Source: Polychytrium aggregatum
Taxonomy: Eukaryota > Chytridiomycota > Chytridiomycetes > Polychytriales
Direction: 5' to 3'
Length of the DNA stretch: 62,206 nt
NCBI RefSeq assembly: GCF_025602895.1
Contig: NW_026516394.1
Coordinates: 1-62,206 of the forward strand
Numbering within the stretch: the stretch's first letter is position 1; the number at the start of each line of letters is the position of its first letter. The position numbers and the translations under genes are program-made. Shown here piece by piece: positions 1 through 62,206 of this stretch. The notes below the pieces were generated by a model that ran no database searches, was not told the origin of the DNA, and was given only the letters and a program-made list of their open reading frames with translations.

Positions 1-988
1 TCTGTCGCATCTCTCAATTAACGAGCAACTTCTCTCACTCTGCCTCCGCCTCGCTTCCATCCTGAGTGTTCAAAACCCTCGGCCTGTATCCGTCTTCGGT
101 CCCTGCTCGCCTGCCGTCCTACCCACCCAAGTCATTGCTCGTCCGTGACAGTTTGCGCCGCCTCAATATCAAGGCCACTCCCCCCATGACAAGCTGGACT
201 CCGAACCCATTCGTTTCATAAATGGTCAAGAGAATGGTCCATAAAGTTGCTTGTGAGTTTGAGCCCACACCCCACTATCGGATCTTTTAGGTATTTCATG
301 TTGCTGCTCGACATCGCGTGACCTCACGCATCCCTCATCGTATCCCTCCACCCCCTTCCTCAACCAAAGCTGAAAGACACATCGAGCATAAAGTCGAAGG
401 AATTTATCCTCGCAAAAGTCCCGTGTGTGATCCTGTACTTGGTTACCTGGAAGGCGTACCCAATATTGAAGTCCGCCTGGGAATCTCTCGAAAATCTGAA
501 GAGAGCCCCGCACATGGTGCAACAGTTCCATCAGCGATACCCGGACAGGCCCAAGTCTCTCTCCCGGTCTCGAAAGTAGTTTATGGTTAGGATGATGTGA
601 CGACTCGGCCCAATTGCCACATGTTGCGATGGTCGGGGCGCGCACGCGAGCGAGCAAGTTCACCCGCCGGCCCACCATGATTAACTTAGTTCCCACGATA
701 TATCAATGGTGATGCCCTCATGTTTGGCAGGGCGCAGCAAGTGGAGCATTCTGGTCAACTCGCCTTCCAGTCCGCCCGTGCTCACCGTCGCCTTCCAGTC
801 GCTTGTCTGTCCCGTTTCCCGCCAGTTTCCCGCTCTCGCTTCCTCGTTTGTCCCCCCCTTTCGTTGTGGCAACAGCCAACCCCAAATGCCAACCATACTT
901 TGCAAACAATCAGAGTGTGATCTTGAAATCCTAAATTCAATACGCCCACCTTGTCGCCAACCAACATGTCGTTTCAAAGCCTCTCGTG
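1..988. other. Left edge, no gene assigned
   Basis: No recognisable gene. A 156-codon open frame runs on the minus strand (696 to 226) without a known domain. An overlapping minus-strand frame around 560-340 reads like alternating beta-strand sequence (FNIGYAFQVTKYRITHG) and could be an exon of an outer-membrane beta-barrel protein, but I could not join it to other exons. The stretch from about 700 to 988 lies downstream of ARP10 and shows nothing clear. Confidence 0.2.
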
Positions 989-3095
989 CTATTCTTCGGT
1001 TGAAAGACAGCTCCAATCGGGGATCTCGCCATTTCTTTCATAGTTCTCCCGCTTTAGCTCTCCTCGGCCTGTCCATTTCATCACGCCCATCAGCGATCCA
1101 CCTGTCCAGGCCAGGCAGTTGGCCTTGAAAATCGTTTTGATGATGGACCAGTTGGCCTGTGATCTGCGATTCCAATTGTAACGTGGGCTTTCCTCCAGTA
1201 GGCGGTAGATGTGCTCCTGCAATCGTTGATGGAACCCTGGCAACATCGAGGTTCCTCCAATCAAGAGCACATTGCGATAGAGGTCCATGCGAATGTCCCG
1301 GGGACACTGGTAGTTATGCATACGCATTAGTCTGTGCCCTTGATCGTGTGGGTAGTCATGGATGCGACTGCTCCACCACGCTTTTGGCACTAACTGCTCT
1401 AGTCTCTTCATGGTGGTGCCCAAACTAGGAAGTCGAATCGATTCCTACACACCCAGAATGTTGCCAAAATCCTCTCGTACCTGTATGATGGCCTCCAGAA
1501 TCACGTTGGCAACTGACACACCGTCGTCGTCACCTTCAAATAGTACTTCGGCGCTACGCTCACGCACCCAGCCGGGCACCCAGAGCTTGTCGTTCGAGTC
1601 AACGGTGACATGGACGGGCCGCGTTTCGCTCTTGTAGACGGTGTACTCGTAGAGCTTCTCGCGATATGGAAATGCTGCCTCGCGGTTCTCAAAAGACACG
1701 TCCTCAAATGTGGGAAAGGCTCCCACAAAGCAGACCTGCGCCTTCAAATTCTCGTAAAACTCGTTGCTCAGTTTCTCTACGAAGCTGTCCTCGATTGGGA
1801 CCATGTCCACCCCATCTTGCAGCACCTTGCCATGGTTCTTGAGTAGTAGTTTCAGTCTTGTTGTGACCGAGTGGCCTGCAATTGGAAGTGTTTTCATTTG
1901 CCGGAACAGTGGCCGTCCATCGTATATCTATATGGCCGGGAAGAGCAAGAACGTTCTCGTGAGCATGGATGGTTTGAGGTTGTCGCAGTGGCCGACACAA
2001 TAGCGACGAGTCCATGGTTGGTGACAGGCGGCAGAGGCTATCGCTGTATGAAAGGATTGCGATAGGAGCCTTCAGCAATCGACACTTGATGGATTCATAG
2101 AAACCCATGTCACCATACCGGGAGTACCGAAAGCTCCAGGTGACCAATATCCACCACCAGTCCTGTTGTTTTTCCGCAAGCCAAGAGCGCAAGAACGTGT
2201 GACGGCACAAATGATATTGATGGAACCTGAAGCCAAACCACACCGGCAGCGAGTTAGTACATTTCTGGCTGCCAGGCGCCCTAACCAGTGGCGGTGCACA
2301 GATATCGACTTTTGTACATCTCCTCCAAATCATTTCCAACGATACCCCATGTCACCATGCATCAGCTAGTGCAGGCACTGCGTATAAAGATACCTCCAGT
2401 TCGTTGAAGAGCACGTCACAGATCAATTTCTTAATCGCAATAGGCATCAACAAGTTTTCGCAAATGATGACACTCCTTTGCTTGGGATCTGTCAGCAGGT
2501 ATCTAAAGCCGTGTTTGAGCCGACGTAATAATGTAAGAGGGACATGGTAACCAACGATTTCATTTCAAGAGATAATGGATGATGGCGATTGTTATCCATC
2601 ATTCCCAAGCACCGCGCCACCTCGTCGCTTCAAATCACAGCTCGCTTACTGATGAAACGTTTGGTAAAAGAGGTCCGAGAGGACATTTCGAATGGACTCG
2701 AGCACTGCGGGGTCGCTCTCGAGCTGAAACAGCGTCACCATCTACAACGAGATGGTTATGTGAATATGTCGCCCGAGTGGCGAACGGGCCCGGGTCGGCA
2801 AGTATTACCGCCAAAACGAGCGTCTGTCAGGTTTGCTCAACGGGTTGGCGTCAAGGTCAACCCCGCCCCCTATCTTTCGTTAGCCAGCTGTAGCTTCATT
2901 GTCCACTCCCACCTTCTTTCCCGACCGAGAGCCGTCTTGAGAGAAGACTGGAATGGCAACAGGCAGAACATGTCTCGGCTTGGATTCTCCCGAGAAGCCG
3001 CACTTGAGATATCGAGAGCCCAGATCCAGCACGATTCGATCTTCTGTGCCGTACATCGAGTGCCGCCGCAGCAGACTAGTGGTGCTTCCACTCAT
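989..3095 (-). CDS. ARP10: Actin-related protein 10 (Arp10/Arp11), dynactin pointed-end subunit
   Basis: Actin-fold protein of the Arp10/Arp11 branch, which in dynactin sits at the pointed end of the Arp1 filament and helps dynein bind cargo. The N-terminal exon has the actin nucleotide-binding beta-hairpin (DLGSRYLKCGFSGE). Minus-strand pieces near 2500-2400 (DPKQRSVIICENLL) and 2180-2080 continue the fold. A long exon near 1897-1445 and the C-terminal exon (LLIGGTSMLPGF, then a terminal GEIPDWSCLS) match the order and spacing of animal ACTR10. At least five exons are needed and internal joins are approximate. The start at 3095 was chosen because it precedes the conserved hairpin; in-frame ATGs also exist at 3056 and further upstream at 3275. 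The GGTSMLPGF box and the IPDW tail separate it from conventional actin. Confidence 0.8.
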
Positions 3096-3659
3096 GGTGT
3101 ACCGTTGAGGCCGAGAGCCGGGGTCGAGTGCTGTGGAGCCGGCTGGGAGATCAAGCCAGGCCAGCACCGGCTGCGTTTGGGCTTGGGCTTGGGTGGCGAA
3201 ATGCAGGAGACGAGAAGACGGCGCTCTCGCCGCGCTCTCGCTCCTCGGTCTGAAATCACGTGATGAGCATGTCACCCTGAGCTCGTCCTGGTTTCAGTCG
3301 CACTCGTCATGAGTCCGCCTGCTCAGGGGAATCACCACCAAAGTGCATGCGATGCTCTTCCAAGCCCGATGAGGTGCTCCGCTCTCCCCGTTCGGCCACA
3401 TTCCCCCATCACTGGACTTTGATAGACCCCCGGTTGCCGGGATCGGTACTCAGGGCTTGCGGCCGTCAATCACGCCGGATTGTTGGTTCACCGGCCTCAA
3501 CCAGCATAATCGTGGCCTCGGCCAAAGAATTTATGATTGCAGCGAATTCGACTGAAAATCAAGATACATAAATAAGCCTCCATCTCTAGGCATCAAGCCT
3601 TTCGCCGGATGCGTGACCAACAGTCTCGGGTGACGGTTGGTTGTGCGCGAGACATTCGG
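3096..3659. other. Intergenic
   Basis: About 560 bp holding the ARP10 upstream region and the methyltransferase 3' flank. I see no coding or repeat structure; the sequence near 3535-3580 is AT-rich. Confidence 0.5.
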
Positions 3660-4734
3660 TCATTGAGTCGAGGCCACGCTGGTCTTGTCATAGCGAAACA
3701 ACCAGTGGTTGACGTTCCAGCCGTGGGTACCTCCGGCAGTATTAGTGGCGGCTGCCTTGGCTTCGACAGCTTCGCTGGGCTCCCAGCCTGGAATAGAGTA
3801 AGTGATGGTGATAATTCGGCGGTTCGGGGAGCAACTGGATTCTCGAACTTCATTGGATCGGAGGGCCAGTGATACCGAGCGGCAGAGCTTGGAGAACAGC
3901 AACCACGACGATTCCGACCACGATCGAGTCAGCTTTGGAGGAGTGCTGCTCAAATGGCAGTCCGCATCGCCAGAGGTTGGCAGGGGCCCTCCGTTAAGCC
4001 ATCGATGGAGTTGCGGCTTGAGCTTGTCGAGACCCGTTGGGAGGAGGTAGAGAATCAGGACGGTAGCAGTGCATTGACCACTGTCGAGCTCGAGCTGATC
4101 CAGGTTGACGGTGAACATATCCTGCTCGATGAAAGCGATGCGTTCTTGGCGCTCGAGCTGCAGCGCCTTCTCTTTGGCGTGCTTGACGAGATAGGGATCG
4201 AGTTCAATTCCGACACTGAATGCCGGCGGCCGATCGGACTCGTGGGCGGCAAAGAGGATTCGCCCATCTCCGCATCCTGAACGAGGCGGAAGAGCGAGGC
4301 GTTGAGCGAGCTCGATTCAGATCCAAGAACAGAGAAGCGGATCCGCCAACTGCAAGACAATAAGGCTTACCCAGATCGACAAGGACATCGCTACTCTGGA
4401 TGTTTGCGAATCTCAGGACAGCCTGCACAACCTGCAGCGAGCAAGGCACGTACGGCGCAATAAATTGGGTGTTGTCGAGCGGACGGCTGTTGACTGGAGC
4501 CAAAGAGACATGATCAGCACCAGAACAAGCGTGCGACTGCACAGCTACGATTGCGACCGGCGATGGGTTGCAGCTGTGGTTGCGGGCGGTGTAAATGAAG
4601 CGCCGACAGGCCAGTGCGAGTTGGTGCGTACCTAAGGTGTACGGTATTGGGTTTTCGAGATTCGGGATCTGCGCCGGCAGATCAGCCGAGTCCGAGAAGG
4701 GCATTTCCGCTAGGTCACCATCGGGGCTGGGCAT
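3660..4734 (-). CDS. SAM-dependent methyltransferase, FAM173/ATPSCKMT-like
   Basis: Small class I methyltransferase. Splicing out 4631-4494 and 4370-4277 (both GT-AG, phase 1) joins the leader, the substrate-facing segment FIAPYVPCSLQVVQAVL and the SAM-binding loop VDLGCGDGRIL. These are followed by an acidic strand end (GIELDPYLVKHAKEKA), the motif QDMFTVNLDQL and LYLLPTGLDKLKPQL. The C-terminus reads TYSIPGWEP, GGTHGWNVNHWLF. This order is that of the FAM173 group of protein-lysine methyltransferases that act on mitochondrial carriers or ATP synthase subunit c; the substrate here is inferred only by family. The stretch 4010-3840 fits the family poorly and may hide another intron. The start at 4734 is the first ATG in frame before the conserved part. 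Divergent from the ABC transporter. Confidence 0.7.
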
Positions 4735-5095
4735 GATGTGAGATCGGTGCAGGATTGTTCCCAGATCGATGGCTGAGCGTGGCTGAGCGGCATGGCCGTT
4801 CCACAACAGGCGCCACGCACGTGATTCGACGAGCCCATTCGATCCACCTAGCCGACCCATTCGATCCAGCTGGCCCACGGCAGCATCCATGTGGTGGCGC
4901 CGTGGCCGTGTTTGTCATGGGCGTGTCCATGACCATCGATCTGGCATGTGGCTGCCGTCCCCCATGTCCACGGAAGCAGTGCTCGTGTCTGCACTGCCTG
5001 CTCCGTCGTGGATCTTGCGCAACCCGCGCGACCCAGCCCGATTTGCTTGTCGCCCTGTAGCGTTGCTCCCTTGGATCATGGGTCGGTTGGGCAGG

Positions 5096-5102
5096 TATAA
5101 AA
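5096..5102 (+). promoter_or_regulatory. TATA box of the ABC transporter gene
   Basis: TATAAAA lies 104 bp before the ATG of the ABC transporter, in the 470-bp gap shared with the divergent methyltransferase. The position suits a fungal core promoter. This is a motif match only. Confidence 0.45.
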
Positions 5103-5205
5103 CCTTTCGCTGCCTGCTGTCCGCTCCCCGCCCAAGCCGTACCAACGTCCTCCTTCGCGGTCTGCAGCCTCATCTATTCCAAAGCGCTGTTCCTGGACCC
5201 TTCCA

Positions 5206-8200
5206 ATGGCTCAACTCCGTGCTAAGCAGCCCTCCAAGTGGGAGCAGGCCAATCTGCTCTCCAAGCTGCTATGGTTTTGGATGGACGGCGTCTTCATGAC
5301 TGGCAAGAAGCGCCCTCTGTCCTTCGACGATCTGCATCTGCTCCCCAAGGATATCCGCTCTGCCGAGGTGGGTTCGTCTTTGCCTCCTTCCTTCCCCCTC
5401 GCCTTTGGCCGCCACTCTGCCCTGCTTGGCGCTTTGTTCGATTATTCTCCCAAGCCTCATCACCAACCGTGCCCCTCCGCCACCTCCACCCCTTCAACGA
5501 CCTGTATTGGCCCTCAGCTTTATGCCAAGTTTGAGCGTATATGGAGTGAGCAGCAAAATGCATACGACCAGCAGCGCCCTTTCCCATTCAAGACTTTTCC
5601 ATGGGTCAAGCCAACAAAGATCAAGCCGCCGAGCGTCGTCTGGACGCTGCACAAGCTGTTTGGTCGCCGGCTCTATCCTGTGGGCATTCTCTGTTGGATT
5701 TGCGACAACTCAATCCTGATCAGGTCTGCGTTGCCACCTTAGTTCCTCGCCCGCATCTGCCTCCCTTTCCCTCGTGAGCAATGGCCGATGTTGTCATCGC
5801 TGTCTCAAGCACTCGCTTCTCAGGAGTACCCCGTGCCGATGCGTTGGCTTAACTCCCGGCCGCTCCTGTCGCCCATGCCTTCTCTGTTCACAGCCCCTTG
5901 GTTCTCCAGGCCCTGGTCAACTTTGTGGTCTCGAGCCAAACAGGCAGTCCTCCCCCAGCCGGGACTGGCGTGCTTCTTGCTTTTGGGATGTTTCTTGTTC
6001 CTATCTTGACGAGCCTGACCCTCAACTGGTACTTTGCACAAATCACCGTCACGGGTATGGCCGCCCGCTCCGTGCTCTCCAGCGCCGTCTTCCACAAGAG
6101 TATGCGTCTCTCTCCGGAGGCTCGTCAGGTAGATATCGCGATGTCGACCTGGATTGCTCCTGCGGGATTTCGACGACTCGACAGCCCCCTGCTTCATCAC
6201 ACCTGACCCGTTCCTGCCTTTGCCCTCGACATATCGACTCGCCACCAACAGAAATACGACTCTGGCAAAATTGCAACAATCTTGGCCACCGATGTGGCCC
6301 GTGTCGAGCTCTTCTTCAGCTGGTTCCATGATCTCTGGTGCATGCCCGTTAATATCCTGACCAACATCGGCATCCTGCTCGCTCTTCTCGGGTACGCTGT
6401 CAAGCACAAAGTGGTTTTCATATTCCTCTCCTTAACTTTGCCACTCGAACTGCTCCGGCCCGCCCGTATCTCAAGCTCCGCGACTGAGTAGCCAGCTAAC
6501 ATTGCAGTTCCAATATCTCTTGCTCTCCTTTTTTTTTCCGCTATCCAGCCCATCGGCTCTAGCCGGTGTCGTCATTATTTTCCTGTTGGGTCCGATCCAG
6601 GCCTTCATCACCACCCTTCGGATGAGGTATCGCAAGGATCTGGTTGAAATAACCGATAAACGAGTCAAGCTCACCCAAGAGATTCTACAAGGCATTCGCG
6701 TTGTCAAATTCTTCCACTGGGAGCCCACTTTCCTTGAGCGAATCTTTTCGCAGCGTTCCGCCGAGCTGAAAAAGGTGGCATCGGTCAAGTATGTACGGTG
6801 CCGCTGCACGCGGTGTATTTGCGTCGAGCATGTGCGATATTCGGTCTGTGCTCTGGATGTTTTTGGTCGCTTTCGCCTTACTCTCGAGTGCTATGTTCTC
6901 TGGGGTCACATCAGCAGAGCTCAGTTCGCTGCTACTATCCCACAGCAACGCTGCCACTGCGCGCTATACTTACTTGGCTCTGTCTTCCCCCCCCCATCGT
7001 GTGCCTCAGCATGATCGAAGGGGTCAATAGCACCATTGGCTTTGTCGTTCCAGTCACTGCAAGTATCGTCACATTCGTTGTGTATTCCCTGACCACCGAT
7101 TCCTTCAACGCTTCGACGGTCAGTTATAGGGGGGTGTGCGGAGCCAAATGGGCTATCGCTTTGAATCTGCATCCGCCCATCACGTTTTGTACACCACCGC
7201 TGCCTCAGCATGCAAACTTGCCGAGCACCAAAATGGATTCGGCACGCTGCTCACGAGACATTGACATGCTTTGCAGATCTTCTCGGCCTTGTCGCTCTTC
7301 AATGCTCTGCGCATTCCCGCCTTCATCTTCCCAATGATCTTTTCGTATGTACCTGAATCACAAGCCAACCATCCCAGTCGTTTGAGCGGCAATCAGATGC
7401 AACTTTCACCTGGCCAACTGTGTCGTGTCCACTTTGCCCCTCAAACGCATGCTTACATGTATGTCTATGATCCAGGTCCTTTGCTGATGCCAAAGTCGCC
7501 ATCGATCGACTTCAAGAGTTCCTCGAGGCTCCCGAAATCGATTTCGAGCCCACTGTAGACAAAGCCATGGAGCCTTCGGTCTCCATCGACCGCGGTGAAT
7601 TTGTCTGGTGCCCACCTTACGCTGAGCCGGCGACTCCACTGCCCGCCAACAAGTCCCGGCTTCGCTTTGCCTTCCCGAAGAAGCAAGCCGTCCCCGCCAA
7701 AGCCTTGGAAAGCGAAACTTTTGATCGAAAGGATCACGAGCCCGAGATGGCTGGAGAGCACGCAGACTCTGAATCCGATGTCATTGCGGCCCCTGAGACC
7801 CAGGGGCGACTGTCTTCGGTCAATATCCAGCTGAAGCGCGGCTCGCTGTGTGCCGTTGTTGGACCGGTTGGGTCAGGCAAATCCTCCCTGCTCAGTGCTT
7901 TGGTTGGAGATATGCAATATCGCAGCGGCTCGGTCACGTTCTCGGGATCCGTCGGACTCTGTCCACAGCAAGCCTGGATTATGAACGCAACCATTGAGGA
8001 AAACATTCTGTTTGGCAAGCAGATGGACCGGGAAAAGTATGCCCGCTGCGTCCAAGCCTGTGCACTCACGCGGGACTTTGAGATCCTGCCCGGCGGCGAT
8101 CAAACCGAAGTGGGTGAAAAGGGCATCAATCTGAGCGGAGGACAAAAGCAGCGGATCTCGCTTGCCCGACTAGCTTACAGCGACGCCGACATTGTTTTGC

Positions 8201-10861
8201 TTGACGACCCGCTCTCAGCCGTCGACGCCCACGTCGGCCGACACATCTTCGACAACCTCATTCTTAAGGCGCTCGGCGGCAAGACCCGGGTGCTCGTCAC
8301 ACATCAGCTCCATTGTCTGCCGCAGTGCGATTACATCATCATCATGCAGCAAGGGCGTATCGCCGAACAAGGGTCGTTCCAAGAGCTCATGTCCCAAAGC
8401 AGCGTCCTGGCCGGCTTGATGAAGGAGTACGGCGGCGTTCATGAAACACCATCGGAGCAAACCGAGTCCAAGAAGCAGGAAGGAAAAGAACTTGAGATCG
8501 ACGACCGTACCGACGAGCCTGAGGAAAAATCCGGCCGGAAGCTGATCCAAGAGGAGGAACGCATGACTGGAGGCATCGGCCGCATTGTCCTCAAAAAGTA
8601 CTTTTCAGCAATGGGCCATCCTTACTTCTTTGGCGCCATCATTGTCACGCTGATATTCACTCAAGGCCTTCGCGTCTCGACCGACTACTGGCTTGTGATT
8701 TGGTCGTCGATGCTGCTTCCCTCGCTCTCCCAAAATGGCTACATTGGGATATATGTCGCCCTGGGGCTAACGGCCTCGGCCGTCACGTTGGTGTACTACT
8801 ATCTCTGCGTCATGGGTGGCGTCCGTGCTGCCCGAACCATGCACGAATGGGCCCTTACCCGGGTTTTGAAGTCTCCGATTTCGTTTTTCGACACCACGCC
8901 GTTGGGTCGCATCGTCAACCGACTTTCGCGCGACCAAGATATTGTGGACAACTCCTTGATCAAGGTATCGAGCGGCTTCGCCCTCTCTGTCGCCACTCTC
9001 CTGTCAACCTTGATCACAATTGGCGTCTCGACCCAGGGCTGGCTGATTCTGGTGATGGCACCTATGGCTGGCCTATATTACTACATCCAGAAGCTCTACC
9101 GAACGTCCTCGATTCAGCTCAAACGCATGGAGAGCATTTCCAAGAGCCCGCTCTTTGCCCACTTTACCATGACGCTCTCGGGGATGACCACCATCCGGGC
9201 CTACAACCAGCAAGACCGTTTCCAAGCCAAGGCTCACACGCTTATCGACAGCAACAACGAACCGCAATTTCTGATCTTCCATGGCCAACGATGGATGTCG
9301 ATCCGCCTCGATCTGATTGGATCGATCCTGATCCTTGTCGTGTCTATCTATGCCGTTATATTCCGAGTAGGTGGTGTTGGTGGCTTTGGCGGTGTTGGCG
9401 CGGTGGGCATCGTCTTCCTCCTGCCTCGTACCTCCTTCGCTCTCTGTACCTCCCCCATCTATCGTTCTTGACATCGCCATCGGCACTATCACTAATGTTT
9501 TGTCGCCGTCTCTTTAGACAACCATTTCTTCAGCCGTCATTGGTCTCATGCTTTCGTACTGCCTGCAAGTCAACATGCAGCTCAACCAGTGCATGCGAAC
9601 ATTCACCGATCTCGAGATGCAGCTCAATGCAGTCGAGCGCCTTGAATACTATTCCTCACAACTCGTTATCGAAGATGATGCTGCCACAGTGCATCCACCA
9701 GACAACTGGCCAAGCAACGGCTCGATCACTTTCGAAGGCGTCGAGATGAGATATCAGCCCGATATGCCTCTTGTTCTCAATGCCGTCAGCATCGACATTC
9801 TGCCCAGGGCCAAGATTGGGGTGGTATGTAATGCACAACGCTTTGGATGACGTCCTCAGATTGCCGTGAGATCAACCTGTCCCAACGAAATTGTATTGCC
9901 AGCGAATGCAATGCTTGCGTTGGTTGCTCCAGAGGCTCAGCTGGATGTGCAGCCATGGCAACTCCATTGGTTTGTCTGAAGAGTACTGATCACCGGGTAC
10001 TGCATCGCATATTCCCCCAGGTTGGAAGAACCGGATCGGGCAAGTCGTCGCTCATGTTTGTGCTCTTCCGGATGGTGAATCCGTGTGGAGGACGCATCTT
10101 GATCGATGGCATCGATATTTGCCAGCTATCGCTGCGCGATCTTCGATCCCGGATCACAATCATACCCCAGGACCCCATTCTGTTCTCAGGGTCAATCCGG
10201 ACGAATCTCGACCCGTTCTCGGAGCACAGCGACAGCGACCTATGGGATGTCTTGGCTCGTTCCGGCCTGAAAGCTGCCGTTACGGCCATGGACGGCAAAC
10301 TTGACGCCACAGTGGCCAGTCTGGGCGAGAACCTCAGCGTCGGACAGCGTCAATTGATGTGCCTTGCTCGAGCAATGCTGCGCCGGCCTCGGGTGATTAT
10401 TCTGGATGAGTGCACTGCCAATGTGGACTTTGAAACCGACAAGGTAAGCCATTCGCGCAGGCTGTAAGAGGACCAGTATATCGTGCGTATTGCATCGACA
10501 ATGGCCCCTGTCGGCGAAGATGTGCGAGGATGGATGTACCAAGCCCCTGCCGCAAGCATGAGAATTTCGAGATCCTTGGCTTGCAGCCCAATCGATGTTA
10601 ACAGACATACACCTTGCGCAGCTCATTCAATCGTCACTCCGAGAAGACTTCCGAGGCTCGACGGTACTCACGATCGCGCATCGCCTGAACACCATCGTCG
10701 ATTATGACAAGATTCTGGTGCTCGATACTGGCAACGTGGTCGAATACGACTCGCCGCGAGTGCTGCTGCAGAACAAGGCTTCTGAGTTTTCCAGGCTGGT
10801 CGACGAAACGGGGCAAGCGAACGCAGCGGTACTTCGGTCTATGGCTGCCAAAGAAGAGTAA
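5206..10861 (+). CDS. ABC transporter, ABCC (MRP) subfamily, full-size
   Basis: Multidrug-resistance-associated-type exporter with two membrane domains and two nucleotide-binding domains and no extra N-terminal TMD0, so of the short MRP4-like form. It starts [23 protein letters not shown]1 is spread over small exons between 5517 and 7350. NBD1 is in the large exon ending near 9366: Walker [10 protein letters not shown], signature LSGGQKQR, and [10 protein letters not shown], where Asp replaces the catalytic Glu. TMD2 lies in the same exon (8560-9366). NBD2 follows the intron at about 9825-10020: [16 protein letters not shown] and [10 protein letters not shown] with the catalytic Glu kept. This asymmetry (degenerate site 1, competent site 2) is typical of ABCC proteins. 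The last exon begins near 10618 and ends RSMAAKEE. About ten exons; the TMD1 joins are approximate. Probable export of organic anions, conjugates or drugs; the substrate cannot be read. Confidence 0.88.
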
Positions 10862-11200
10862 ACCGGCGGATCTAGCAGTTTCACCACCAACAGACCAAAA
10901 AGTCACAGCGGGCGGCCCGTGCGACCCGACCTATCTGGGCGTCGAGAAATCATCCTATCCGGCAGCTGATCTGAAGGGCGCTCAGGGACACCACTATCTC
11001 GTTTCCTTCTGAACAAGCTGTGGTCGCGAGGCAATAGCGACAGCCAGCCTCCAGCTTTGGCATCACTCCATTTGATTTCATTCAATTGCACTTTGTACAG
11101 ATTGTGAAACGGGCAGGTGCTTCGTATTAGGGCAGGGAGATGGAGAGAAAGAGCCAGAGACGGTCGAGCGCGGAAGCCAAAACCAGGTGCGGGAAAGGCA
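10862..11200. other. Intergenic, convergent gene ends
   Basis: About 340 bp between the ends of the ABC transporter and VPS74 genes. No coding or repeat signal. Confidence 0.5.
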
Positions 11201-12598
11201 CTACAAGATCGAGTCCATCTTTTGGTACACTGATAGCACTCCAGCCATGATCTCTGTTGTCCCCATGCTCTTGGCTTTGTCCGTCAGCGAGGCGTGCTCC
11301 AGGATGATCTCGTCGACCTTTTCGTACGCAACCTCTCGCTGCGAATGGCTCAATCCAACCAGGGCGTTCTCGAGAACATTGGCAGCATAGGCGGCGCAAA
11401 CCAAGGCGATTGTCCTTCTGTCCGGGATGGGGCCACGGCCAAGCAAAGCATCGACGATTCTCTTGATCAGGATTTCCTTGGCGCTGTGGTCGGCAACGGG
11501 ATGTGTGGCCATATCGAAGAGAACAAAGTTTCGTTTCTCGGTTCGCAAGACACCTTTGTCGACCAAACCCTTGGCAATACGTTCGCGAACCTGCTTGAGC
11601 TGAAATCCGATCTTCATGAGATTCCACGTTTCGCCTGGATGCGAGCACACAGGCGGTGAGGATTATGGGTCGTGAGGATGATATGTCGAACGACGACCCG
11701 CGAGCTGCAGCGCCAGGTCCTTCGTGCGGCCTACTGTGCAGTTGTCGCCGGGCTGCGACAGTAGATCAGCACAATGTACGCACCACTCATCAAGTCGATC
11801 CAGTTGCCAACGCTTTGCTTGTCTTGCTTCATAATCCTCACAGCCTCGTCCAACAAGACCTCGCCAGTGCTTCGATCATCCACGACCTCGACGAGGCGTT
11901 CGACAAAGGGGCGCTTGCGAATATCCTTTATAGTGCCAATGCGACCTCGGAAGGAGAGCTCCATCAGGATGGCGCCTCGCAAGACATATGATATGTTGTC
12001 ATTCCAGAACGACAGATATCCCTGGCGAGCCAGCGCAACAGAATGGGTACTGGGGGTCAGCGCCGTTTGGAATGCAACATCCGCGGCCAGCGCCCAGGCA
12101 AGGATATCAGAGGCGCCCAGAGGCGCCCAGAGGACGCACGGCTCCGACAACAACAGCCGGAAACATGAGCAGCAGGATGAGCAAGAAGCAAATCGACGGC
12201 CCTTAAGGATCAAGCACGATCGATCCAGACTTTGGGGGTTGTCGCCAAGAACACAGGCTTGGCCAGAAAGCGTTCGTGGCTGTGGATCGAGCGGACATTG
12301 TCTTGATCGAAACACCGAGCCACCAGAAAGCGCACCGCAGACTCACTTGAGAGTCCTTCAGTCCCAGAAGCAGAACCTCCTCCATAAGCGTCAGCTTGTT
12401 CTTGTCGAGCTTGGCGCCTTTGCCATTGTCCTCGTCATAGCTTGCAGCAGTTGTGGACCTGTCAGCGCCTGCTGCAGGGGGGGTTTCGAAGCTCTGCTTC
12501 CGGACGGAGGCGGAGGGGATGTCAAAATCCTGGTTATCTCCAGAATCTCCTCCTCCTCCTCCTCCTCCTCTTCGACGCTGGACCAGGCCGGTGGACAT
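11201..12598 (-). CDS. VPS74: GOLPH3/Vps74 family PI4P-binding Golgi protein
   Basis: Peripheral Golgi protein that binds phosphatidylinositol 4-phosphate and retains glycosyltransferases through COPI. Exon 1 has a low-complexity leader (RRR followed by seven Gly) and the family start LTLMEEVLLLGLKDSQ. The next exon gives GYLSFWNDNISYVLRG and LMELSFRGRIGT, then GEVLLDEAV and NWIDLMSG. After an intron (about 11786-11639) comes ETWNLMKIGFQLKQVRER, the family beta-hairpin region KGVLRTEKRNFVLFDMATHPV, and the helix ALVCAAYAANVLENAL. The ending MAGVLSVYQKMDSIL* is complete. All domain blocks are in GOLPH3 order, and splice joins GGATATC at exon 2 and G|GC at exon 3 keep frame. The Gly run comes from a CCT/TCC repeat and may vary between strains. 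Divergent from the SPX fusion gene. Confidence 0.9.
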
Positions 12599-13373
12599 GA
12601 CGCAGAATGGCCCGTTGAGGGGTTCTTGGGGCGGGGGCGGGATGGATGGATGGATGGAAGGGAGGCCGGATGAGGACGGAATCAGGGAGTGCGGGGGCGC
12701 AAGCGCCGGTTTGGGCGGGCCACAGGCCGTGACACAGCCGCCTTGCTGACACGGAACGAGCACGGAAGGGCAAGGGCGCGAAGACGCCGCTGCTGATTGG
12801 TCCGCCGATGCGGGTCTTGGCGGTGTTGGTGGTGGCGGTGTTGGATGCGGTGTGGGATACGACGTGGGATACGACGTGGGATTTGTGTTGGTGCTGGGCA
12901 GACCGATGCGGCGGATCGGCGGTCCCAAGGAGGATCTCCATATGCGCTGGATAGAGCCTCTCTCGTTGGGCCCCTACGCAAATGTTCTTTCGATGGCGCT
13001 CTTTGCCGCCCTGCGCGGCAGCACCCCCACTGGCAAGTCCGCCACCTCGCAAATGTCCTCCGACAGAATTGGTCGTTACCCTCGTTGTCAAGGTGCCCAA
13101 GCTCGTCCGGGACCCAAATACAAGCCCAGGACCCAACAATAGCATTCGGATGCGCCGGCTGTCGCCAGACACACACTATTCCCGGCGCCAGGCTGCGGCA
13201 TCAGGCGCGGCATCCAGGAATAGGATGTGCCAATTGCAGAGCCGCGGCTGACCCCAGGCCGGTGGCAGATGGCCATGCCAGCAATCCACCCGGCGCTCAG
13301 GCCTCCGCTTCGCTTGCATCTCCATCCGCAACGTCGCTCCGCGCTCTCGGGACTCGGCACATCTACGCAAGCA
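12599..13373. other. Intergenic region between VPS74 and the SPX fusion gene
   Basis: 775 bp, GC-rich, between two divergent starts. Long open frames on the minus strand here are Arg/Pro/His-rich and look like GC-rich noise. A direct repeat of the 12-mer GATACGACGTGG near 12857-12881 and a GATG repeat near 12640-12658 are the only structures seen. Confidence 0.45.
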
Positions 13374-16349
13374 ATGAAGTTCTCGAAACAGCTGCTGCTC
13401 CGAGCCTCGCCGCTCTGGTACGACCACTATGTCGATTACAAGTCGCTCAAGGGCACTCTCAAGTCCTTCCGTGTCGGCGACAGCACCGATCCAAGTGAGT
13501 GGCTGACGCTGCAGACGACAGCCGGACAAGTGCCGCCCATTCGGCAGCATGGACTCGAGGCCAGTTCGTAGGCATCGTGCTTGCCTCACCCCTCTCCAAT
13601 GATTGGCAGAGTCCCATACCGATGTTCCCGCTGCCGAGCGCAAGCCCACTCCGCCACCCAACATGGCCGCTATCGACGAGTTCACAAACACATTCTCGGA
13701 ACTCCTGAAGGTCGAGGCCGATAAAGTCGAAGGATGGTATGTCATCAAGGAAACCGAGGGACGAGCCCGCCTGGCCGAGCTGGTTGCCCGTGTAAGTGTC
13801 CTCGCCCTGGGCTGATTCGTCCGGCCAGTGTCGGTCGTTGACGCTCAGAAACGACCACATGGGTGCTGTTCTGCATATACTCCGCCGGCTCTTGCGCTCA
13901 TGTTCTTTGCTTGATGCCTCAATCGTTCTTGACCCAAATCCATCCAGGGAAAGAGTCCACAAGTCAATCGCGAGGTTTGGTACGCATCGCCTTCACATAG
14001 GACCTCATGCACTCCGGCATTCGTCCGACAGGGAATATCCCGGGCCATCGGGCTGCCAACAAACACTGGGGTGGAATGCCTTCCTTGCCACGACTGGGTC
14101 TGTGGGGTATGCCATGCATTTGCTGCACTGGGCTGACTCTTGCTTGCGGGCTGTCTCTCTGCTCTCGATTATACCTGCACGTGTCCGAGCCAGGCTCAAG
14201 GACATCGAGGACCTAATTGCCAACCTGGAGATGCTGTTTGAGTACAGCGAGGTCAACATCGTCGCATTCAAGAAAATCATCAAGGTGAGCCCTTGCATAA
14301 GCCGATGGGTGCCTGCACCGGCGGCTACTCCTATGGTGCTCGCAGCCGGGCCAAGCAGCGTCCGTTGCTGGCGATCCGCGACCTGACAAACCTCGGCTAC
14401 TTTCCGATGGCGGTTTCAAACTGTGATGCTCCAGAAATTCCAAAAGTACATTGAACACGGCAACGTCTCGAATGTGTGGACAGTCATCAAGGCCTATCGC
14501 TTCTTTTCCAACTCGGAGCTGGATCAGGTGCTGCTGGCAAAGGCCAAAAAGGAGCTCCGCAAATCGGTCCCCGAAATGGCTCTGACGCCAACCGAAGCCC
14601 TTCCCGTTGCCGACCAAGGCAATGTTCCGACTGTCACCAAGCTCGACCTGGACGCCCTTCCGGGCGGACAAATCTCCAAGCTGTGGCTGGCTGTATACGA
14701 GGATGGGACCGGAAGCCTGATCCGAATCCCGGTGATTGTGGCCAAGGGCGTCAAGTACGGCCCCACGGTTGGCATGACGGCCGCTTTGGTAAGAACAGAC
14801 CGAGCTCGCTGTCATACGATTCGGCACAACATGATGCGGCTGTCGTCGATGTGCTGATGCCTTTCACGTTTTGCATGCCTGTGTCCCTCACTCTGGATAC
14901 GAATGGGTCCCTCACTCTGGATACGAATGTGCCCTTCATTTATATGTTCACATGTCCTCCCCACACCTCCCGCCCCATGTCTCCCATCGTTGCGTCCATT
15001 CCACTTGCCTCGCCCTCCTGGCATATGCAGCACGGAAACGAGTTGAATGGAATCCCCCTGATCCACAGGCTTTTCAGAGAAATCAACCCGCAGCAACTTC
15101 ACGGCGTCCTCGTCGCTGCCACGGTGACGAACGTCCCGGGCTATGTGCGAAACCAACGAGGCTTCAGCGACGGCACCGACTTGAATCGGATCATGCCCGG
15201 CAAGGCCAACGGATCGTCGCCGCAGGTCTATGCTTACAATCTGATGGAGCGCTTGATCAAAAAGTTCGACTATCTCCTTGATATCCACACGGCCTCGGCC
15301 GGCCGTGTCAACAGTCTCTACGCTCGAGCAGACATGATCAATCCAAAGACAAAGAAGATGGCTATACTCCAGAATCCGCAGATCATTGTCCACAACACTA
15401 GTCCAGATGGCAGTCTCCGCGGAGCCGCCATGTCCAACGGTGAGTCTGTGGGTCGCAGTCGGTCGAGGCGCATTGAATCCGGCGAGTGATCTGACTGTCT
15501 CCTTTGGCCTGTCTCTTCAATACTGACATCCGATGATGATCTCTGCAGATATTCCCGCCATTACCGTCGAAATTGGCGACCCTTCCAAGTTCCAGAAGCG
15601 CTTCGTCAAGAATGCCCTTCTCGGAGTGACCAACATCCTGTGCCATCTTAACATGATTCCCAATGAGGTGGATCAACCAGAGTATGATCCGGTTGTCTGC
15701 AGGTAATGTTGGCGGGTTCTATTGCCCAGTGAATGCTCGGCGTTTCGACCTGTGCCCCTATCTGATTCCGGAAAAATCATGGCACAAACTGCACCGGCCT
15801 CCTCCAATCGCCTCGGGCTGAGTCTAACGCACCCGACCCTGTCGGACTCAGTCGATCGTATTGGATCTTTGCCAGCAAGGGCGGTGTTTTGACGGTGCAG
15901 CCCGAGATTTACACGTGGGTTCGCAAGGGCGAGATGATTGCCCAGCTCCACTCGCTCTTTGGCGACCTCGTCGAAACGTACTATGCTCCTGAAGACGGCG
16001 TTGTTGTCGGCAAAAGCGTCAATCCAGTCTGCGAGTCTGGCAGCCGCATCATTCACCTTGGTGTTGTTGAGGATAGCTTCGCCAAAGGTGAGACTTATCT
16101 GTGCACTGATGGCTGATTGCGTGCGCGCTGTGGTAGCGATTGCGACTAAGCCGTTTGTGCATGAAATGCTCATCTTCCGTCCTTTTTGCCTTCATACCGC
16201 TGCTATCCCCGATCCTCTGCCGTGCCCAAACCCATTGTCAACATGCTGTTCATTCGGTCATGGTGTCCATTATCGCTGACAGAGGCCCATGACGGGCATC
16301 TTTAGTGCAGAGCAATGTTGGAGATCTCGCTGCTGCTTGTGTCGAATAA
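13374..16349 (+). CDS. SPX domain fused to AstE/AspA-family zinc deacylase
   Basis: Eight exons join in frame: 13374-13494, 13610-13791, 14201-14284, 14435-14788, 15031-15439, 15549-15702, 15852-16087 and 16306-16349, giving 527 aa. Residues 1 to about 165 look like an SPX domain, the inositol-pyrophosphate/phosphate sensor: start MKFSKQLLLRASPLWYDHYV, then DYKSLKGTLK and the late helices NIVAFKKIIKKFQKYI. From about 190 to 520 is a succinylglutamate desuccinylase/aspartoacylase (AstE/AspA, M14-like) domain: zinc ligands in HGNE (H248, E251), DLNRIMPG, third ligand in LLDIHTAS (H333), and the likely catalytic Glu in TVEIGDP (E391), followed by the beta-rich C-terminal part. All metal and catalytic positions are present, so a working hydrolase is expected; the substrate is unknown. 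The final exon is short, and AATAAA overlaps the stop codon. SPX control of this enzyme is inference. Confidence 0.85.
14884..14931 (+). repeat. 24-bp direct repeat, two copies
   Basis: The unit TCCCTCACTCTGGATACGAA plus four bases occurs twice in tandem inside the fourth intron of the SPX fusion gene. It lies outside the exons. Confidence 0.8.
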
Positions 16350-16425
16350 AACGGCGAATCTATCACTCATGCGGCACCGAGCCAGATAGGTCTGGCATCA
16401 CGCTTCGGATCACTGAACTGGCAGT

Positions 16426-18835
16426 CTACGCGATCCGGACACCTCTCGAGTGCAAGACAGCCATGGTGGCTAGTATCACGGATACGTAGATGAGCAATAT
16501 GATAAACGCCATCACAGGTGGCACACTCATGGTGTCCAAGCTGAGGTTCACCAGGCCAGTGAGAATGTTGGCCTGGTTGAGGAAAGTACGGACGAAACAG
16601 TGAGCCAAAGCAGCAGGCGGTCCACAATCTGCCTCGGCCGTTGCGTGCGCTGCACCACACATGCACCGCAGTTACCAGCAGGAATGTCGTCAGTTGGTTC
16701 TTGTTGATGGCGCACAGAATCAGCGGGACAGCGGGTGGCGTGGCGAACAGCCACTCAAACGAAATGAAGGCAACTTGAATCCCAAGCAAGAGCGTCACAC
16801 CCATGGCAATAATCCAAACCACATAGGCACCGTTTGCCTGCAGAATAGAGGGGGCACAATTGTGAGCAATCTGATGCGATTCATTCTGCAGTGGGAACCA
16901 CCTATGTTTCGATCTGTCGTTCGCCGAATGGAGAGATAGAGGAGAAATTTACCATGGCTCGTGAAGGCTGGATGTCCAGATGACTCGTAAGAATGTAATG
17001 GATAAACCATGCAGCAAACGACGACTTGACAAGGAAGCCCACGACCTGATCTCGCGGTCGCTCATTGCCAGCGGTGAGAAAGTGCCTGCCGAGCTCGGCC
17101 GAGATGAGGTAGATTGATGCGTAGCCTAAAGACCGATTCAGTGGTGAGGAGCCATTCTCCCAGCCGTCGCTATATGCATGTCAAGCCGCAAAGCACAATA
17201 TGCAGCCCGACAAGTCCTCATTGCGTCCACACCGCCGCCAAGGCATCGTACCTAGTGTGCTGACCACGCCTTCCTTGTTCATGCTGATCAGATCTGTCCG
17301 CGGGGCATGGAGCACATAGTCCTCCAACTTCCAGCTCAGTAGCGCTTGGTGGACTGCGTTGGAGGGGGGTTATTGGCGACCAGAGCAAGGAAGGGGCGTG
17401 TGAGAACGGCGCTTGGATGAGCGACCAGTGCCCCATGCCCCGCCTTGGTGCAGAGCCCGGTCTCGGAGATGTCTACCGAACATACCGACAACAAGTAGAA
17501 TGCCAAAGTAGCCTGGCCGTGTCCGCGGAAAGATCGCAAAGCAGGCCGAGACAATGATGGGAATAAACGCCAGCGTCATGAAAAAGTTCCAGTGGACGCC
17601 GTACTCGGAAACGTTGACCTGCCCGAACAGGACATCAAGTCACATCGCAGATCGTTCGGCCGCGCCGAGGACGAGGAAACAGGTCGGTTGGTTCATAGTC
17701 AGCGATTGCGGCGGTTTGGCCGGCTGGGTCGAGTTGACGGCTGAGTGCAGGACCGGGATCGTGTCCAATCGGACTGCATGGAATCTCCATACTCAGCGGA
17801 CCGACAGAGTGATTTCATACCTCGTAGTCGACGCTTCTCGTCAGCAACAGCCGCGCGAATCCGAGAAACAGGACGGGGAGAGCAGTGCGGATCGAGCGGC
17901 CAAAACGGACCAGACCCTGGCTCCTGTCTTGGACGAGTCGCTCGCCGACGACCAGGCCCCCGGAACAGACGATCGCACCGACACCCGAATCCATCTGAAC
18001 CAGCCAGGGAAGCGGGATCATATTCGATCGATGAAGCGATGCATCAGCAAACCAAACATCGAATTGACAGATATGCATCCAACAAATACGCATCCAACAG
18101 ATATGCTTTCCGCAGATATGCTTTCCGCAGCTATACTTCCAACAGAGCGACAGTGAGCCGCGCCGCCGAGAGACGGAGCCGCACTCGACTCACCAGCGAT
18201 ACACCGAACCGATGCGTCTTTGCGTACATGCGCGGAAAGATTGAAAAATCGACGGCGAGGATTGCGACGACGGTCAACAGCTGCACCAGGGCTCGGTAGA
18301 TGACAAAGTATGGTACATGCTTCGGTGGAAGCTGGCCCTCCGAGCCCTGCCTGGTGCTTGTTGGGCTTGAAGACCCGTCCTTGCTTGAGATACTCCGCAG
18401 CAATGCCATCGACGTAACCACAGCCAACAGAATCGTCACAGTATGTGGAATCCACTCGACAAAGGTTACGGAGATGAGCATCGGCAGAGCCATCAGCACG
18501 ATGTCGAGCGCAAAGCCCACGGGAGGAGCCTGTGGCCGAACTATGGCAACTGCCTGCCGGGCCAGACAGGACAGCTGTGGAGAAGCATAGAGGCGAATCC
18601 GCATGAGTGCATTGGCCTGTCCTTTGGTCGGCAGATGGACAGCCGACGATTGGGGCCGTATTTCCTCTGTCGATCGGGTTGGCCTTGCAGCTCCCGTAAA
18701 GCGGCCTACCACTGCCACGGATAGCACCAGCAGAATGTCGCTGGTGTCGGACCCATCGGTCTCAAACTCGAACGGGGACAGATTCAGAACGCCGAGTCGT
18801 CCGCCGTGTTGCTGCGGGTCTTGCGGCATAGTCAT
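16426..18835 (-). CDS. GWT1: GPI-anchored wall transfer protein 1 (GPI inositol acyltransferase, PIG-W)
   Basis: Multi-pass ER membrane enzyme that acylates the inositol of GlcN-PI during GPI-anchor synthesis. Conserved blocks in order on the minus strand: ILAVDFSIFPRMYAKTHRFG (matching the Gwt1 AVDFP.FPRRFAKTE.FG block), then VGAIVCSGGLV, EYGVHWNFFMTLAFIPI, MNKEGVVSTLG, and at the end ILCAINKNQL, ANILTGLVNLSLDTMSV and SRGVRIA*. Length and hydrophobic profile suit the family. Introns fall near 18180-18010, 17820-17615, 17500-17340, 17250-17130, 16940-16840 and 16690-16585; the joins are approximate. The N-terminus is the weak part: the start at 18835 (MTMPQ) gives a first membrane segment DILLVLSVAVVG, but an upstream exon cannot be excluded. 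Head-to-head with GUP1, 77 bp between the assigned starts. Confidence 0.85.
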
Positions 18836-18912
18836 GTCGATGGGGCAGACCGGCGAGCGTCGAGATTGAATCAGCGCTGCTGTCGTCGCTCGCCAGCCAC
18901 CCTGGCATTCTG

Positions 18913-21900
18913 GTGGAAATGGACGCGTTCCAGCCGAACAGCGAAAGCTGCAAGCCCGTGACATGCGGGTCTGGGCCGCCCTGTCGCTCGCCCGCTGGCC
19001 TTTCGCTCGACAGCATCGAGATGATCGGCGGCCAAGGACTCACCGACGCAGACATGGCCCCGTCGAGGTTCAAATCGCCCGAGTTCATCGGGTATCTGAC
19101 CGTCTCTGTCGTCGGCATCTCGTCTCTTTTCTGGATTGCCCACGGTGTCAGCGCTGGTAAGCCGCTGGTCGTTGGTCTGGTCCTCGGTCTGATCCTCGAC
19201 CTGGTCTCTGGGGCTGCTAGAGACTCCCCAGGCCTCCCAGCATGCATCGCCCTTGGCCGCGAGCATAGCTGGTTGAATGAAGCATCGCTGCGACGGCCCC
19301 ACGTCTACATTCGTGGTGCTTGGGACGCTGGTCTACAGGATGACCGACACAGATCCCTCGCCTCGGCCTCCCATCGTTCCTTGACATCCCCATGCCAGAA
19401 TCACACCCAAACTTCCACAAATACTCCCACCGTCTTTCAAGGGGATGGCTTGGCTTGCAAGTGGTAAAGACGCTTGGCTCGATCGACCGGCTGTGGGCGT
19501 GCCTTGACGATGCTAGACCCTGGCTGCCTGGCTGGCTCCCCAGTGAGCATCTCCCCTCACGCCCGACGTCTCCGTTGTTAGGACAACAGCGACGGGCAGT
19601 ATGCCACCTTCAGATCCAACATCTTTGTCCTAGTGGCCGTGATGTGCACCTATCTGTTCATGAGCTTCCTGGTGCCGATCCTGGTTCCCCTGGCTGCTCG
19701 CCTCGTCAGTGGGCGATTACTCCGTCATGAGCCAGCGCAAGTTAGACGAATCTACACCTTGGCATTCTCGCTCGTCTTCATCTATGTGCTCCATGGAAAT
19801 GGCCTTTTCAAGATCCTGCTTATCCTCCTGGCCAACTATGCAATCGCCAAACTGGGCAAGGGGTCGTTACTGACGCCGATTGGCGCTTGGGTCCTGGGAC
19901 TCTCCATCCTCTTCCTGAACGACCGGTATCAAGGCTACAAGTTTGCCTCAGTGACCCCGCTGCTTGCGTCTCTGGTATGGATAACCGTGTACCTCTCCTA
20001 CCGTCATCAATTTCCGGACCCGTATTCGCATCCACAGCATAGTCAGGAGCGACTTGGTGTGCTGTCGGAGATGGCTTTCGGTAAATGTCGGCATCAACAC
20101 CCAAGGACATATGGCTCGGGGGTTAACTCGGCGTATCCCGAACTGGAATGATCATAGGACCGCTCGACCGGACTGATGGGCCGATGGTGGATCACATTCA
20201 ACTTTTCGGTTCTTCGAATGATATCTTTTAGTATGGATTACTTTTGGAGTCGCACACAGCCCCAAGGCCCTCCGAAGGTAGCGTCGAGTGTGCAGCGGAT
20301 TGTCGAAAAGTACCTCTAAGCACCAGTGCCGGCTGCTTACTTAACAAGCCCGCTCACGGCCTCCTTGGGTTATAGCCACATCGGAAGCACTGCGAAGAAT
20401 GTCTGGCTGGACGGATATGCCAGCGGGGTCGGTCCGAGGATCACCTCAATGAAACCGACTACAACCTCTTCAACTATTATCTGTATGCACTCTATGTGCC
20501 CCTGTTCATGGCGGGGCCGATTTTGAGCTTCAACGACTTTGTCGCACAGGTACGCTCCGGTTGGGCCCGGTGAGAATTGCGAGGAGTGCTGAGGATAGTT
20601 TGGTGCTGTTGGTGCTGTTGGTGCTGTTGGTGCTGTTGGTGCTGTTGGTGCTGTTGGTGTGGCAGAGAGGATCAATTCCGCTGACGACGATCTAACCACG
20701 GTTATTTGGCACAATTCTGCTGCACCAGACCAAAACCTGGTCTCTACGGCTGACCAAGGCCACATTTGTGTATGCTGCTCGCTGGATAGGCGTCGTCGTG
20801 CTCATGGAGGTGATGCAGCACACTCTGTATGTGGTGGCGATTGCCAAATCCAAAGCGTGGGACGGGTTCACTCCCGCGCAGATCGTGGCTGTCGGATTCA
20901 TCAACCTCAAGTTTATCTGGATGAAGGTATGTGAGGGAGAGCGTTGCTGTTGGCAAACTCCTTGTTGCCGATGTGTGTATCCAGCGCGGCGAGAACTCAC
21001 GGGACACCGAGGCGACCGACATCGCTGACAAGTATGTTTTGCCCGTTGCGCCAGCTCCTGATTATCTGGCGATTCTTCAGACTCTGGGCGATGGCAGACG
21101 GCATCGAGACCACCGAGAACATGAATCGATGCATGACCAACAACTACTCGGCCATGGGATTCTGGCGATCGTGGCACCGCTCGTTCAATCGCTGGCTGAT
21201 CAGGTACGGTCAAGCAAATGATGCAGCCACATCCACGGGTCCCTCTTCTGTTGTGTTTTGCACAGGCTGCTGCCAAAGGCTTCACTGAATGATCCTCCCG
21301 CCAATGGCGGCATGCACGACTAGATACGTCTATGCGCCTCTCGGCGGGGCCCAATACTATGCCTACAACGTGTGGATCGTGTTCACGTTTGTGGCTCTGT
21401 GGCACGACATATCCATGACGCTTCTGGCCTGGGCCTGGCTGATTGTGCTGTTTATCATGCCCGAGATCGTGGCCACAAGACTGTTTGTCCGGGAACCAGT
21501 TGAGTGTTTGATTGATAATCGATAGGACAGAAGCACCACCTGCTGCGCCGGCACTGATCATTATTTGCGTGCTGCGGCAGTATACCCGCTGGAGGCACTT
21601 TCTCGCGATCTGCGGCATCGGGGCCGTCTTCAACATATGCTTCATGATCGTGGCGAACCTGGTGGGCTTTGCCGTCGGCGTCGAGGGCATGACGTTGATG
21701 CTGAAACAGACCTTCGTATGGAGCTGGGGAGGTAAGCCGGTGATGCTGGACGTGCATCGCGCGATCGATGCAAGCAGCAGATGAAACTCGGGATCGGCAC
21801 GGGTCTTGTTCCGAGCGATTGGCTATGTGCTCGGAGACGCAGTCGCACCCTGTATTAACCAAGCGCCGACAACTCTGCTGGCCCAACCGGGACTCGACGA

Positions 21901-22065
21901 CCCCAAACACATGTGCCCCCATCGGTGCTGCGTCCGTGCATTTCGGCATGGGCATCAGGCGCGGGCTTCCTCGTGGCGGCCTTCGCAACGCTCTACTGCT
22001 CGGCTCGGGTGATGTTTGCTATTCGCGAGGCCGAGGCGTCCCGATCGGACAACCGCCGCGATTGA
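18913..22065 (+). CDS. GUP1: MBOAT acyltransferase, GUP1 family
   Basis: Membrane-bound O-acyltransferase of the Gup1/HHAT group; yeast Gup1 remodels the lipid part of GPI anchors in the ER. Blocks in order: FKSPEFIGYLTVSVVG, ESHPNFHKYSHRLSRGWLG, DNSDGQYATFRSN, NDRYQGYKFASVTPL, a middle exon near 20470 (LYVPLFMAGPILSFNDF), QHTLYVVAIAKSKAWDGFTP, FRLWAMADGIETTENM, NNYSAMGFWRSWHRSFNRW, then YVYAPLGGAQYYAYN and FVALWHDIS, which carries the MBOAT catalytic His. The last exon, after a splice near 21960, ends FAIREAEASRSDNRRD*. About ten exons. The match to yeast Gup1 is strong along the whole length. The start at 18913 is the first ATG; 19054 is a later alternative directly before the conserved part. 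Confidence 0.9.
20597..20658 (+). repeat. 9-bp minisatellite (GGTGCTGTT), about 7 copies
   Basis: Near-perfect tandem array within a GUP1 intron, a few tens of bases after the donor of the LSFNDF exon. Confidence 0.9.
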
Positions 22066-22094
22066 GCTGTGGGTGCAAATCGAAGCGCGGCACA

Positions 22095-22199
22095 GCACGA
22101 CCCTCCGCAATATATGGGGTGCTCCTCGCCAATACATGCACGACCCTCCGCAATATATGGGGTGCTCCTCGCCAATACATGCGTGACCTTCCGCAATTC
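22095..22199 (+). repeat. 43-bp tandem repeat, two identical copies plus a partial third
   Basis: Copies at 22095-22137 and 22138-22180 appear identical (start GCACGACCCTCCGCAATATA); a diverged partial copy follows to about 22199. The array sits between the GUP1 stop and the SEC61 start, about 400 bp upstream of the SEC61 ATG. Each unit contains an ATATAT core. Confidence 0.9.
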
Positions 22200-22470
22200 A
22201 AGCATGTCCATCGTCGCTGCAGAGGCACTTTCCAGGGCAGTGCGTCGTGGAATCCGTGGGAACACCGACCCCCCTGCCACACGCCATTGGCCGCAGCGCC
22301 GGGCGTCTGTCGTGTGCCCTCGGGCCAATCGCCTCCCGCCACTGGCAGATCGCCTCCAGGAAAGGAAGGTGGGACCGGTGTGTGGCGCAGGCCGAGGGCG
22401 AGAGCGCGCCGAGAGCGTCCTCGGTGTGCTCTCGGCGCGCCCTCGCCCGTGCGTTTGCGTTTTTGGTCGG

Positions 22471-22480
22471 CAATAAAACC
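22471..22480 (+). promoter_or_regulatory. Possible TATA element of SEC61
   Basis: CAATAAAACC lies about 115 bp before the SEC61 ATG, a spacing close to the TATA element of the ABC transporter gene. Motif match only. Confidence 0.25.
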
Positions 22481-22588
22481 CCCCGAGCGAAATCTCGATC
22501 GCTTGACTCTGCCCATCTCGACACTCGCACCGCTCCTGTCGGCCGGTCTTTCTCAGTCCCCCCTCGCACCGCAGCCACTGTCGAAGCC

Positions 22589-24866
22589 ATGTCGTCATGT
22601 AACTATGTCCTTCCCTCGCGATCGACCTGGGCGCCAGGAATTGCGGAACGACCTCGGCTGCCCTGTCCTGCCCCGCTCCTCCACGACGTCATCGCGGGAC
22701 CAGTGCTGTCTGTCGCAGCTGATAGAGCAGCAGCCGAGGTTCAGGAACACGATAGAGCGATTGCGAGGGCTGCGGCATGCTAACCGTTGCTCTGCCGACA
22801 TGCGCTGTCGACGCGTCTGCTGCCTCCAGTTCGACTGCTCCACGTTTTGCGCCCCTTCATCTCGATGATGCCGGAGGTCGCCTCCCCTGACCGCAAGGTA
22901 AGCAGCGATCGTCGGTCCTGATCCTGGTCCTGGTGGGCCAGATCCACCCGCATCTGACCTGGCCCAGTATCCGCGGCCTAGCACCTGGCCCAGCCTCTGG
23001 GCGCCTGGCTCCGCAGTCTGTCGGCCACGGTACTCACGACTGCATCCTCCTCCACCCACAGGTCCAGTTTAAGGAGAAAGTGATGTGGACCGCCCTCACT
23101 CTCTTCATTTTCCTGGTCTGCTCCCAAATTCCCCTCTACGGCATCATGTCCTCGGAGTCGTCTGACCCCATGTACTGGATCCGCACCATCCTGGCCTCGA
23201 ACCGTGGCACCCTCATGGAGCTCGGCATCACTCCGATCATCACCTCTGGCATGATCATGCAGCTCCTGGCCGGCGCTCAGATCATCGAGGTCGATTACTC
23301 TCTGAAAGAAGACCGCGCTCTCTTCTCTGGCGCTCAGAAACGTACGTATCGCACGGCATCGTGTCCAGCTGCAGTTTCAAGGATCGCTTCGGCTGTCGCG
23401 AGCGGCTGGCTTGGCTTTATCTGCAATGGCTCGCTTGATATCGAGGCTGCTTGGGAACCAATCCCGACCCTGTGTCTGATCTGGTCTCTGCAATGGCTTC
23501 GCCTCCGTGGACAGTGTTCGCTATGGTCATGGCTGTCGGCACCGCCACCGTCTCGGTCTGGTCCGGTGTCTACGGCAACCCCAAGGAAATTGGTCTCGGC
23601 ATCTCCATCCTCCTTGTGCTCCAGCTCTGCTTTGCTGCCCTGATCACCATGCTCCTCGACGAGCTGCTGCAGAAGGGCTACGGTCTTGGATCGGGCATCT
23701 CGCTCTTCATCGCCACCAACATCTGCGAGACCATCGTCTGGAAGGCCTTCTCGCCCACCACGTACAACACCGGCAAGGGAACCGAGTTCGAGGGCGCCGT
23801 CATTGCTTTCTTCCACCTGCTCTTCACCCGCAACGACAAGTTCCGCGCCCTCAAGGAGGCCTTCTATCGCCAGAACTTCCCCAACCTGATGAACCTGCTC
23901 GCCACCATCGTCATCTTCGCCCTGGTCATCTACCTGCAGGGCTTCCGTGTCGAGATCCCCGTCAAGTCGAACAAGTTCCGCGGTCAGCAGGGCTCTTACC
24001 CCGTCAAGCTCTTCTACACCTCCAACATGCCCATCATGCTGCAGTCGGCCCTCGTCTCCAACATCTTCTTCATTTCCCAGCTCCTCTACCGCTGGTTCCC
24101 TGACAACATTCTTGTTCGCATCCTCGGTGTCTGGAAGGTAAGATTTGATTGATTCCTGGCCAAGAGCAAGGACCTTGACTGGGTATGGGTATGCGCTGAG
24201 CGCCAGCTACCTCATGGGGCGTCGCCGAATCCCGGTGCTCTTGTGCCACGGTATATTAACAGATGCTCCGCACGTCGTTTTGCTGCAGAACATTGATGGC
24301 GTTCCTCAGGACTCTGCTGTTGGTGGATTCGCGTACTACATCTCGCCTCCCAAGAGCCTTGCCGGTGCCCTCCTGGACCCCATCCACTTTGTCATCTATG
24401 TCAGCTTCATGCTTGCGGCCTGCGCCTTCCTGTCCAAGACCTGGATTGAAGTCTCTGGCTCGTCTCCTCGCGATGTCGCCCGCCAGCTGAAGGAGCAGCA
24501 GCTCGTCATCCGGGGCCACCGCGAGGGATCCATGTACAAGGAGCTCAAGCGCATTATCCCCACCGCTGCTGCCTTTGGCGGTCTCTGCATTGGCGCCCTC
24601 TCTGTCGTCGCTGACCTCTTGGGTGAGTCCTGCTGATAAGCGTGCATCGTGTCGCTTGATTGGCTCCATGTGTGTGCGCTGGATGTGTATTGGATGCCGC
24701 CATCTCATCCGCGCCATGCCCATGCGCCTTGTTAACATCCATCCGTTCCTCTCGCATAGGTGCTATCGGCTCTGGCACGGGTATCCTGCTTGCCGTCACC
24801 ATCATCTACCAGTACTTTGAAATCTTCTTGAAGGAACAGCACGAGCAGGGACAGAGCCTCTTCTAA
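22589..24866 (+). CDS. SEC61: Sec61 translocon alpha subunit
   Basis: Pore-forming subunit of the ER protein-conducting channel. Six exons join in frame: 22589-22598, 22830-22897, 23062-23341, 23515-24137, 24289-24622 and 24760-24866, giving 473 aa, close to the usual 476. The first coding exon holds only 10 nt. Landmarks: [41 protein letters not shown] (channel segment), [67 protein letters not shown] and the tail [19 protein letters not shown]. No missing block was found. Expression is likely constitutive; an AT element and a 43-bp tandem repeat lie upstream. Confidence 0.97.
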
Positions 24867-25085
24867 ATCGTTTGAGAGATCTGGCGCAATAGGGCTCCGG
24901 CCATCGTTTCCTCCCTTCCCTGCGACACCAGTTCAGTTCTGAGTTGACCTGGGACCGCCGACTAAGGAACGGCTCTTGATCTGCCGATCCGATAGACAGC
25001 GCATCACGCGCTTGGAGGAACCGCGAGCCGGAATGTTGGTTGAAGGGTGGATTGTTTGTGTCCTTGCTCTAATTACATACAGTCA
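24867..25085. other. SEC61 3' flank
   Basis: About 220 bp with no coding signal, ending at the left border of a transposon relic. Confidence 0.5.
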
Positions 25086-25524
25086 ATTCAGAAAGAAACG
25101 TGACCGTTCCTTTATGGCTTCAGTTCTCTGAACCCCGCTGACTGGCCGTAGGCCCCAGTGAGCAAGCCGTGAGATTGTTTCCCGTCCTGGTTGGCAATCG
25201 AGTGGTTTTGGTTGGTTTCGGGAGCACAGTCTTGAATACACCCGGTCGATCTCCTGTGGCGATGATCGACTGGCATACCGAGATCATGTTCCGTGAGGCA
25301 TTGATGTCTCGATGTGTGAGTGTGACGCATTCACTCGACTCTCTGGGCAACTCCATGGTGTATCGATATCAAGATGCTCGACCTTCGCTTGCGGAGAGCC
25401 ATCTGACGGAGAAAGCGTCCTTGATGCAGATCCAGAATCGCATTACTGAACGGCCATGGCCAGCGCGAGATGTGTTGAGTGAGAACATGCACCAACGACC
25501 ACAATCCGGGGTGCCCCGTTTTTA
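25086..25524 (-). mobile_element. Relic A: deletion derivative of the Fanzor/Tc1 element
   Basis: Non-autonomous copy of about 440 bp in the same orientation as the full element at 58.6 kb. The left border ATTCAGAAAGAAACGTGAC parallels ATTCAGAAAAAAATGGGAC of the full element. The right border shares GGCCATGGCCAGCGCG and ends CCCCGTTTTTA, as at the window end. The minus strand inside reads HRDINASRNMISVCQSI, the RuvC-III motif (R-D-x-N-A-x-R-N-M) of a Fanzor C-terminus. No transposase catalytic region remains. Confidence 0.75.
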
Positions 25525-26058
25525 GTCGATTGGCTGCATCTGCTGGAGGCACCGACCACACGCCCATGAATCCTATGCAAGGGCAACGTGCCAGCAGCAA
25601 CGGCACATGTATTTCGACATCACGCTTCGCACTGGCCCAAGCCCATTTGACCTGGACCCAACCCTTCATACCCTCCCCACTGGCCGCAGGGCTGCTCTTG
25701 TCCGTCTTCGTCGGGCATGGCAGTCAAAGGCTGAGCCGCCAACGGGCGTCGTGGCGGATGTGGTCGGCCCGGCTCCGCCGTTGTCACAGAGCTTGCTCTC
25801 ATGACAACCGGATACGTCACTTGGAAGTGCAGATCCAAGCGCAGTCGAATCTGTTGTTGTTACGCCAAGTCGTCGTTGTCCTCGAAGGTTGTTGGATCTG
25901 TTGGCCAGATGAGTTCCTTGAGCTTGAACTGTCGATCGATATGAGGGCTGGTGATGACCAAAGCCGGATACGAGTCAGTCGGCGTGGCACACCGCAACTA
26001 CTCCCTTTCGCGCAAGGCTCTGTCAGATCCGGTCGTTGCAATATGGCTTGGTGTCGGC
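25525..26058. other. Intergenic
   Basis: About 530 bp between relic A and the end of the CTDSPL2-like gene. No gene recognised. Confidence 0.45.
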
Positions 26059-28703
26059 CTACCGGACGTCGTCTGTATCGCTGACAGTCTCCAAAAACTT
26101 GAGCAGGTCCAGTAGTTCGTGGTCGTCCTAGGTATATCATCCCGCAAAGCAAGGCCGGTCAGCTGCAAGCCGAGTAAGGTTGCCGCCCATCAAAATGACG
26201 CACGAGAACACAGTGACCACATACTTGATCGTCATACCACGACTTGATGGGAATCCCGTTCGAGAGCTATGCATGGGGACAGGGAACAAAACCCGTGTCA
26301 GAAAGCACATCGTGATGCTGGCCCTATCTGTATTGCCATCGACTGGGTTGTGACGGCGTCGCTCACCTGGAGGGCAAATACTTGTGGGGAATTATCCACC
26401 AGCATGGTGTGCTTGATATTTCTGCCGAGTTTTTCCAAATCCTTCATGTGCACGCCGTCGACGATGGTGCACGAGTCGCGATAGAGCCGGTGTCTGGGTC
26501 AAAAACGCACCAGCGCCGGCAGGAAGGAGTGCGCCCATGTTAGAGCGGCTGTCAGGAAACCGATATCGGCTTGATGTCGAAGGCGTCGAGTACTCTTACT
26601 GGAATCGGTTCTTCTTCTTGTCAAGCATGTCGAGCACGAGATCGGCATAGACTTGCAGCGACGCTGTGAAGACCACAACCTCAAACAGCTGCGAGACCTT
26701 TTCCAGGAACTCCTCCACAAATGGCCGGATCCGCCCATAGACCTGCCCCATCCGACAATAAAGCTATGGATCAGCTCCGTCCCCGGCTTCCTTCAGTGAC
26801 CCCCCCCCACCGCGAGAAGCTCTTCTACTATCATACGGGTGCCCAGCGACATCTGCAAATGAACATGACGTTGTTTGCAGCAGCGTACCTCGTAGTGCTC
26901 ACTGGCAACCGTGAGAGGAATCATAAAATCATGATTTTCGAGAGGTTCGGTCTTGCAGTGAACCTGCCGGATTCAGACACGGTTGGTAACATGCCAGCCA
27001 GCGCGATAGTGTCAAGGAGATTGTCCATCAAACTGCTAGCTGCCAGGCTTCTGATTAATACAAACCAGCGTTTCGTCCAGATCCAAAAGCTTGGTAGAGA
27101 TTCAATCCCCATCAATTGCGATAGTGTCGAGTTTACATGAACGGTGCGCAGGCAGGTGTTAGCATGCGTTGCGTCGATCTGGGTCTGCACAAATGAGCAG
27201 ATTCCCAAAAATACAGGTTCAAGACACGAGCCATTCCATATTCCCATTGGGGGTGCAGATCGTTACCAGGGTAATTTTCTTCTGGCCTGGTTTCTTTGAT
27301 GGCAGCAGCTTTGAGGTTCTCTTCAAATCGTCTGGGCAGACAGGCCCCAGCTGTCTGATAAACTCGTATCTAGGTGCGAAGCATTGCCATGAGCGATGGA
27401 GATGGCCGGTCCGAAGGTACAACAGAAGCTCTGGCCAGCGGTAAATGGCTTTAGGCGGCGACTTTGACCAACTTACGGGTCAAACTCGTCTCGTACGGCC
27501 TCGTAGTCGTCGTCCTCATCTTCCGAGTCCATATGGGTGGTGGCATTCTGAATGATGACGGATTTGACGCGGGTGGCTGCTTCAAAAGCGTGGAGAGGTC
27601 AGCCTTGATATTCACCGGACTGGAGACTTGCAGCGGCGTGCTGTTTGATCAGAGCAGTGGGCCAATCGGGTGAACTCACCAAGACCATCGCTCTCCGATT
27701 CCGGGCTGGCCTCGTCCGTGAGATCCAGCTCGTCCGTAAGGGCATCGTCGACGTCGTCGCCATCTTCAACGAGATTCAGTGTTTCGGTCGAATCTTTTAG
27801 TGGAATCTTGTCGGTTCGTGACTTTGTGGTGTTGGATATCTCACTTGACGACCTTGACAAGGATTTTCGGGCTAGATGGAAGATGAGGCGATGGCTCGTC
27901 AGACGAAGCCGACCTGAGCTGCATCACACCGCGGTGGGGGCCTTGGGATTGGCTTGGCTTGCCCGAAATGCAGCAGATAGCCCAACTCGGCGCACACAGG
28001 ATCGCCTCGCCAAAGATACGTTACGAATGAGCTTTGTGACGACGTTGTAGTTTGGCGAAAACAAGCCGACTTCAAAGATCTTGAGCTGCTTCCATTTGGA
28101 GGCCTCGCCGGGGCTCAGCATCGGCTTCTTGGAGCGTCTGGAGGGTGTCAGCGGGTTGCCGCCTCGACGCCCTCGTTTTTTCGACCCTGTGGACGGGCTC
28201 ATTAGGATCCGGGACAATTTGGCAGCAGGAGACCGGGATCGGGATGGCGAGTCGGCCAGAGCGACTTGCTGGGCAGCTTTTTTTGGCTTGGACGGTGACC
28301 GCAGCAAGAGGCTCTGTTTGGATCTTTGCTGCTCCTGCTCCTGCTCGACCTGCTGATCCATTTGGAGCAGCCGGAGAGTGGGCTTGATGTCGGTCTGGAT
28401 CATGTATTTGCGCATCGATGTTTGCGCCGACGATGCGCTGGGGGGTGCGCCAGCCATGGGCGGATGATGGAAGACAGGTGCTACGAGCGAGTCGGGCGGG
28501 AGCAGAACCTGGACCGAGCCGCCGGTTTCTTCGGTGGCTGGAGGTGCTGCTGGGGTCATGCTGGCTCGAGTTGGTATTTCGAGAGGAGGGAGTGAGACAG
28601 ATCGTGGTGCGGACTGGGATATCGGCGGTGTGGCTGCGTAGTCGCCGAGGATCGAGCGAGAGGGGCCTTGGAGGTGACGGCGGCGAGCGGGGCTGCTTCG
28701 CAT
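26059..28703 (-). CDS. CTD small phosphatase-like protein (FCP/SCP, HAD family), CTDSPL2-like
   Basis: Protein phosphatase of the HAD superfamily. The catalytic DxDxT motif [10 protein letters not shown] is formed across an intron: LDLDETL at about 27080, then a GT-AG intron ending near 26967, then [17 protein letters not shown]. Further blocks: [38 protein letters not shown] (motif II), [19 protein letters not shown] (Lys region), [20 protein letters not shown] (motif III), [11 protein letters not shown] and the tail [22 protein letters not shown]. An upstream exon [14 protein letters not shown] and an acidic segment [17 protein letters not shown] match the region before the catalytic domain in CTDSPL2. 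A long basic, Ser/Pro-rich N-terminus precedes this. The start at 28703 is a choice; an in-frame ATG also exists at 28979. Roughly nine exons. Role by family: Ser/Thr dephosphorylation, possibly of the RNA polymerase II CTD. Confidence 0.82.
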
Positions 28704-28969
28704 GGCCTCGCGCAATTGGCTGTCCAGACGGCCTGCTCGGCAGGATTGCAAATGAGGCCAGAGGATCGTGAGGACACCCCAGGAGCCCGCGAGCAGCGAT
28801 CGGCAGTCCGAAGGACATGCTCCTGGCAGGCAGGGCCGACGACGGTCCGTAATTTGCCCAAAATTGGCGGTGCGGTACGACGCTGCCCATGTCCAAGGCC
28901 TGTTGAGAGCGCGACCGGATGTCGTTCTGGACTTGCGCCTGTGGCTGCCGTTGATCTCTGGGCCTGAAT

Positions 28970-29238
28970 ACCCACTCATTCATCGCTGCGACGGCCAAGC
29001 AGTGCCTGGAAGCCAAACGACTCGAAGGTCGACTCTCTTGATATCGATATGCCAGTCGATTGTCGCCCCAGGAGATCGACAGGATGGATGCAAGACTACG
29101 CTCCACAAACCAACAAAACCCAAGGGATTGCGGCCAGTGCCATGACCACGCTTCGGGCGGGCACATGGACGGAAAGACAGATGAAAATGTATATTCAGGG
29201 TCCAAAAAGAAGGGACAGTCAGCTTTGAATTACAGGGC
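28970..29238 (+). mobile_element. Relic B: diverged Fanzor-element fragment
   Basis: The plus strand reads ISICQSIVAPGDRQDGCKT followed by HKPTKPKG, aligning with the minus strand of relic A (ISVCQSIIATGDRPG, PKPTK). Shared DNA includes AGGTCGA, CTTGATATCGAT and ATGCCAGTCGAT; the stretch between the last two in relic A is deleted here. The right end near 29238 keeps TTTGAATTAC. It sits just upstream of the CTDSPL2-like gene, inverted relative to relics A and D. Borders are uncertain. Confidence 0.6.
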
Positions 29239-29311
29239 ATCCTGGCTCATTTTGCGGACCCCATGATGAATCGGCCGATGCCGTCGAAAATCGCCCGGTC
29301 CCAAGAGCCGT

Positions 29312-31125
29312 TCAGCTCGAGAGCCCGTTGCGTTGGGAGGCTACATGATCCACAAGGTCGTTGATGACAAACTGCCACGGGACATTGACATAGGTCATGG
29401 AGCACTCGAGCCGCGTGTCGGCTTCGAGTGCGTCGTCGCTCTCCGACGAGCCAAAGATCGATTGGGAAACCAGCGACGTTGGGCTCGTGCCGAGCGAACT
29501 TGCAGCGCGCACGACGCTGCTGCTGAAGATTTTGATGCGGTCGACGAGCGAGAGCTGAGCGGCGCGCTTGGACTTTGAGGTTCGCGGCTCGCCATCCAGA
29601 CTCTCGGACGAATCCCGCAGGCTGTCCTGGCTGGCGAACGACATGGAGTTCTTCTTTCGGTGCGAGTGCGAGTGCGAGTGTGAAGGACTGGCCTCGGCCT
29701 CTTCACCGTCCCACCGCGACTTGGGATGGTTGGTGATGGCCACTTGGCACTGGCCCTTCCCATTCGGACCACGCATCATGATATACTCGATGCGCTCGCC
29801 TCGATGGTCCAGCGAGCCGTTGGACTGGGCTTTGGTGCCGTCTCGGGTGAGGCTGTGCCAGGTGCTCTTGATCGGGTTCTGAGTGATGATACCCTTCTCT
29901 TGGTAGATATCGGACAGTGACGAATAGGGCACGGCGCCTTGGAAGAGAACCACTTTGCTGTAGCCCGCAGGGGTCGGGAAAGGCGTTGGGTCTTGGTCGA
30001 CGGTGATGGCCGCCAGGTTGTCCCAGAAATGACTCGAGTCGGACAGAGGCTCTTCCACACCGGCGGCTGGGGCCGCAAGGCCGCCGGATTGCGGCATCAT
30101 GACAGACAGCTCGACGCAGAGGTGCTCGTTCTCGCGGATGGGCAGATGCAGGTCGTCCGACTCATAGTCATTGATGGTGTAGTAGACCAGGGGATAGGAA
30201 CACTCGTTCATGAAGGCATCCTTGACGTCCATCCGGGATTTGTATGGAGCGGCATACACCTGCTTGCAAACTCGTCTGAGCGCCACCATCTTGGGCTTTG
30301 GCTTTGCCCTGCCTTGAGCATCGGATCCGGCAGATGCGCCATAGAGCGACGCTCGTCGAGGATCGGGCGAGACTGAGTGGCCACCGGCCTCTCGGCGAAT
30401 CGGAGGGTCGGCGATCGAGCGTCGGTGGCTTGCAGAGTGGCTGGGGTGGACTGGGACCGGGTCGCCCAAGACCTTCTCGCTTGGCGGACGATGGATCAAG
30501 CTGCTCGTCTTGCGCGGAATGGTTCCGGTGGTATCGTCTGTGGCCTCTGTGGACTGCTGTCTTTTGCAGACCGACACGGTCAAGGTGCATGGCAGCTGGA
30601 CGATGAGATTCAGGAAAAAGGTCTCCTTCCAGTCGACGAGGTCGGTGAGGGGTGGCAGAACATTGCCGACCTTTCGCCTCAGAAACAGCGGATCGGTCGC
30701 GGCGGCCTCGGTATCGCGATGGCGGACGAAAAAGAGCAGGTCGTCGTTATGTTCCGAGTGCCCTGCCTCGAGGAAATAGTCGTTGAAATAGCGAAACCAT
30801 CTGCGGGATGGGCGAGGTTTATAAGGAGAGCTGTGAGCAACGGTCGCGAAGCCAAAGTCAAGCCAGGATGGCCTCGAGCCTCCAGGAGCAGCAGAAGCCG
30901 CAGCAGCAACAGGAACAGAAAAGAGCCAAGCTGGCAGCATATCACAGAAGCAGAAGCCCACCGAGTTTCTTTCGAGTCCGGGTCGGGCTGGTCTTCCTGG
31001 GCAACCACCCAGTTGCCGTCCTGGAATCCAGACAGAGCAGTGTCGGGCGGCGGTAACGCCGACGTGGGCAGCACCAGCCGCTCGTCCAGAAGTCGGGAGA
31101 GGATCTGGTAGATGCTCCGGTTCAT
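29312..31125 (-). CDS. DUF2045 / KIAA0930-family protein
   Basis: Two exons, 31125-30962 and 30800-29312, splice in frame (CG|A) to a 550-aa protein. The family is conserved from fungi to animals but its function is unknown to me. Blocks shared with human KIAA0930 in order: RYFNDYFLEAGHSEHNDDLL then FFVRHRD, LVDWKETFFLNLIVQLPCTL, KQVYAAPYKSRMDVKD, YPLVYYTINDYES, ENEHLCVELSVMM, KVVLFQGAVPYSSL, EYIMMRGPNGKGQCQVAI, and the C-terminal LECSMTYVNVPWQFVINDLV. A Ser/His/Lys-rich linker (SHSHSHSHRKK) and an Arg/Ser-rich insert of about 90 residues look disordered. No signal peptide. The start MNRSIYQILSRLLDERLVLP is the first ATG before the splice and the only one that keeps the join in frame. Confidence 0.85.
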
Positions 31126-31662
31126 AGTGGGCAGAGCCGAGCGTGCAGCTGCAGCAGGGCGAGAAGCAGGCAGCGTGCGGGGCAGGGGGAGTTGTGTTGG
31201 ACTGATGGATTGATGGATTGAGCGAACGACGGTGGCCGGTTGGTTCGGCAGCGGCGACCAGATGTGCTGCCAAACCAGCGAGCCACCCGCCAGGACAGAC
31301 ACAGGCCCCCGTCTGGCCTCCTCGGCCGCTCGATCAGGCGGCTAGTTGGTGTTTTCGGAATATGCCGAGAGGACATTGGCATCTGCTCGAGGCGAATGCC
31401 GAATCTCTGCCAATGAACATGGCGGTATCTGCCCGCCCGTTCATCAGATGGCCAAGCAAGGGCTGAGCCAACAGCGGCACCATCGACCGATTCCCATGGC
31501 CAGTGGCCATCTCGGTGCTCCCAATCTCGGTGCATCGCAGTCCATCGCAGTTCGCTGCACTCGATTGCAGTCCAGCACAAGTCAGCACAAGCCGGATGCA
31601 TGTCTATTTGCAACGTGCACGACTCGGTGCAGTCTCTACGGAGGCAGGCCATTGCGAGGCAG
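31126..31662. other. Intergenic
   Basis: About 540 bp between the start of the DUF2045 gene and the end of DRC8. Short CATCGCAGT-type repeats near 31533-31572; no gene seen. Confidence 0.45.
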
Positions 31663-33194
31663 TTACTTTTCTGCCAGCACCGCCACGTAATCTGGGTGAG
31701 TGATGGAGATCCGGAAAGCGACGTGGGCCGATGTGAGTGCCTGTGGTTGAAGCCATGCGAAATCGAAGCGCATCCTGCAGCCCAAATGGCCGCAAGCTTA
31801 CCCTCATAGTAGATTTTGCCCTCGGTGGGATCGGTGCAGGCCTGTGCGGCAATGAACATGCACGCAAGTTGCGGTAATCCGATATTTGGCGATGCAGTGC
31901 CGACGGATGCTTTCCCGATTCATGGCCGAACGCCTGCACACAGAGCCAGAGCGGAGCCGGACAGAAACGGTGCCAACAGCACAGATCATGGTCTTGGGGC
32001 TGTGGTGCCGAATGCGGGGCTGAACGGAGGGCCGGACCAAAACCTACCAGCAGCATCTCGTTGATTTCTTCTTGGCTGAACGCTTCGCCGTCGGACATGA
32101 GGGCCGTCTTGAGCTCCTCTGGAAGCAGGTAGCCCTTTTTGTCGACATCAAGGGTCTGGATGGATGGACGTTCCCATGAATGGTGTGGAAATCAGAGCGG
32201 AATCAGAGCGGAATCGAGACATGCCAAGTTACTCGCAAGTGGGCCAGCGCCCAAGCTGCTCGTTTGGACATCCGCACAACTCTCACTCAAGCGTCGAAAC
32301 ATGGAAGCATCGAAGCGCTGGACCCACAAGGAATGCTCGGAAAAGTTGTTCCTGATCGTCGCGTCGGCACGATGGGTTCTTGAAAATTCCCATGGCGACG
32401 TTGAGGAACTTGTCATAGGTGACGTAGCCTGTTGGCTCCTCCTCGCTCATCTAGATCCGATGGCGAGCAGCGGTATGGTGCGATAAGTGGCTCCGAAGCG
32501 GGATCTGAGCGAATGATAGGTCCTAAAGGGCTCTGTTCTCTGGTATGGCGAGCCGTCTGCTGGTGAATTACTTCCCGACCACCGCCGATGTGACGCACAT
32601 CTTTTATATAGTTTCGGAGCTGCTCCTCGGTCGGATAGATGCCGAGGGACCGGATAATTGTTCCGACTTCGCGGACTGTGCAGAGTATATCAAAACGCAT
32701 GAAAACGCATGAGAAGGCATGAGAATGCATGAGAACGCATGAAAACGCATGAGAATGCATGGGAACGCATGGGAGCCCAGGCAGGCAAGCAGGCCATCGT
32801 TGTGCTTTTGGACGAATGGGGGCTTCGCGCCGCAACCAGCGATGTGCAGTCCGCGATGGAGCTTGATTTGCATACCATCGCAAGTATTGTTGCTTGCTTG
32901 GTCGAACGTCTCGAAGGCTGGCAATTGTACCGAGGGTCAGTTGTTACTCACTCGGCGAAGCCAAGTGATCGCCCGTAGCAGCCAATGCCACAATACACAG
33001 CGACCCTGGCTGACTGCAGACCAGGATCTCTTGCCGTATTGCTGCTGGCGATGAAGCGCCTCACCTTTGGCGATGCGCTTGTTGAGGACGATCAGCTCCT
33101 GCTCGGAGAAGACGCGCTCGGTTGGGAGAAGCGGCAGATCCAGGGCGGGGTCTTCGGCCTGCTTGCCCTTTTTTCCCTTTCCTTTCTTGCCCAT
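31663..33194 (-). CDS. DRC8: EF-hand protein DRC8/EFCAB2, nexin-dynein regulatory complex subunit
   Basis: Calmodulin-like axonemal protein of the nexin-dynein regulatory complex in motile flagella. The start MGKKGKGKKGKQAEDPALDL is followed by a helix (FSEQELIVLNKRIAKGEALH). The next exons give AFETFDQASNNTCD joined by a GT-AG intron to VREVGTIIRSLGIYPTEEQL, then MSEEEPTGYVTYDKFLNVAM, RRDDQEQLFRAF, DVDKKGYLLPEELKTALMSD, EAFSQEEINEML, CTDPTEGKIYYE and a last exon DYVAVLAEK*. The paired EF-hands and the GTIIRSLG...PTE and FSQEE signatures match human DRC8 in order. One EF-hand loop (DQASNNTCDVREV) is imperfect, as in other DRC8 proteins, so calcium binding may rest on the second pair. Its presence indicates flagellated zoospores. 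Confidence 0.85.
32693..32773 (+). repeat. 10-bp minisatellite (GCATGARAAC-type), about 8 copies
   Basis: A slightly variable tandem array within the DRC8 intron before the VREVGTIIRSLG exon. Confidence 0.9.
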
Positions 33195-34561
33195 GGCGGC
33201 GAGGGAGCTATTTGCACGACGAGGAGAATCAGAGCGCCCGTGACGATCGTTGAGGAGAGAAGCGAGTCGATGCTCTTCGACGACCCGGTCGAGCCTGGTC
33301 TGGATCTGGAGGCGCCTTTCCCGCCCAGTGCCAAACAGTAGCATATGCATCGTGCTGTTCGTGTCGGCCAGCTCCGCATGCTGCCGCGGCTGTCCTTGTC
33401 TGCGGCTGCAGCATCCCCGCCATGAGCGTACGCAGGCCGACTCCCGACACCGTCCCATGCATCGATGCTCCGTCTCATCGCCGTGCGTCTGTCGGCTTGG
33501 GCCGTTGTCCTGGACCACCTCGGTGGCGGTGCTGGGCTCGAAGCCAGGAGCGATGTGGGGTGTCCGAAAAAAGACACTCAGCGGCGCCCACAGACACAGC
33601 GCGCCGACCCGCGCCGTTGACTCAATCAATTGATTGACTCACCCGCCGCGACCAATATATAACGCGCACCCGCGCCCACGCCCTCCGGCCTGTCGCGCTG
33701 TTTGTCGGACGCCGCCGCTATTCTTGGCCGCCTGTCTCGCCTCTCCGGCAATTCGCCGTTTCGGTCCCAGCCCTCGTCATCGCCCTCGTCATCGCCCTCG
33801 TCATCGCCCGGCGTCTCTCTCCCTCATCAAGATCACCCGGCCCCCGCTTGCTGACGACAGCCCGTCCTCTGGCTCCCATCTGGCTCCCCCTCCTTGGCCC
33901 AGATCATTTGTATCCGTGCGTTTGCGCATCTCGCTCCTAGCCGCATCCGCCTTCTCGGCCAGCCGCCGTCGCTCCACATCGCCCGTCCAAGCACCCCGAA
34001 AACTCCCCGATGGAATTCGATCGAACTATCGAGCGCCCTTCGACGCTCTCGCCGCGAACCCAAAGCGAGGCTCCCCGCAGAAAAGAATGGGTAGGGTGCT
34101 ACATCTGTCTCTGCATCGGTCTCTGCATCGGTCTCTGCATCGGTCTCTGGGCATCTGTCTCTGCACCTCTGCATCCTTCTGTGTGCCCCTGACGGTGCTC
34201 CAAGGATTCCCTGCTCCTCGCCCGGCTATCTGTCTTGCAGTCCGTTTTCCAGCTGCTGGCTGCTACGACAGCCAGCATCGGCCCTCACGGCAACTGTTCG
34301 TGCTTGTGGCCGAGCCTTCATTCCTTCGAAAGGGTGGTGTGTCGTCTTGGTCTGTTGCATTCACCACTCACCGGCCTTGATGATGTCCCTTCTTCCCCTT
34401 GCCCTCCTGCTCCTTCTCCTCCTCCTTCTACTATCCGCCTTCCCTTCCCTTCCTTCCTCCTCACTCTTGCTCCTGCTCCTGCTCCTGCTCCTGCAACCCG
34501 GGCATCCCTGCTCTGACCATGTCGATCGCAGATCCCCAAACATCCCATCGCCAAGCTCGCT
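33195..34561. other. DRC8/UPF0658 divergent intergenic region
   Basis: About 1.4 kb. Holds a TATA element, a 16-bp palindrome with two TGACTCA sites, 12-bp tandem repeats (CTCGTCATCGCC near 33773-33805; TCTCTGCATCGG near 34109-34150) and pyrimidine-rich runs near 34380-34500. An upstream exon of the UPF0658 gene may lie in its right-hand part, but I could not identify one. Confidence 0.5.
33618..33662 (+). promoter_or_regulatory. Palindrome with two TGACTCA sites and a TATA box
   Basis: The perfect 16-bp palindrome TCAATCAATTGATTGA (33622-33637) is overlapped at its flanks by two TGACTCA heptamers (33618-33624 and 33635-33641), the consensus of Gcn4/AP-1 bZIP factors. TATATAA follows at 33656-33662. 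The layout suits a regulated core promoter reading rightward, or one shared with DRC8. Assignment is inference from motifs. Confidence 0.4.
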
Positions 34562-36270
34562 ATGGTCTGGACCATCGCACAGCTGCTACTTGTCGCCATC
34601 TTTGAGGGCATTGTCATCTCGATCCACAACACCGAAATCGCCCAGCAGCAGGCCGTTCTGCTGCCCACCACCGCCGGATCCGACGCCGACATTGTCATGC
34701 GAAACTCGTACGCCATCCGTGTCTATGAGGCTCTCCTGATTGCCTCGCAAGTCTTCCAGCTTCTGCTAGCTTTGGATGCGGTAAGCACGACGACTTTGCC
34801 CATGCAGCGGTCGTGTTTCATCGTGATACGCTGCTTTGCTCTGTCCGAAGGCACAAGTTATTCATTGGAGGCGGGAGCTGCCTTGCCAGCGCGTGTTGAT
34901 GCTGCTCCCCGAAGCTGCGTTTTCGCCGCCACCTCCGTCCGCCTGCCAGAGGCGACTCTCGATGGCACCATCCCCATCTTTGGCCGCTGAGCGTTCATAC
35001 TGTCGTGCTCACGCGTATTTGTGTTGCCCTCGATTCAGGTCTGGCACGCCTCGTTTACCCAGCTTGCCTCTGCAGCTGCATTCAGCTTTGGCACGATGGG
35101 CTACTCGGCCATCGCATATTATCAAGGCGCGACCCTGACGAAACAGTACGACGATATCACCACCCTTTTCGCCAACAGCGGCGTTGCGCTGCATCAAACC
35201 CACATCTGGGATATTGTGGTCCTTGTGACCTTTGTCCTCTTCTGTACCGGCTGGGTCTTTATTTGCATCAAGCTCTATCGCGTCTTTGGATGGAGTGTGT
35301 TCAAGCAGCTCGGCGCCGATATCCAAGTTCGAGGTGGGTAACAGGCGCCATAGGTGGCCTTTCGATACGTATATCTTGTGTTGTGCCAAGAGGATCTGAA
35401 TGCCATCACGCACCGTGTATCGTCGCCTCTCGCCGTCCATATCGTCACTAATCAACGGCTCGCCGGTGACATGTGTGCTTGTGACTCGCTCAACAGAGCG
35501 CCTGAAGCTCTACCACGTCTACATGGTGCTGCTCAAGGTCGATGTGTTCTTCTTTATCGGTTTCTCGGCTCAGTTTATCGCCCTTGTGCTTTCCAATACC
35601 GGCAACCCCATGGACTCGGTCATTCACGGCTGCGTTGCCTTCCCTCTGACCATTGGACTCCTGCTCGTTGCCTTCTACGCGGTAACGCTTGAATCCTTCT
35701 GGCTGATGATGCTCACCCTCCTGGGACTGTCGGGCGGCATCGGATACATCGTCTCCAAGCTCTATGACGCCGCCACCAACGTCGAAAAGTACATTGGTTC
35801 GCGCAACTCGCTGATTTTCTTTGGTATGTGTTCCCGACGCCGCTCATTTCCATCCATGTCTGCATGTCGGCATGCCGGTACCAGTCGGTGCCTCGGCCAG
35901 CGCGCCTGACGTCTCGCTGAGCCAAATTCCGCCATTGCCGATCCCAGAAACGATCACGTTGCTTCTGTGTATCACTACATTTGTGATTGCCTTCCTCAAC
36001 TACCGCAACTTTGGCAAGGGTCTGAAGGAGCAGCGTAAGTGTCCGCGGGCTGGGTTCACACAGCTATCTCTGGTGGCATCGATTGCGTATTTTCACCGAG
36101 ACAGTGCCACCACCTGCATCGTGGCCGCGCTTTCTATCCGTGAATTGTACATGTGCTCTAACGGCGCTTCTGCCTGCATTCCGCTCTACGCACCAGTCCG
36201 TGGCCGTGGTCAGAACGGCCGAGCCGTCGAAGCGTCCTACCGAATGGAGGATGCCCACGGACGTTACTAA
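34562..36270 (+). CDS. UPF0658-family Golgi membrane protein
   Basis: Fungal multi-pass membrane protein; S. pombe SPAC23H3.04 is the annotated relative, and the biochemical role is unknown. Exons 34562-34780, 35039-35333, 35497-35823, 35948-36034 and 36197-36270 join in frame to 333 aa. Landmarks: VWTIAQLLLVAIFEGIVIS (TM1), FGTMGYSAIAYYQGATL, HIWDIVVLVTFVLFCTGWVF, KLYRVFGWSVFKQLGADIQ, ERLKLYHVYMVLLKVDVFFF, a hydrophobic block to GGIGYIVSKLYDAATNVEKY, then ITLLLCITTFVIAFLNYRNF and a basic, probably cytosolic tail. About seven or eight membrane spans. The reading frame stays open upstream of the chosen Met to a possible acceptor at about 34523 (PKHPIAKL), so a further 5' exon is likely. Confidence 0.78.
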
Positions 36271-36679
36271 GTCGAGCCCTGTCGAGTAGAACGCTGGCCT
36301 CGCTCTATCCCCCCCCTCATCCATCAGTCTTTTTCTTGATATGGGTCTTATTTTGCAATCAAAGTGTCGATTCAGCTTCAGTACATTCGTTTTTCCACCA
36401 CCCCACTCAAACGACAGCACATCCCCCTTTCTCTCTTTCTTTTTCTTTTTTTGGCCCACTTTGAGATGTAGTTTTAAGCATCGGCGACATGTTTTTCATC
36501 AGAGTTTTTCTTCTAGACTCGTCCATCACCACCAACTTTCCCCTCAGATTCCGTACATTCTAGTCCCTGAGCCAGACGTGCGCCAAGCGCCACGCGTATG
36601 TCTTTTGCTTTGACCCTCGAGGTCGCCCCAACCCTTCTGGGACATCGATGCTATTGTAGTTTTACAGCGCTCCCACTTT
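36271..36679. other. 3' flank of the UPF0658 gene
   Basis: About 400 bp, T-rich (TTTTTCTTTTTTTGGCC near 36445), probably 3' untranslated sequence. No gene. Confidence 0.5.
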
Positions 36680-36950
36680 GAAACGGGACACCCTGTTTTG
36701 AGCCAGGACTGTTGGTTGTTTTTTCCGGTACCTGAATACACCCCACCCGCTCATCACAGCCATGGCCAAACACTGTCCAATGAGACCGAGGTCGTCAGCG
36801 CCTTTGGCAGTGCGTCATGGCGTCAAGGCAAGGTCTATGCATCTAGTCCCAGGAGACTGTCGAGGTAGTTTGTTGGATTGCCTGTGGCTCGGTTGGACTC
36901 ATTCCCATCACAAACTGCGCTGGTATCTGGTGTCCCGAGTTTTCCTGAAT
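36680..36950 (+). mobile_element. Relic C: short inverted-repeat element with a Fanzor fragment
   Basis: About 270 bp. Starts AAACGGGACACCCTG and ends GGTGTCCCGAGTTTTCCTGAAT, so it has inverted ends of the same type as the 58.6-kb element (window end GGGTGTCCCGTTTTTA; left end ATTCAGAAAAAAATGGGACA). Between them the plus strand reads AFGSASWRQGKVY (36791-36845), matching AFGNASWRQGKGL of the Fanzor at 58.9-59.1 kb. Orientation is opposite to the large element. The remnant keeps a different internal slice of Fanzor from relics A, B and D. Confidence 0.75.
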
Positions 36951-37213
36951 AGCTCCAGATTCCCCCCCCCATCCATCGCCACAAATATTGATTGTCGTCT
37001 CTCGGCGATGCTGGCGAACAGAGCTGCTCGTGGGCTGGGTGCCTGTCTATATTCATGACCCAGAAAGGCGGCACCATGCACGTTTGGAACCGACATCCAG
37101 CGCAGAATGGCCACTGGCGTCGGAGTCGAACATCCGCTTTGCGATGCGGGCTGCAGCTTGACTTGCACGTCATGAGGCACGTCGCCGCTCCCGCACCGCC
37201 CAAAGCGAGCTCT

Positions 37214-38062
37214 TCATGAAGCCTTCCACACTAGAACGCCGATGTTGCCTCCAAAGTACATATACAGCAGGTTGCGCATCTCGTTGGTGATTTCGAATCC
37301 GAAGCCTTCGCCAACCACTACGTGCCAGCTGCTTCCGCATCGCTTGTCCATCAGCTCTTTGATGGATTTCGAAGCCGCCTGTGTTGCATTTGCCGCCCAG
37401 AGGCAGTGAGAGCGATAGCGAGAGCGTGTGCTGTGGTGAGTGAGGATGCAGCGAATGCAGCACGCTCGTTTTTCTGTCGATCAAAAGCGAGCTGCATGGA
37501 TGCGGTCGGTCGCAGCGACGATTTCTGCTGGATCCATCCCACATTCATCCGTCGCCCAAGAAGGGTTGCTGGGATCTTGGTGCCGCCCTCCAACAGCATG
37601 AGCTTCCGCAGCAGGCACACATGAGCACCTCGTAGTTTCCAGGATGCTTTTCGACGGCTGTCACGACCATGTCCACGGCCTCAAGACGCAGTTCGTCAAC
37701 CATATCGCAGTTCTGTTGAGTTGGGGCGGTGGTCGAAACACGAGCAAATCAGGCGAGGCGTAAATGCAAGAGCGCGATGGTCGCTGTCGAAGCGGTGCAC
37801 CATTCCAGGGTGAAAGTACTCGCGCGAGCTGACTCGAGGCCGACCCATCTCTCGAAGCTGCCCATCTCAAAGCCCCACCCGTCTGGAAGAAAACCGATGC
37901 TTCCCGTGCGCAACACGCCTCCCCCGATGCTGCTCGAAGCCGTACCCGCACAAGCGGATAGTTGAAGTTGCGGCGTTGGTCCTTATCGTCAGCCTGTGCG
38001 GCCGAGGTCTTCTCGGCGCCGCCGGCAGCGAGATTCGAGTTGCTTCCGGAAACATCTGCCAT
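37214..38062 (-). CDS. DNAL4: Axonemal dynein light chain 4 (LC8-related)
   Basis: Three exons, 38062-37946, 37712-37629 and 37378-37214, join exactly in frame to 121 aa; human DNAL4 has 105. An Ala/Ser-rich leader of about 27 residues precedes RRNFNYPLVRNCDMVDELRL, EAVDMVVTAVEKHPGNYE, then SIKELMDKRCGSSWHVVVGE, GFGFEITNEMRNLLYMYFGG and NIGVLVWKAS*. The GSSWHVVVGEGFGFEIT block and FGG-x-x-x-V-x-VWK ending are diagnostic of DNAL4 rather than DYNLL. It serves as a light chain of flagellar outer-arm dynein. Divergent from the TXNL1-like gene, with 386 bp between the starts. Confidence 0.93.
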
Positions 38063-38448
38063 TGCCGTGCTTGTGAGGCGTCGTGCGCTCGACAAAGGAA
38101 CTGATCCCGGATGCCCCCTGTGCTGTGGGCAAGCGGTATGCGGCTGCCATCGAGGGCGGGCCCGCTCGCTCTGATATCAGCAGCGGTCCACGTGCCCTCG
38201 GATCACACAGCCACGTTGTGGCTATGTCGCCAGCCACACCCTGGCTGTCGACCCTGGATCAAGCCCTGGCCTTTGCGCTCATGTCCATCGAGGCCCTTTG
38301 GAACTGCATCCGTGATCGCTCTTGCCGACCCGCGCCCAGCAGCCGCAGACCGAACAGCCAAACAGACCGAACAGTCCGAGCAGATCGCCTGCCTGCATCC
38401 AAAGCCCTGCCTCTCCCTCTATCGCCGTCCTTTGCCCGCCTGACCACC

Positions 38449-40356
38449 ATGTCGCTTGTTCGCTCCATTGCCTCGCACCCGGACTATCTGAGCCTGATCT
38501 CCTCCCAGCCGCCGACCAAGCTGGTGAGCAGCACGGTCAAAGCCCGTCGCAAATCTTCTGCACGAATATCGGCGCGAAATCGCTGTCGTGCTTTACTCTC
38601 TAACGATTGCCCTCCCCTTCTCCCACCCACGCCCCATCCCCAACTCACAATACCGTGCGTCGCCAGGTCGTTGTCGATTTTACAGCGGCTTGGTGTGGTC
38701 CCTGCCAACAGATCAAGCCTGGTATGGGCCTCGTTCTCCGATCTGTCCAACCGTCGCCTCGCTACTGCTGCATTTCCTTTTCCGTTTCTTCGACTATCCC
38801 AGAGGACGGCCGAGATGTTTGGCGGTTACTCCGGCACGACTCCTCTTGCTTCAGCTCGTTTGCTTATCGATCGTTCTCTCGTCAGTGTTTGCGGATTACA
38901 GCAAGCGCTTCACGTACGTGTCAAGATATCGTGATGTCTCGGTGCTGGCACAAAGAGAGCAGGAAAGGCAGTTGCCGAAGTCAAAGAGATTTCCGTTGCA
39001 TAGTAATTGGATGAATCACTCGGCTGTGTTGTGTTGTGCCCGGGTCTGATGCCTCGATGGCTGTAGACACGTTGTCTTTGCCCAGGTGGATGTGGACCAG
39101 CTCCAGGAAACTGCCCAGCACGCCGGGGTCACGGCAATGCCGACCTTTCAGTTCTACAAGGCCGGAAACAAGATCGGCGAGCTCAAGGGCGCTGACCCAG
39201 CAGCTCTGCTGAACCTCATCAAGGTACGCTCGGAGCAACAAACGTGGCGAGTGAGGGTCTGTGAGCCGCGGCTGGTTGGGCAGCTGGGAGCTGGACGACC
39301 CGAGGGTTGGGATGGAATATGGTGCGCTTGAAGATAGTATGGCGTTCAGGCAAGCCTGGACAGAAGCTCCGGCTGCCGTATGACGAAGGTCTCATCTGCC
39401 AACATCGCATCTCCAGCAACATCAAGGCCCCGCCGAAGAAGGGCCGTCTGCCGCTGTCTCTGGACATGTAAGTTTGTGATGGACCTGTTGCCGCGAGACT
39501 GTCATGCTGATGGTAGCTGTGGATCTGCGCGTAATGCCCCATCCACTAACTTGGGCCGCTCTTGGGCGAATTGCGACCGCAGATCGACCTGAGTGACTTT
39601 ATAAGCAAGAATCAAGTTGAATGCTTGAACGAGAACGACAAACACACTGTCCGCAATATCCTCGAGAAGAACGACGCCTATCTCGAGAGCGATGTCGATG
39701 AACAGCTCATCATCTCGATTCCCTTCAACCAGGCCGTCAAGCTGCACTCGATCAAGATTGTCGCCGACAAAGGTGCGTGAATCCCCCGTACGATGGCAAG
39801 CCAACCGGTGGTGTCAGAGTTGATCGCTGTGCAGAGAAGCTGCCAGCTGGACCCTCTGTCTGGCGGGATGACAGCCTTTGCAGCGGTGGTGATGGCGCTA
39901 AGGCGCTAAGGCGCATCCAGCCTGCTGACACGACTGTGCGTTTGTTTCAGAAACGGCACCCAGAACAATCAAGACCTTTGTCAACCAGGCCACGACGCTT
40001 TCGTTCGATGACGCCGAGAGTCGCCCCGAGGTCGAGACGATCGAGTTGGCCGAAAGGGATTACGAAGCAACATCGATTGTGGGCCTGAGGTTTGTCAAGT
40101 ACCAGAACGTCCACAGCTTCACGGTATGTGCACGAACCCGGATGCCCTCCCTACGGCCGCACTTGGAAACAAGGCTGCATCATATCTGACCCTTCATATC
40201 CGTGACAACGCTCAGCTCTTTGTGGCTGACAATCTGTCCGGCTCCGAGACGACGCGGATCAAGCAAATCATCCTGTATGGCACGCCGGTGGAGACCACCA
40301 AGATTTCGGATCTGAAGAAGGTCGAGCACACGCACGCAGATGGCTCGAAACACTGA
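38449..40356 (+). CDS. TXNL1: Thioredoxin-like protein 1 (thioredoxin plus PITH domain)
   Basis: Cytosolic thioredoxin attached to a PITH domain, which in animals and yeasts docks on the 26S proteasome. Exons 38449-38523, 38667-38721, 38886-38913 and 39067-39223 join in frame and give the thioredoxin fold: VVVDFTAAWCGPCQQIKP with active-site WCGPC, VFADYSKRFTHVVFAQVDVD, AGVTAMPTFQFYKAGNKIGE with the cis-Pro, and ADPAALLNLIK. A linker exon near 39420-39470 follows. The PITH domain then reads IDLSDFISKNQVECLNENDK, LESDVDEQLIISIPFNQAVK, LHSIKIVADKG, a segment with IKTFVNQATTLSFDDAE, GLRFVKYQNVHSFT, LFVADNLSGSETTRIKQIIL and a His/Lys-rich tail. Both active cysteines are present. About nine exons; the linker joins are approximate. 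Confidence 0.9.
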
Positions 40357-40865
40357 GTTGATGACGTTGTGCGGCCAAGCAGTGCATCCACGGCCGATGG
40401 ATCAGATGGGATCCATCATCTGTCTGCGGCACCATGCATAGAGCAATAGCAATACAGCTTTCTGGTCTTTGCTTGCGAGACGCAACACTGCCGTCGCGGG
40501 CCAGAGCGAATAGTCGGGCTGCCTGCTCCGCTGGCATGTCCAGTTCCGTTGCCATGTCCAGTTCCGTTGCCATGTCATGTCACTGCCATGCCGGGAGTGA
40601 TGCTGTCTCGCTTATGTAAGCCACGCACACGTGAGCGTTTTTTTTCTCGGCTGCTTCTCGTCAGGCTCGCGCCCGGCCTGTGTGCTGCGCGGCCACTGAG
40701 CTTGTGTTGTCCTGCACATCCGGCTCGCTCCAGCAACTATTGTCCTGCTCTCTCCTTCGAGGCTCCCAGATCAGAAGCAACCGGCTGCCCTGTCCGTCCG
40801 TGCGGCTCGAATCGATCAACCTCATCCCGCCGCATCGCATATCTTCCCTGTGTACCGAGCCCGTC
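40357..40865. other. TXNL1/eIF3m intergenic region
   Basis: About 510 bp containing two tandem 18-bp units (CATGTCCAGTTCCGTTGC, 40535-40570) and the eIF3m upstream sequence. No gene. Confidence 0.5.
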
Positions 40866-43291
40866 ATGACCAGCATCGCTTTCTACGAAGATCAGCAGGT
40901 CGGATATCGGCAACCACAGAGCTTTCGTTTGTTGAGCTTGGAGGGGAACGACGACCATCGCCTTTGGCGGCCAGCGGACTCTCCTGGCTGCTGTTGTCCC
41001 GATCGACACGGACAATGCTCGCTTGGCGGCACTCCGCCGGTCTATTCCATTGGCCGGCGCTGGATCTGGCGAGCCTGATGGGAGGGCCTTGCGAGCCTGC
41101 AATCTGCACTCTGATATCCGGGGCACTCTCGCCTCGGGCAAACGACAAGCGATCGGGATTCGGATGGCGCATCGATCTCCAGAGGCCCGTTACTAATCGA
41201 CGCCAAAACACTGCTGCGTCCGGCTTGCGGATCCTACAGACCCTCAACCTCGCCGGTCTCATCGGAAACCTGAAGGGAGAACAGGCCGATGGCGCTTTTT
41301 TCACCAAGGCCCAGTCGCTCGTTGAGAGCGGCGATCTCTCTGCTGTCCTGGACCTGTTTGTCGGCGAAGTGGCTGTCCTGCTCAAGGCCGAGAACGCTGG
41401 TACGTCTGTCCATGCCGCGGGCAGATTCTCGGATCGGGCCGACCTGTCCTTCGTCGTGCTCGAGTTCTCGGGCATCTTGGTCGGCGCTTGAGCTTTGTGC
41501 AGCCCATTGCCTGACATCTCTCTCTTTCTCTCTCTCTGGAATGCTGGTCTCCAGCTTTTGAAGCCGCCTTCAACCTGCTGATTGCGCTGATCAGCACCCA
41601 TGCCACCGACGACAACATCTCGGACCTGGCCAAGAAAATCATCGATCCCGTCGTCGCCAGCCCTGCTGAGAAGGGCCAGCTCAAGCTCAAAGTGTATGGC
41701 TGCTCGTCTCGATCCACTCGGATGCGCAATCGCTTGGACTGAAGTACCATCAGTCGCGTCACCTCTGTGGCTCCTCGGCCAGCTACGATGACTCTGTTAA
41801 CAATAGGCTTTTACTTTCATGACCCTCTCCGCTTATGCCGACTTGCTTGGCTGGCTACTCTGCGACTGCCAACGGATCCGATGCAATCCCAAATGGCGAC
41901 TGCATCTGCTCGTGCATACGGATGCTTGTGTATCCGACCCCGACACACGAGCAGCCTGAGCAACCTATTCAACACCGTGTCCACCTCGAGCACCGTTCGC
42001 TACGACACCTATGTTGCCATCATCAAAGTTGCCTCCAAGAACGGCGAAGTTGAGGCTGTGATTCCCCAGCTGCACCTGGTCGACGCCTGGCTGGCCGAGT
42101 GGGGCGTTTCTCTCAACCAGACCCGGGCCCTGTATCTCCTCATCAGCGAAAAGCTCTCCGACAGCCAGTAAGCCGTCGTTCTTCTGCCGCCTTGCCATGA
42201 GAAGCGAGGGCAGTTCAGTATCCGTGGTGCAGCCAGCAGATCTGCATCTGGATGCGTATCCGTGCACTTGACAGGTCGTGCGGACCACTCCCACTGCAGC
42301 TGGCCGTGGGTGACCTTGTATTCAGTTGAAGGTGCAGACTATGCTGCTGACACCTCCTCGCTGCCCTCTTGCCCCCCTGTTGCCGCGATGGAAAGCCCCC
42401 AGCAGTCATACGAGCAGCTTTTGAAATACCTCGCCACCTTTGACAATGCCGATGCCGCTGGCCTGAAGACCTCGAAAGAGCACGCAATCAAGGCTGTCAA
42501 GAAGGCCATCTCGATCCCCGAGGTCCTGAACTTTGAGGACCTGGCCAAGCTGGAGGCCATCAAGGCACTGAAAACCGAGAAGATCTTCACTCTGGTCAAC
42601 ATCTTCCTTAGCGATAACCTTGCCGCCTACCAGGACTTTGTCAAGAAGAACCCAGACTTTTGCAAGAAAGAGGGTATGCCCTTCCATTCGTTCCCTTCGA
42701 GGCCGACGTAGCCCAGCATCAATGCCTGCACACTTCCCCGTCACAGAGCTGGCCTCTGACTCGACTGTGATTGCTTGCGCCACCCCTCTAGGTCTCAACC
42801 ACGAAGATAACCTCCACAAGATTCGCCTGCTGTCGCTCGCCAGTCTGGCCGCTTCACATGTCGAGAACGAGGTTGCTTACTCGACAATTGCCAAGGCTCT
42901 CGCTATCGAGGACGATGAGGTTGAATTCTGGGTTATTGATGGTAGGCAGCGAGAATGGGTGGTGCTGTGGTGCGAGGGTTGATTCATCCGACGCCTCTGC
43001 CAGATGAAATCAGGCTGGTGTGCGTGCAGCCCGCTGAGAGACCCTTTGTTCATCCCTGTAGTGATCCGCGCTGGCTTGGTGGATGCCAAGATGAACCAGC
43101 TCAAAAAGACGGTCGTTGTCAGCCGATCAACCCACCGCGTCTTTGGCAAGGAACAGTGGAAGTTCCTTGGTGAGAGACTGAATGGATGGAGGGCCAACCT
43201 CAAGGAGGTTCTGCAGGTGATTGCCAACGCCAAACTGATCGCTGAAGCTCAAACACTCGAGGCCGAACCCACGGTAATCACCAATGCCTAA
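40866..43291 (+). CDS. eIF3m: Translation initiation factor 3 subunit M (PCI domain)
   Basis: Core subunit of the eIF3 scaffold. Short first exon [11 protein letters not shown], then [118 protein letters not shown] and a helical repeat part up to NPDFCKKE. The PCI/winged-helix block follows: [80 protein letters not shown], with C-terminal helix [20 protein letters not shown]. The order LF-T-SS-RY-Y-LLKVA followed by a PCI domain is that of eIF3m; the related CSN7 lacks the long N-terminal part. About seven exons, joins approximate. Confidence 0.9.
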
Positions 43292-43878
43292 GTGCAAATA
43301 CACTCTCCGGGGCGCATAGCTCGCTGTTTTCCCTCGTTGTCGTTATCTCCCTGGGATAGGATGGGGAGGAAGGAAGGAGGAAGGAGGGAGCATGGCATTG
43401 GGTGGGATCTGTGCCGAGAGGCAGTCAACGACGTGCATGCCGGACAAACCCGGGGGCGCATCGAATCGAGTCGAATCGAGACAGAGAGCGGGGCGACCCG
43501 GTTGTCCTGGACAGATACTGCATGAACGCTCATGGGTCCCGAACATGGGCACGAAGAGTCATGTCAAGCCAGACAGGGCGGGCAGCAAGCACAAGCACCG
43601 TGCCCCGGCGCTGATGCCCCATTCGAGACCCGCTTGTCGTCGTTGTCGAGCCGCTGTCGGGTCGTTTGTCGAGCCAGGCGGATGCCGGCCACCAGGCCCC
43701 ACCCCGCGATGCGGACGGCGCCGCTGTTCCGGCGCGCCTCGGAAGCACCGACCCAGCAGGCTTTTTAACGCCCGCACGCTTGGCAAACGATACCCATCCG
43801 CACCAAGATCCGCCCCGAGGCTGCAACCAACCCATCCACCTGCATCCGACACTCACCACTCGCCTCGGTCCCCGTCCA
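43292..43878. other. eIF3m/PAH intergenic region
   Basis: About 590 bp. An AGGAAGGAGGAAGG purine run near 43368-43385 and a TCGAATCGAG repeat near 43459-43478. No gene. Confidence 0.5.
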
Positions 43879-46800
43879 ATGCTGCTGCGTAGCTTCAAGC
43901 CTGTTCGTCTGGGTGTGCTGGGTCCTCTGCGCCGTGCGGCTCCCAGTCCCATCGCCGCCAGCCACGCCGCTCGTTTCGGTCGCTCGGCAGCCCTTGGTCG
44001 CCCTATGCCCCATCAGATATCCGCCATTGCGGTCGATCGCCGGTTTCTCTCGGCATACACCTCTGGCTCGTACACGAGCGGCGTGCCCCTCAAGACCACG
44101 ATCTAGTGGGTATCGCCTTGCGTGCCGAGTCGCTGTTTCCATGGCGGATGTGACTCCCACAATTTGCTCTGCCTTGGATCTGCCTTGGATCTGCCTTGAT
44201 TCCGTTCGAACTCGCTGTTCTCATCCCGTCAATGCTCCTTTTGTTCAATTGCACTCAACCCTCCTCCTGCTCCGCGCAGCTTTGTGATCCAGGATCGAGT
44301 CGGCGCTCTGGACGATCTGCTTCCCCAGATCAGCGGCCTCAACATCTCGCTGACCCGCATCGAGTCGCGCCCCTCCAAGACCAAGGGATTCTACGACTTT
44401 TTCATCGACTTTGACGCGCAATCCGAGAAGGAGGTCGAGCTCGCTCTCTCCAACCTCAGGGACCTCGTCAAAGAAATCAAGGTCGTCTCCACGGGCTCCA
44501 GTAACTCCGGTGCGTGCGGATTCGCCCTCGGCGATGTTCAGATCCATGACTGCGCTGATGCCTCGGCCAAGGCCTTTCATTCGCCTGTCTGTTCGGCATG
44601 GTCGTGGTCGCTGGGCTGTTTATGAATCTGACTTGTGTACCTTGGCTCGGCACAGTGCTGTCTGCCGTCCCTTGGTTCCCACGAAAAATCGCCGATCTCG
44701 ATTCCTTCACCGACAAGGTGCTTTCGTACGGAAACGTGAGTAGTCAGTGCACGAGCCCATTTTCAATTTGCAGAGGGCCCACTGCAGCGCACTTTGCGGA
44801 TGAAGGCCCCGGCAGGTTCCTAAACTGCGAACCATATCGACACTCAATCGTCACCAGGAGCTCGATGCCGATCATCCGGGCTTCACCGACAGCAAGTACC
44901 GCGAGCGCCGAGCTGAGATCACCAAGATCGCCCGCACCTATCGCCAGTGAGTGCTAGATCCAGTGGGATTCTCGGCATCTTGGGATGCGAGGGCGATCGC
45001 TCCTGCCGACCCCGCGTATGTGACTCGACCCAGGATGCACCTCACTCCTCCACTTGTTTGCTGACTCCACCTCGCTATACGGCTTATTGATCAATGTTCC
45101 CAGCGGCCGTCCTGTTCCCCACATCGAATACACCCCGGACGAAGTCAAGACCTGGTGAGTCCGGCATGTGTCGTCTCAGGCACCCGCGAGCAGTCCATCT
45201 CATTCACATACGACCCCATCTCTCTCTCTCTCTCTCTCTGCCAAAGGGGGACTGTCTTTGACAAGCTTACTGCTCTCTACCCGACACACGCCTGTCGCGA
45301 GCATCAGTATGTCTTCCCGGTAGGTGCTGGATATCCGATTACTCTCTTCCCATCGAAAGCCGCTGATCGGCGACGCCAACTCCAGTGGTGGACCAATCGG
45401 TCCCCAGCCCTGCTTCTGACTCGCTCGGTCGATATTGTGGATGTAGCTGCTTATCCAAAACTGCGGATACCGTCGGGACAACATTCCGCAACTCGAGGAC
45501 GTCTCCCGCTTCATGAAAGGTGTGTGCAATTGTTGCACATGAGCCCGTGCCCTGAGCATTGCATCGTGGCAAAGTATGGTATCCACTGCACCGCAAGTGC
45601 CACTGACGGTCCCCTGTGCTCAACAGATTGTACGGGCTGGACGATTCGCCCTGTCACCGGACTGCTTTCGTCCCGCGACTTCCTCAACGGTCTTGCCTTC
45701 CGGGTCTTCCATAGCACCCAGTATATCCGTCACCATTCCGTGCCGCTGTACACCCCCGAGCCCGATGTCTGCCACGAGCTCTTGGGCCATGTGCCTCTCT
45801 ACGCCGATCCAGACTTTGCTGACTTTTCGCAGGAGATTGGGCTGGCTTCCCTTGGCGCTACAGACGAGGTAAGCCCATGATTGGCTCCAGGAGAACCACA
45901 GAGTCCATCAAAGCACAATATCTTCACGAGTCTCCATCCCGCTGACCATTTGCTGATCTTGGTCCCACCAGGATATCCAAAAGCTTGCTACCGTAAGTTC
46001 CAACAGCCAGCGCCTTGGGCCAGCTGCTGCTTGAGGATGTGGCTCATGTCGATTGACAGTCCAAAACCGACCGCGGACTCACAACCATCCCTTCCGTTGT
46101 TCTCGATTGTATATTTGCCTGCCTGGTACTTTGCCCCGCCGAAAAGATCTACTGGTTTACTGGTAAGTCGCTGCATCCGGGCTTGGCAGGCGCGAGCTGC
46201 TCTGGGTGCTCTGGTTGCTCTGGTTGCTCTGGGTGCTCTGGTTGCTCTGGTTGCTCTGGTTGCTGGCACTGGCCACTGCTCCTCCAGCAGATGCTCCTCC
46301 ATTCTCACTAACGCCGACATCAATCTTCTGCTCCCAGTCGAGTTTGGCGTCACTCGCGAGGGTGAAGGTGTTAAAGCCTATGGAGCCGGCCTGCTCTCTA
46401 GCTTTGGCGAGCTCGAGGTAGGTTTGGTAGTCGTATGTTTGTCCATCACCAACACCAACAGCAATGGCTGATGGCTGTGGTGCCAATGAGCCAGTGATGC
46501 TGACCCAAGTCGACAAACTCTATCATCCCTCCCTTGCCCCTCCGGCTCCGATAGTACTGTCTGAGTGATAAGGCCAGCCGAGCACCGTTTGTTCCCGAAG
46601 TCGTTGCCAACACCAAATACCCGTGAGTAACGTTGTCCTGGGGGCTGCGGTGTTTTGCGTTTGGTCCGCCCAGCGACACACTTGATTGATCGACGGCATT
46701 GCCGACTGACCGCCGCTGACTGCCATCTCCCTGCGACAGAATCACATCCTACCAGCCGCTGTACTTTGTCACGGAGAGCTTCAAGGAGATGAAGGAGCAA

Positions 46801-47164
46801 GTCCGGTGAGCAATCGCCAGTCCGGAGTGGGCGCAACCGGGAATGCAGCCACTGTCCGCCTCGGGCTGGTTGAACAACGCAGTTCCTGGCCCGCCCTGTG
46901 CGCACAACCCCATTTTCCTGCGCGCTGACCCGATTTCATTCATCTTGCATGCCCTCCCCCACCCCGATGTTGCACCGGACGGCCCTCCACCGACCCGCCA
47001 GCGAATACGCCAACTCGATGGAGCGCCCGTTCGTTGTGCGATACAACGCCCTCACCCAGAGCATCGAGGTCCTGGACACCAAGGACAAGGTTCTCCGATT
47101 CGCCTCCAACCTACGCGGCGACATCACCAGGCTGATGAATGCCATCGACCGCATTGCAATGTAA
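43879..47164 (+). CDS. PAH: Phenylalanine 4-hydroxylase (ACT plus aromatic amino acid hydroxylase domain)
   Basis: Tetrahydrobiopterin-dependent, non-haem iron enzyme converting phenylalanine to tyrosine. Fourteen exons (43879-44105, 44280-44509, 44656-44735, 44858-44946, 45104-45154, 45247-45319, 45447-45519, 45627-45868, 45972-45992, 46147-46162, 46338-46417, 46555-46622, 46740-46805, 47002-47164) join exactly to 492 aa. The ACT domain begins [17 protein letters not shown] and includes [18 protein letters not shown]. Catalytic domain: [34 protein letters not shown], the iron His pair in [20 protein letters not shown], the iron Glu in WFTVEFGV and [15 protein letters not shown] short helical tetramerisation tail ends the protein. 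Residues 1 to about 68 are Arg/Ala/Ser-rich with almost no acid ([19 protein letters not shown]) and resemble a mitochondrial presequence. The phenylalanine type, not tyrosine or tryptophan hydroxylase, is inferred from overall similarity. Confidence 0.93.
46201..46265 (+). repeat. 9-bp minisatellite (TCTGGTTGC / TCTGGGTGC)
   Basis: About seven tandem units in the PAH intron between the 16-nt and 80-nt exons. Confidence 0.9.
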
Positions 47165-47959
47165 TGCCGCCCCGCCCGCCTGGCTGCCCGGGGTGTGTCT
47201 TCCGGGGGTGTGTCTCCCCCCCTCCCTGCGTGATTGCGACTTGCTCGGAGCAGGGCCGACCCTGCCGCCCGTTGCTCTCCCCTGCGCGCCTCCTGTGGCT
47301 CTGTCCGCTCTTGTGAATACAACAGCCACGATCTGCGCGTCGTCGCTCCTTTGGGCCTGCTGTACCGCATGTGCGGGGTGTGTCCTGATGCACAGGGCCC
47401 ATGGCGGCCGGTGTGGGCCTCTGCGCTGGTTGCACATGTGCCCCAGACGCAACAATCGCACAGCCCACAAGGAGCTGTGCCCGATCGCCTGTGCTCGCCG
47501 TCGAACGAACAAGCGACTTTCTCCCCCTGCGGGCTGCCAGGCTTGCTCGCAAGCAATCCCCGCCCCTCCATGCATTCCGCATCGGACGCACCCGCCTTTC
47601 CTTTTCGCTCGCATTGCGCTGTCCCCATGTTCCATAAGCGCGAGCCAGCGGGCTGTGTCTCGCTGAAGCCGTAATCCCATGGACTGCCCCGTCGATACCG
47701 TCGCCGTCATCGCCCACCGACCCGGCGATCGTATTCTTTGTCGATAAGGCTGCGCCGATCTCCCCCGCTGCAACAAGCCCTCCTTGATCGCCTTGGGTAT
47801 GAAACTCTGCTGAGCAGCTCGCCCCTCGCTTGTGGTCCAACACGCAGAGGGGCGGGTCCCCATAAATACCTCCAGGGGGGGGAGAGTCGCCTTCTCCGCA
47901 TCCCGCTCGTCTCGGTTCTTCTGCATCTTGGTTCGCAAGCAGCCTCACCAGCCCGAACA
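47165..47959. other. PAH/peroxidase intergenic region
   Basis: About 795 bp, GC-rich. A duplicated GGGGTGTGTCT unit near 47189-47218 and a possible TATA element (CCATAAATAC, about 100 bp before the peroxidase ATG). Open frames on both strands lack recognisable domains. Confidence 0.45.
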
Positions 47960-50801
47960 ATGAAAGCCTCGTGGTCGTTGGTTGGCTCCACCCTGCTCGC
48001 TGCCTCGTCGGTCTGGGCCGATGGTTCCGCCCGTATCCGTTCGTACTCGGGCAGCAACAACAACCCAGACTCGCCTGCCCTGGGCACCCCCGGCAACCCG
48101 TACCTCAATGTCCTGCCGGCCCAGTTCCCGCAGGGGCTGCCGGATCCCCGCCTGGTCTCCAACGGCGTCCAGACTGGCACCCAGCCCAAACCCACGTTCT
48201 TTGGCTACCAGGACCAGGAGGAGCCTCTCTCGCGTGCCCAAGTCAACCTGTTCGAGACCTGGTTTGGCCAGGTTCGTGTCGAACTTGCAGATCCATGACT
48301 GGGGGAGGGGCGCTGCCCTGGCCAGATCCCACCGCCGATCTGCATGTCACCATCACCGTCTCGTCCATTGCCTGCCTGCTCTCATGGAACTGTCGCTAAC
48401 ATCGATCGCTGCGTTTGGCTCCTCGTTTCCCAGTTCATCAACCACGATCTCGAGGACGATGCACTCACGCCCGGCCGTCCAGGGTCGGTACCCCAACGAC
48501 TGCTTCGATCTCGGTCCTGCTTCTGCGTTGCTTGAGGCTGACCATGTCCACCATATCGCCCGTCTCTGCATTCCAGCTTGATCTCTGTCGCCAACATCTC
48601 CAACGATCCCCTCTTCAAGCCCTCGGCCGACAACCCCTGGAACCCCGGTCACTCTACCAGTCTGTTTTCCTCGTCGTCCGTCACCCGGCTCGTCAACGGC
48701 GTCCCCACCCCCATCAACAACGGCAACAGCTTCCTGGATCTGTCTACCATCGTAAGTCGCCTTGCGGTTGTCTTTGCGGTTGACTATGCGGCTGTCTTCA
48801 CTGACCGGCCTCCATTTGCGGCATCTAACGCTTCCATCCCACCCTCTCCCCCAGTATGGCCTCGACCCCGCCACCAACACCAAGCTCCGTGTTGGCACCG
48901 ATGGCCTGCTCCTGACCGGCAACTACACCGGCGACGGTGGTGCCTACAACCCCCTGGTCGGCAACATCACCACTTACAACCTGGCTCCCTCGACGGCCCA
49001 AACTGGTCTGCTGACCAGCTCGAACGGCGCCATCACCCCTCCTGGCCTGTTCCCGCAGGACATCCAGGTTGGAGGCGACTCGCGCGCCGTCGAGAACGTG
49101 GCCCTGGCTCTGCTGCATTCCTTCTGGATCCGTGAGCACAACAGGTGCGTGCTGGCCATGAGCCGGAATGAGGGTGTGGGAGAGCAGAAGACCCTGGCGG
49201 GGCAGAGACAAGATCTGCGGCCCTTGTTCTAACAGCCTCCTTGTGCCAATCATTCAGCGTCGCCAAGGCAGTCAAGCAGGTCCTGAATGGACGTCTGGTT
49301 TCCGCCAGCGACGAGACCATTTTCCAGATTGCCCGTGCCATCACGATCAGCGAATACCAGGTATGTCTTCGCACTCGCGGCGGGACAGTGCATCACTGGG
49401 TGCCTACCATCCCGCTCGGCCCCTCTCCGGAGCCATGCAATTTCAGGCTCGCCTGCGACGCTCGGCATCCACCGGCTGACCATCATCGACGCTCCGTTTC
49501 CAGTACGTCATCTTCAACGAATACGTTCCCACCATCATCGGCAAGCCTCTTCCGTTCTACAACGGCTACAACAAGAGCGTCGATCCCACGACTTCGAACC
49601 TGTTCGCCGGTGCCATCTATCGCTATGGCCACTCGACCGTCCGCGACTACGACATCGTGGATGTGTGCACCCACCAGCCCATCTACATGTTCAACGCCAC
49701 CAGCACCCTGCCGCAGATCCAAAAGTCGTTCTTTGGCACCAAGGTCAACGTGACCGATGGCATGATCGCCACCCGCTTCCCCTTTGGCGGCCAGATCGTT
49801 GTCCTTGGCTCGGGCCGCGACGTCATGGTAAGTGCGGCCACAGTGTCGGTGGGCGGAACATACGCCTGTCCATCCAGCATCCGGACGGCACTCGTTCCTG
49901 AGTGATCATGCGGAACAGAGCGACGATTCTCTGGGACTCACTGATACTATCCCCTTTCCACCCTTCCCCACCACAACGTTGTGGCAAACAGACCCCTGCC
50001 GCTAGATACCTGGCGCTTGCTTCCGGCTCGAGTGGCGACGGCTTTGCCAACATCTTCTCCTCTCTGATCCTGTCTCGTCAGGCCGGTATGTAGCCGACAG
50101 CTGCCAGCTTTGGATCGCGCACATGTGTGCTCTGCCTGCAAGTCACTGCCGGCTTTGCGCCTGCTCATGCTCCGCCGACTATCACTGCCACAGAAACCGA
50201 CACCATCATCCACAATGCCCTTCGAAACTCGATCGCTCTGGACCTGTTCAGCACCGACATCCTTCGCAGCCGTCTCGACGGCCTCCCCAGCTACACTGCT
50301 GTTCGCGCTCGCTATGGCCCCTCGGATCTCCTTACGGCCCCCGAGTGCGTCAAATCGATCTCGTCGGTTGCCTGCTTCCAGCTCATTACGCCCTCAAACC
50401 CCTCCCTTGCCCAGTCCCTGCAGTCTCTGTACACCAACGTCACCAGCATCGATGCCCTCGTCGGAGCTCTTGCCGAGGAGCGTGGCCCCAACACCGACCT
50501 TCCTCTCACCATCGCCAACTATCTGGCCGAAGAGTTTGTACGCAAGAGAGATGGCGATCGTTTCTACACCCCCATCGACCAGCTCTTGCCCACCTTGGCG
50601 GACATCATCTCTGGCGAGTTCGGCATTGCCGATGGAGCCGGCATTGCGGACGAGATCTCGTCTGCCCTGGACCTCTACAGCACCTCGATGTCCAACATCA
50701 TTGGCCGAAACCTTGGTCTGTACGGCCTCCCCAACAACGTCTTCAAGGTTCCCAAGTATGCCAGCGTCGTCCCTTTCTACTCCGCCTGCCCGGCCAACTA
50801 A
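47960..50801 (+). CDS. Secreted animal-type haem peroxidase
   Basis: Member of the animal haem (peroxidasin/cyclooxygenase superfamily) peroxidases. The N-terminal signal peptide MKASWSLVGSTLLAASSVWA predicts secretion. Landmarks: TWFGQ joined by an intron to FINHDLED, corresponding to GQF-x-DHD with distal Gln and His kept; SRAVENVALALLHSFWIREH, the REHN box with the distal Arg; YVIFNEYVPTIIG; IYRYGHSTV with the proximal His; FPFGGQIVVLG; and RSRLDGLPSYTAVRARYG, the R-S-R-D-H-G-L-P box in altered form (Leu-Asp for Asp-His). The last exon runs to VVPFYSACPAN*. Exons from about 47960-48273, 48435, 48575-48752, 48853-49143, 49257-49360, 49500-49828, 49990-50093 and 50140-50801; some joins are unverified. 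Haem ligands are intact, so catalysis is plausible; the substrate is unknown. Confidence 0.8.
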
Positions 50802-50981
50802 TTGTCCCGCTCCATCTTTCACCTCTCAAAGCTCCCATGAATACGCGTGGGTCGCGATGGCCTCTACTCCCGTCTGTTTCCTTCTCGAGATTTGCTTGTT
50901 TCTCGAATCTATTTTCCCTCTCCTGGTTCGCTTGATGCATTTTTATATGACTTTGAAACCACCAGGAGTGCACTTTGCACT
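50802..50981. other. Peroxidase 3' flank
   Basis: 180 bp without coding signal, ending at relic D. Confidence 0.4.
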
Positions 50982-51247
50982 TGAACGAACGGGACACTGC
51001 CCATTCTATGAACATGTAGTATGTGATGAGCTTGCGTCAAGCAATGCCATAAGAAATAGAACAGATCACCTCCGAGCGAAGACCACCAGTCGCTCTCCGG
51101 TCTCCACAATCGACATGTACACTGGTCTCGGAGTGCCGGTGGCGAATGGTGCTCTTGGACACACTGGCGAATGGTCACGGCCAGCGCGCGATGGTATTGG
51201 GAAACAAACTATTCGGTCAACGATCAAAATCACGGGTGACCCGTTTA
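50982..51247 (-). mobile_element. Relic D: deletion derivative joining both ends of the Fanzor/Tc1 element
   Basis: About 265 bp. The left part (51010-51130) matches 58645-58765 of the full element: shared words include TGAACATGTAGTATGTG, GCTTGCGTCAAGCAA and AACAGATCAC, covering the Fanzor stop codon and 3' flank. The right part (51165-51247) matches the transposase-side end: TGGCGAATGGTCA then GGCCAGCGCGCGAT, finishing GGGTGACCCGTTTA against GGGTGTCCCGTTTTTA. The ends are imperfect inverted repeats (GAACGGGACA / TGACCCGTTT). The interior, with most of Fanzor and the transposase, is missing. Confidence 0.85.
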
Positions 51248-51535
51248 TGAGTTGGATTGACTGTAGTTCGGGTCCTGCACACACACATACCCGTCATCAG
51301 TGCCGCCCCAGGACGATCACTGTTATGGAGGAGCACTCATGGATGCGTATTCCCCGTTTCGCTCCGAACATGCTGTATTCACAGTTTTTGCCCAGGATCG
51401 ACGCAGCGATCACGACGGTACTGATCGACCGGTGACATATTTTGCTTCTCCATTTCACTTGGCCCACTCTGGTTGAGTTCCTTGTTCTTTGATTTGCCAT
51501 TTTGGCTTTTGGCTCTTGCGACACACCGAATAAAC

Positions 51536-54500
51536 TCAAGCCGAATAGGGCTGCGTACGCAGGGGTTGGCGTGGATCAGTGGCCTCAGACGGGCGGGTTG
51601 TGGGCGACTTGCCATGGGCACCGACAGTGGTTGTGGTTGTGGTGCCCGACTCGGGCTTCCAGGTGCTTGCCGACGCCGAGCCCTTGCGTTGATTCTGCTC
51701 CTCGGAGGCTCCCCAAAGCTTCGATCCCAGGACAAAAACGGTGGTGCCCATGGTTGCCGAGACGTTCATCAACGATCGGAGAGTAAAGAGGCCGCTCGGA
51801 TCCGAGAAGGAGTAGTTGAGGGGATACAAAACCACAACAACTTGCACCCAGAAGGAGATCTGCGGATGCACCAGGAGTCACGGTGAGTATGGAGGTTTAC
51901 CGTGCCCTGAATGTTCCCATATTGGGAAAAGTGGGCATGGAGTTGTTTGATATGGCTTTGTCGGGTCGCCACAAACGGCACCAGAGCGAACGCCGCTGCT
52001 CGAGGCAGTACATCCGTTCATGACTCCGGGTGGAAGGTGTGAATCAAGATGGTAATACCCCCCCCCATTGAGCGACATCACAATCTTGCCGCCGGCCTCA
52101 CATCATGATGTGCACGGTTAGCCGCTCTGCACTCACACAGAGTCGGTAGTTCTGGACGAACGGCAAGAGACTGCTCAAGCGGGGGTCGACTGGAGCAGGC
52201 GGCGGTTGTGCCGTTCTTACCGAGGATCTCAGGTTTTTCTCTTCGTTGAACTGCGACGGGACATTTCGAGTTGAGTGCCCGATCCAGAAGCTGGTCAGTA
52301 GGATCGCCATGAATATAAAGAAGATCGAGATCGGGAATGGATCAAAGCTCAGCGTGGTGGAACTTTTGCAGAGCCCAGACGACTCGATGCTGTTCCCGAA
52401 CGAATCGGTGTTGATGATGGTTCGGATCCACTCCAGGGGCGCCGTAAAGTTCCAAACGAGAATAATGCCCTGGTGTTGCGGTTGTCCCGTGTGTCAAAGG
52501 CGTTGCGGGCAGGGGTTGGAAGTGTGTCGTGACGAAATCCATGGTGTCAGTTCGAGCATGCATCCAGGCGAGCATGTATCAATGCGGATACACTCCAGCA
52601 GCATCAGCTTGTACCCTTGCAGTCCATCAAGCCCATCCAGCCATCCAACCACAAACCCATCGACACATCCAACCACAAACCCATCCACACGAACATTCGG
52701 GCACCCGCCCGCCAACACATACCAACGACACCAGCATCGGAGCAGCCATCGTGAAGAAGAGTTCGTGCGGCCTGAAGCTGATGATCTCGGCCTTGGGGTT
52801 CTTGAAGATGCGATAGATGCGCCACATCTTGATGAGCAGTGCGCCAAACATCAGCATCATCGGCAGGACAATCACATATGGCGTCGCCATGCAGGCGGCG
52901 TTGAGCGTATTGGCGTCCTGGATGACATTGTCATCCATGCCCATCAGATAATTGCCACACAGGGCGATGCTGGCGCTGAAGCCCATCAGCACCAGAAACG
53001 TCGGCGACCCGCCCTTGATTTGGGGCTGTTCACGGTTGAGGATGATGAGGAGGGTGATGCCAAGGGTGATAACCTGGCTGAGGGCCGTGATCAAGAATAT
53101 AACGATTCGTAGACCCATCGAGATCAGGTGGCGATTCTCGTAGGGAAAGACGGGGTTGAACTGGCCCATGGGCACGATGCCCTGGAAGTACGTGTTCAGC
53201 GTGTTGGTGAAGGTGAAGTTCAGGCAGTCGTTGGGACCGATGATGGTGTTGCCGTTGACCTGTGAGTCCCAAATCGGCACGACAAGGGTTGTAAGCACAC
53301 GGGCAAGTTGACTCGTCGCTGTGGACGGTGCGGGAGCTGCAGACCTTCTATCCCGAGCAGACTGCTGGCAACAACTCATGCGACACTCCATTGTCACTCA
53401 TCTGCACTACTGCCGCCAGCTTATCTCTGGGTGTTTGGGTCGTGCTGTAACACTTACATCATAAATGGGACCGCAGTACCGGGAGTTGTCCGGGAGCGAC
53501 TTGAGACGGGCAACTTCGGCCTGAATGGCTGCCACCTGATTGACGTCGAACCAGCCAGAGATCCCGGTGATGTAAGTAAGGCCGCTGAGCAGGCCAGAGT
53601 TGACCATGGCGGTGTCACTGAGCGGCACGCCGTCGATGTAGTTCTGAACAAATGGTCCAAAGATCGTGATCCAGTCAAAGGAAGCTGTCGCCAGAACGCG
53701 GTTGCCATAGTCGCCGCTGGGATCGGTGTTTGCGGCAGCGATGTAGGATCCATTTGAGGCTGCATAGGTCGCCGGGGGCGTGAGCGGGCGATTGGGCACA
53801 AATCAGCAAAGCTCCATTATCGTTTTGCAGGATGGTGTCACGGAATTGTGTCCATACTCACTGAAGACAGCAACAGGAATGACCGTGTCGGTCTGGTATC
53901 CAAGGACCTTGACGCCGTCGGCCAAGAACTGCTGCGAGACTAGATGTAAGGCGTGTGTGAGCTAAGTGCATCGCAAATGAGTGGCCGAAGGATTGCGTGC
54001 CCACCTTGGGTTTCGGCAAATGGATAGTAGAATGTGCCGATGCTTCGGGTGATCATTTTCGCTCCAGGAATGGCCTTCTGCAGACCCAAGAGAAACATAT
54101 TGGCGTGGATCATCGTTCTTGGGATCTCCATTGGAAGTAGATACCCAATTGGGATGTTGCCATTTGCGAAGCTGACGTCCGACCGGCTCTTGGCAAACAG
54201 ACCAGCGGCGTATCCAGTCAAGTACTTTGCTTCCTCCTGGCGCAAGGAGTACCAGCGCGTGTTGGCCGGGATGGGGTTGATGTTGGAGGTCGTCCAGGTG
54301 AGAACCTTGAGGCTGGGAAAGTTCTGGGTCAAGGTCACGGTGAGATTGAGCTGCTGGGAAATGGTCACTCCCAGGATGGCAATGTCGATGGAGTTTTGTT
54401 GGATAGTGTCGTGAATGAGCTGGTAGTTGGTGTTGAAGCCAATGTTGAAGAGCGTGTAGATGGATATAGAGCTTCCGAACTGAATCTTGAGGTTATTGAG

Positions 54501-55893
54501 TCCAACGTTGAGCGAGTGTCCGAAACCAGAGTCTGCGAGGTGCAGCATGGCAGTTCGCTCGGGTTAGTGTCGTAGCCGGACCGCGAGTGCTATCGCAAAC
54601 GGGCAGAGTAGGGTGTTGAATCAACGGCAGCTATGGGTGGGCTCGCAAATGGGACTGCACCTGTTGGCGGACTCGAGCAAGTCAGCAGGATGTTGATCGG
54701 TGGGCGATCTACAAGCATCGTGGATGTGGCGAGTTGTCAGTGGCATGGCAAGCACAAGCAATATGAGTAAAACTACCGACGCCATTTGTAGCGACATCCA
54801 CGGCCGATACCGATCCAGATACCGAGGATCTGGTCGAATGTGTCGGTGTGCACCATCGCTGCGGATGAGGCTCGATGGACATACATGTGAGAGTGTAGAC
54901 GAGGCTCAGGTCGTGGAAGGTCTGCTTTCCGTCAAAGGATATGAGGGCCTTGGCCTGCTGCCCCAGAGACACCTGTGCGATGCCAGCGTCGGTGAAGCCT
55001 GTGAGGGTGTTGCCACTGAGCTGGGCAGCAATGTCGTAGTAGCTGGAGGCATTGGCCACGCTGACGATGCGAATGGCGGGCGATACGTTGGCCAAGGCGA
55101 GCAGATTGTTGGGCATAGCGGGAAGGGCAATGATGACTGTGTTTCCGCCGTTGGCAAGCAGTGAGCGAGCGTTGATGCCTTGGCCCTGGGTGGAGGCTGT
55201 AACGGCTCCGCTGAGACGCGAGGCTGTCGAGTGTATCGGGGCGATTGTGAGTATGAGCATAGGAACGGAGCTCAACAGCTCGTGACTGCAAAATTACGAC
55301 GTGCGATGGTGTGCACCGCTGGCTTATAGCGGCGCCTGCGGTGGAACAGTGTCATAGCGTGTGATCGCATGCAACTGACAAAGATCCCCACGGAGATGCC
55401 AGCAGCAGAGTGGCTGCGGTGTGTGCGAACAGATTCAGGTGCCTGGGTATCAGCAAACCCAGATGCCCGAACAAGGCAGCGAGATGGAAAACTCACGATC
55501 GTAAACCAGCAGAGAGTCGACGACACCCGCGCTCACGGTAAAGCCGTCCGTGACATTGAAAACGCAGGCGCCTTCGTCCATCGCGGGGCTCTGGAAGACA
55601 ACGGCGGTGGTGTTGACGTTGCCGCCAGTGCTTGCGGAGCTGAATGTGGCCGTTGCGATGGAGCTCCGGCCCGTGGTAGGGTTCCAGACGGCGACGCGGT
55701 AGGTTCTCGAGGGATGATAGTAGCCAGCGAGGGTGAGGCTGATGGTTGTGCCGCCGGCAATGGGGAAGATATTGGGCGAGGCAGAGAGGACAGAGAATGC
55801 AGCTGCATATGCAGCCAGGGCCAGGACGAGCAGGCACTTGGCCAGCAGCCGGCCAGTCGAAACAACGGACAGCATTGTCGCGACAGGCATCAT
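51536..55893 (-). CDS. Class C G-protein-coupled receptor with TIG-like and Bmp-like ectodomains
   Basis: Multi-exon receptor. The start MMPVATMLSVVSTGRLL leads into a signal peptide (LLVLALAAYAAAF). An IPT/TIG-like fold follows (VLSASPNIFPIAGGTTISLT), then an unassigned alpha/beta segment near 55280-54870. A periplasmic-binding-protein region resembling bacterial Bmp lipoproteins spans about 54548-53410 (DSGFGHSLNVGLNNL, RQEEAKYLTGYAAGLFAKS, IGYLLPMEIPRTMI, ASFDWITIFGPFVQNYIDG). The 7TM_3 domain follows: ENRHLISMGLRIVIFLITAL, PTFLVLMGFSASIALCGNYL, TPYVIVLPMMLMFGALLIKM, FRPHELFFTMAAPMLVSLV, a glycosylatable loop with WNFTAPLEWIRTI, FPISIFFIFMAILLTSFWIG, and PSGLFTLRSLMNVSATMGTT before a Ser/Thr-rich tail. 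This is the GABA-B/glutamate-receptor-type membrane domain. Probable extracellular small-molecule sensing; the ligand is unknown. Exon joins are approximate. Confidence 0.8.
52640..52690 (+). repeat. 24-bp imperfect tandem repeat in a GPCR intron
   Basis: AACCACAAACCCATC units recur with a 24-bp period, inside an intron between 7TM exons. Confidence 0.7.
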
Positions 55894-56528
55894 CGACACC
55901 ATCGACGTCGCGCAAGGCCGAGTATCGATGTTGGGGTGGAAAGGGCGATGCGGCCAAGTCGAGGGATTTGTACTGCGGCGGTTTCTGTCCAAAGCCATCG
56001 ACACATGCGACACTGGATCACGAGCAGGCTGGTGGGTGATGTCAGGCTGGCAAAACGAGCTGCGTGCTGGGCCAGAGCAACCATCTGCCGGGCCTGCAGT
56101 GGATGCATTGGATTCAGTGATGCAGTGGACATTGGATGCATGTCATGCTTATGAACAGCAAAGTCTGCCCAGGACGTGTGAGTGCGAAAGCAGTGCGAAT
56201 GGCGCTGATTGGGAGTCCTCAGCACTGATTGAGAGAGCCGTCAGCGCTGATTGTTGTCCGTGGGATCACGCCCGGGTATCTACGTCTGGATCCTTATCCC
56301 ATCGCTGCAGACAGAGTGTGGCGAGCGGGGCTCGTGGAGACAGATTCGCAGAATCCAGGGGGACATCGCGATCTGGCCCGTGGGAACTGATGCCCGGCCG
56401 GGCTGCGCTTTTTTTTGTTGGCCAAGCCGATCCGACAACCGCCGCCATCCCCCTCGTCCTTGCTTGATCGCTACCACGCCAATCCCTCACTTGCCCTCCC
56501 CCTCCCCGACGGCATCCATCCGTCGACA
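55894..56528. other. GPCR/RPC6 divergent intergenic region
   Basis: 635 bp between two divergent starts. Repeats of GCGCTGATTG near 56206-56248 and a T run near 56411; no gene. Confidence 0.5.
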
Positions 56529-58558
56529 ATGCCGCCAAAGAAACCCGTCGCCCCCAAGATCGAGACTCTCACAGAAAATGAGGAGATTCTGCTGGAGACC
56601 CTGCGGTCTGAGCCTCGGGTGCGCCTTCGCTCTCGCCAACGCTCCTATTCAGCACCCAACCGGCGGACAAGGCGACAGCGACGCATTCGATCGGCTCTGG
56701 ATACTCACAGTCCATCAATATCCATTCTATGTAGGGCATGACCACCTCCCAGCTGCTGAGCAAGCTGGGCGACGAATGGAACCAGGAGATCCTCGTCGTC
56801 CAGATGAACCAGCTGTCTTCCAAGAAATATGTCGACTTGATGAGCATCGGGAAAGAAACGGGCTTCAAGGCCCGGAACGATGACGAGATCTCAAAGTGAG
56901 TCGTTGTTCTTGAGGATTGAAGTGGTGGGGTGCTGTCTTGTTGGACGACATTCGCTGCGAGCTGAGATCAAAGCGACATGGCTGCACGAACCGAATACGA
57001 TCGGGGTCATGTCCACTCATCGGACATTGTGATCGGAGAGGCAGTCCAAAAACGAAGCGATTTCATCGATCCGCACGCCATGGATAGCTATCCGGTCCCG
57101 GATGACCGATGGCACAGCCGCTACAGGAGTACAGATGGACACACCGGCCGAGACAATCCTCGGATACAGCTAATCCGACGCCGCCTGGACTTGCTGCCGA
57201 CCACCCAGACTAACAGGAATGGATCAACAAGAGTATATCGTTTACAATCTCATCAAGGGCGTGGGCGACAAAGGTAATTTCGAGCGAGCGGTTCGACCTG
57301 GTACATGGCACAGGCCTGCTGCCTCGTCCCGCATAACACAGACGATAGATGCGAGCCTCATCCGGCCTGACGTTGATGTGCAATGTGCTGCCGATGCCCT
57401 GGGATAGAGCAGAGCGCATTCCATGCACGCTGCGGATAGGACGATCGTGTGGATCATTGTGCTGCCCATAGATTATGGAGATGATGACGGGCACGCATCG
57501 CCTCACGATCGCATCACAATCGCTGCCAACATTCGCGTCCGGCCGTGCTGTGGCCTGCATAGGCGAGTTGTCTGAGTCATCACCGATTCTGCGCACCAGG
57601 AATATGGATCAAGGATATTGAACGCAAGTCCAAGGTGCACACCCAGCATCTTCAGGCCATCATCAAGAGTCTCGAGCGGCGGCAGATGATCAAAAACGTC
57701 AAATCCATCAAAGTAGGCATCTGGCGATTCGAGCGATGTGCGATCACGATTCGCTCAACCGAACGCGGGTGTATCGTGGCAGCCTGGAGCCATTGGAATG
57801 CGTCGGAACTGACATCTTCATTGGATCGCTCGGCACAGTACCCCACCCGGAAGACATATATGCTGTATGAGCTCGAAGCATCGTCAGAAGTCACTGGCGG
57901 ACTGTGGTACACCGACCAGGAATACGATGAAGAGTTTGTGGAGGCGATCAGCCAGCAGTGCTACAAAATGATTCTGTCCAAGGTTTGTCATTTTTTGCTC
58001 TCATGCACCCGAGCGATATGCACATGATGAAACGAACGTTCCGATCCACTCGCCAGATCGCTAACTGTCACTCTGGATCCGAATCGCATCTGCCACCAGA
58101 GCTTCCCACACGACCCGGATGCCATTTTTCCAGCTGATCATAACGGATACGTGACCGCAACGGATATTCTGACCTTTATCAAGAGAACCAAACTCGTCAC
58201 GGTCGAGCTGGGTCGGGGCGACATACAACAGATCCTCGATCGGCTGCTGTATGACGGCAAGATCACGAAGCGGACACGGGTTGCTGGAGAAGGAAGCGCC
58301 ATGAGAGGAATCAAGTACGACACCCTCTCTGGCGGCGACGGCAGTGGCGGCGACGATGGCGAAGAGGTCATCGGGCACGTTTACGACGACGACGACGAGG
58401 ATTTGATCATGTACAAGGCCGAGAGGGACATTCGAGGCGGACAAAGCGCCTGGGCCGATTTCCCGTGCGGCAAGTGTCCTGTCATCGAGCATTGCTCCGA
58501 GGACAGCCAGGTGTCGCCCTCGAGCTGCAGCTACTACAAAAAGTGGCTGCAATTCTGA
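56529..58558 (+). CDS. RPC6: RNA polymerase III subunit RPC6 (RPC34/POLR3F)
   Basis: Winged-helix subunit of the RPC3-RPC6-RPC7 initiation subcomplex of RNA polymerase III. The start MPPKKPVAPKIETLTENEEI is cut at 56618 by a GT donor. Next exons: MTTSQLLSKLGDEWNQEILV, VVQMNQLSSKKYVDLM (WH1), NKEYIVYNLIKGVGDKG joined to IWIKDIERKSKVHTQHLQAI (WH2), SLERRQMIKNVKSIK, RKTYMLYELEASSEVTGGLW, YTDQEYDEEFVEAISQQCYK, VTATDILTFIKRTKLVTVEL (WH3), and a C-terminal Cys cluster CGKCPVIEHCSEDSQVSPSS-C that corresponds to the 4Fe-4S site of POLR3F; all four Cys are present. An acidic low-complexity loop (GGDGSGGDD, DDDDED) is inserted before it. Complete to the stop; about six exons. The mobile element begins some 40 bp after the stop codon. 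Confidence 0.93.
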
Positions 58559-58599
58559 GTGCCTCTTGCGCCTTTGGTCCAAAGTAAATCTGGAGCCAA

Positions 58600-58720
58600 C
58601 ATACACTTTATTCAGAAAAAAATGGGACAATATAGCCGTTTCCATGAACATGTAGTATGTGCTGTGCTTGCGTCAAGCAAAGCCACAAGAAATAAAACAG
58701 ATCACTTTGGCAGCCTCCGA
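58600..58720 (-). ncRNA. Conserved Fanzor 3' flank, candidate guide-RNA (omega-RNA) region
   Basis: The last Fanzor codons and the segment between the Fanzor stop (58673) and the left border are kept almost unchanged in relic D (51010-51070), although coding capacity there is gone. In TnpB and Fanzor systems the guide RNA is made from this part of the element, overlapping or following the 3' end of the gene up to the border. The role here is inferred from position and conservation only; no RNA structure was computed. The same sequence might instead be kept as a transposase-binding end. Confidence 0.3.
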
Positions 58721-61080
58721 GTGAAGACCGCCGGGTCGCTCTCCGATCTCCACAATCGACCTGCATACTGTGATCATGTTGCGCGCCGCATTGACGTCGC
58801 GATTCCACACTGTCCGGCAGCTGGGATTCTTGCAGCTCCTGACAAAGTGGGAATTCGCAACACTGGGCGCATCGAGTCCTTCCAACCGAACTGGCTCCAG
58901 GCACTTGGAGCACACTTGCGAGGTGTTGAACTCGTTCGTCGAGACTACCTTGACGCTTCCATGATGGTGATTGGGACGGCGACGGTGGTGCTCGAATTGC
59001 TCAAGTACCGAGCAAACCGCTGCCTCCGAGGGCTGGATGCATAGCCCCTTGCCTTGTCGCCATGACGCATTGCCAAAGGCGATCACCACATCGGTCCGTA
59101 TCGGGGCGTGCTTCAGGACGACCTTGCACATCCTGTCGACGGCCACTTGGCGTCTCCTGTGGCCCGTGAAGCGATGGTGACGGGCCTTCTTGCCAAGGTG
59201 GAAGTCGAGCTGCACCCGCAGCTCCGGTCGCAGGACATGGGTGAGATGGACCTTGAAAGCCTCCGAGGACGACACCTTGGGCGAGGGGGTGGTCGACATC
59301 CAGGTCTCGATGCTGAGTCGATACTTTCATGTGTTGTGCCACTTGGTGTTGGACGTATGGCCACACATGTGCTGGTAGTGGCCATTGGAGAATGAGACCA
59401 CCTCGTCTTGGTGGCCCGGTGCTTGGATGACCGCCGTGAAGATGGAGCCGACTCCAGGATCGATGCCAATCCAAGTGGTGCGGTTGGGGTCTGGGTCGCC
59501 GATGTGGGTCTGGATGCGCTGTTCGGCAGTCGGAGGAGGCTCGATGGTACTCGGTGCGATCGGTTTCGACGCACAAAACTTGACGAGACCGATGGTGCAT
59601 CCAATTCCATCGGTGCTGATCTCGTAGTTTGAACAGCTTCTTGTTTCACGTCCCGCTCTTGAAGAGGGAACTACGCAGCTTGAAGCAACTGCGCCATAGA
59701 CGATCCTGGTTGTTGACACCGTCATCACCTTGTTCCTTGAGCATGTCCCGGGTGAGTCCAAGGCGTTTCTTGGACCAAGGAGTTCCCAGAGAGTGACGGT
59801 GTCGATCTTGACATACTTGGCCGTGGCAGTGCACAGAGGAACCCTCATGCACACGGCCGGAGGAGTGTCAAGAGCGAGGCTGGCTTGAGAGCCACTTGAT
59901 CCTGGATGCCAGCGTGTGATCTTGGCCTTGGTGAACCTCTTGTCGTCGGAGGGAATGCCTCTGCAGTGAGCTCGTCCAGCTTGGCCTGGCGCTGCAACTC
60001 GGTGACTCGGAGGGCGGGCATGTCACAGTCGATCCACTTGTGGACATTGTCGACCATCTTGTCCCGGCGAGGATTCCCACATGGTGTGAGAGGCGATGGA
60101 GGGCCCGGAAGCGGTCCTGGTCGGTTGCTGTACCGAAACTCGTCCAGGACGTGGCCCAAAGTCCGGGTAGAGGAACTCGAGATCGGCCTTGGGTGAGTCC
60201 TGCCCTGGTTTCTCGAAGAGCTCGAGACAGGCCTCGATGGCTTCGTGCCTTGTGCTTGTTGGCTGGGAAGATGGCAGCGCAGAAGCGGCGAAGGAGTCGC
60301 CAGTAGGCCAGGTCGAGGTGGGTGGTGCAGTTGGTGGCATAGGCATTGACAGCCAGTGTGAGAAGCTGACTGTGTAGCACCATCAGGCAGACGAGGGGGC
60401 CGGAGGCAGGTCTGCGTGCCGAGTGGACTGGTAGTCGCGAAAGGAAGCGACCAGATGCTCGTTGTATTTCTCATTGTCCCCGGTCGGGGAGAGGGCACCG
60501 TCCTGGACGATCTTGAAGCATTGACGGATGAATGCAGGGGTGGACTTGGAGATGACGGGGACGGGAAGATCCTGCTCGATGCACCGGAGGATGTGCAGGT
60601 TGAGCAGCCTGGATGCCTCGAACTGGATCTGGGTCATGGCCTCGACGGTGGCGGATCTGGGTCATGGCTGCGACAGTGGCCTGGATCTTGTCGCGGAGAG
60701 CGGGATTGAGACAACAGCCATCCATCATCTGCTTGAAGCAGCTGAACTGAGGGGCGGATGACCTTCCATCCACGAGTGGGGACAGAACTCTTGAGGGGGT
60801 GATATTTTGGACACTTGCTAGTGTTGCAGCGTTCGTGATCGGTGCCATCGCACTGGCGACATCGCTTGCCGGTACTCGAGGAAGTAGATGGACCAGGCTC
60901 GGTGGGATCGACATCCATTGGATCTGTAGAAGCAGTGGTGGTGAGCGACGGAGCAACAGACGAACAAGCATGCGTGGGGTCAGAATACGAACCAGAGACA
61001 GGCTCCGACTGTGACTTGGCTTTCTTGGGCCTGGGTGGCCGAGGCTGGCCATCACCGGCACCCTTGCGCTTCGGAGGCAT
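58673..61080 (-). pseudogene. Fanzor (TnpB-like RNA-guided nuclease family), frame-disrupted
   Basis: Eukaryotic TnpB homologue. N-terminus at 61080: MPPKRKGAGDG, basic stretch, then a Cys/His knuckle CRQCDGTDHERCNTSKCP. Next, in other frames, come SCFKQMMDGCCLNPALRDKI, QFEASRLLNLHILRCIEQDL, LAVNAYATNCTTHLDLAYWR, KYVKIDTVTLWELL and the family block ISTDGIGCTIGLV. The RuvC domain follows: RuvC-I WIGIDPGVGSIFTAV with the catalytic Asp (about 59450-59475); RuvC-II region VVIAFGNASWRQG; zinc ribbon CSKC...CKNPSC; RuvC-III WNRDVNAARNM (58773-58804). These parts lie in different reading frames and I found no clean GT-AG introns to join all of them. One shift coincides with a 28-bp tandem duplication (60625-60680), and an in-frame stop follows LFKSGT. 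It is therefore probably inactive, unless some breaks are introns or sequencing errors. A TATA-like element lies upstream. Confidence 0.75.
60625..60680 (-). repeat. 28-bp tandem duplication inside the Fanzor gene
   Basis: GGATCTGGGTCATGGC occurs at 60625 and again at 60653, a period of 28, which is not a multiple of three. It coincides with a change of reading frame between MTQIRHRR and MTQIQFEASR. Confidence 0.85.
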
Positions 61081-61206
61081 GGGGCAGAGGATGCTGGATG
61101 CCTGCCAGTGGTACTGGTCAGAGCAGAGACTTTTTTTATCGTACAATAGCGCGATGATCAGATCAAGGCGAGATGAGGGAAGAAAGCAGCAGGACGAAGG
61201 TGTGGC

Positions 61207-61213
61207 ATTTATA
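61207..61213 (-). promoter_or_regulatory. Possible TATA box of the Fanzor gene
   Basis: The minus strand reads GGTATAAATG about 130 bp before the Fanzor ATG, in the gap between the transposase and Fanzor. Motif match only. Confidence 0.35.
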
Positions 61214-61263
61214 CCCGAGAGCAGGAACCCGTCTGCGCGGGCTGGTTGGGGAAGTGACCCTGT

Positions 61264-62178
61264 TCAAAAATCGCCGAGAGGTTCAAGCCAGGGATGTGAA
61301 CGCGAAAATGGCGGCTTGATTGGAGGGAACTCAACCCCAAATTGGAGGAACTCAACCCCAAAGAAGTTCTCGATGGGATTGAAGTCGGGCGAGGCAGGTG
61401 GGGTGAAGATCACTGACCATCCTCGGCGCTCGATGCAGTCCAGGACAGCCATTGTCTTGTGCATGCTGACATTGTCCATCACAATCACAGAGTCGTCTGG
61501 GAAGGTCGCTCGCTCAAAGAACTCGACCATCGAGTGTGTCTTGAATGATGTGGGGATGTACATGCGATGCAGCACACCAGAGTGGTTGATGGCAAATGCA
61601 GCCGAGACAGACTTGTGCTTCATGTGATTGCGCTGGCGAAGCGGAGCACCCTTCGGTGAGTATCCGTAAAGAGGGAAAATGGATTTCCTGATCCCTGTCT
61701 CGTCGACAAAAACGAATCGTCGTGGGTCGATGGAGCGGGCCTGGTCCCTGAACTGTGCCACTCGCTCATCCAGTCGCTTGGACTTGTAGAGGTGTGTTGC
61801 CCTCTTGTGTGAGAGACCTGCTCGGTGGATGGCAGTGTGGCAGAGTGAGAGTGATACTTTCCTCTGGAGGATGGACTCGAGCTTGCATCGCAACACAGGA
61901 CCAGTCTGGAACGGGTCCTGTTCAATCAGGGTGCGAATGACTGGACATGCCTGCTCGAAGAAAGTGGATCTGCGAGCTGGGACCCGGGATGGGTCATCCA
62001 GCTTGCATCCTCGGTGCCATCGATGGATGGTGCTCTTGGATACACTGAATATGGAGGCGACCTTACGCAGGCTATGGATGAGGGCGTAGCATCGCAATGC
62101 GGCGGTGCGAAAGTCGGATGTGTGGCGAATGGTCATGGCCAGCGCGCGATAACATTGGGTAACAAAATGTTTGATCAA
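61264..62178 (-). CDS. Tc1/mariner (IS630-type) DD34E transposase
   Basis: An uninterrupted frame of up to 304 residues. The likely start is the Met at residue 15 (MTIRHTSDFRTAALRCY). An N-terminal helix-turn-helix (IHSLRKVASIFSVSKSTIHR) is followed by a linker and second DNA-binding helix (FQTGPVLRCKLESILQRKVS). Catalytic residues are D159 in FVFVDETGI, D235 in VIVMDNVSMHK and E270 in SPDFNPIENFF; 34 residues separate the second Asp from the Glu, the Tc1 spacing. After NPIENFF the usual C-terminal helices are replaced by a short tail (GVEFLQFGVEFPPIKP...) encoded partly by a tandem duplication, so the C-terminus looks altered. No introns or stops. It acts at the element ends by cut-and-paste transposition at TA sites, by family. 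Confidence 0.88.
   Translation of the reverse strand: MIKHFVTQCYRALAMTIRHTSDFRTAALRCYALIHSLRKVASIFSVSKSTIHRWHRGCKLDDPSRVPARRSTFFEQACPVIRTLIEQDPFQTGPVLRCKLESILQRKVSLSLCHTAIHRAGLSHKRATHLYKSKRLDERVAQFRDQARSIDPRRFVFVDETGIRKSIFPLYGYSPKGAPLRQRNHMKHKSVSAAFAINHSGVLHRMYIPTSFKTHSMVEFFERATFPDDSVIVMDNVSMHKTMAVLDCIERRGWSVIFTPPASPDFNPIENFFGVEFLQFGVEFPPIKPPFSRSHPWLEPLGDF
61329..61377 (-). repeat. Tandem duplication at the 3' end of the transposase gene
   Basis: The minus strand reads GGGGTTGAGTTCC twice at about 24 bp, encoding the doubled FGVEF motif that follows the catalytic NPIENFF. Confidence 0.8.
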
Positions 62179-62206
62179 TGGCCAAACCCTGGGTGTCCCG
62201 TTTTTA

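Follow-up and report, generated by a model that had tools for sequence, protein, structure and literature searches.

A Tc1/mariner element carrying a Fanzor1 gene in Polychytrium aggregatum and the one-sided base at its insertion sites

A transposase gene and a Fanzor gene lie side by side at one end of the window (the whole 62,206-nucleotide stretch of Polychytrium aggregatum DNA analyzed here), raising the question of whether the two form a single mobile element and, if so, what the nuclease does within it. According to PMC10432273, the sole match to a literature search on Fanzor in chytrids, Fanzor has no known biological role. Positions 58602–62206 (minus strand) are a Tc1/mariner (IS630-type, DD34E) element with a Fanzor1 gene. 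We consider it roughly 60% probable that this ~3.74 kb composite is moved as a whole into TA by its transposase, and that retention by Fanzor leaves a one-sided base as an imprint of its target-adjacent motif (TAM). With both genes present as open frames, many copies, internally deleted "ghosts", and a strong one-sided base (95% TTA), the family makes the role of Fanzor directly testable, and, if the retention reading is true, its insertion sites taken together would document what Fanzor does in vivo.

Two genes between one pair of ends

The transposase is encoded at 61264–62178 (minus strand, 304 aa) and scores 76.6 bits against Pfam DDE_3 (cut-off 28.6), while the copy at locus L017 scores 121.2 bits against the IS630 model NF033545 (cut-off 100). 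The catalytic residues D159, D235, and E270 are exactly where a sequence-only reading of this DNA had placed them, and the spacing equivalent to D235–E270, counted in L017, is 34 residues. Membership in Tc1/mariner follows from the DD34E transposase, the TA duplication, and the terminal inverted repeats. The window protein lost the normal C-terminus after FFG through a deletion of ~125 bases that is common to a twin locus on contig C359. Of 1481 candidates, 31 were relatives of the transposase, the best by E-value being 37% identical over 77%.

At the Fanzor-side (guide-side) end, termed RE in the Fanzor sense, the TA target duplication occupies 58602–58603, as placed by aligned copy ends with the exact end at 58602 of contig C104; the earlier start at 58597 is thereby corrected. 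The adjoining inverted repeat (58604–58631, minus strand) is a conserved end with 294 exact genome matches. The transposase-side end, or LE (62160–62206, minus strand; inner bound approximate), stops ~13 bases short of the junction because the window is the whole of contig C104, which ends inside the element; TA is accordingly seen on one side only in the window, and the missing end is intact in the twin locus (L010). The inverted ends are imperfect, as had been proposed and as the aligned copy ends bear out, and both ends of L017 share the core AAAAAACGGGACA.

The Fanzor1 gene extends over 58702–61080 (minus strand), with bounds taken from intact copies (790 aa), and its frame is broken in the window. 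The motifs GIDPG, CSKC, CKNPSC, and RDVNAARNM recognized earlier are indeed present on the same strand, but they are spread over separate ORFs, and the window holds no open Fanzor frame. Compared with the twin, in which the Fanzor frame is open (791 aa), the window carries 73 substitutions and 21 small indels, all within 58651–61130; positions 61270–62206 are identical, and the flank differs by two 2-base indels only. The broken frame perhaps stems from an assembly error. Purifying selection acts on both genes, with a pooled pN/pS of 0.30 for Fanzor (25 copies) and 0.42 for the transposase (19 frames) and, for shared variants relative to neutral, values of 0.20 and 0.14, respectively.

Other copies speak to whether these genes belong to one unit. 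Of 29 relatives fetched, 28 have both genes, whole or partial, enclosed by one common pair of ends, and TA flanks both sides in 25 of the 28 loci having both ends, the exceptions being CA on the left in L019 and L030 (one site) and TG on the right in L038. The duplication is also visible at insertions into tandem repeats (L028 and L036). Exact matches to the ends number 251 on the transposase side and 294 on the Fanzor side genome-wide, which excludes chance, since reversed-pattern controls gave none. Two adjacent or nested elements, each with its own ends, might in principle produce such an arrangement, both kinds of gene being known separately elsewhere in eukaryotes (PMC3627910). Separate repeats and duplications for each gene were therefore looked for; none of the 28 two-ended copies contains an internal end pattern, and the 70 end pairs listed comprise 54 spanning 3389–3790 bases and 16 short pairs, all of the latter proving to be ghosts once read, with none between 1.12 and 3.38 kb and hence no solo-transposase or solo-Fanzor size class among them. 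The two-element explanation was rejected on these grounds and can be given virtually no credence, and the proposal of one composite unit stands.

The Fanzor protein and the guide-side end

A 208-aa C-terminal piece of the window Fanzor scores 42.1 bits against the TNB domain PF07282 (cut-off 26.3). The TnpB model NF040570 reaches only 26.1 bits, for a cut-off of 100. The Fanzor displays the Fanzor1 zinc-finger/RD motif printed in PMC3627910, D-X(125,275)-[TS][TS]-X-X-C4 zinc finger-X-RD, through D539, T718-S719-Q-V-C722, C725, C748, C753, and R759-D760. D539, E715, and D760 are present, and the RuvC-I tripeptide D539-P540-G541, a Fanzor1 signature (PMC10711439), is invariant in 12 sequences from two families. 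Among solved proteins, the one closest to the family profile is SpuFz1, a Fanzor from Spizellomyces (E 0.0019); the match is confined to profile positions 697–780 and aligns the Glu preceding TSxxC and the RD. Further relatives were sought more widely: none was found in 8000 protein candidates scored, none was confirmed among 41 pattern matches in viral contigs, and L121–L123, which by eye resemble a Fanzor2-like IS607 family, gave no blastp match to the element's Fanzor.

In L017, the Fanzor stop lies 100 nt from the element end; with the stop placed as in that copy, the corresponding noncoding stretch of the window is 58604–58701 (minus strand). At the Fanzor-side end, 164 nt or more survive in all 16 deleted copies fetched. 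This stretch of the window is probably an omega-RNA scaffold, for which the flank below 58602 would supply the guide. Folding of the predicted scaffold yielded a two-sided change in 1 of 23 pairs and almost no covariation across 13 sequences, single-copy folds were mostly no better than shuffles (z below -2 in one of six), and Rfam returned no match at E up to 1 over 55000–62206. A poly(A) signal near the guide-side end was also considered, but AATAAA occurs there in family 1, is AATACA in family 2, and is missing from the family B end, so this reading was dropped.

A one-sided base beside the target duplication

The insertion sites display an asymmetry. Of 251 exact transposase-side ends, 238 have an A adjoining TA (35 of 39 distinct sites), whereas 56 of 294 Fanzor-side ends (19%) have the mirror base, slightly above the background of 14% (p 0.01); the two ends differ with a Fisher p of 2.7e-80. 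This mirror count led to rejection of a symmetric target preference, and among 20 flank positions inspected by eye no other is similarly biased. Sister family 2 has a wider preference at the equivalent position (A 22, T 14, G 2, C 1; n = 39, leaving out L113, L114, L129, and L130, which have the same tip at both ends), a difference that might equally come from its different transposase. Those four loci were also considered as a control free of the guide end and dropped, as they are too few and still hold the scaffold region.

If the A beside the right TA were carried by the element itself, it would be uninformative on target choice. The ~5% of exceptions (13 of 251) resembles copy divergence, and no empty allele of the same site was found at 19 sites examined, one search having scored 40 of 525 candidates. 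Nevertheless, insertions into tandem repeats (L028 and L036) and a dispersed repeat (L013), read by eye, can be aligned to unoccupied units with no gap at the junction only by assigning the base to the target. In L036, the base and its counterpart in the adjacent repeat unit are both G, with A in the two units beyond; the repeat copies of L013 are only 74–79% identical and have AA where TA stands. An element-borne base is thus highly unlikely. At 12 of the 19 sites, a second assembly location is also filled, which fits homing and equally near-identical haplotypes; because these nearly identical second copies may represent haplotigs, double occupancy was not used as evidence for homing.

A base contributed by the target may reflect how the element is inserted or how it is kept. 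Under the retention reading, the transposase would carry the whole ~3.74 kb unit, Fanzor1 gene included, into TA dinucleotides. Fanzor would then bind a predicted RNA derived from the final 100–170 nt of the transcript that encodes it, the guide being supplied by the flanking genomic DNA, and would cut the unoccupied site on the sister or homologue where this reads 5′-TTA followed by the guide target, whereupon repair off the occupied copy would restore or copy the element. Insertions at TTA in the right orientation would be kept and others lost. A TAM of 5′-TTA and Fanzor-driven retention are predicted because the biased base sits where the target-adjacent motif of Fanzor should lie. There is a precedent in Spizellomyces, where a conserved CA precedes the left end and the TAM has been measured as CATA (PMC10432273). 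The stronger form, in which the transposase accepts any TA regardless of orientation and Fanzor cutting and copying keep the insertions with guide-strand TTA, leaving a genome-wide, one-sided, family-specific imprint, we hold tentatively, at a little short of even odds.

The base might instead be set by a transposase complex that is asymmetric, with unequal ends, and reads one base past TA, leaving Fanzor as a passenger or in another role. The two ends do differ in sequence, short copies without intact genes keep the base at 13 of 14 distinct sites, and the base spectrum is not the same in sister family 2, whose transposase-side tip also differs. Tc1/mariner complexes are, however, two-fold symmetric, with palindromic target preferences around TA, which we count against this origin; the near-background mirror base and the purifying selection on Fanzor likewise argue against it, and we judge it rather unlikely.

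As ghosts lacking the genes share the base, the retention reading requires action of Fanzor on them in trans. Such action could even be its main role, with ghost guides directing it to many sites, for example to hold copies in check, silence them, or harm competing alleles, rather than to keep its own copy. Ghosts hold the probable RNA end without the gene, and in Spizellomyces ghost RNAs function with SpuFz1 in human cells (PMC10432273). Purifying selection on a Fanzor linked in cis to a transposase nonetheless fits a benefit to the carrier copy more easily, and the base common to ghosts is explained as well by retention in trans, making a primarily trans-acting role improbable.

Relation to known systems

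This locus can fairly be described as a nuclease captured by a mariner-type element, but the make-up itself is not new, having been known since 2013, when Bao and Jurka described the Fanzor1-bearing Tc1/mariner elements PGv-1 (Phaeocystis globosa virus) and PUl-1 (PMC3627910); the one-sided insertion-site base is what is added here. By description, those elements likewise combine a mariner transposase and Fanzor1 in one unit with TA duplications and inverted ends (PMC3627910). PGv-1 differs in being single-copy and in having an endonuclease as a third gene, in contrast to the two genes, ghosts, and hundreds of end sites found here. SPu-1 of Spizellomyces punctatus, which encodes SpuFz1, shares a Fanzor1 gene, putative TA duplications, ghosts, one-sided base conservation upstream of the left end, and a similar C-terminal tail (RPxVFxRxxP), and its noncoding stop-to-end region is 80 nt, compared with 100 nt here. 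It differs in that no transposase was found inside it (PMC10432273), in its conserved CA (TAM CATA) where the present element has T (predicted TAM TTA), and in a Fanzor of 633 aa (PMC3627910) rather than 790 aa. Bacterial IS200/IS605 and IS607 TnpB systems also place a RuvC/zinc-ribbon nuclease beside the guide end with the TAM at the opposite end (PMC10711439), whereas they employ other transposase classes, without terminal inverted repeats and target site duplications (PMC3627910).

Two genes between one pair of ends

The window equals one whole contig (C104, 62,206 bases) of an assembly of 64.7 Mb and 418 contigs, and its copy contains what the sequence-only reading had described: a DD34E transposase, located as an ORF at 61264-62178 (-) with D159, D235, and E270 present, and, downstream of it on the minus strand near the contig end, the Fanzor pieces GIDPG, zinc ribbon, and RDVNAARNM. 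DDE_3 and PF07282 both score over the Pfam cut-offs. Comparison of copies places the element start at the TA at 58602-58603, and comparison with the twin locus C359 indicates that the contig end cuts off ~13 bases of the second end. Positions 61270-62206 are identical to C359, and two 2-base indels are the sole flank differences; the Fanzor region carries 73 substitutions and 21 indels. Since the window contig (C104) ends within the repeat, this pattern suggests an assembly error or local conversion. Absence of the transposase C-terminus is common to both loci. No functional inference is drawn from the window copy.

A search with the window's Fanzor part (best 40 of 1077 candidates scored) retrieved, among the matches listed, 37 non-window places covering nearly the whole query, two places of ~1.65 kb, and four short rows, and a search with the transposase part (best 40 of 656 candidates scored) retrieved at least 39 other places. 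Besides the window, 29 loci from the Fanzor-part list (L010-L038) were fetched. The proposal that both genes lie between the same ends with TA duplications is borne out by these loci: 28 of the 29 display both ends by pattern, small changes aside, namely TA-CACTTTATTCAGAAAAAACGGGA at the Fanzor side (left) and TCCCGTTTTTTATTGGAT(T/C)GCC(T/C)G-TA at the transposase side (right), and TA occurs at both sides in 25 of the 28. No internal end pattern was found within any of the 28. The second end is altered in the remaining locus, L011; the flanks of L030, L031, and L032 duplicate those of other fetched loci, and the transposase part is incomplete in some copies.

Genome-wide, exact end patterns number 251 (transposase side) and 294 (Fanzor side), with zero exact matches for the reversed-pattern control. 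Pairing of the 91 right and 100 left ends listed yielded at least 70 elements. Of these, 54 measure 3389-3790 b, four 1113-1114 b, and twelve 283-699 b; none falls at 1.12-3.38 kb, and 21 right and 30 left ends remained without a partner. Second copies of the same sites are included in both the exact-end and the end-pair counts. Both genes were read directly in the fetched loci and inferred from size in the remaining long end pairs.

Coding frames and related families

An open Fanzor frame of 766-791 aa is present in 25 of the 29 fetched loci, a sample that leans to good Fanzor copies because it was drawn from the top-scoring matches of the Fanzor-part search. Among the 25, the L013 frame is missing both the zinc ribbon and the RD motif. 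The 803-aa frame of L032 includes every motif but was passed over by the start rule, and L012, L024, and L038 have shorter frames. Eight of the 29 loci have a complete open transposase frame (310 aa), two of them (L014 and L027) with a deviating PDFNPIE string, and the frame is nearly complete in L022 and L036. Pooled pN/pS was 0.30 (Fanzor) and 0.42 (transposase); for variants common to several copies, the values were 0.20 and 0.14 relative to neutral, respectively. Truncated transposase frames and repeated sites are included in these figures. These low ratios imply that both genes were kept working during family spread.

The transposase scores 121.2 bits against the IS630 model (cut-off 100). 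A Fanzor profile built from 12 sequences of two families, ~41-44% identical, placed the Spizellomyces Fanzor SpuFz1 at the top of its matches to solved structures (E 0.0019), followed by two LaTranC entries (E 0.047 and 0.081) and Guillardia Fanzor1 (E 0.25); the SpuFz1 alignment spans the C-terminal region only, not the REC/WED part. A glutamate aligned to SpuFz1, three residues ahead of TSxxC, is tentatively taken for the alternative glutamate of PMC10711439. In the second Fanzor family (L115, L119, L120, L124, and L125), the final residues of the transposase persist as a remnant just upstream in L126, the sole copy checked (74% of 23 residues), a hint that the partnership predates the split of the two families.

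By eye, CCHC-like zinc-knuckle motifs appear in the N-terminal extension, one in the window element's family, family 1 (residues 74-90 of the reference L017 Fanzor), and two in the second family (L115, L120, and L125). An IS607-like family in the same genome (L001, L002, L005, and L008), also named by eye, displays an N-terminal part resembling MerR and resolvase and, after it, a Fanzor2-like nuclease; on C124 and on C379, two copies per contig face each other at equal distance. Related Fanzor gene fragments occur at 25174-25386 and 36660-36856 of the window.

Internally deleted copies and the putative guide side

The 16 short copies ("ghosts"), from 14 distinct sites, all derive by internal deletion from the element seen in the long copies, and each still has no less than 164 nt of the Fanzor-side end and 99 nt of the opposite one. 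From the Fanzor stop to the Fanzor-side end the distance is 100 nt, and every ghost therefore retains the noncoding tail and the last Fanzor codons, as expected if that stretch serves as guide-RNA scaffold. Spizellomyces ghosts are described similarly in PMC10432273. Folding and alignment of 13 sequences found no supported RNA structure in the end region. The guide-side end of family 1 has a poly(A)-signal-like hexamer, AATAAA, 4-9 nt inward (window positions 58607-58612 (-)); family 2, a sister family, has AATACA there, and the family B end is without it. Transcript cleavage downstream of this hexamer would leave a guide-sized piece of flank.

One insertion site carries an 1114-b ghost on C93 (L055) and a full-size element on C375 (L057/L058), with flanks 99.6-99.8% identical, one mismatch in 449 across the left element part, and ghost breakpoints equal to those found elsewhere, which suggests gene conversion or recurrent deletion. 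At another site, C35 and C382 carry two different ghost types. Deletion or conversion takes place in situ. The family 2 deleted copies L113 and L129 have ~50 bases of left flank in common and differing right flanks, suggesting recombination between copies. A diverged, gene-free ghost of 293 b lies at window positions 50971-51263, with TG and TA at its ends and end parts ~80-85% identical to the element. At L047, a ghost sits exactly at the TA closing another, diverged element, such that one TA serves two guide-side ends.

A one-sided base beside the TA

A directly follows the transposase-side TA at 238 of 251 exact ends and at 35 of 39 distinct sites (25 from fetched long copies and 14 from short); of the 20 flank positions examined at these 39 sites, none of the rest shows a similar bias by eye. 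Within the window, 13.7% of TA dinucleotides precede an A; the mirror base ahead of the Fanzor-side TA stands at 56 of the 294 exact ends, a rate of 19% that slightly exceeds this background (p 0.01). Family 2, which has another transposase-side tip, displays A 22, T 14, G 2, and C 1 across 39 distinct flanks (p 0.002 versus family 1). The base is thus one-sided and family-specific.

Judged from flanking repeats, it belongs to the target rather than the element, because repeat units, read by eye, match through the junction at three loci. The L036 element sits inside a 19-base tandem repeat, at a unit's TA, and the base after it is G, which the next unit also has; at L028 and L013, empty repeat units can be aligned across the junction gap-free, the L013 comparison repeats being 74-79% identical. 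The window fragment at 25174-25386, which matches a Fanzor C-terminus, was used as a paralogue of the L013 site that has no insertion. No empty alleles were found at 19 sites (one search covering the best 40 of 525 candidates with an incomplete query, the other all 20 candidates), and 12 of the 19 have a second filled place.

In the Fanzor sense, the site reads 5'-T-TA-[element]-TA-guide, and the one-sided base therefore occupies the position of the required target-adjacent motif (TAM). A symmetric transposase complex would be unable to distinguish the two ends, and for this reason we prefer Fanzor retention, the persistence of insertions driven by Fanzor cutting, as the source of the base; an asymmetric transposase complex could possibly produce it as well. 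In Spizellomyces, the equivalent position has a conserved CA, and measurement gave CATA as the TAM (PMC10432273); one passage of PMC11423790 gives the SpuFz1 and GtFz1 TAMs interchanged.

Titles and abstract openings searched, with most subscription papers and supplements outside their scope, did not name such a one-sided base for any Fanzor element that also has a transposase. The imprint is worth testing in a setting that is itself familiar: Fanzor1 in mariner elements with TA duplications has been known since 2013 (PMC3627910), and mariners are listed among Fanzor1 partners in PMC10711439.
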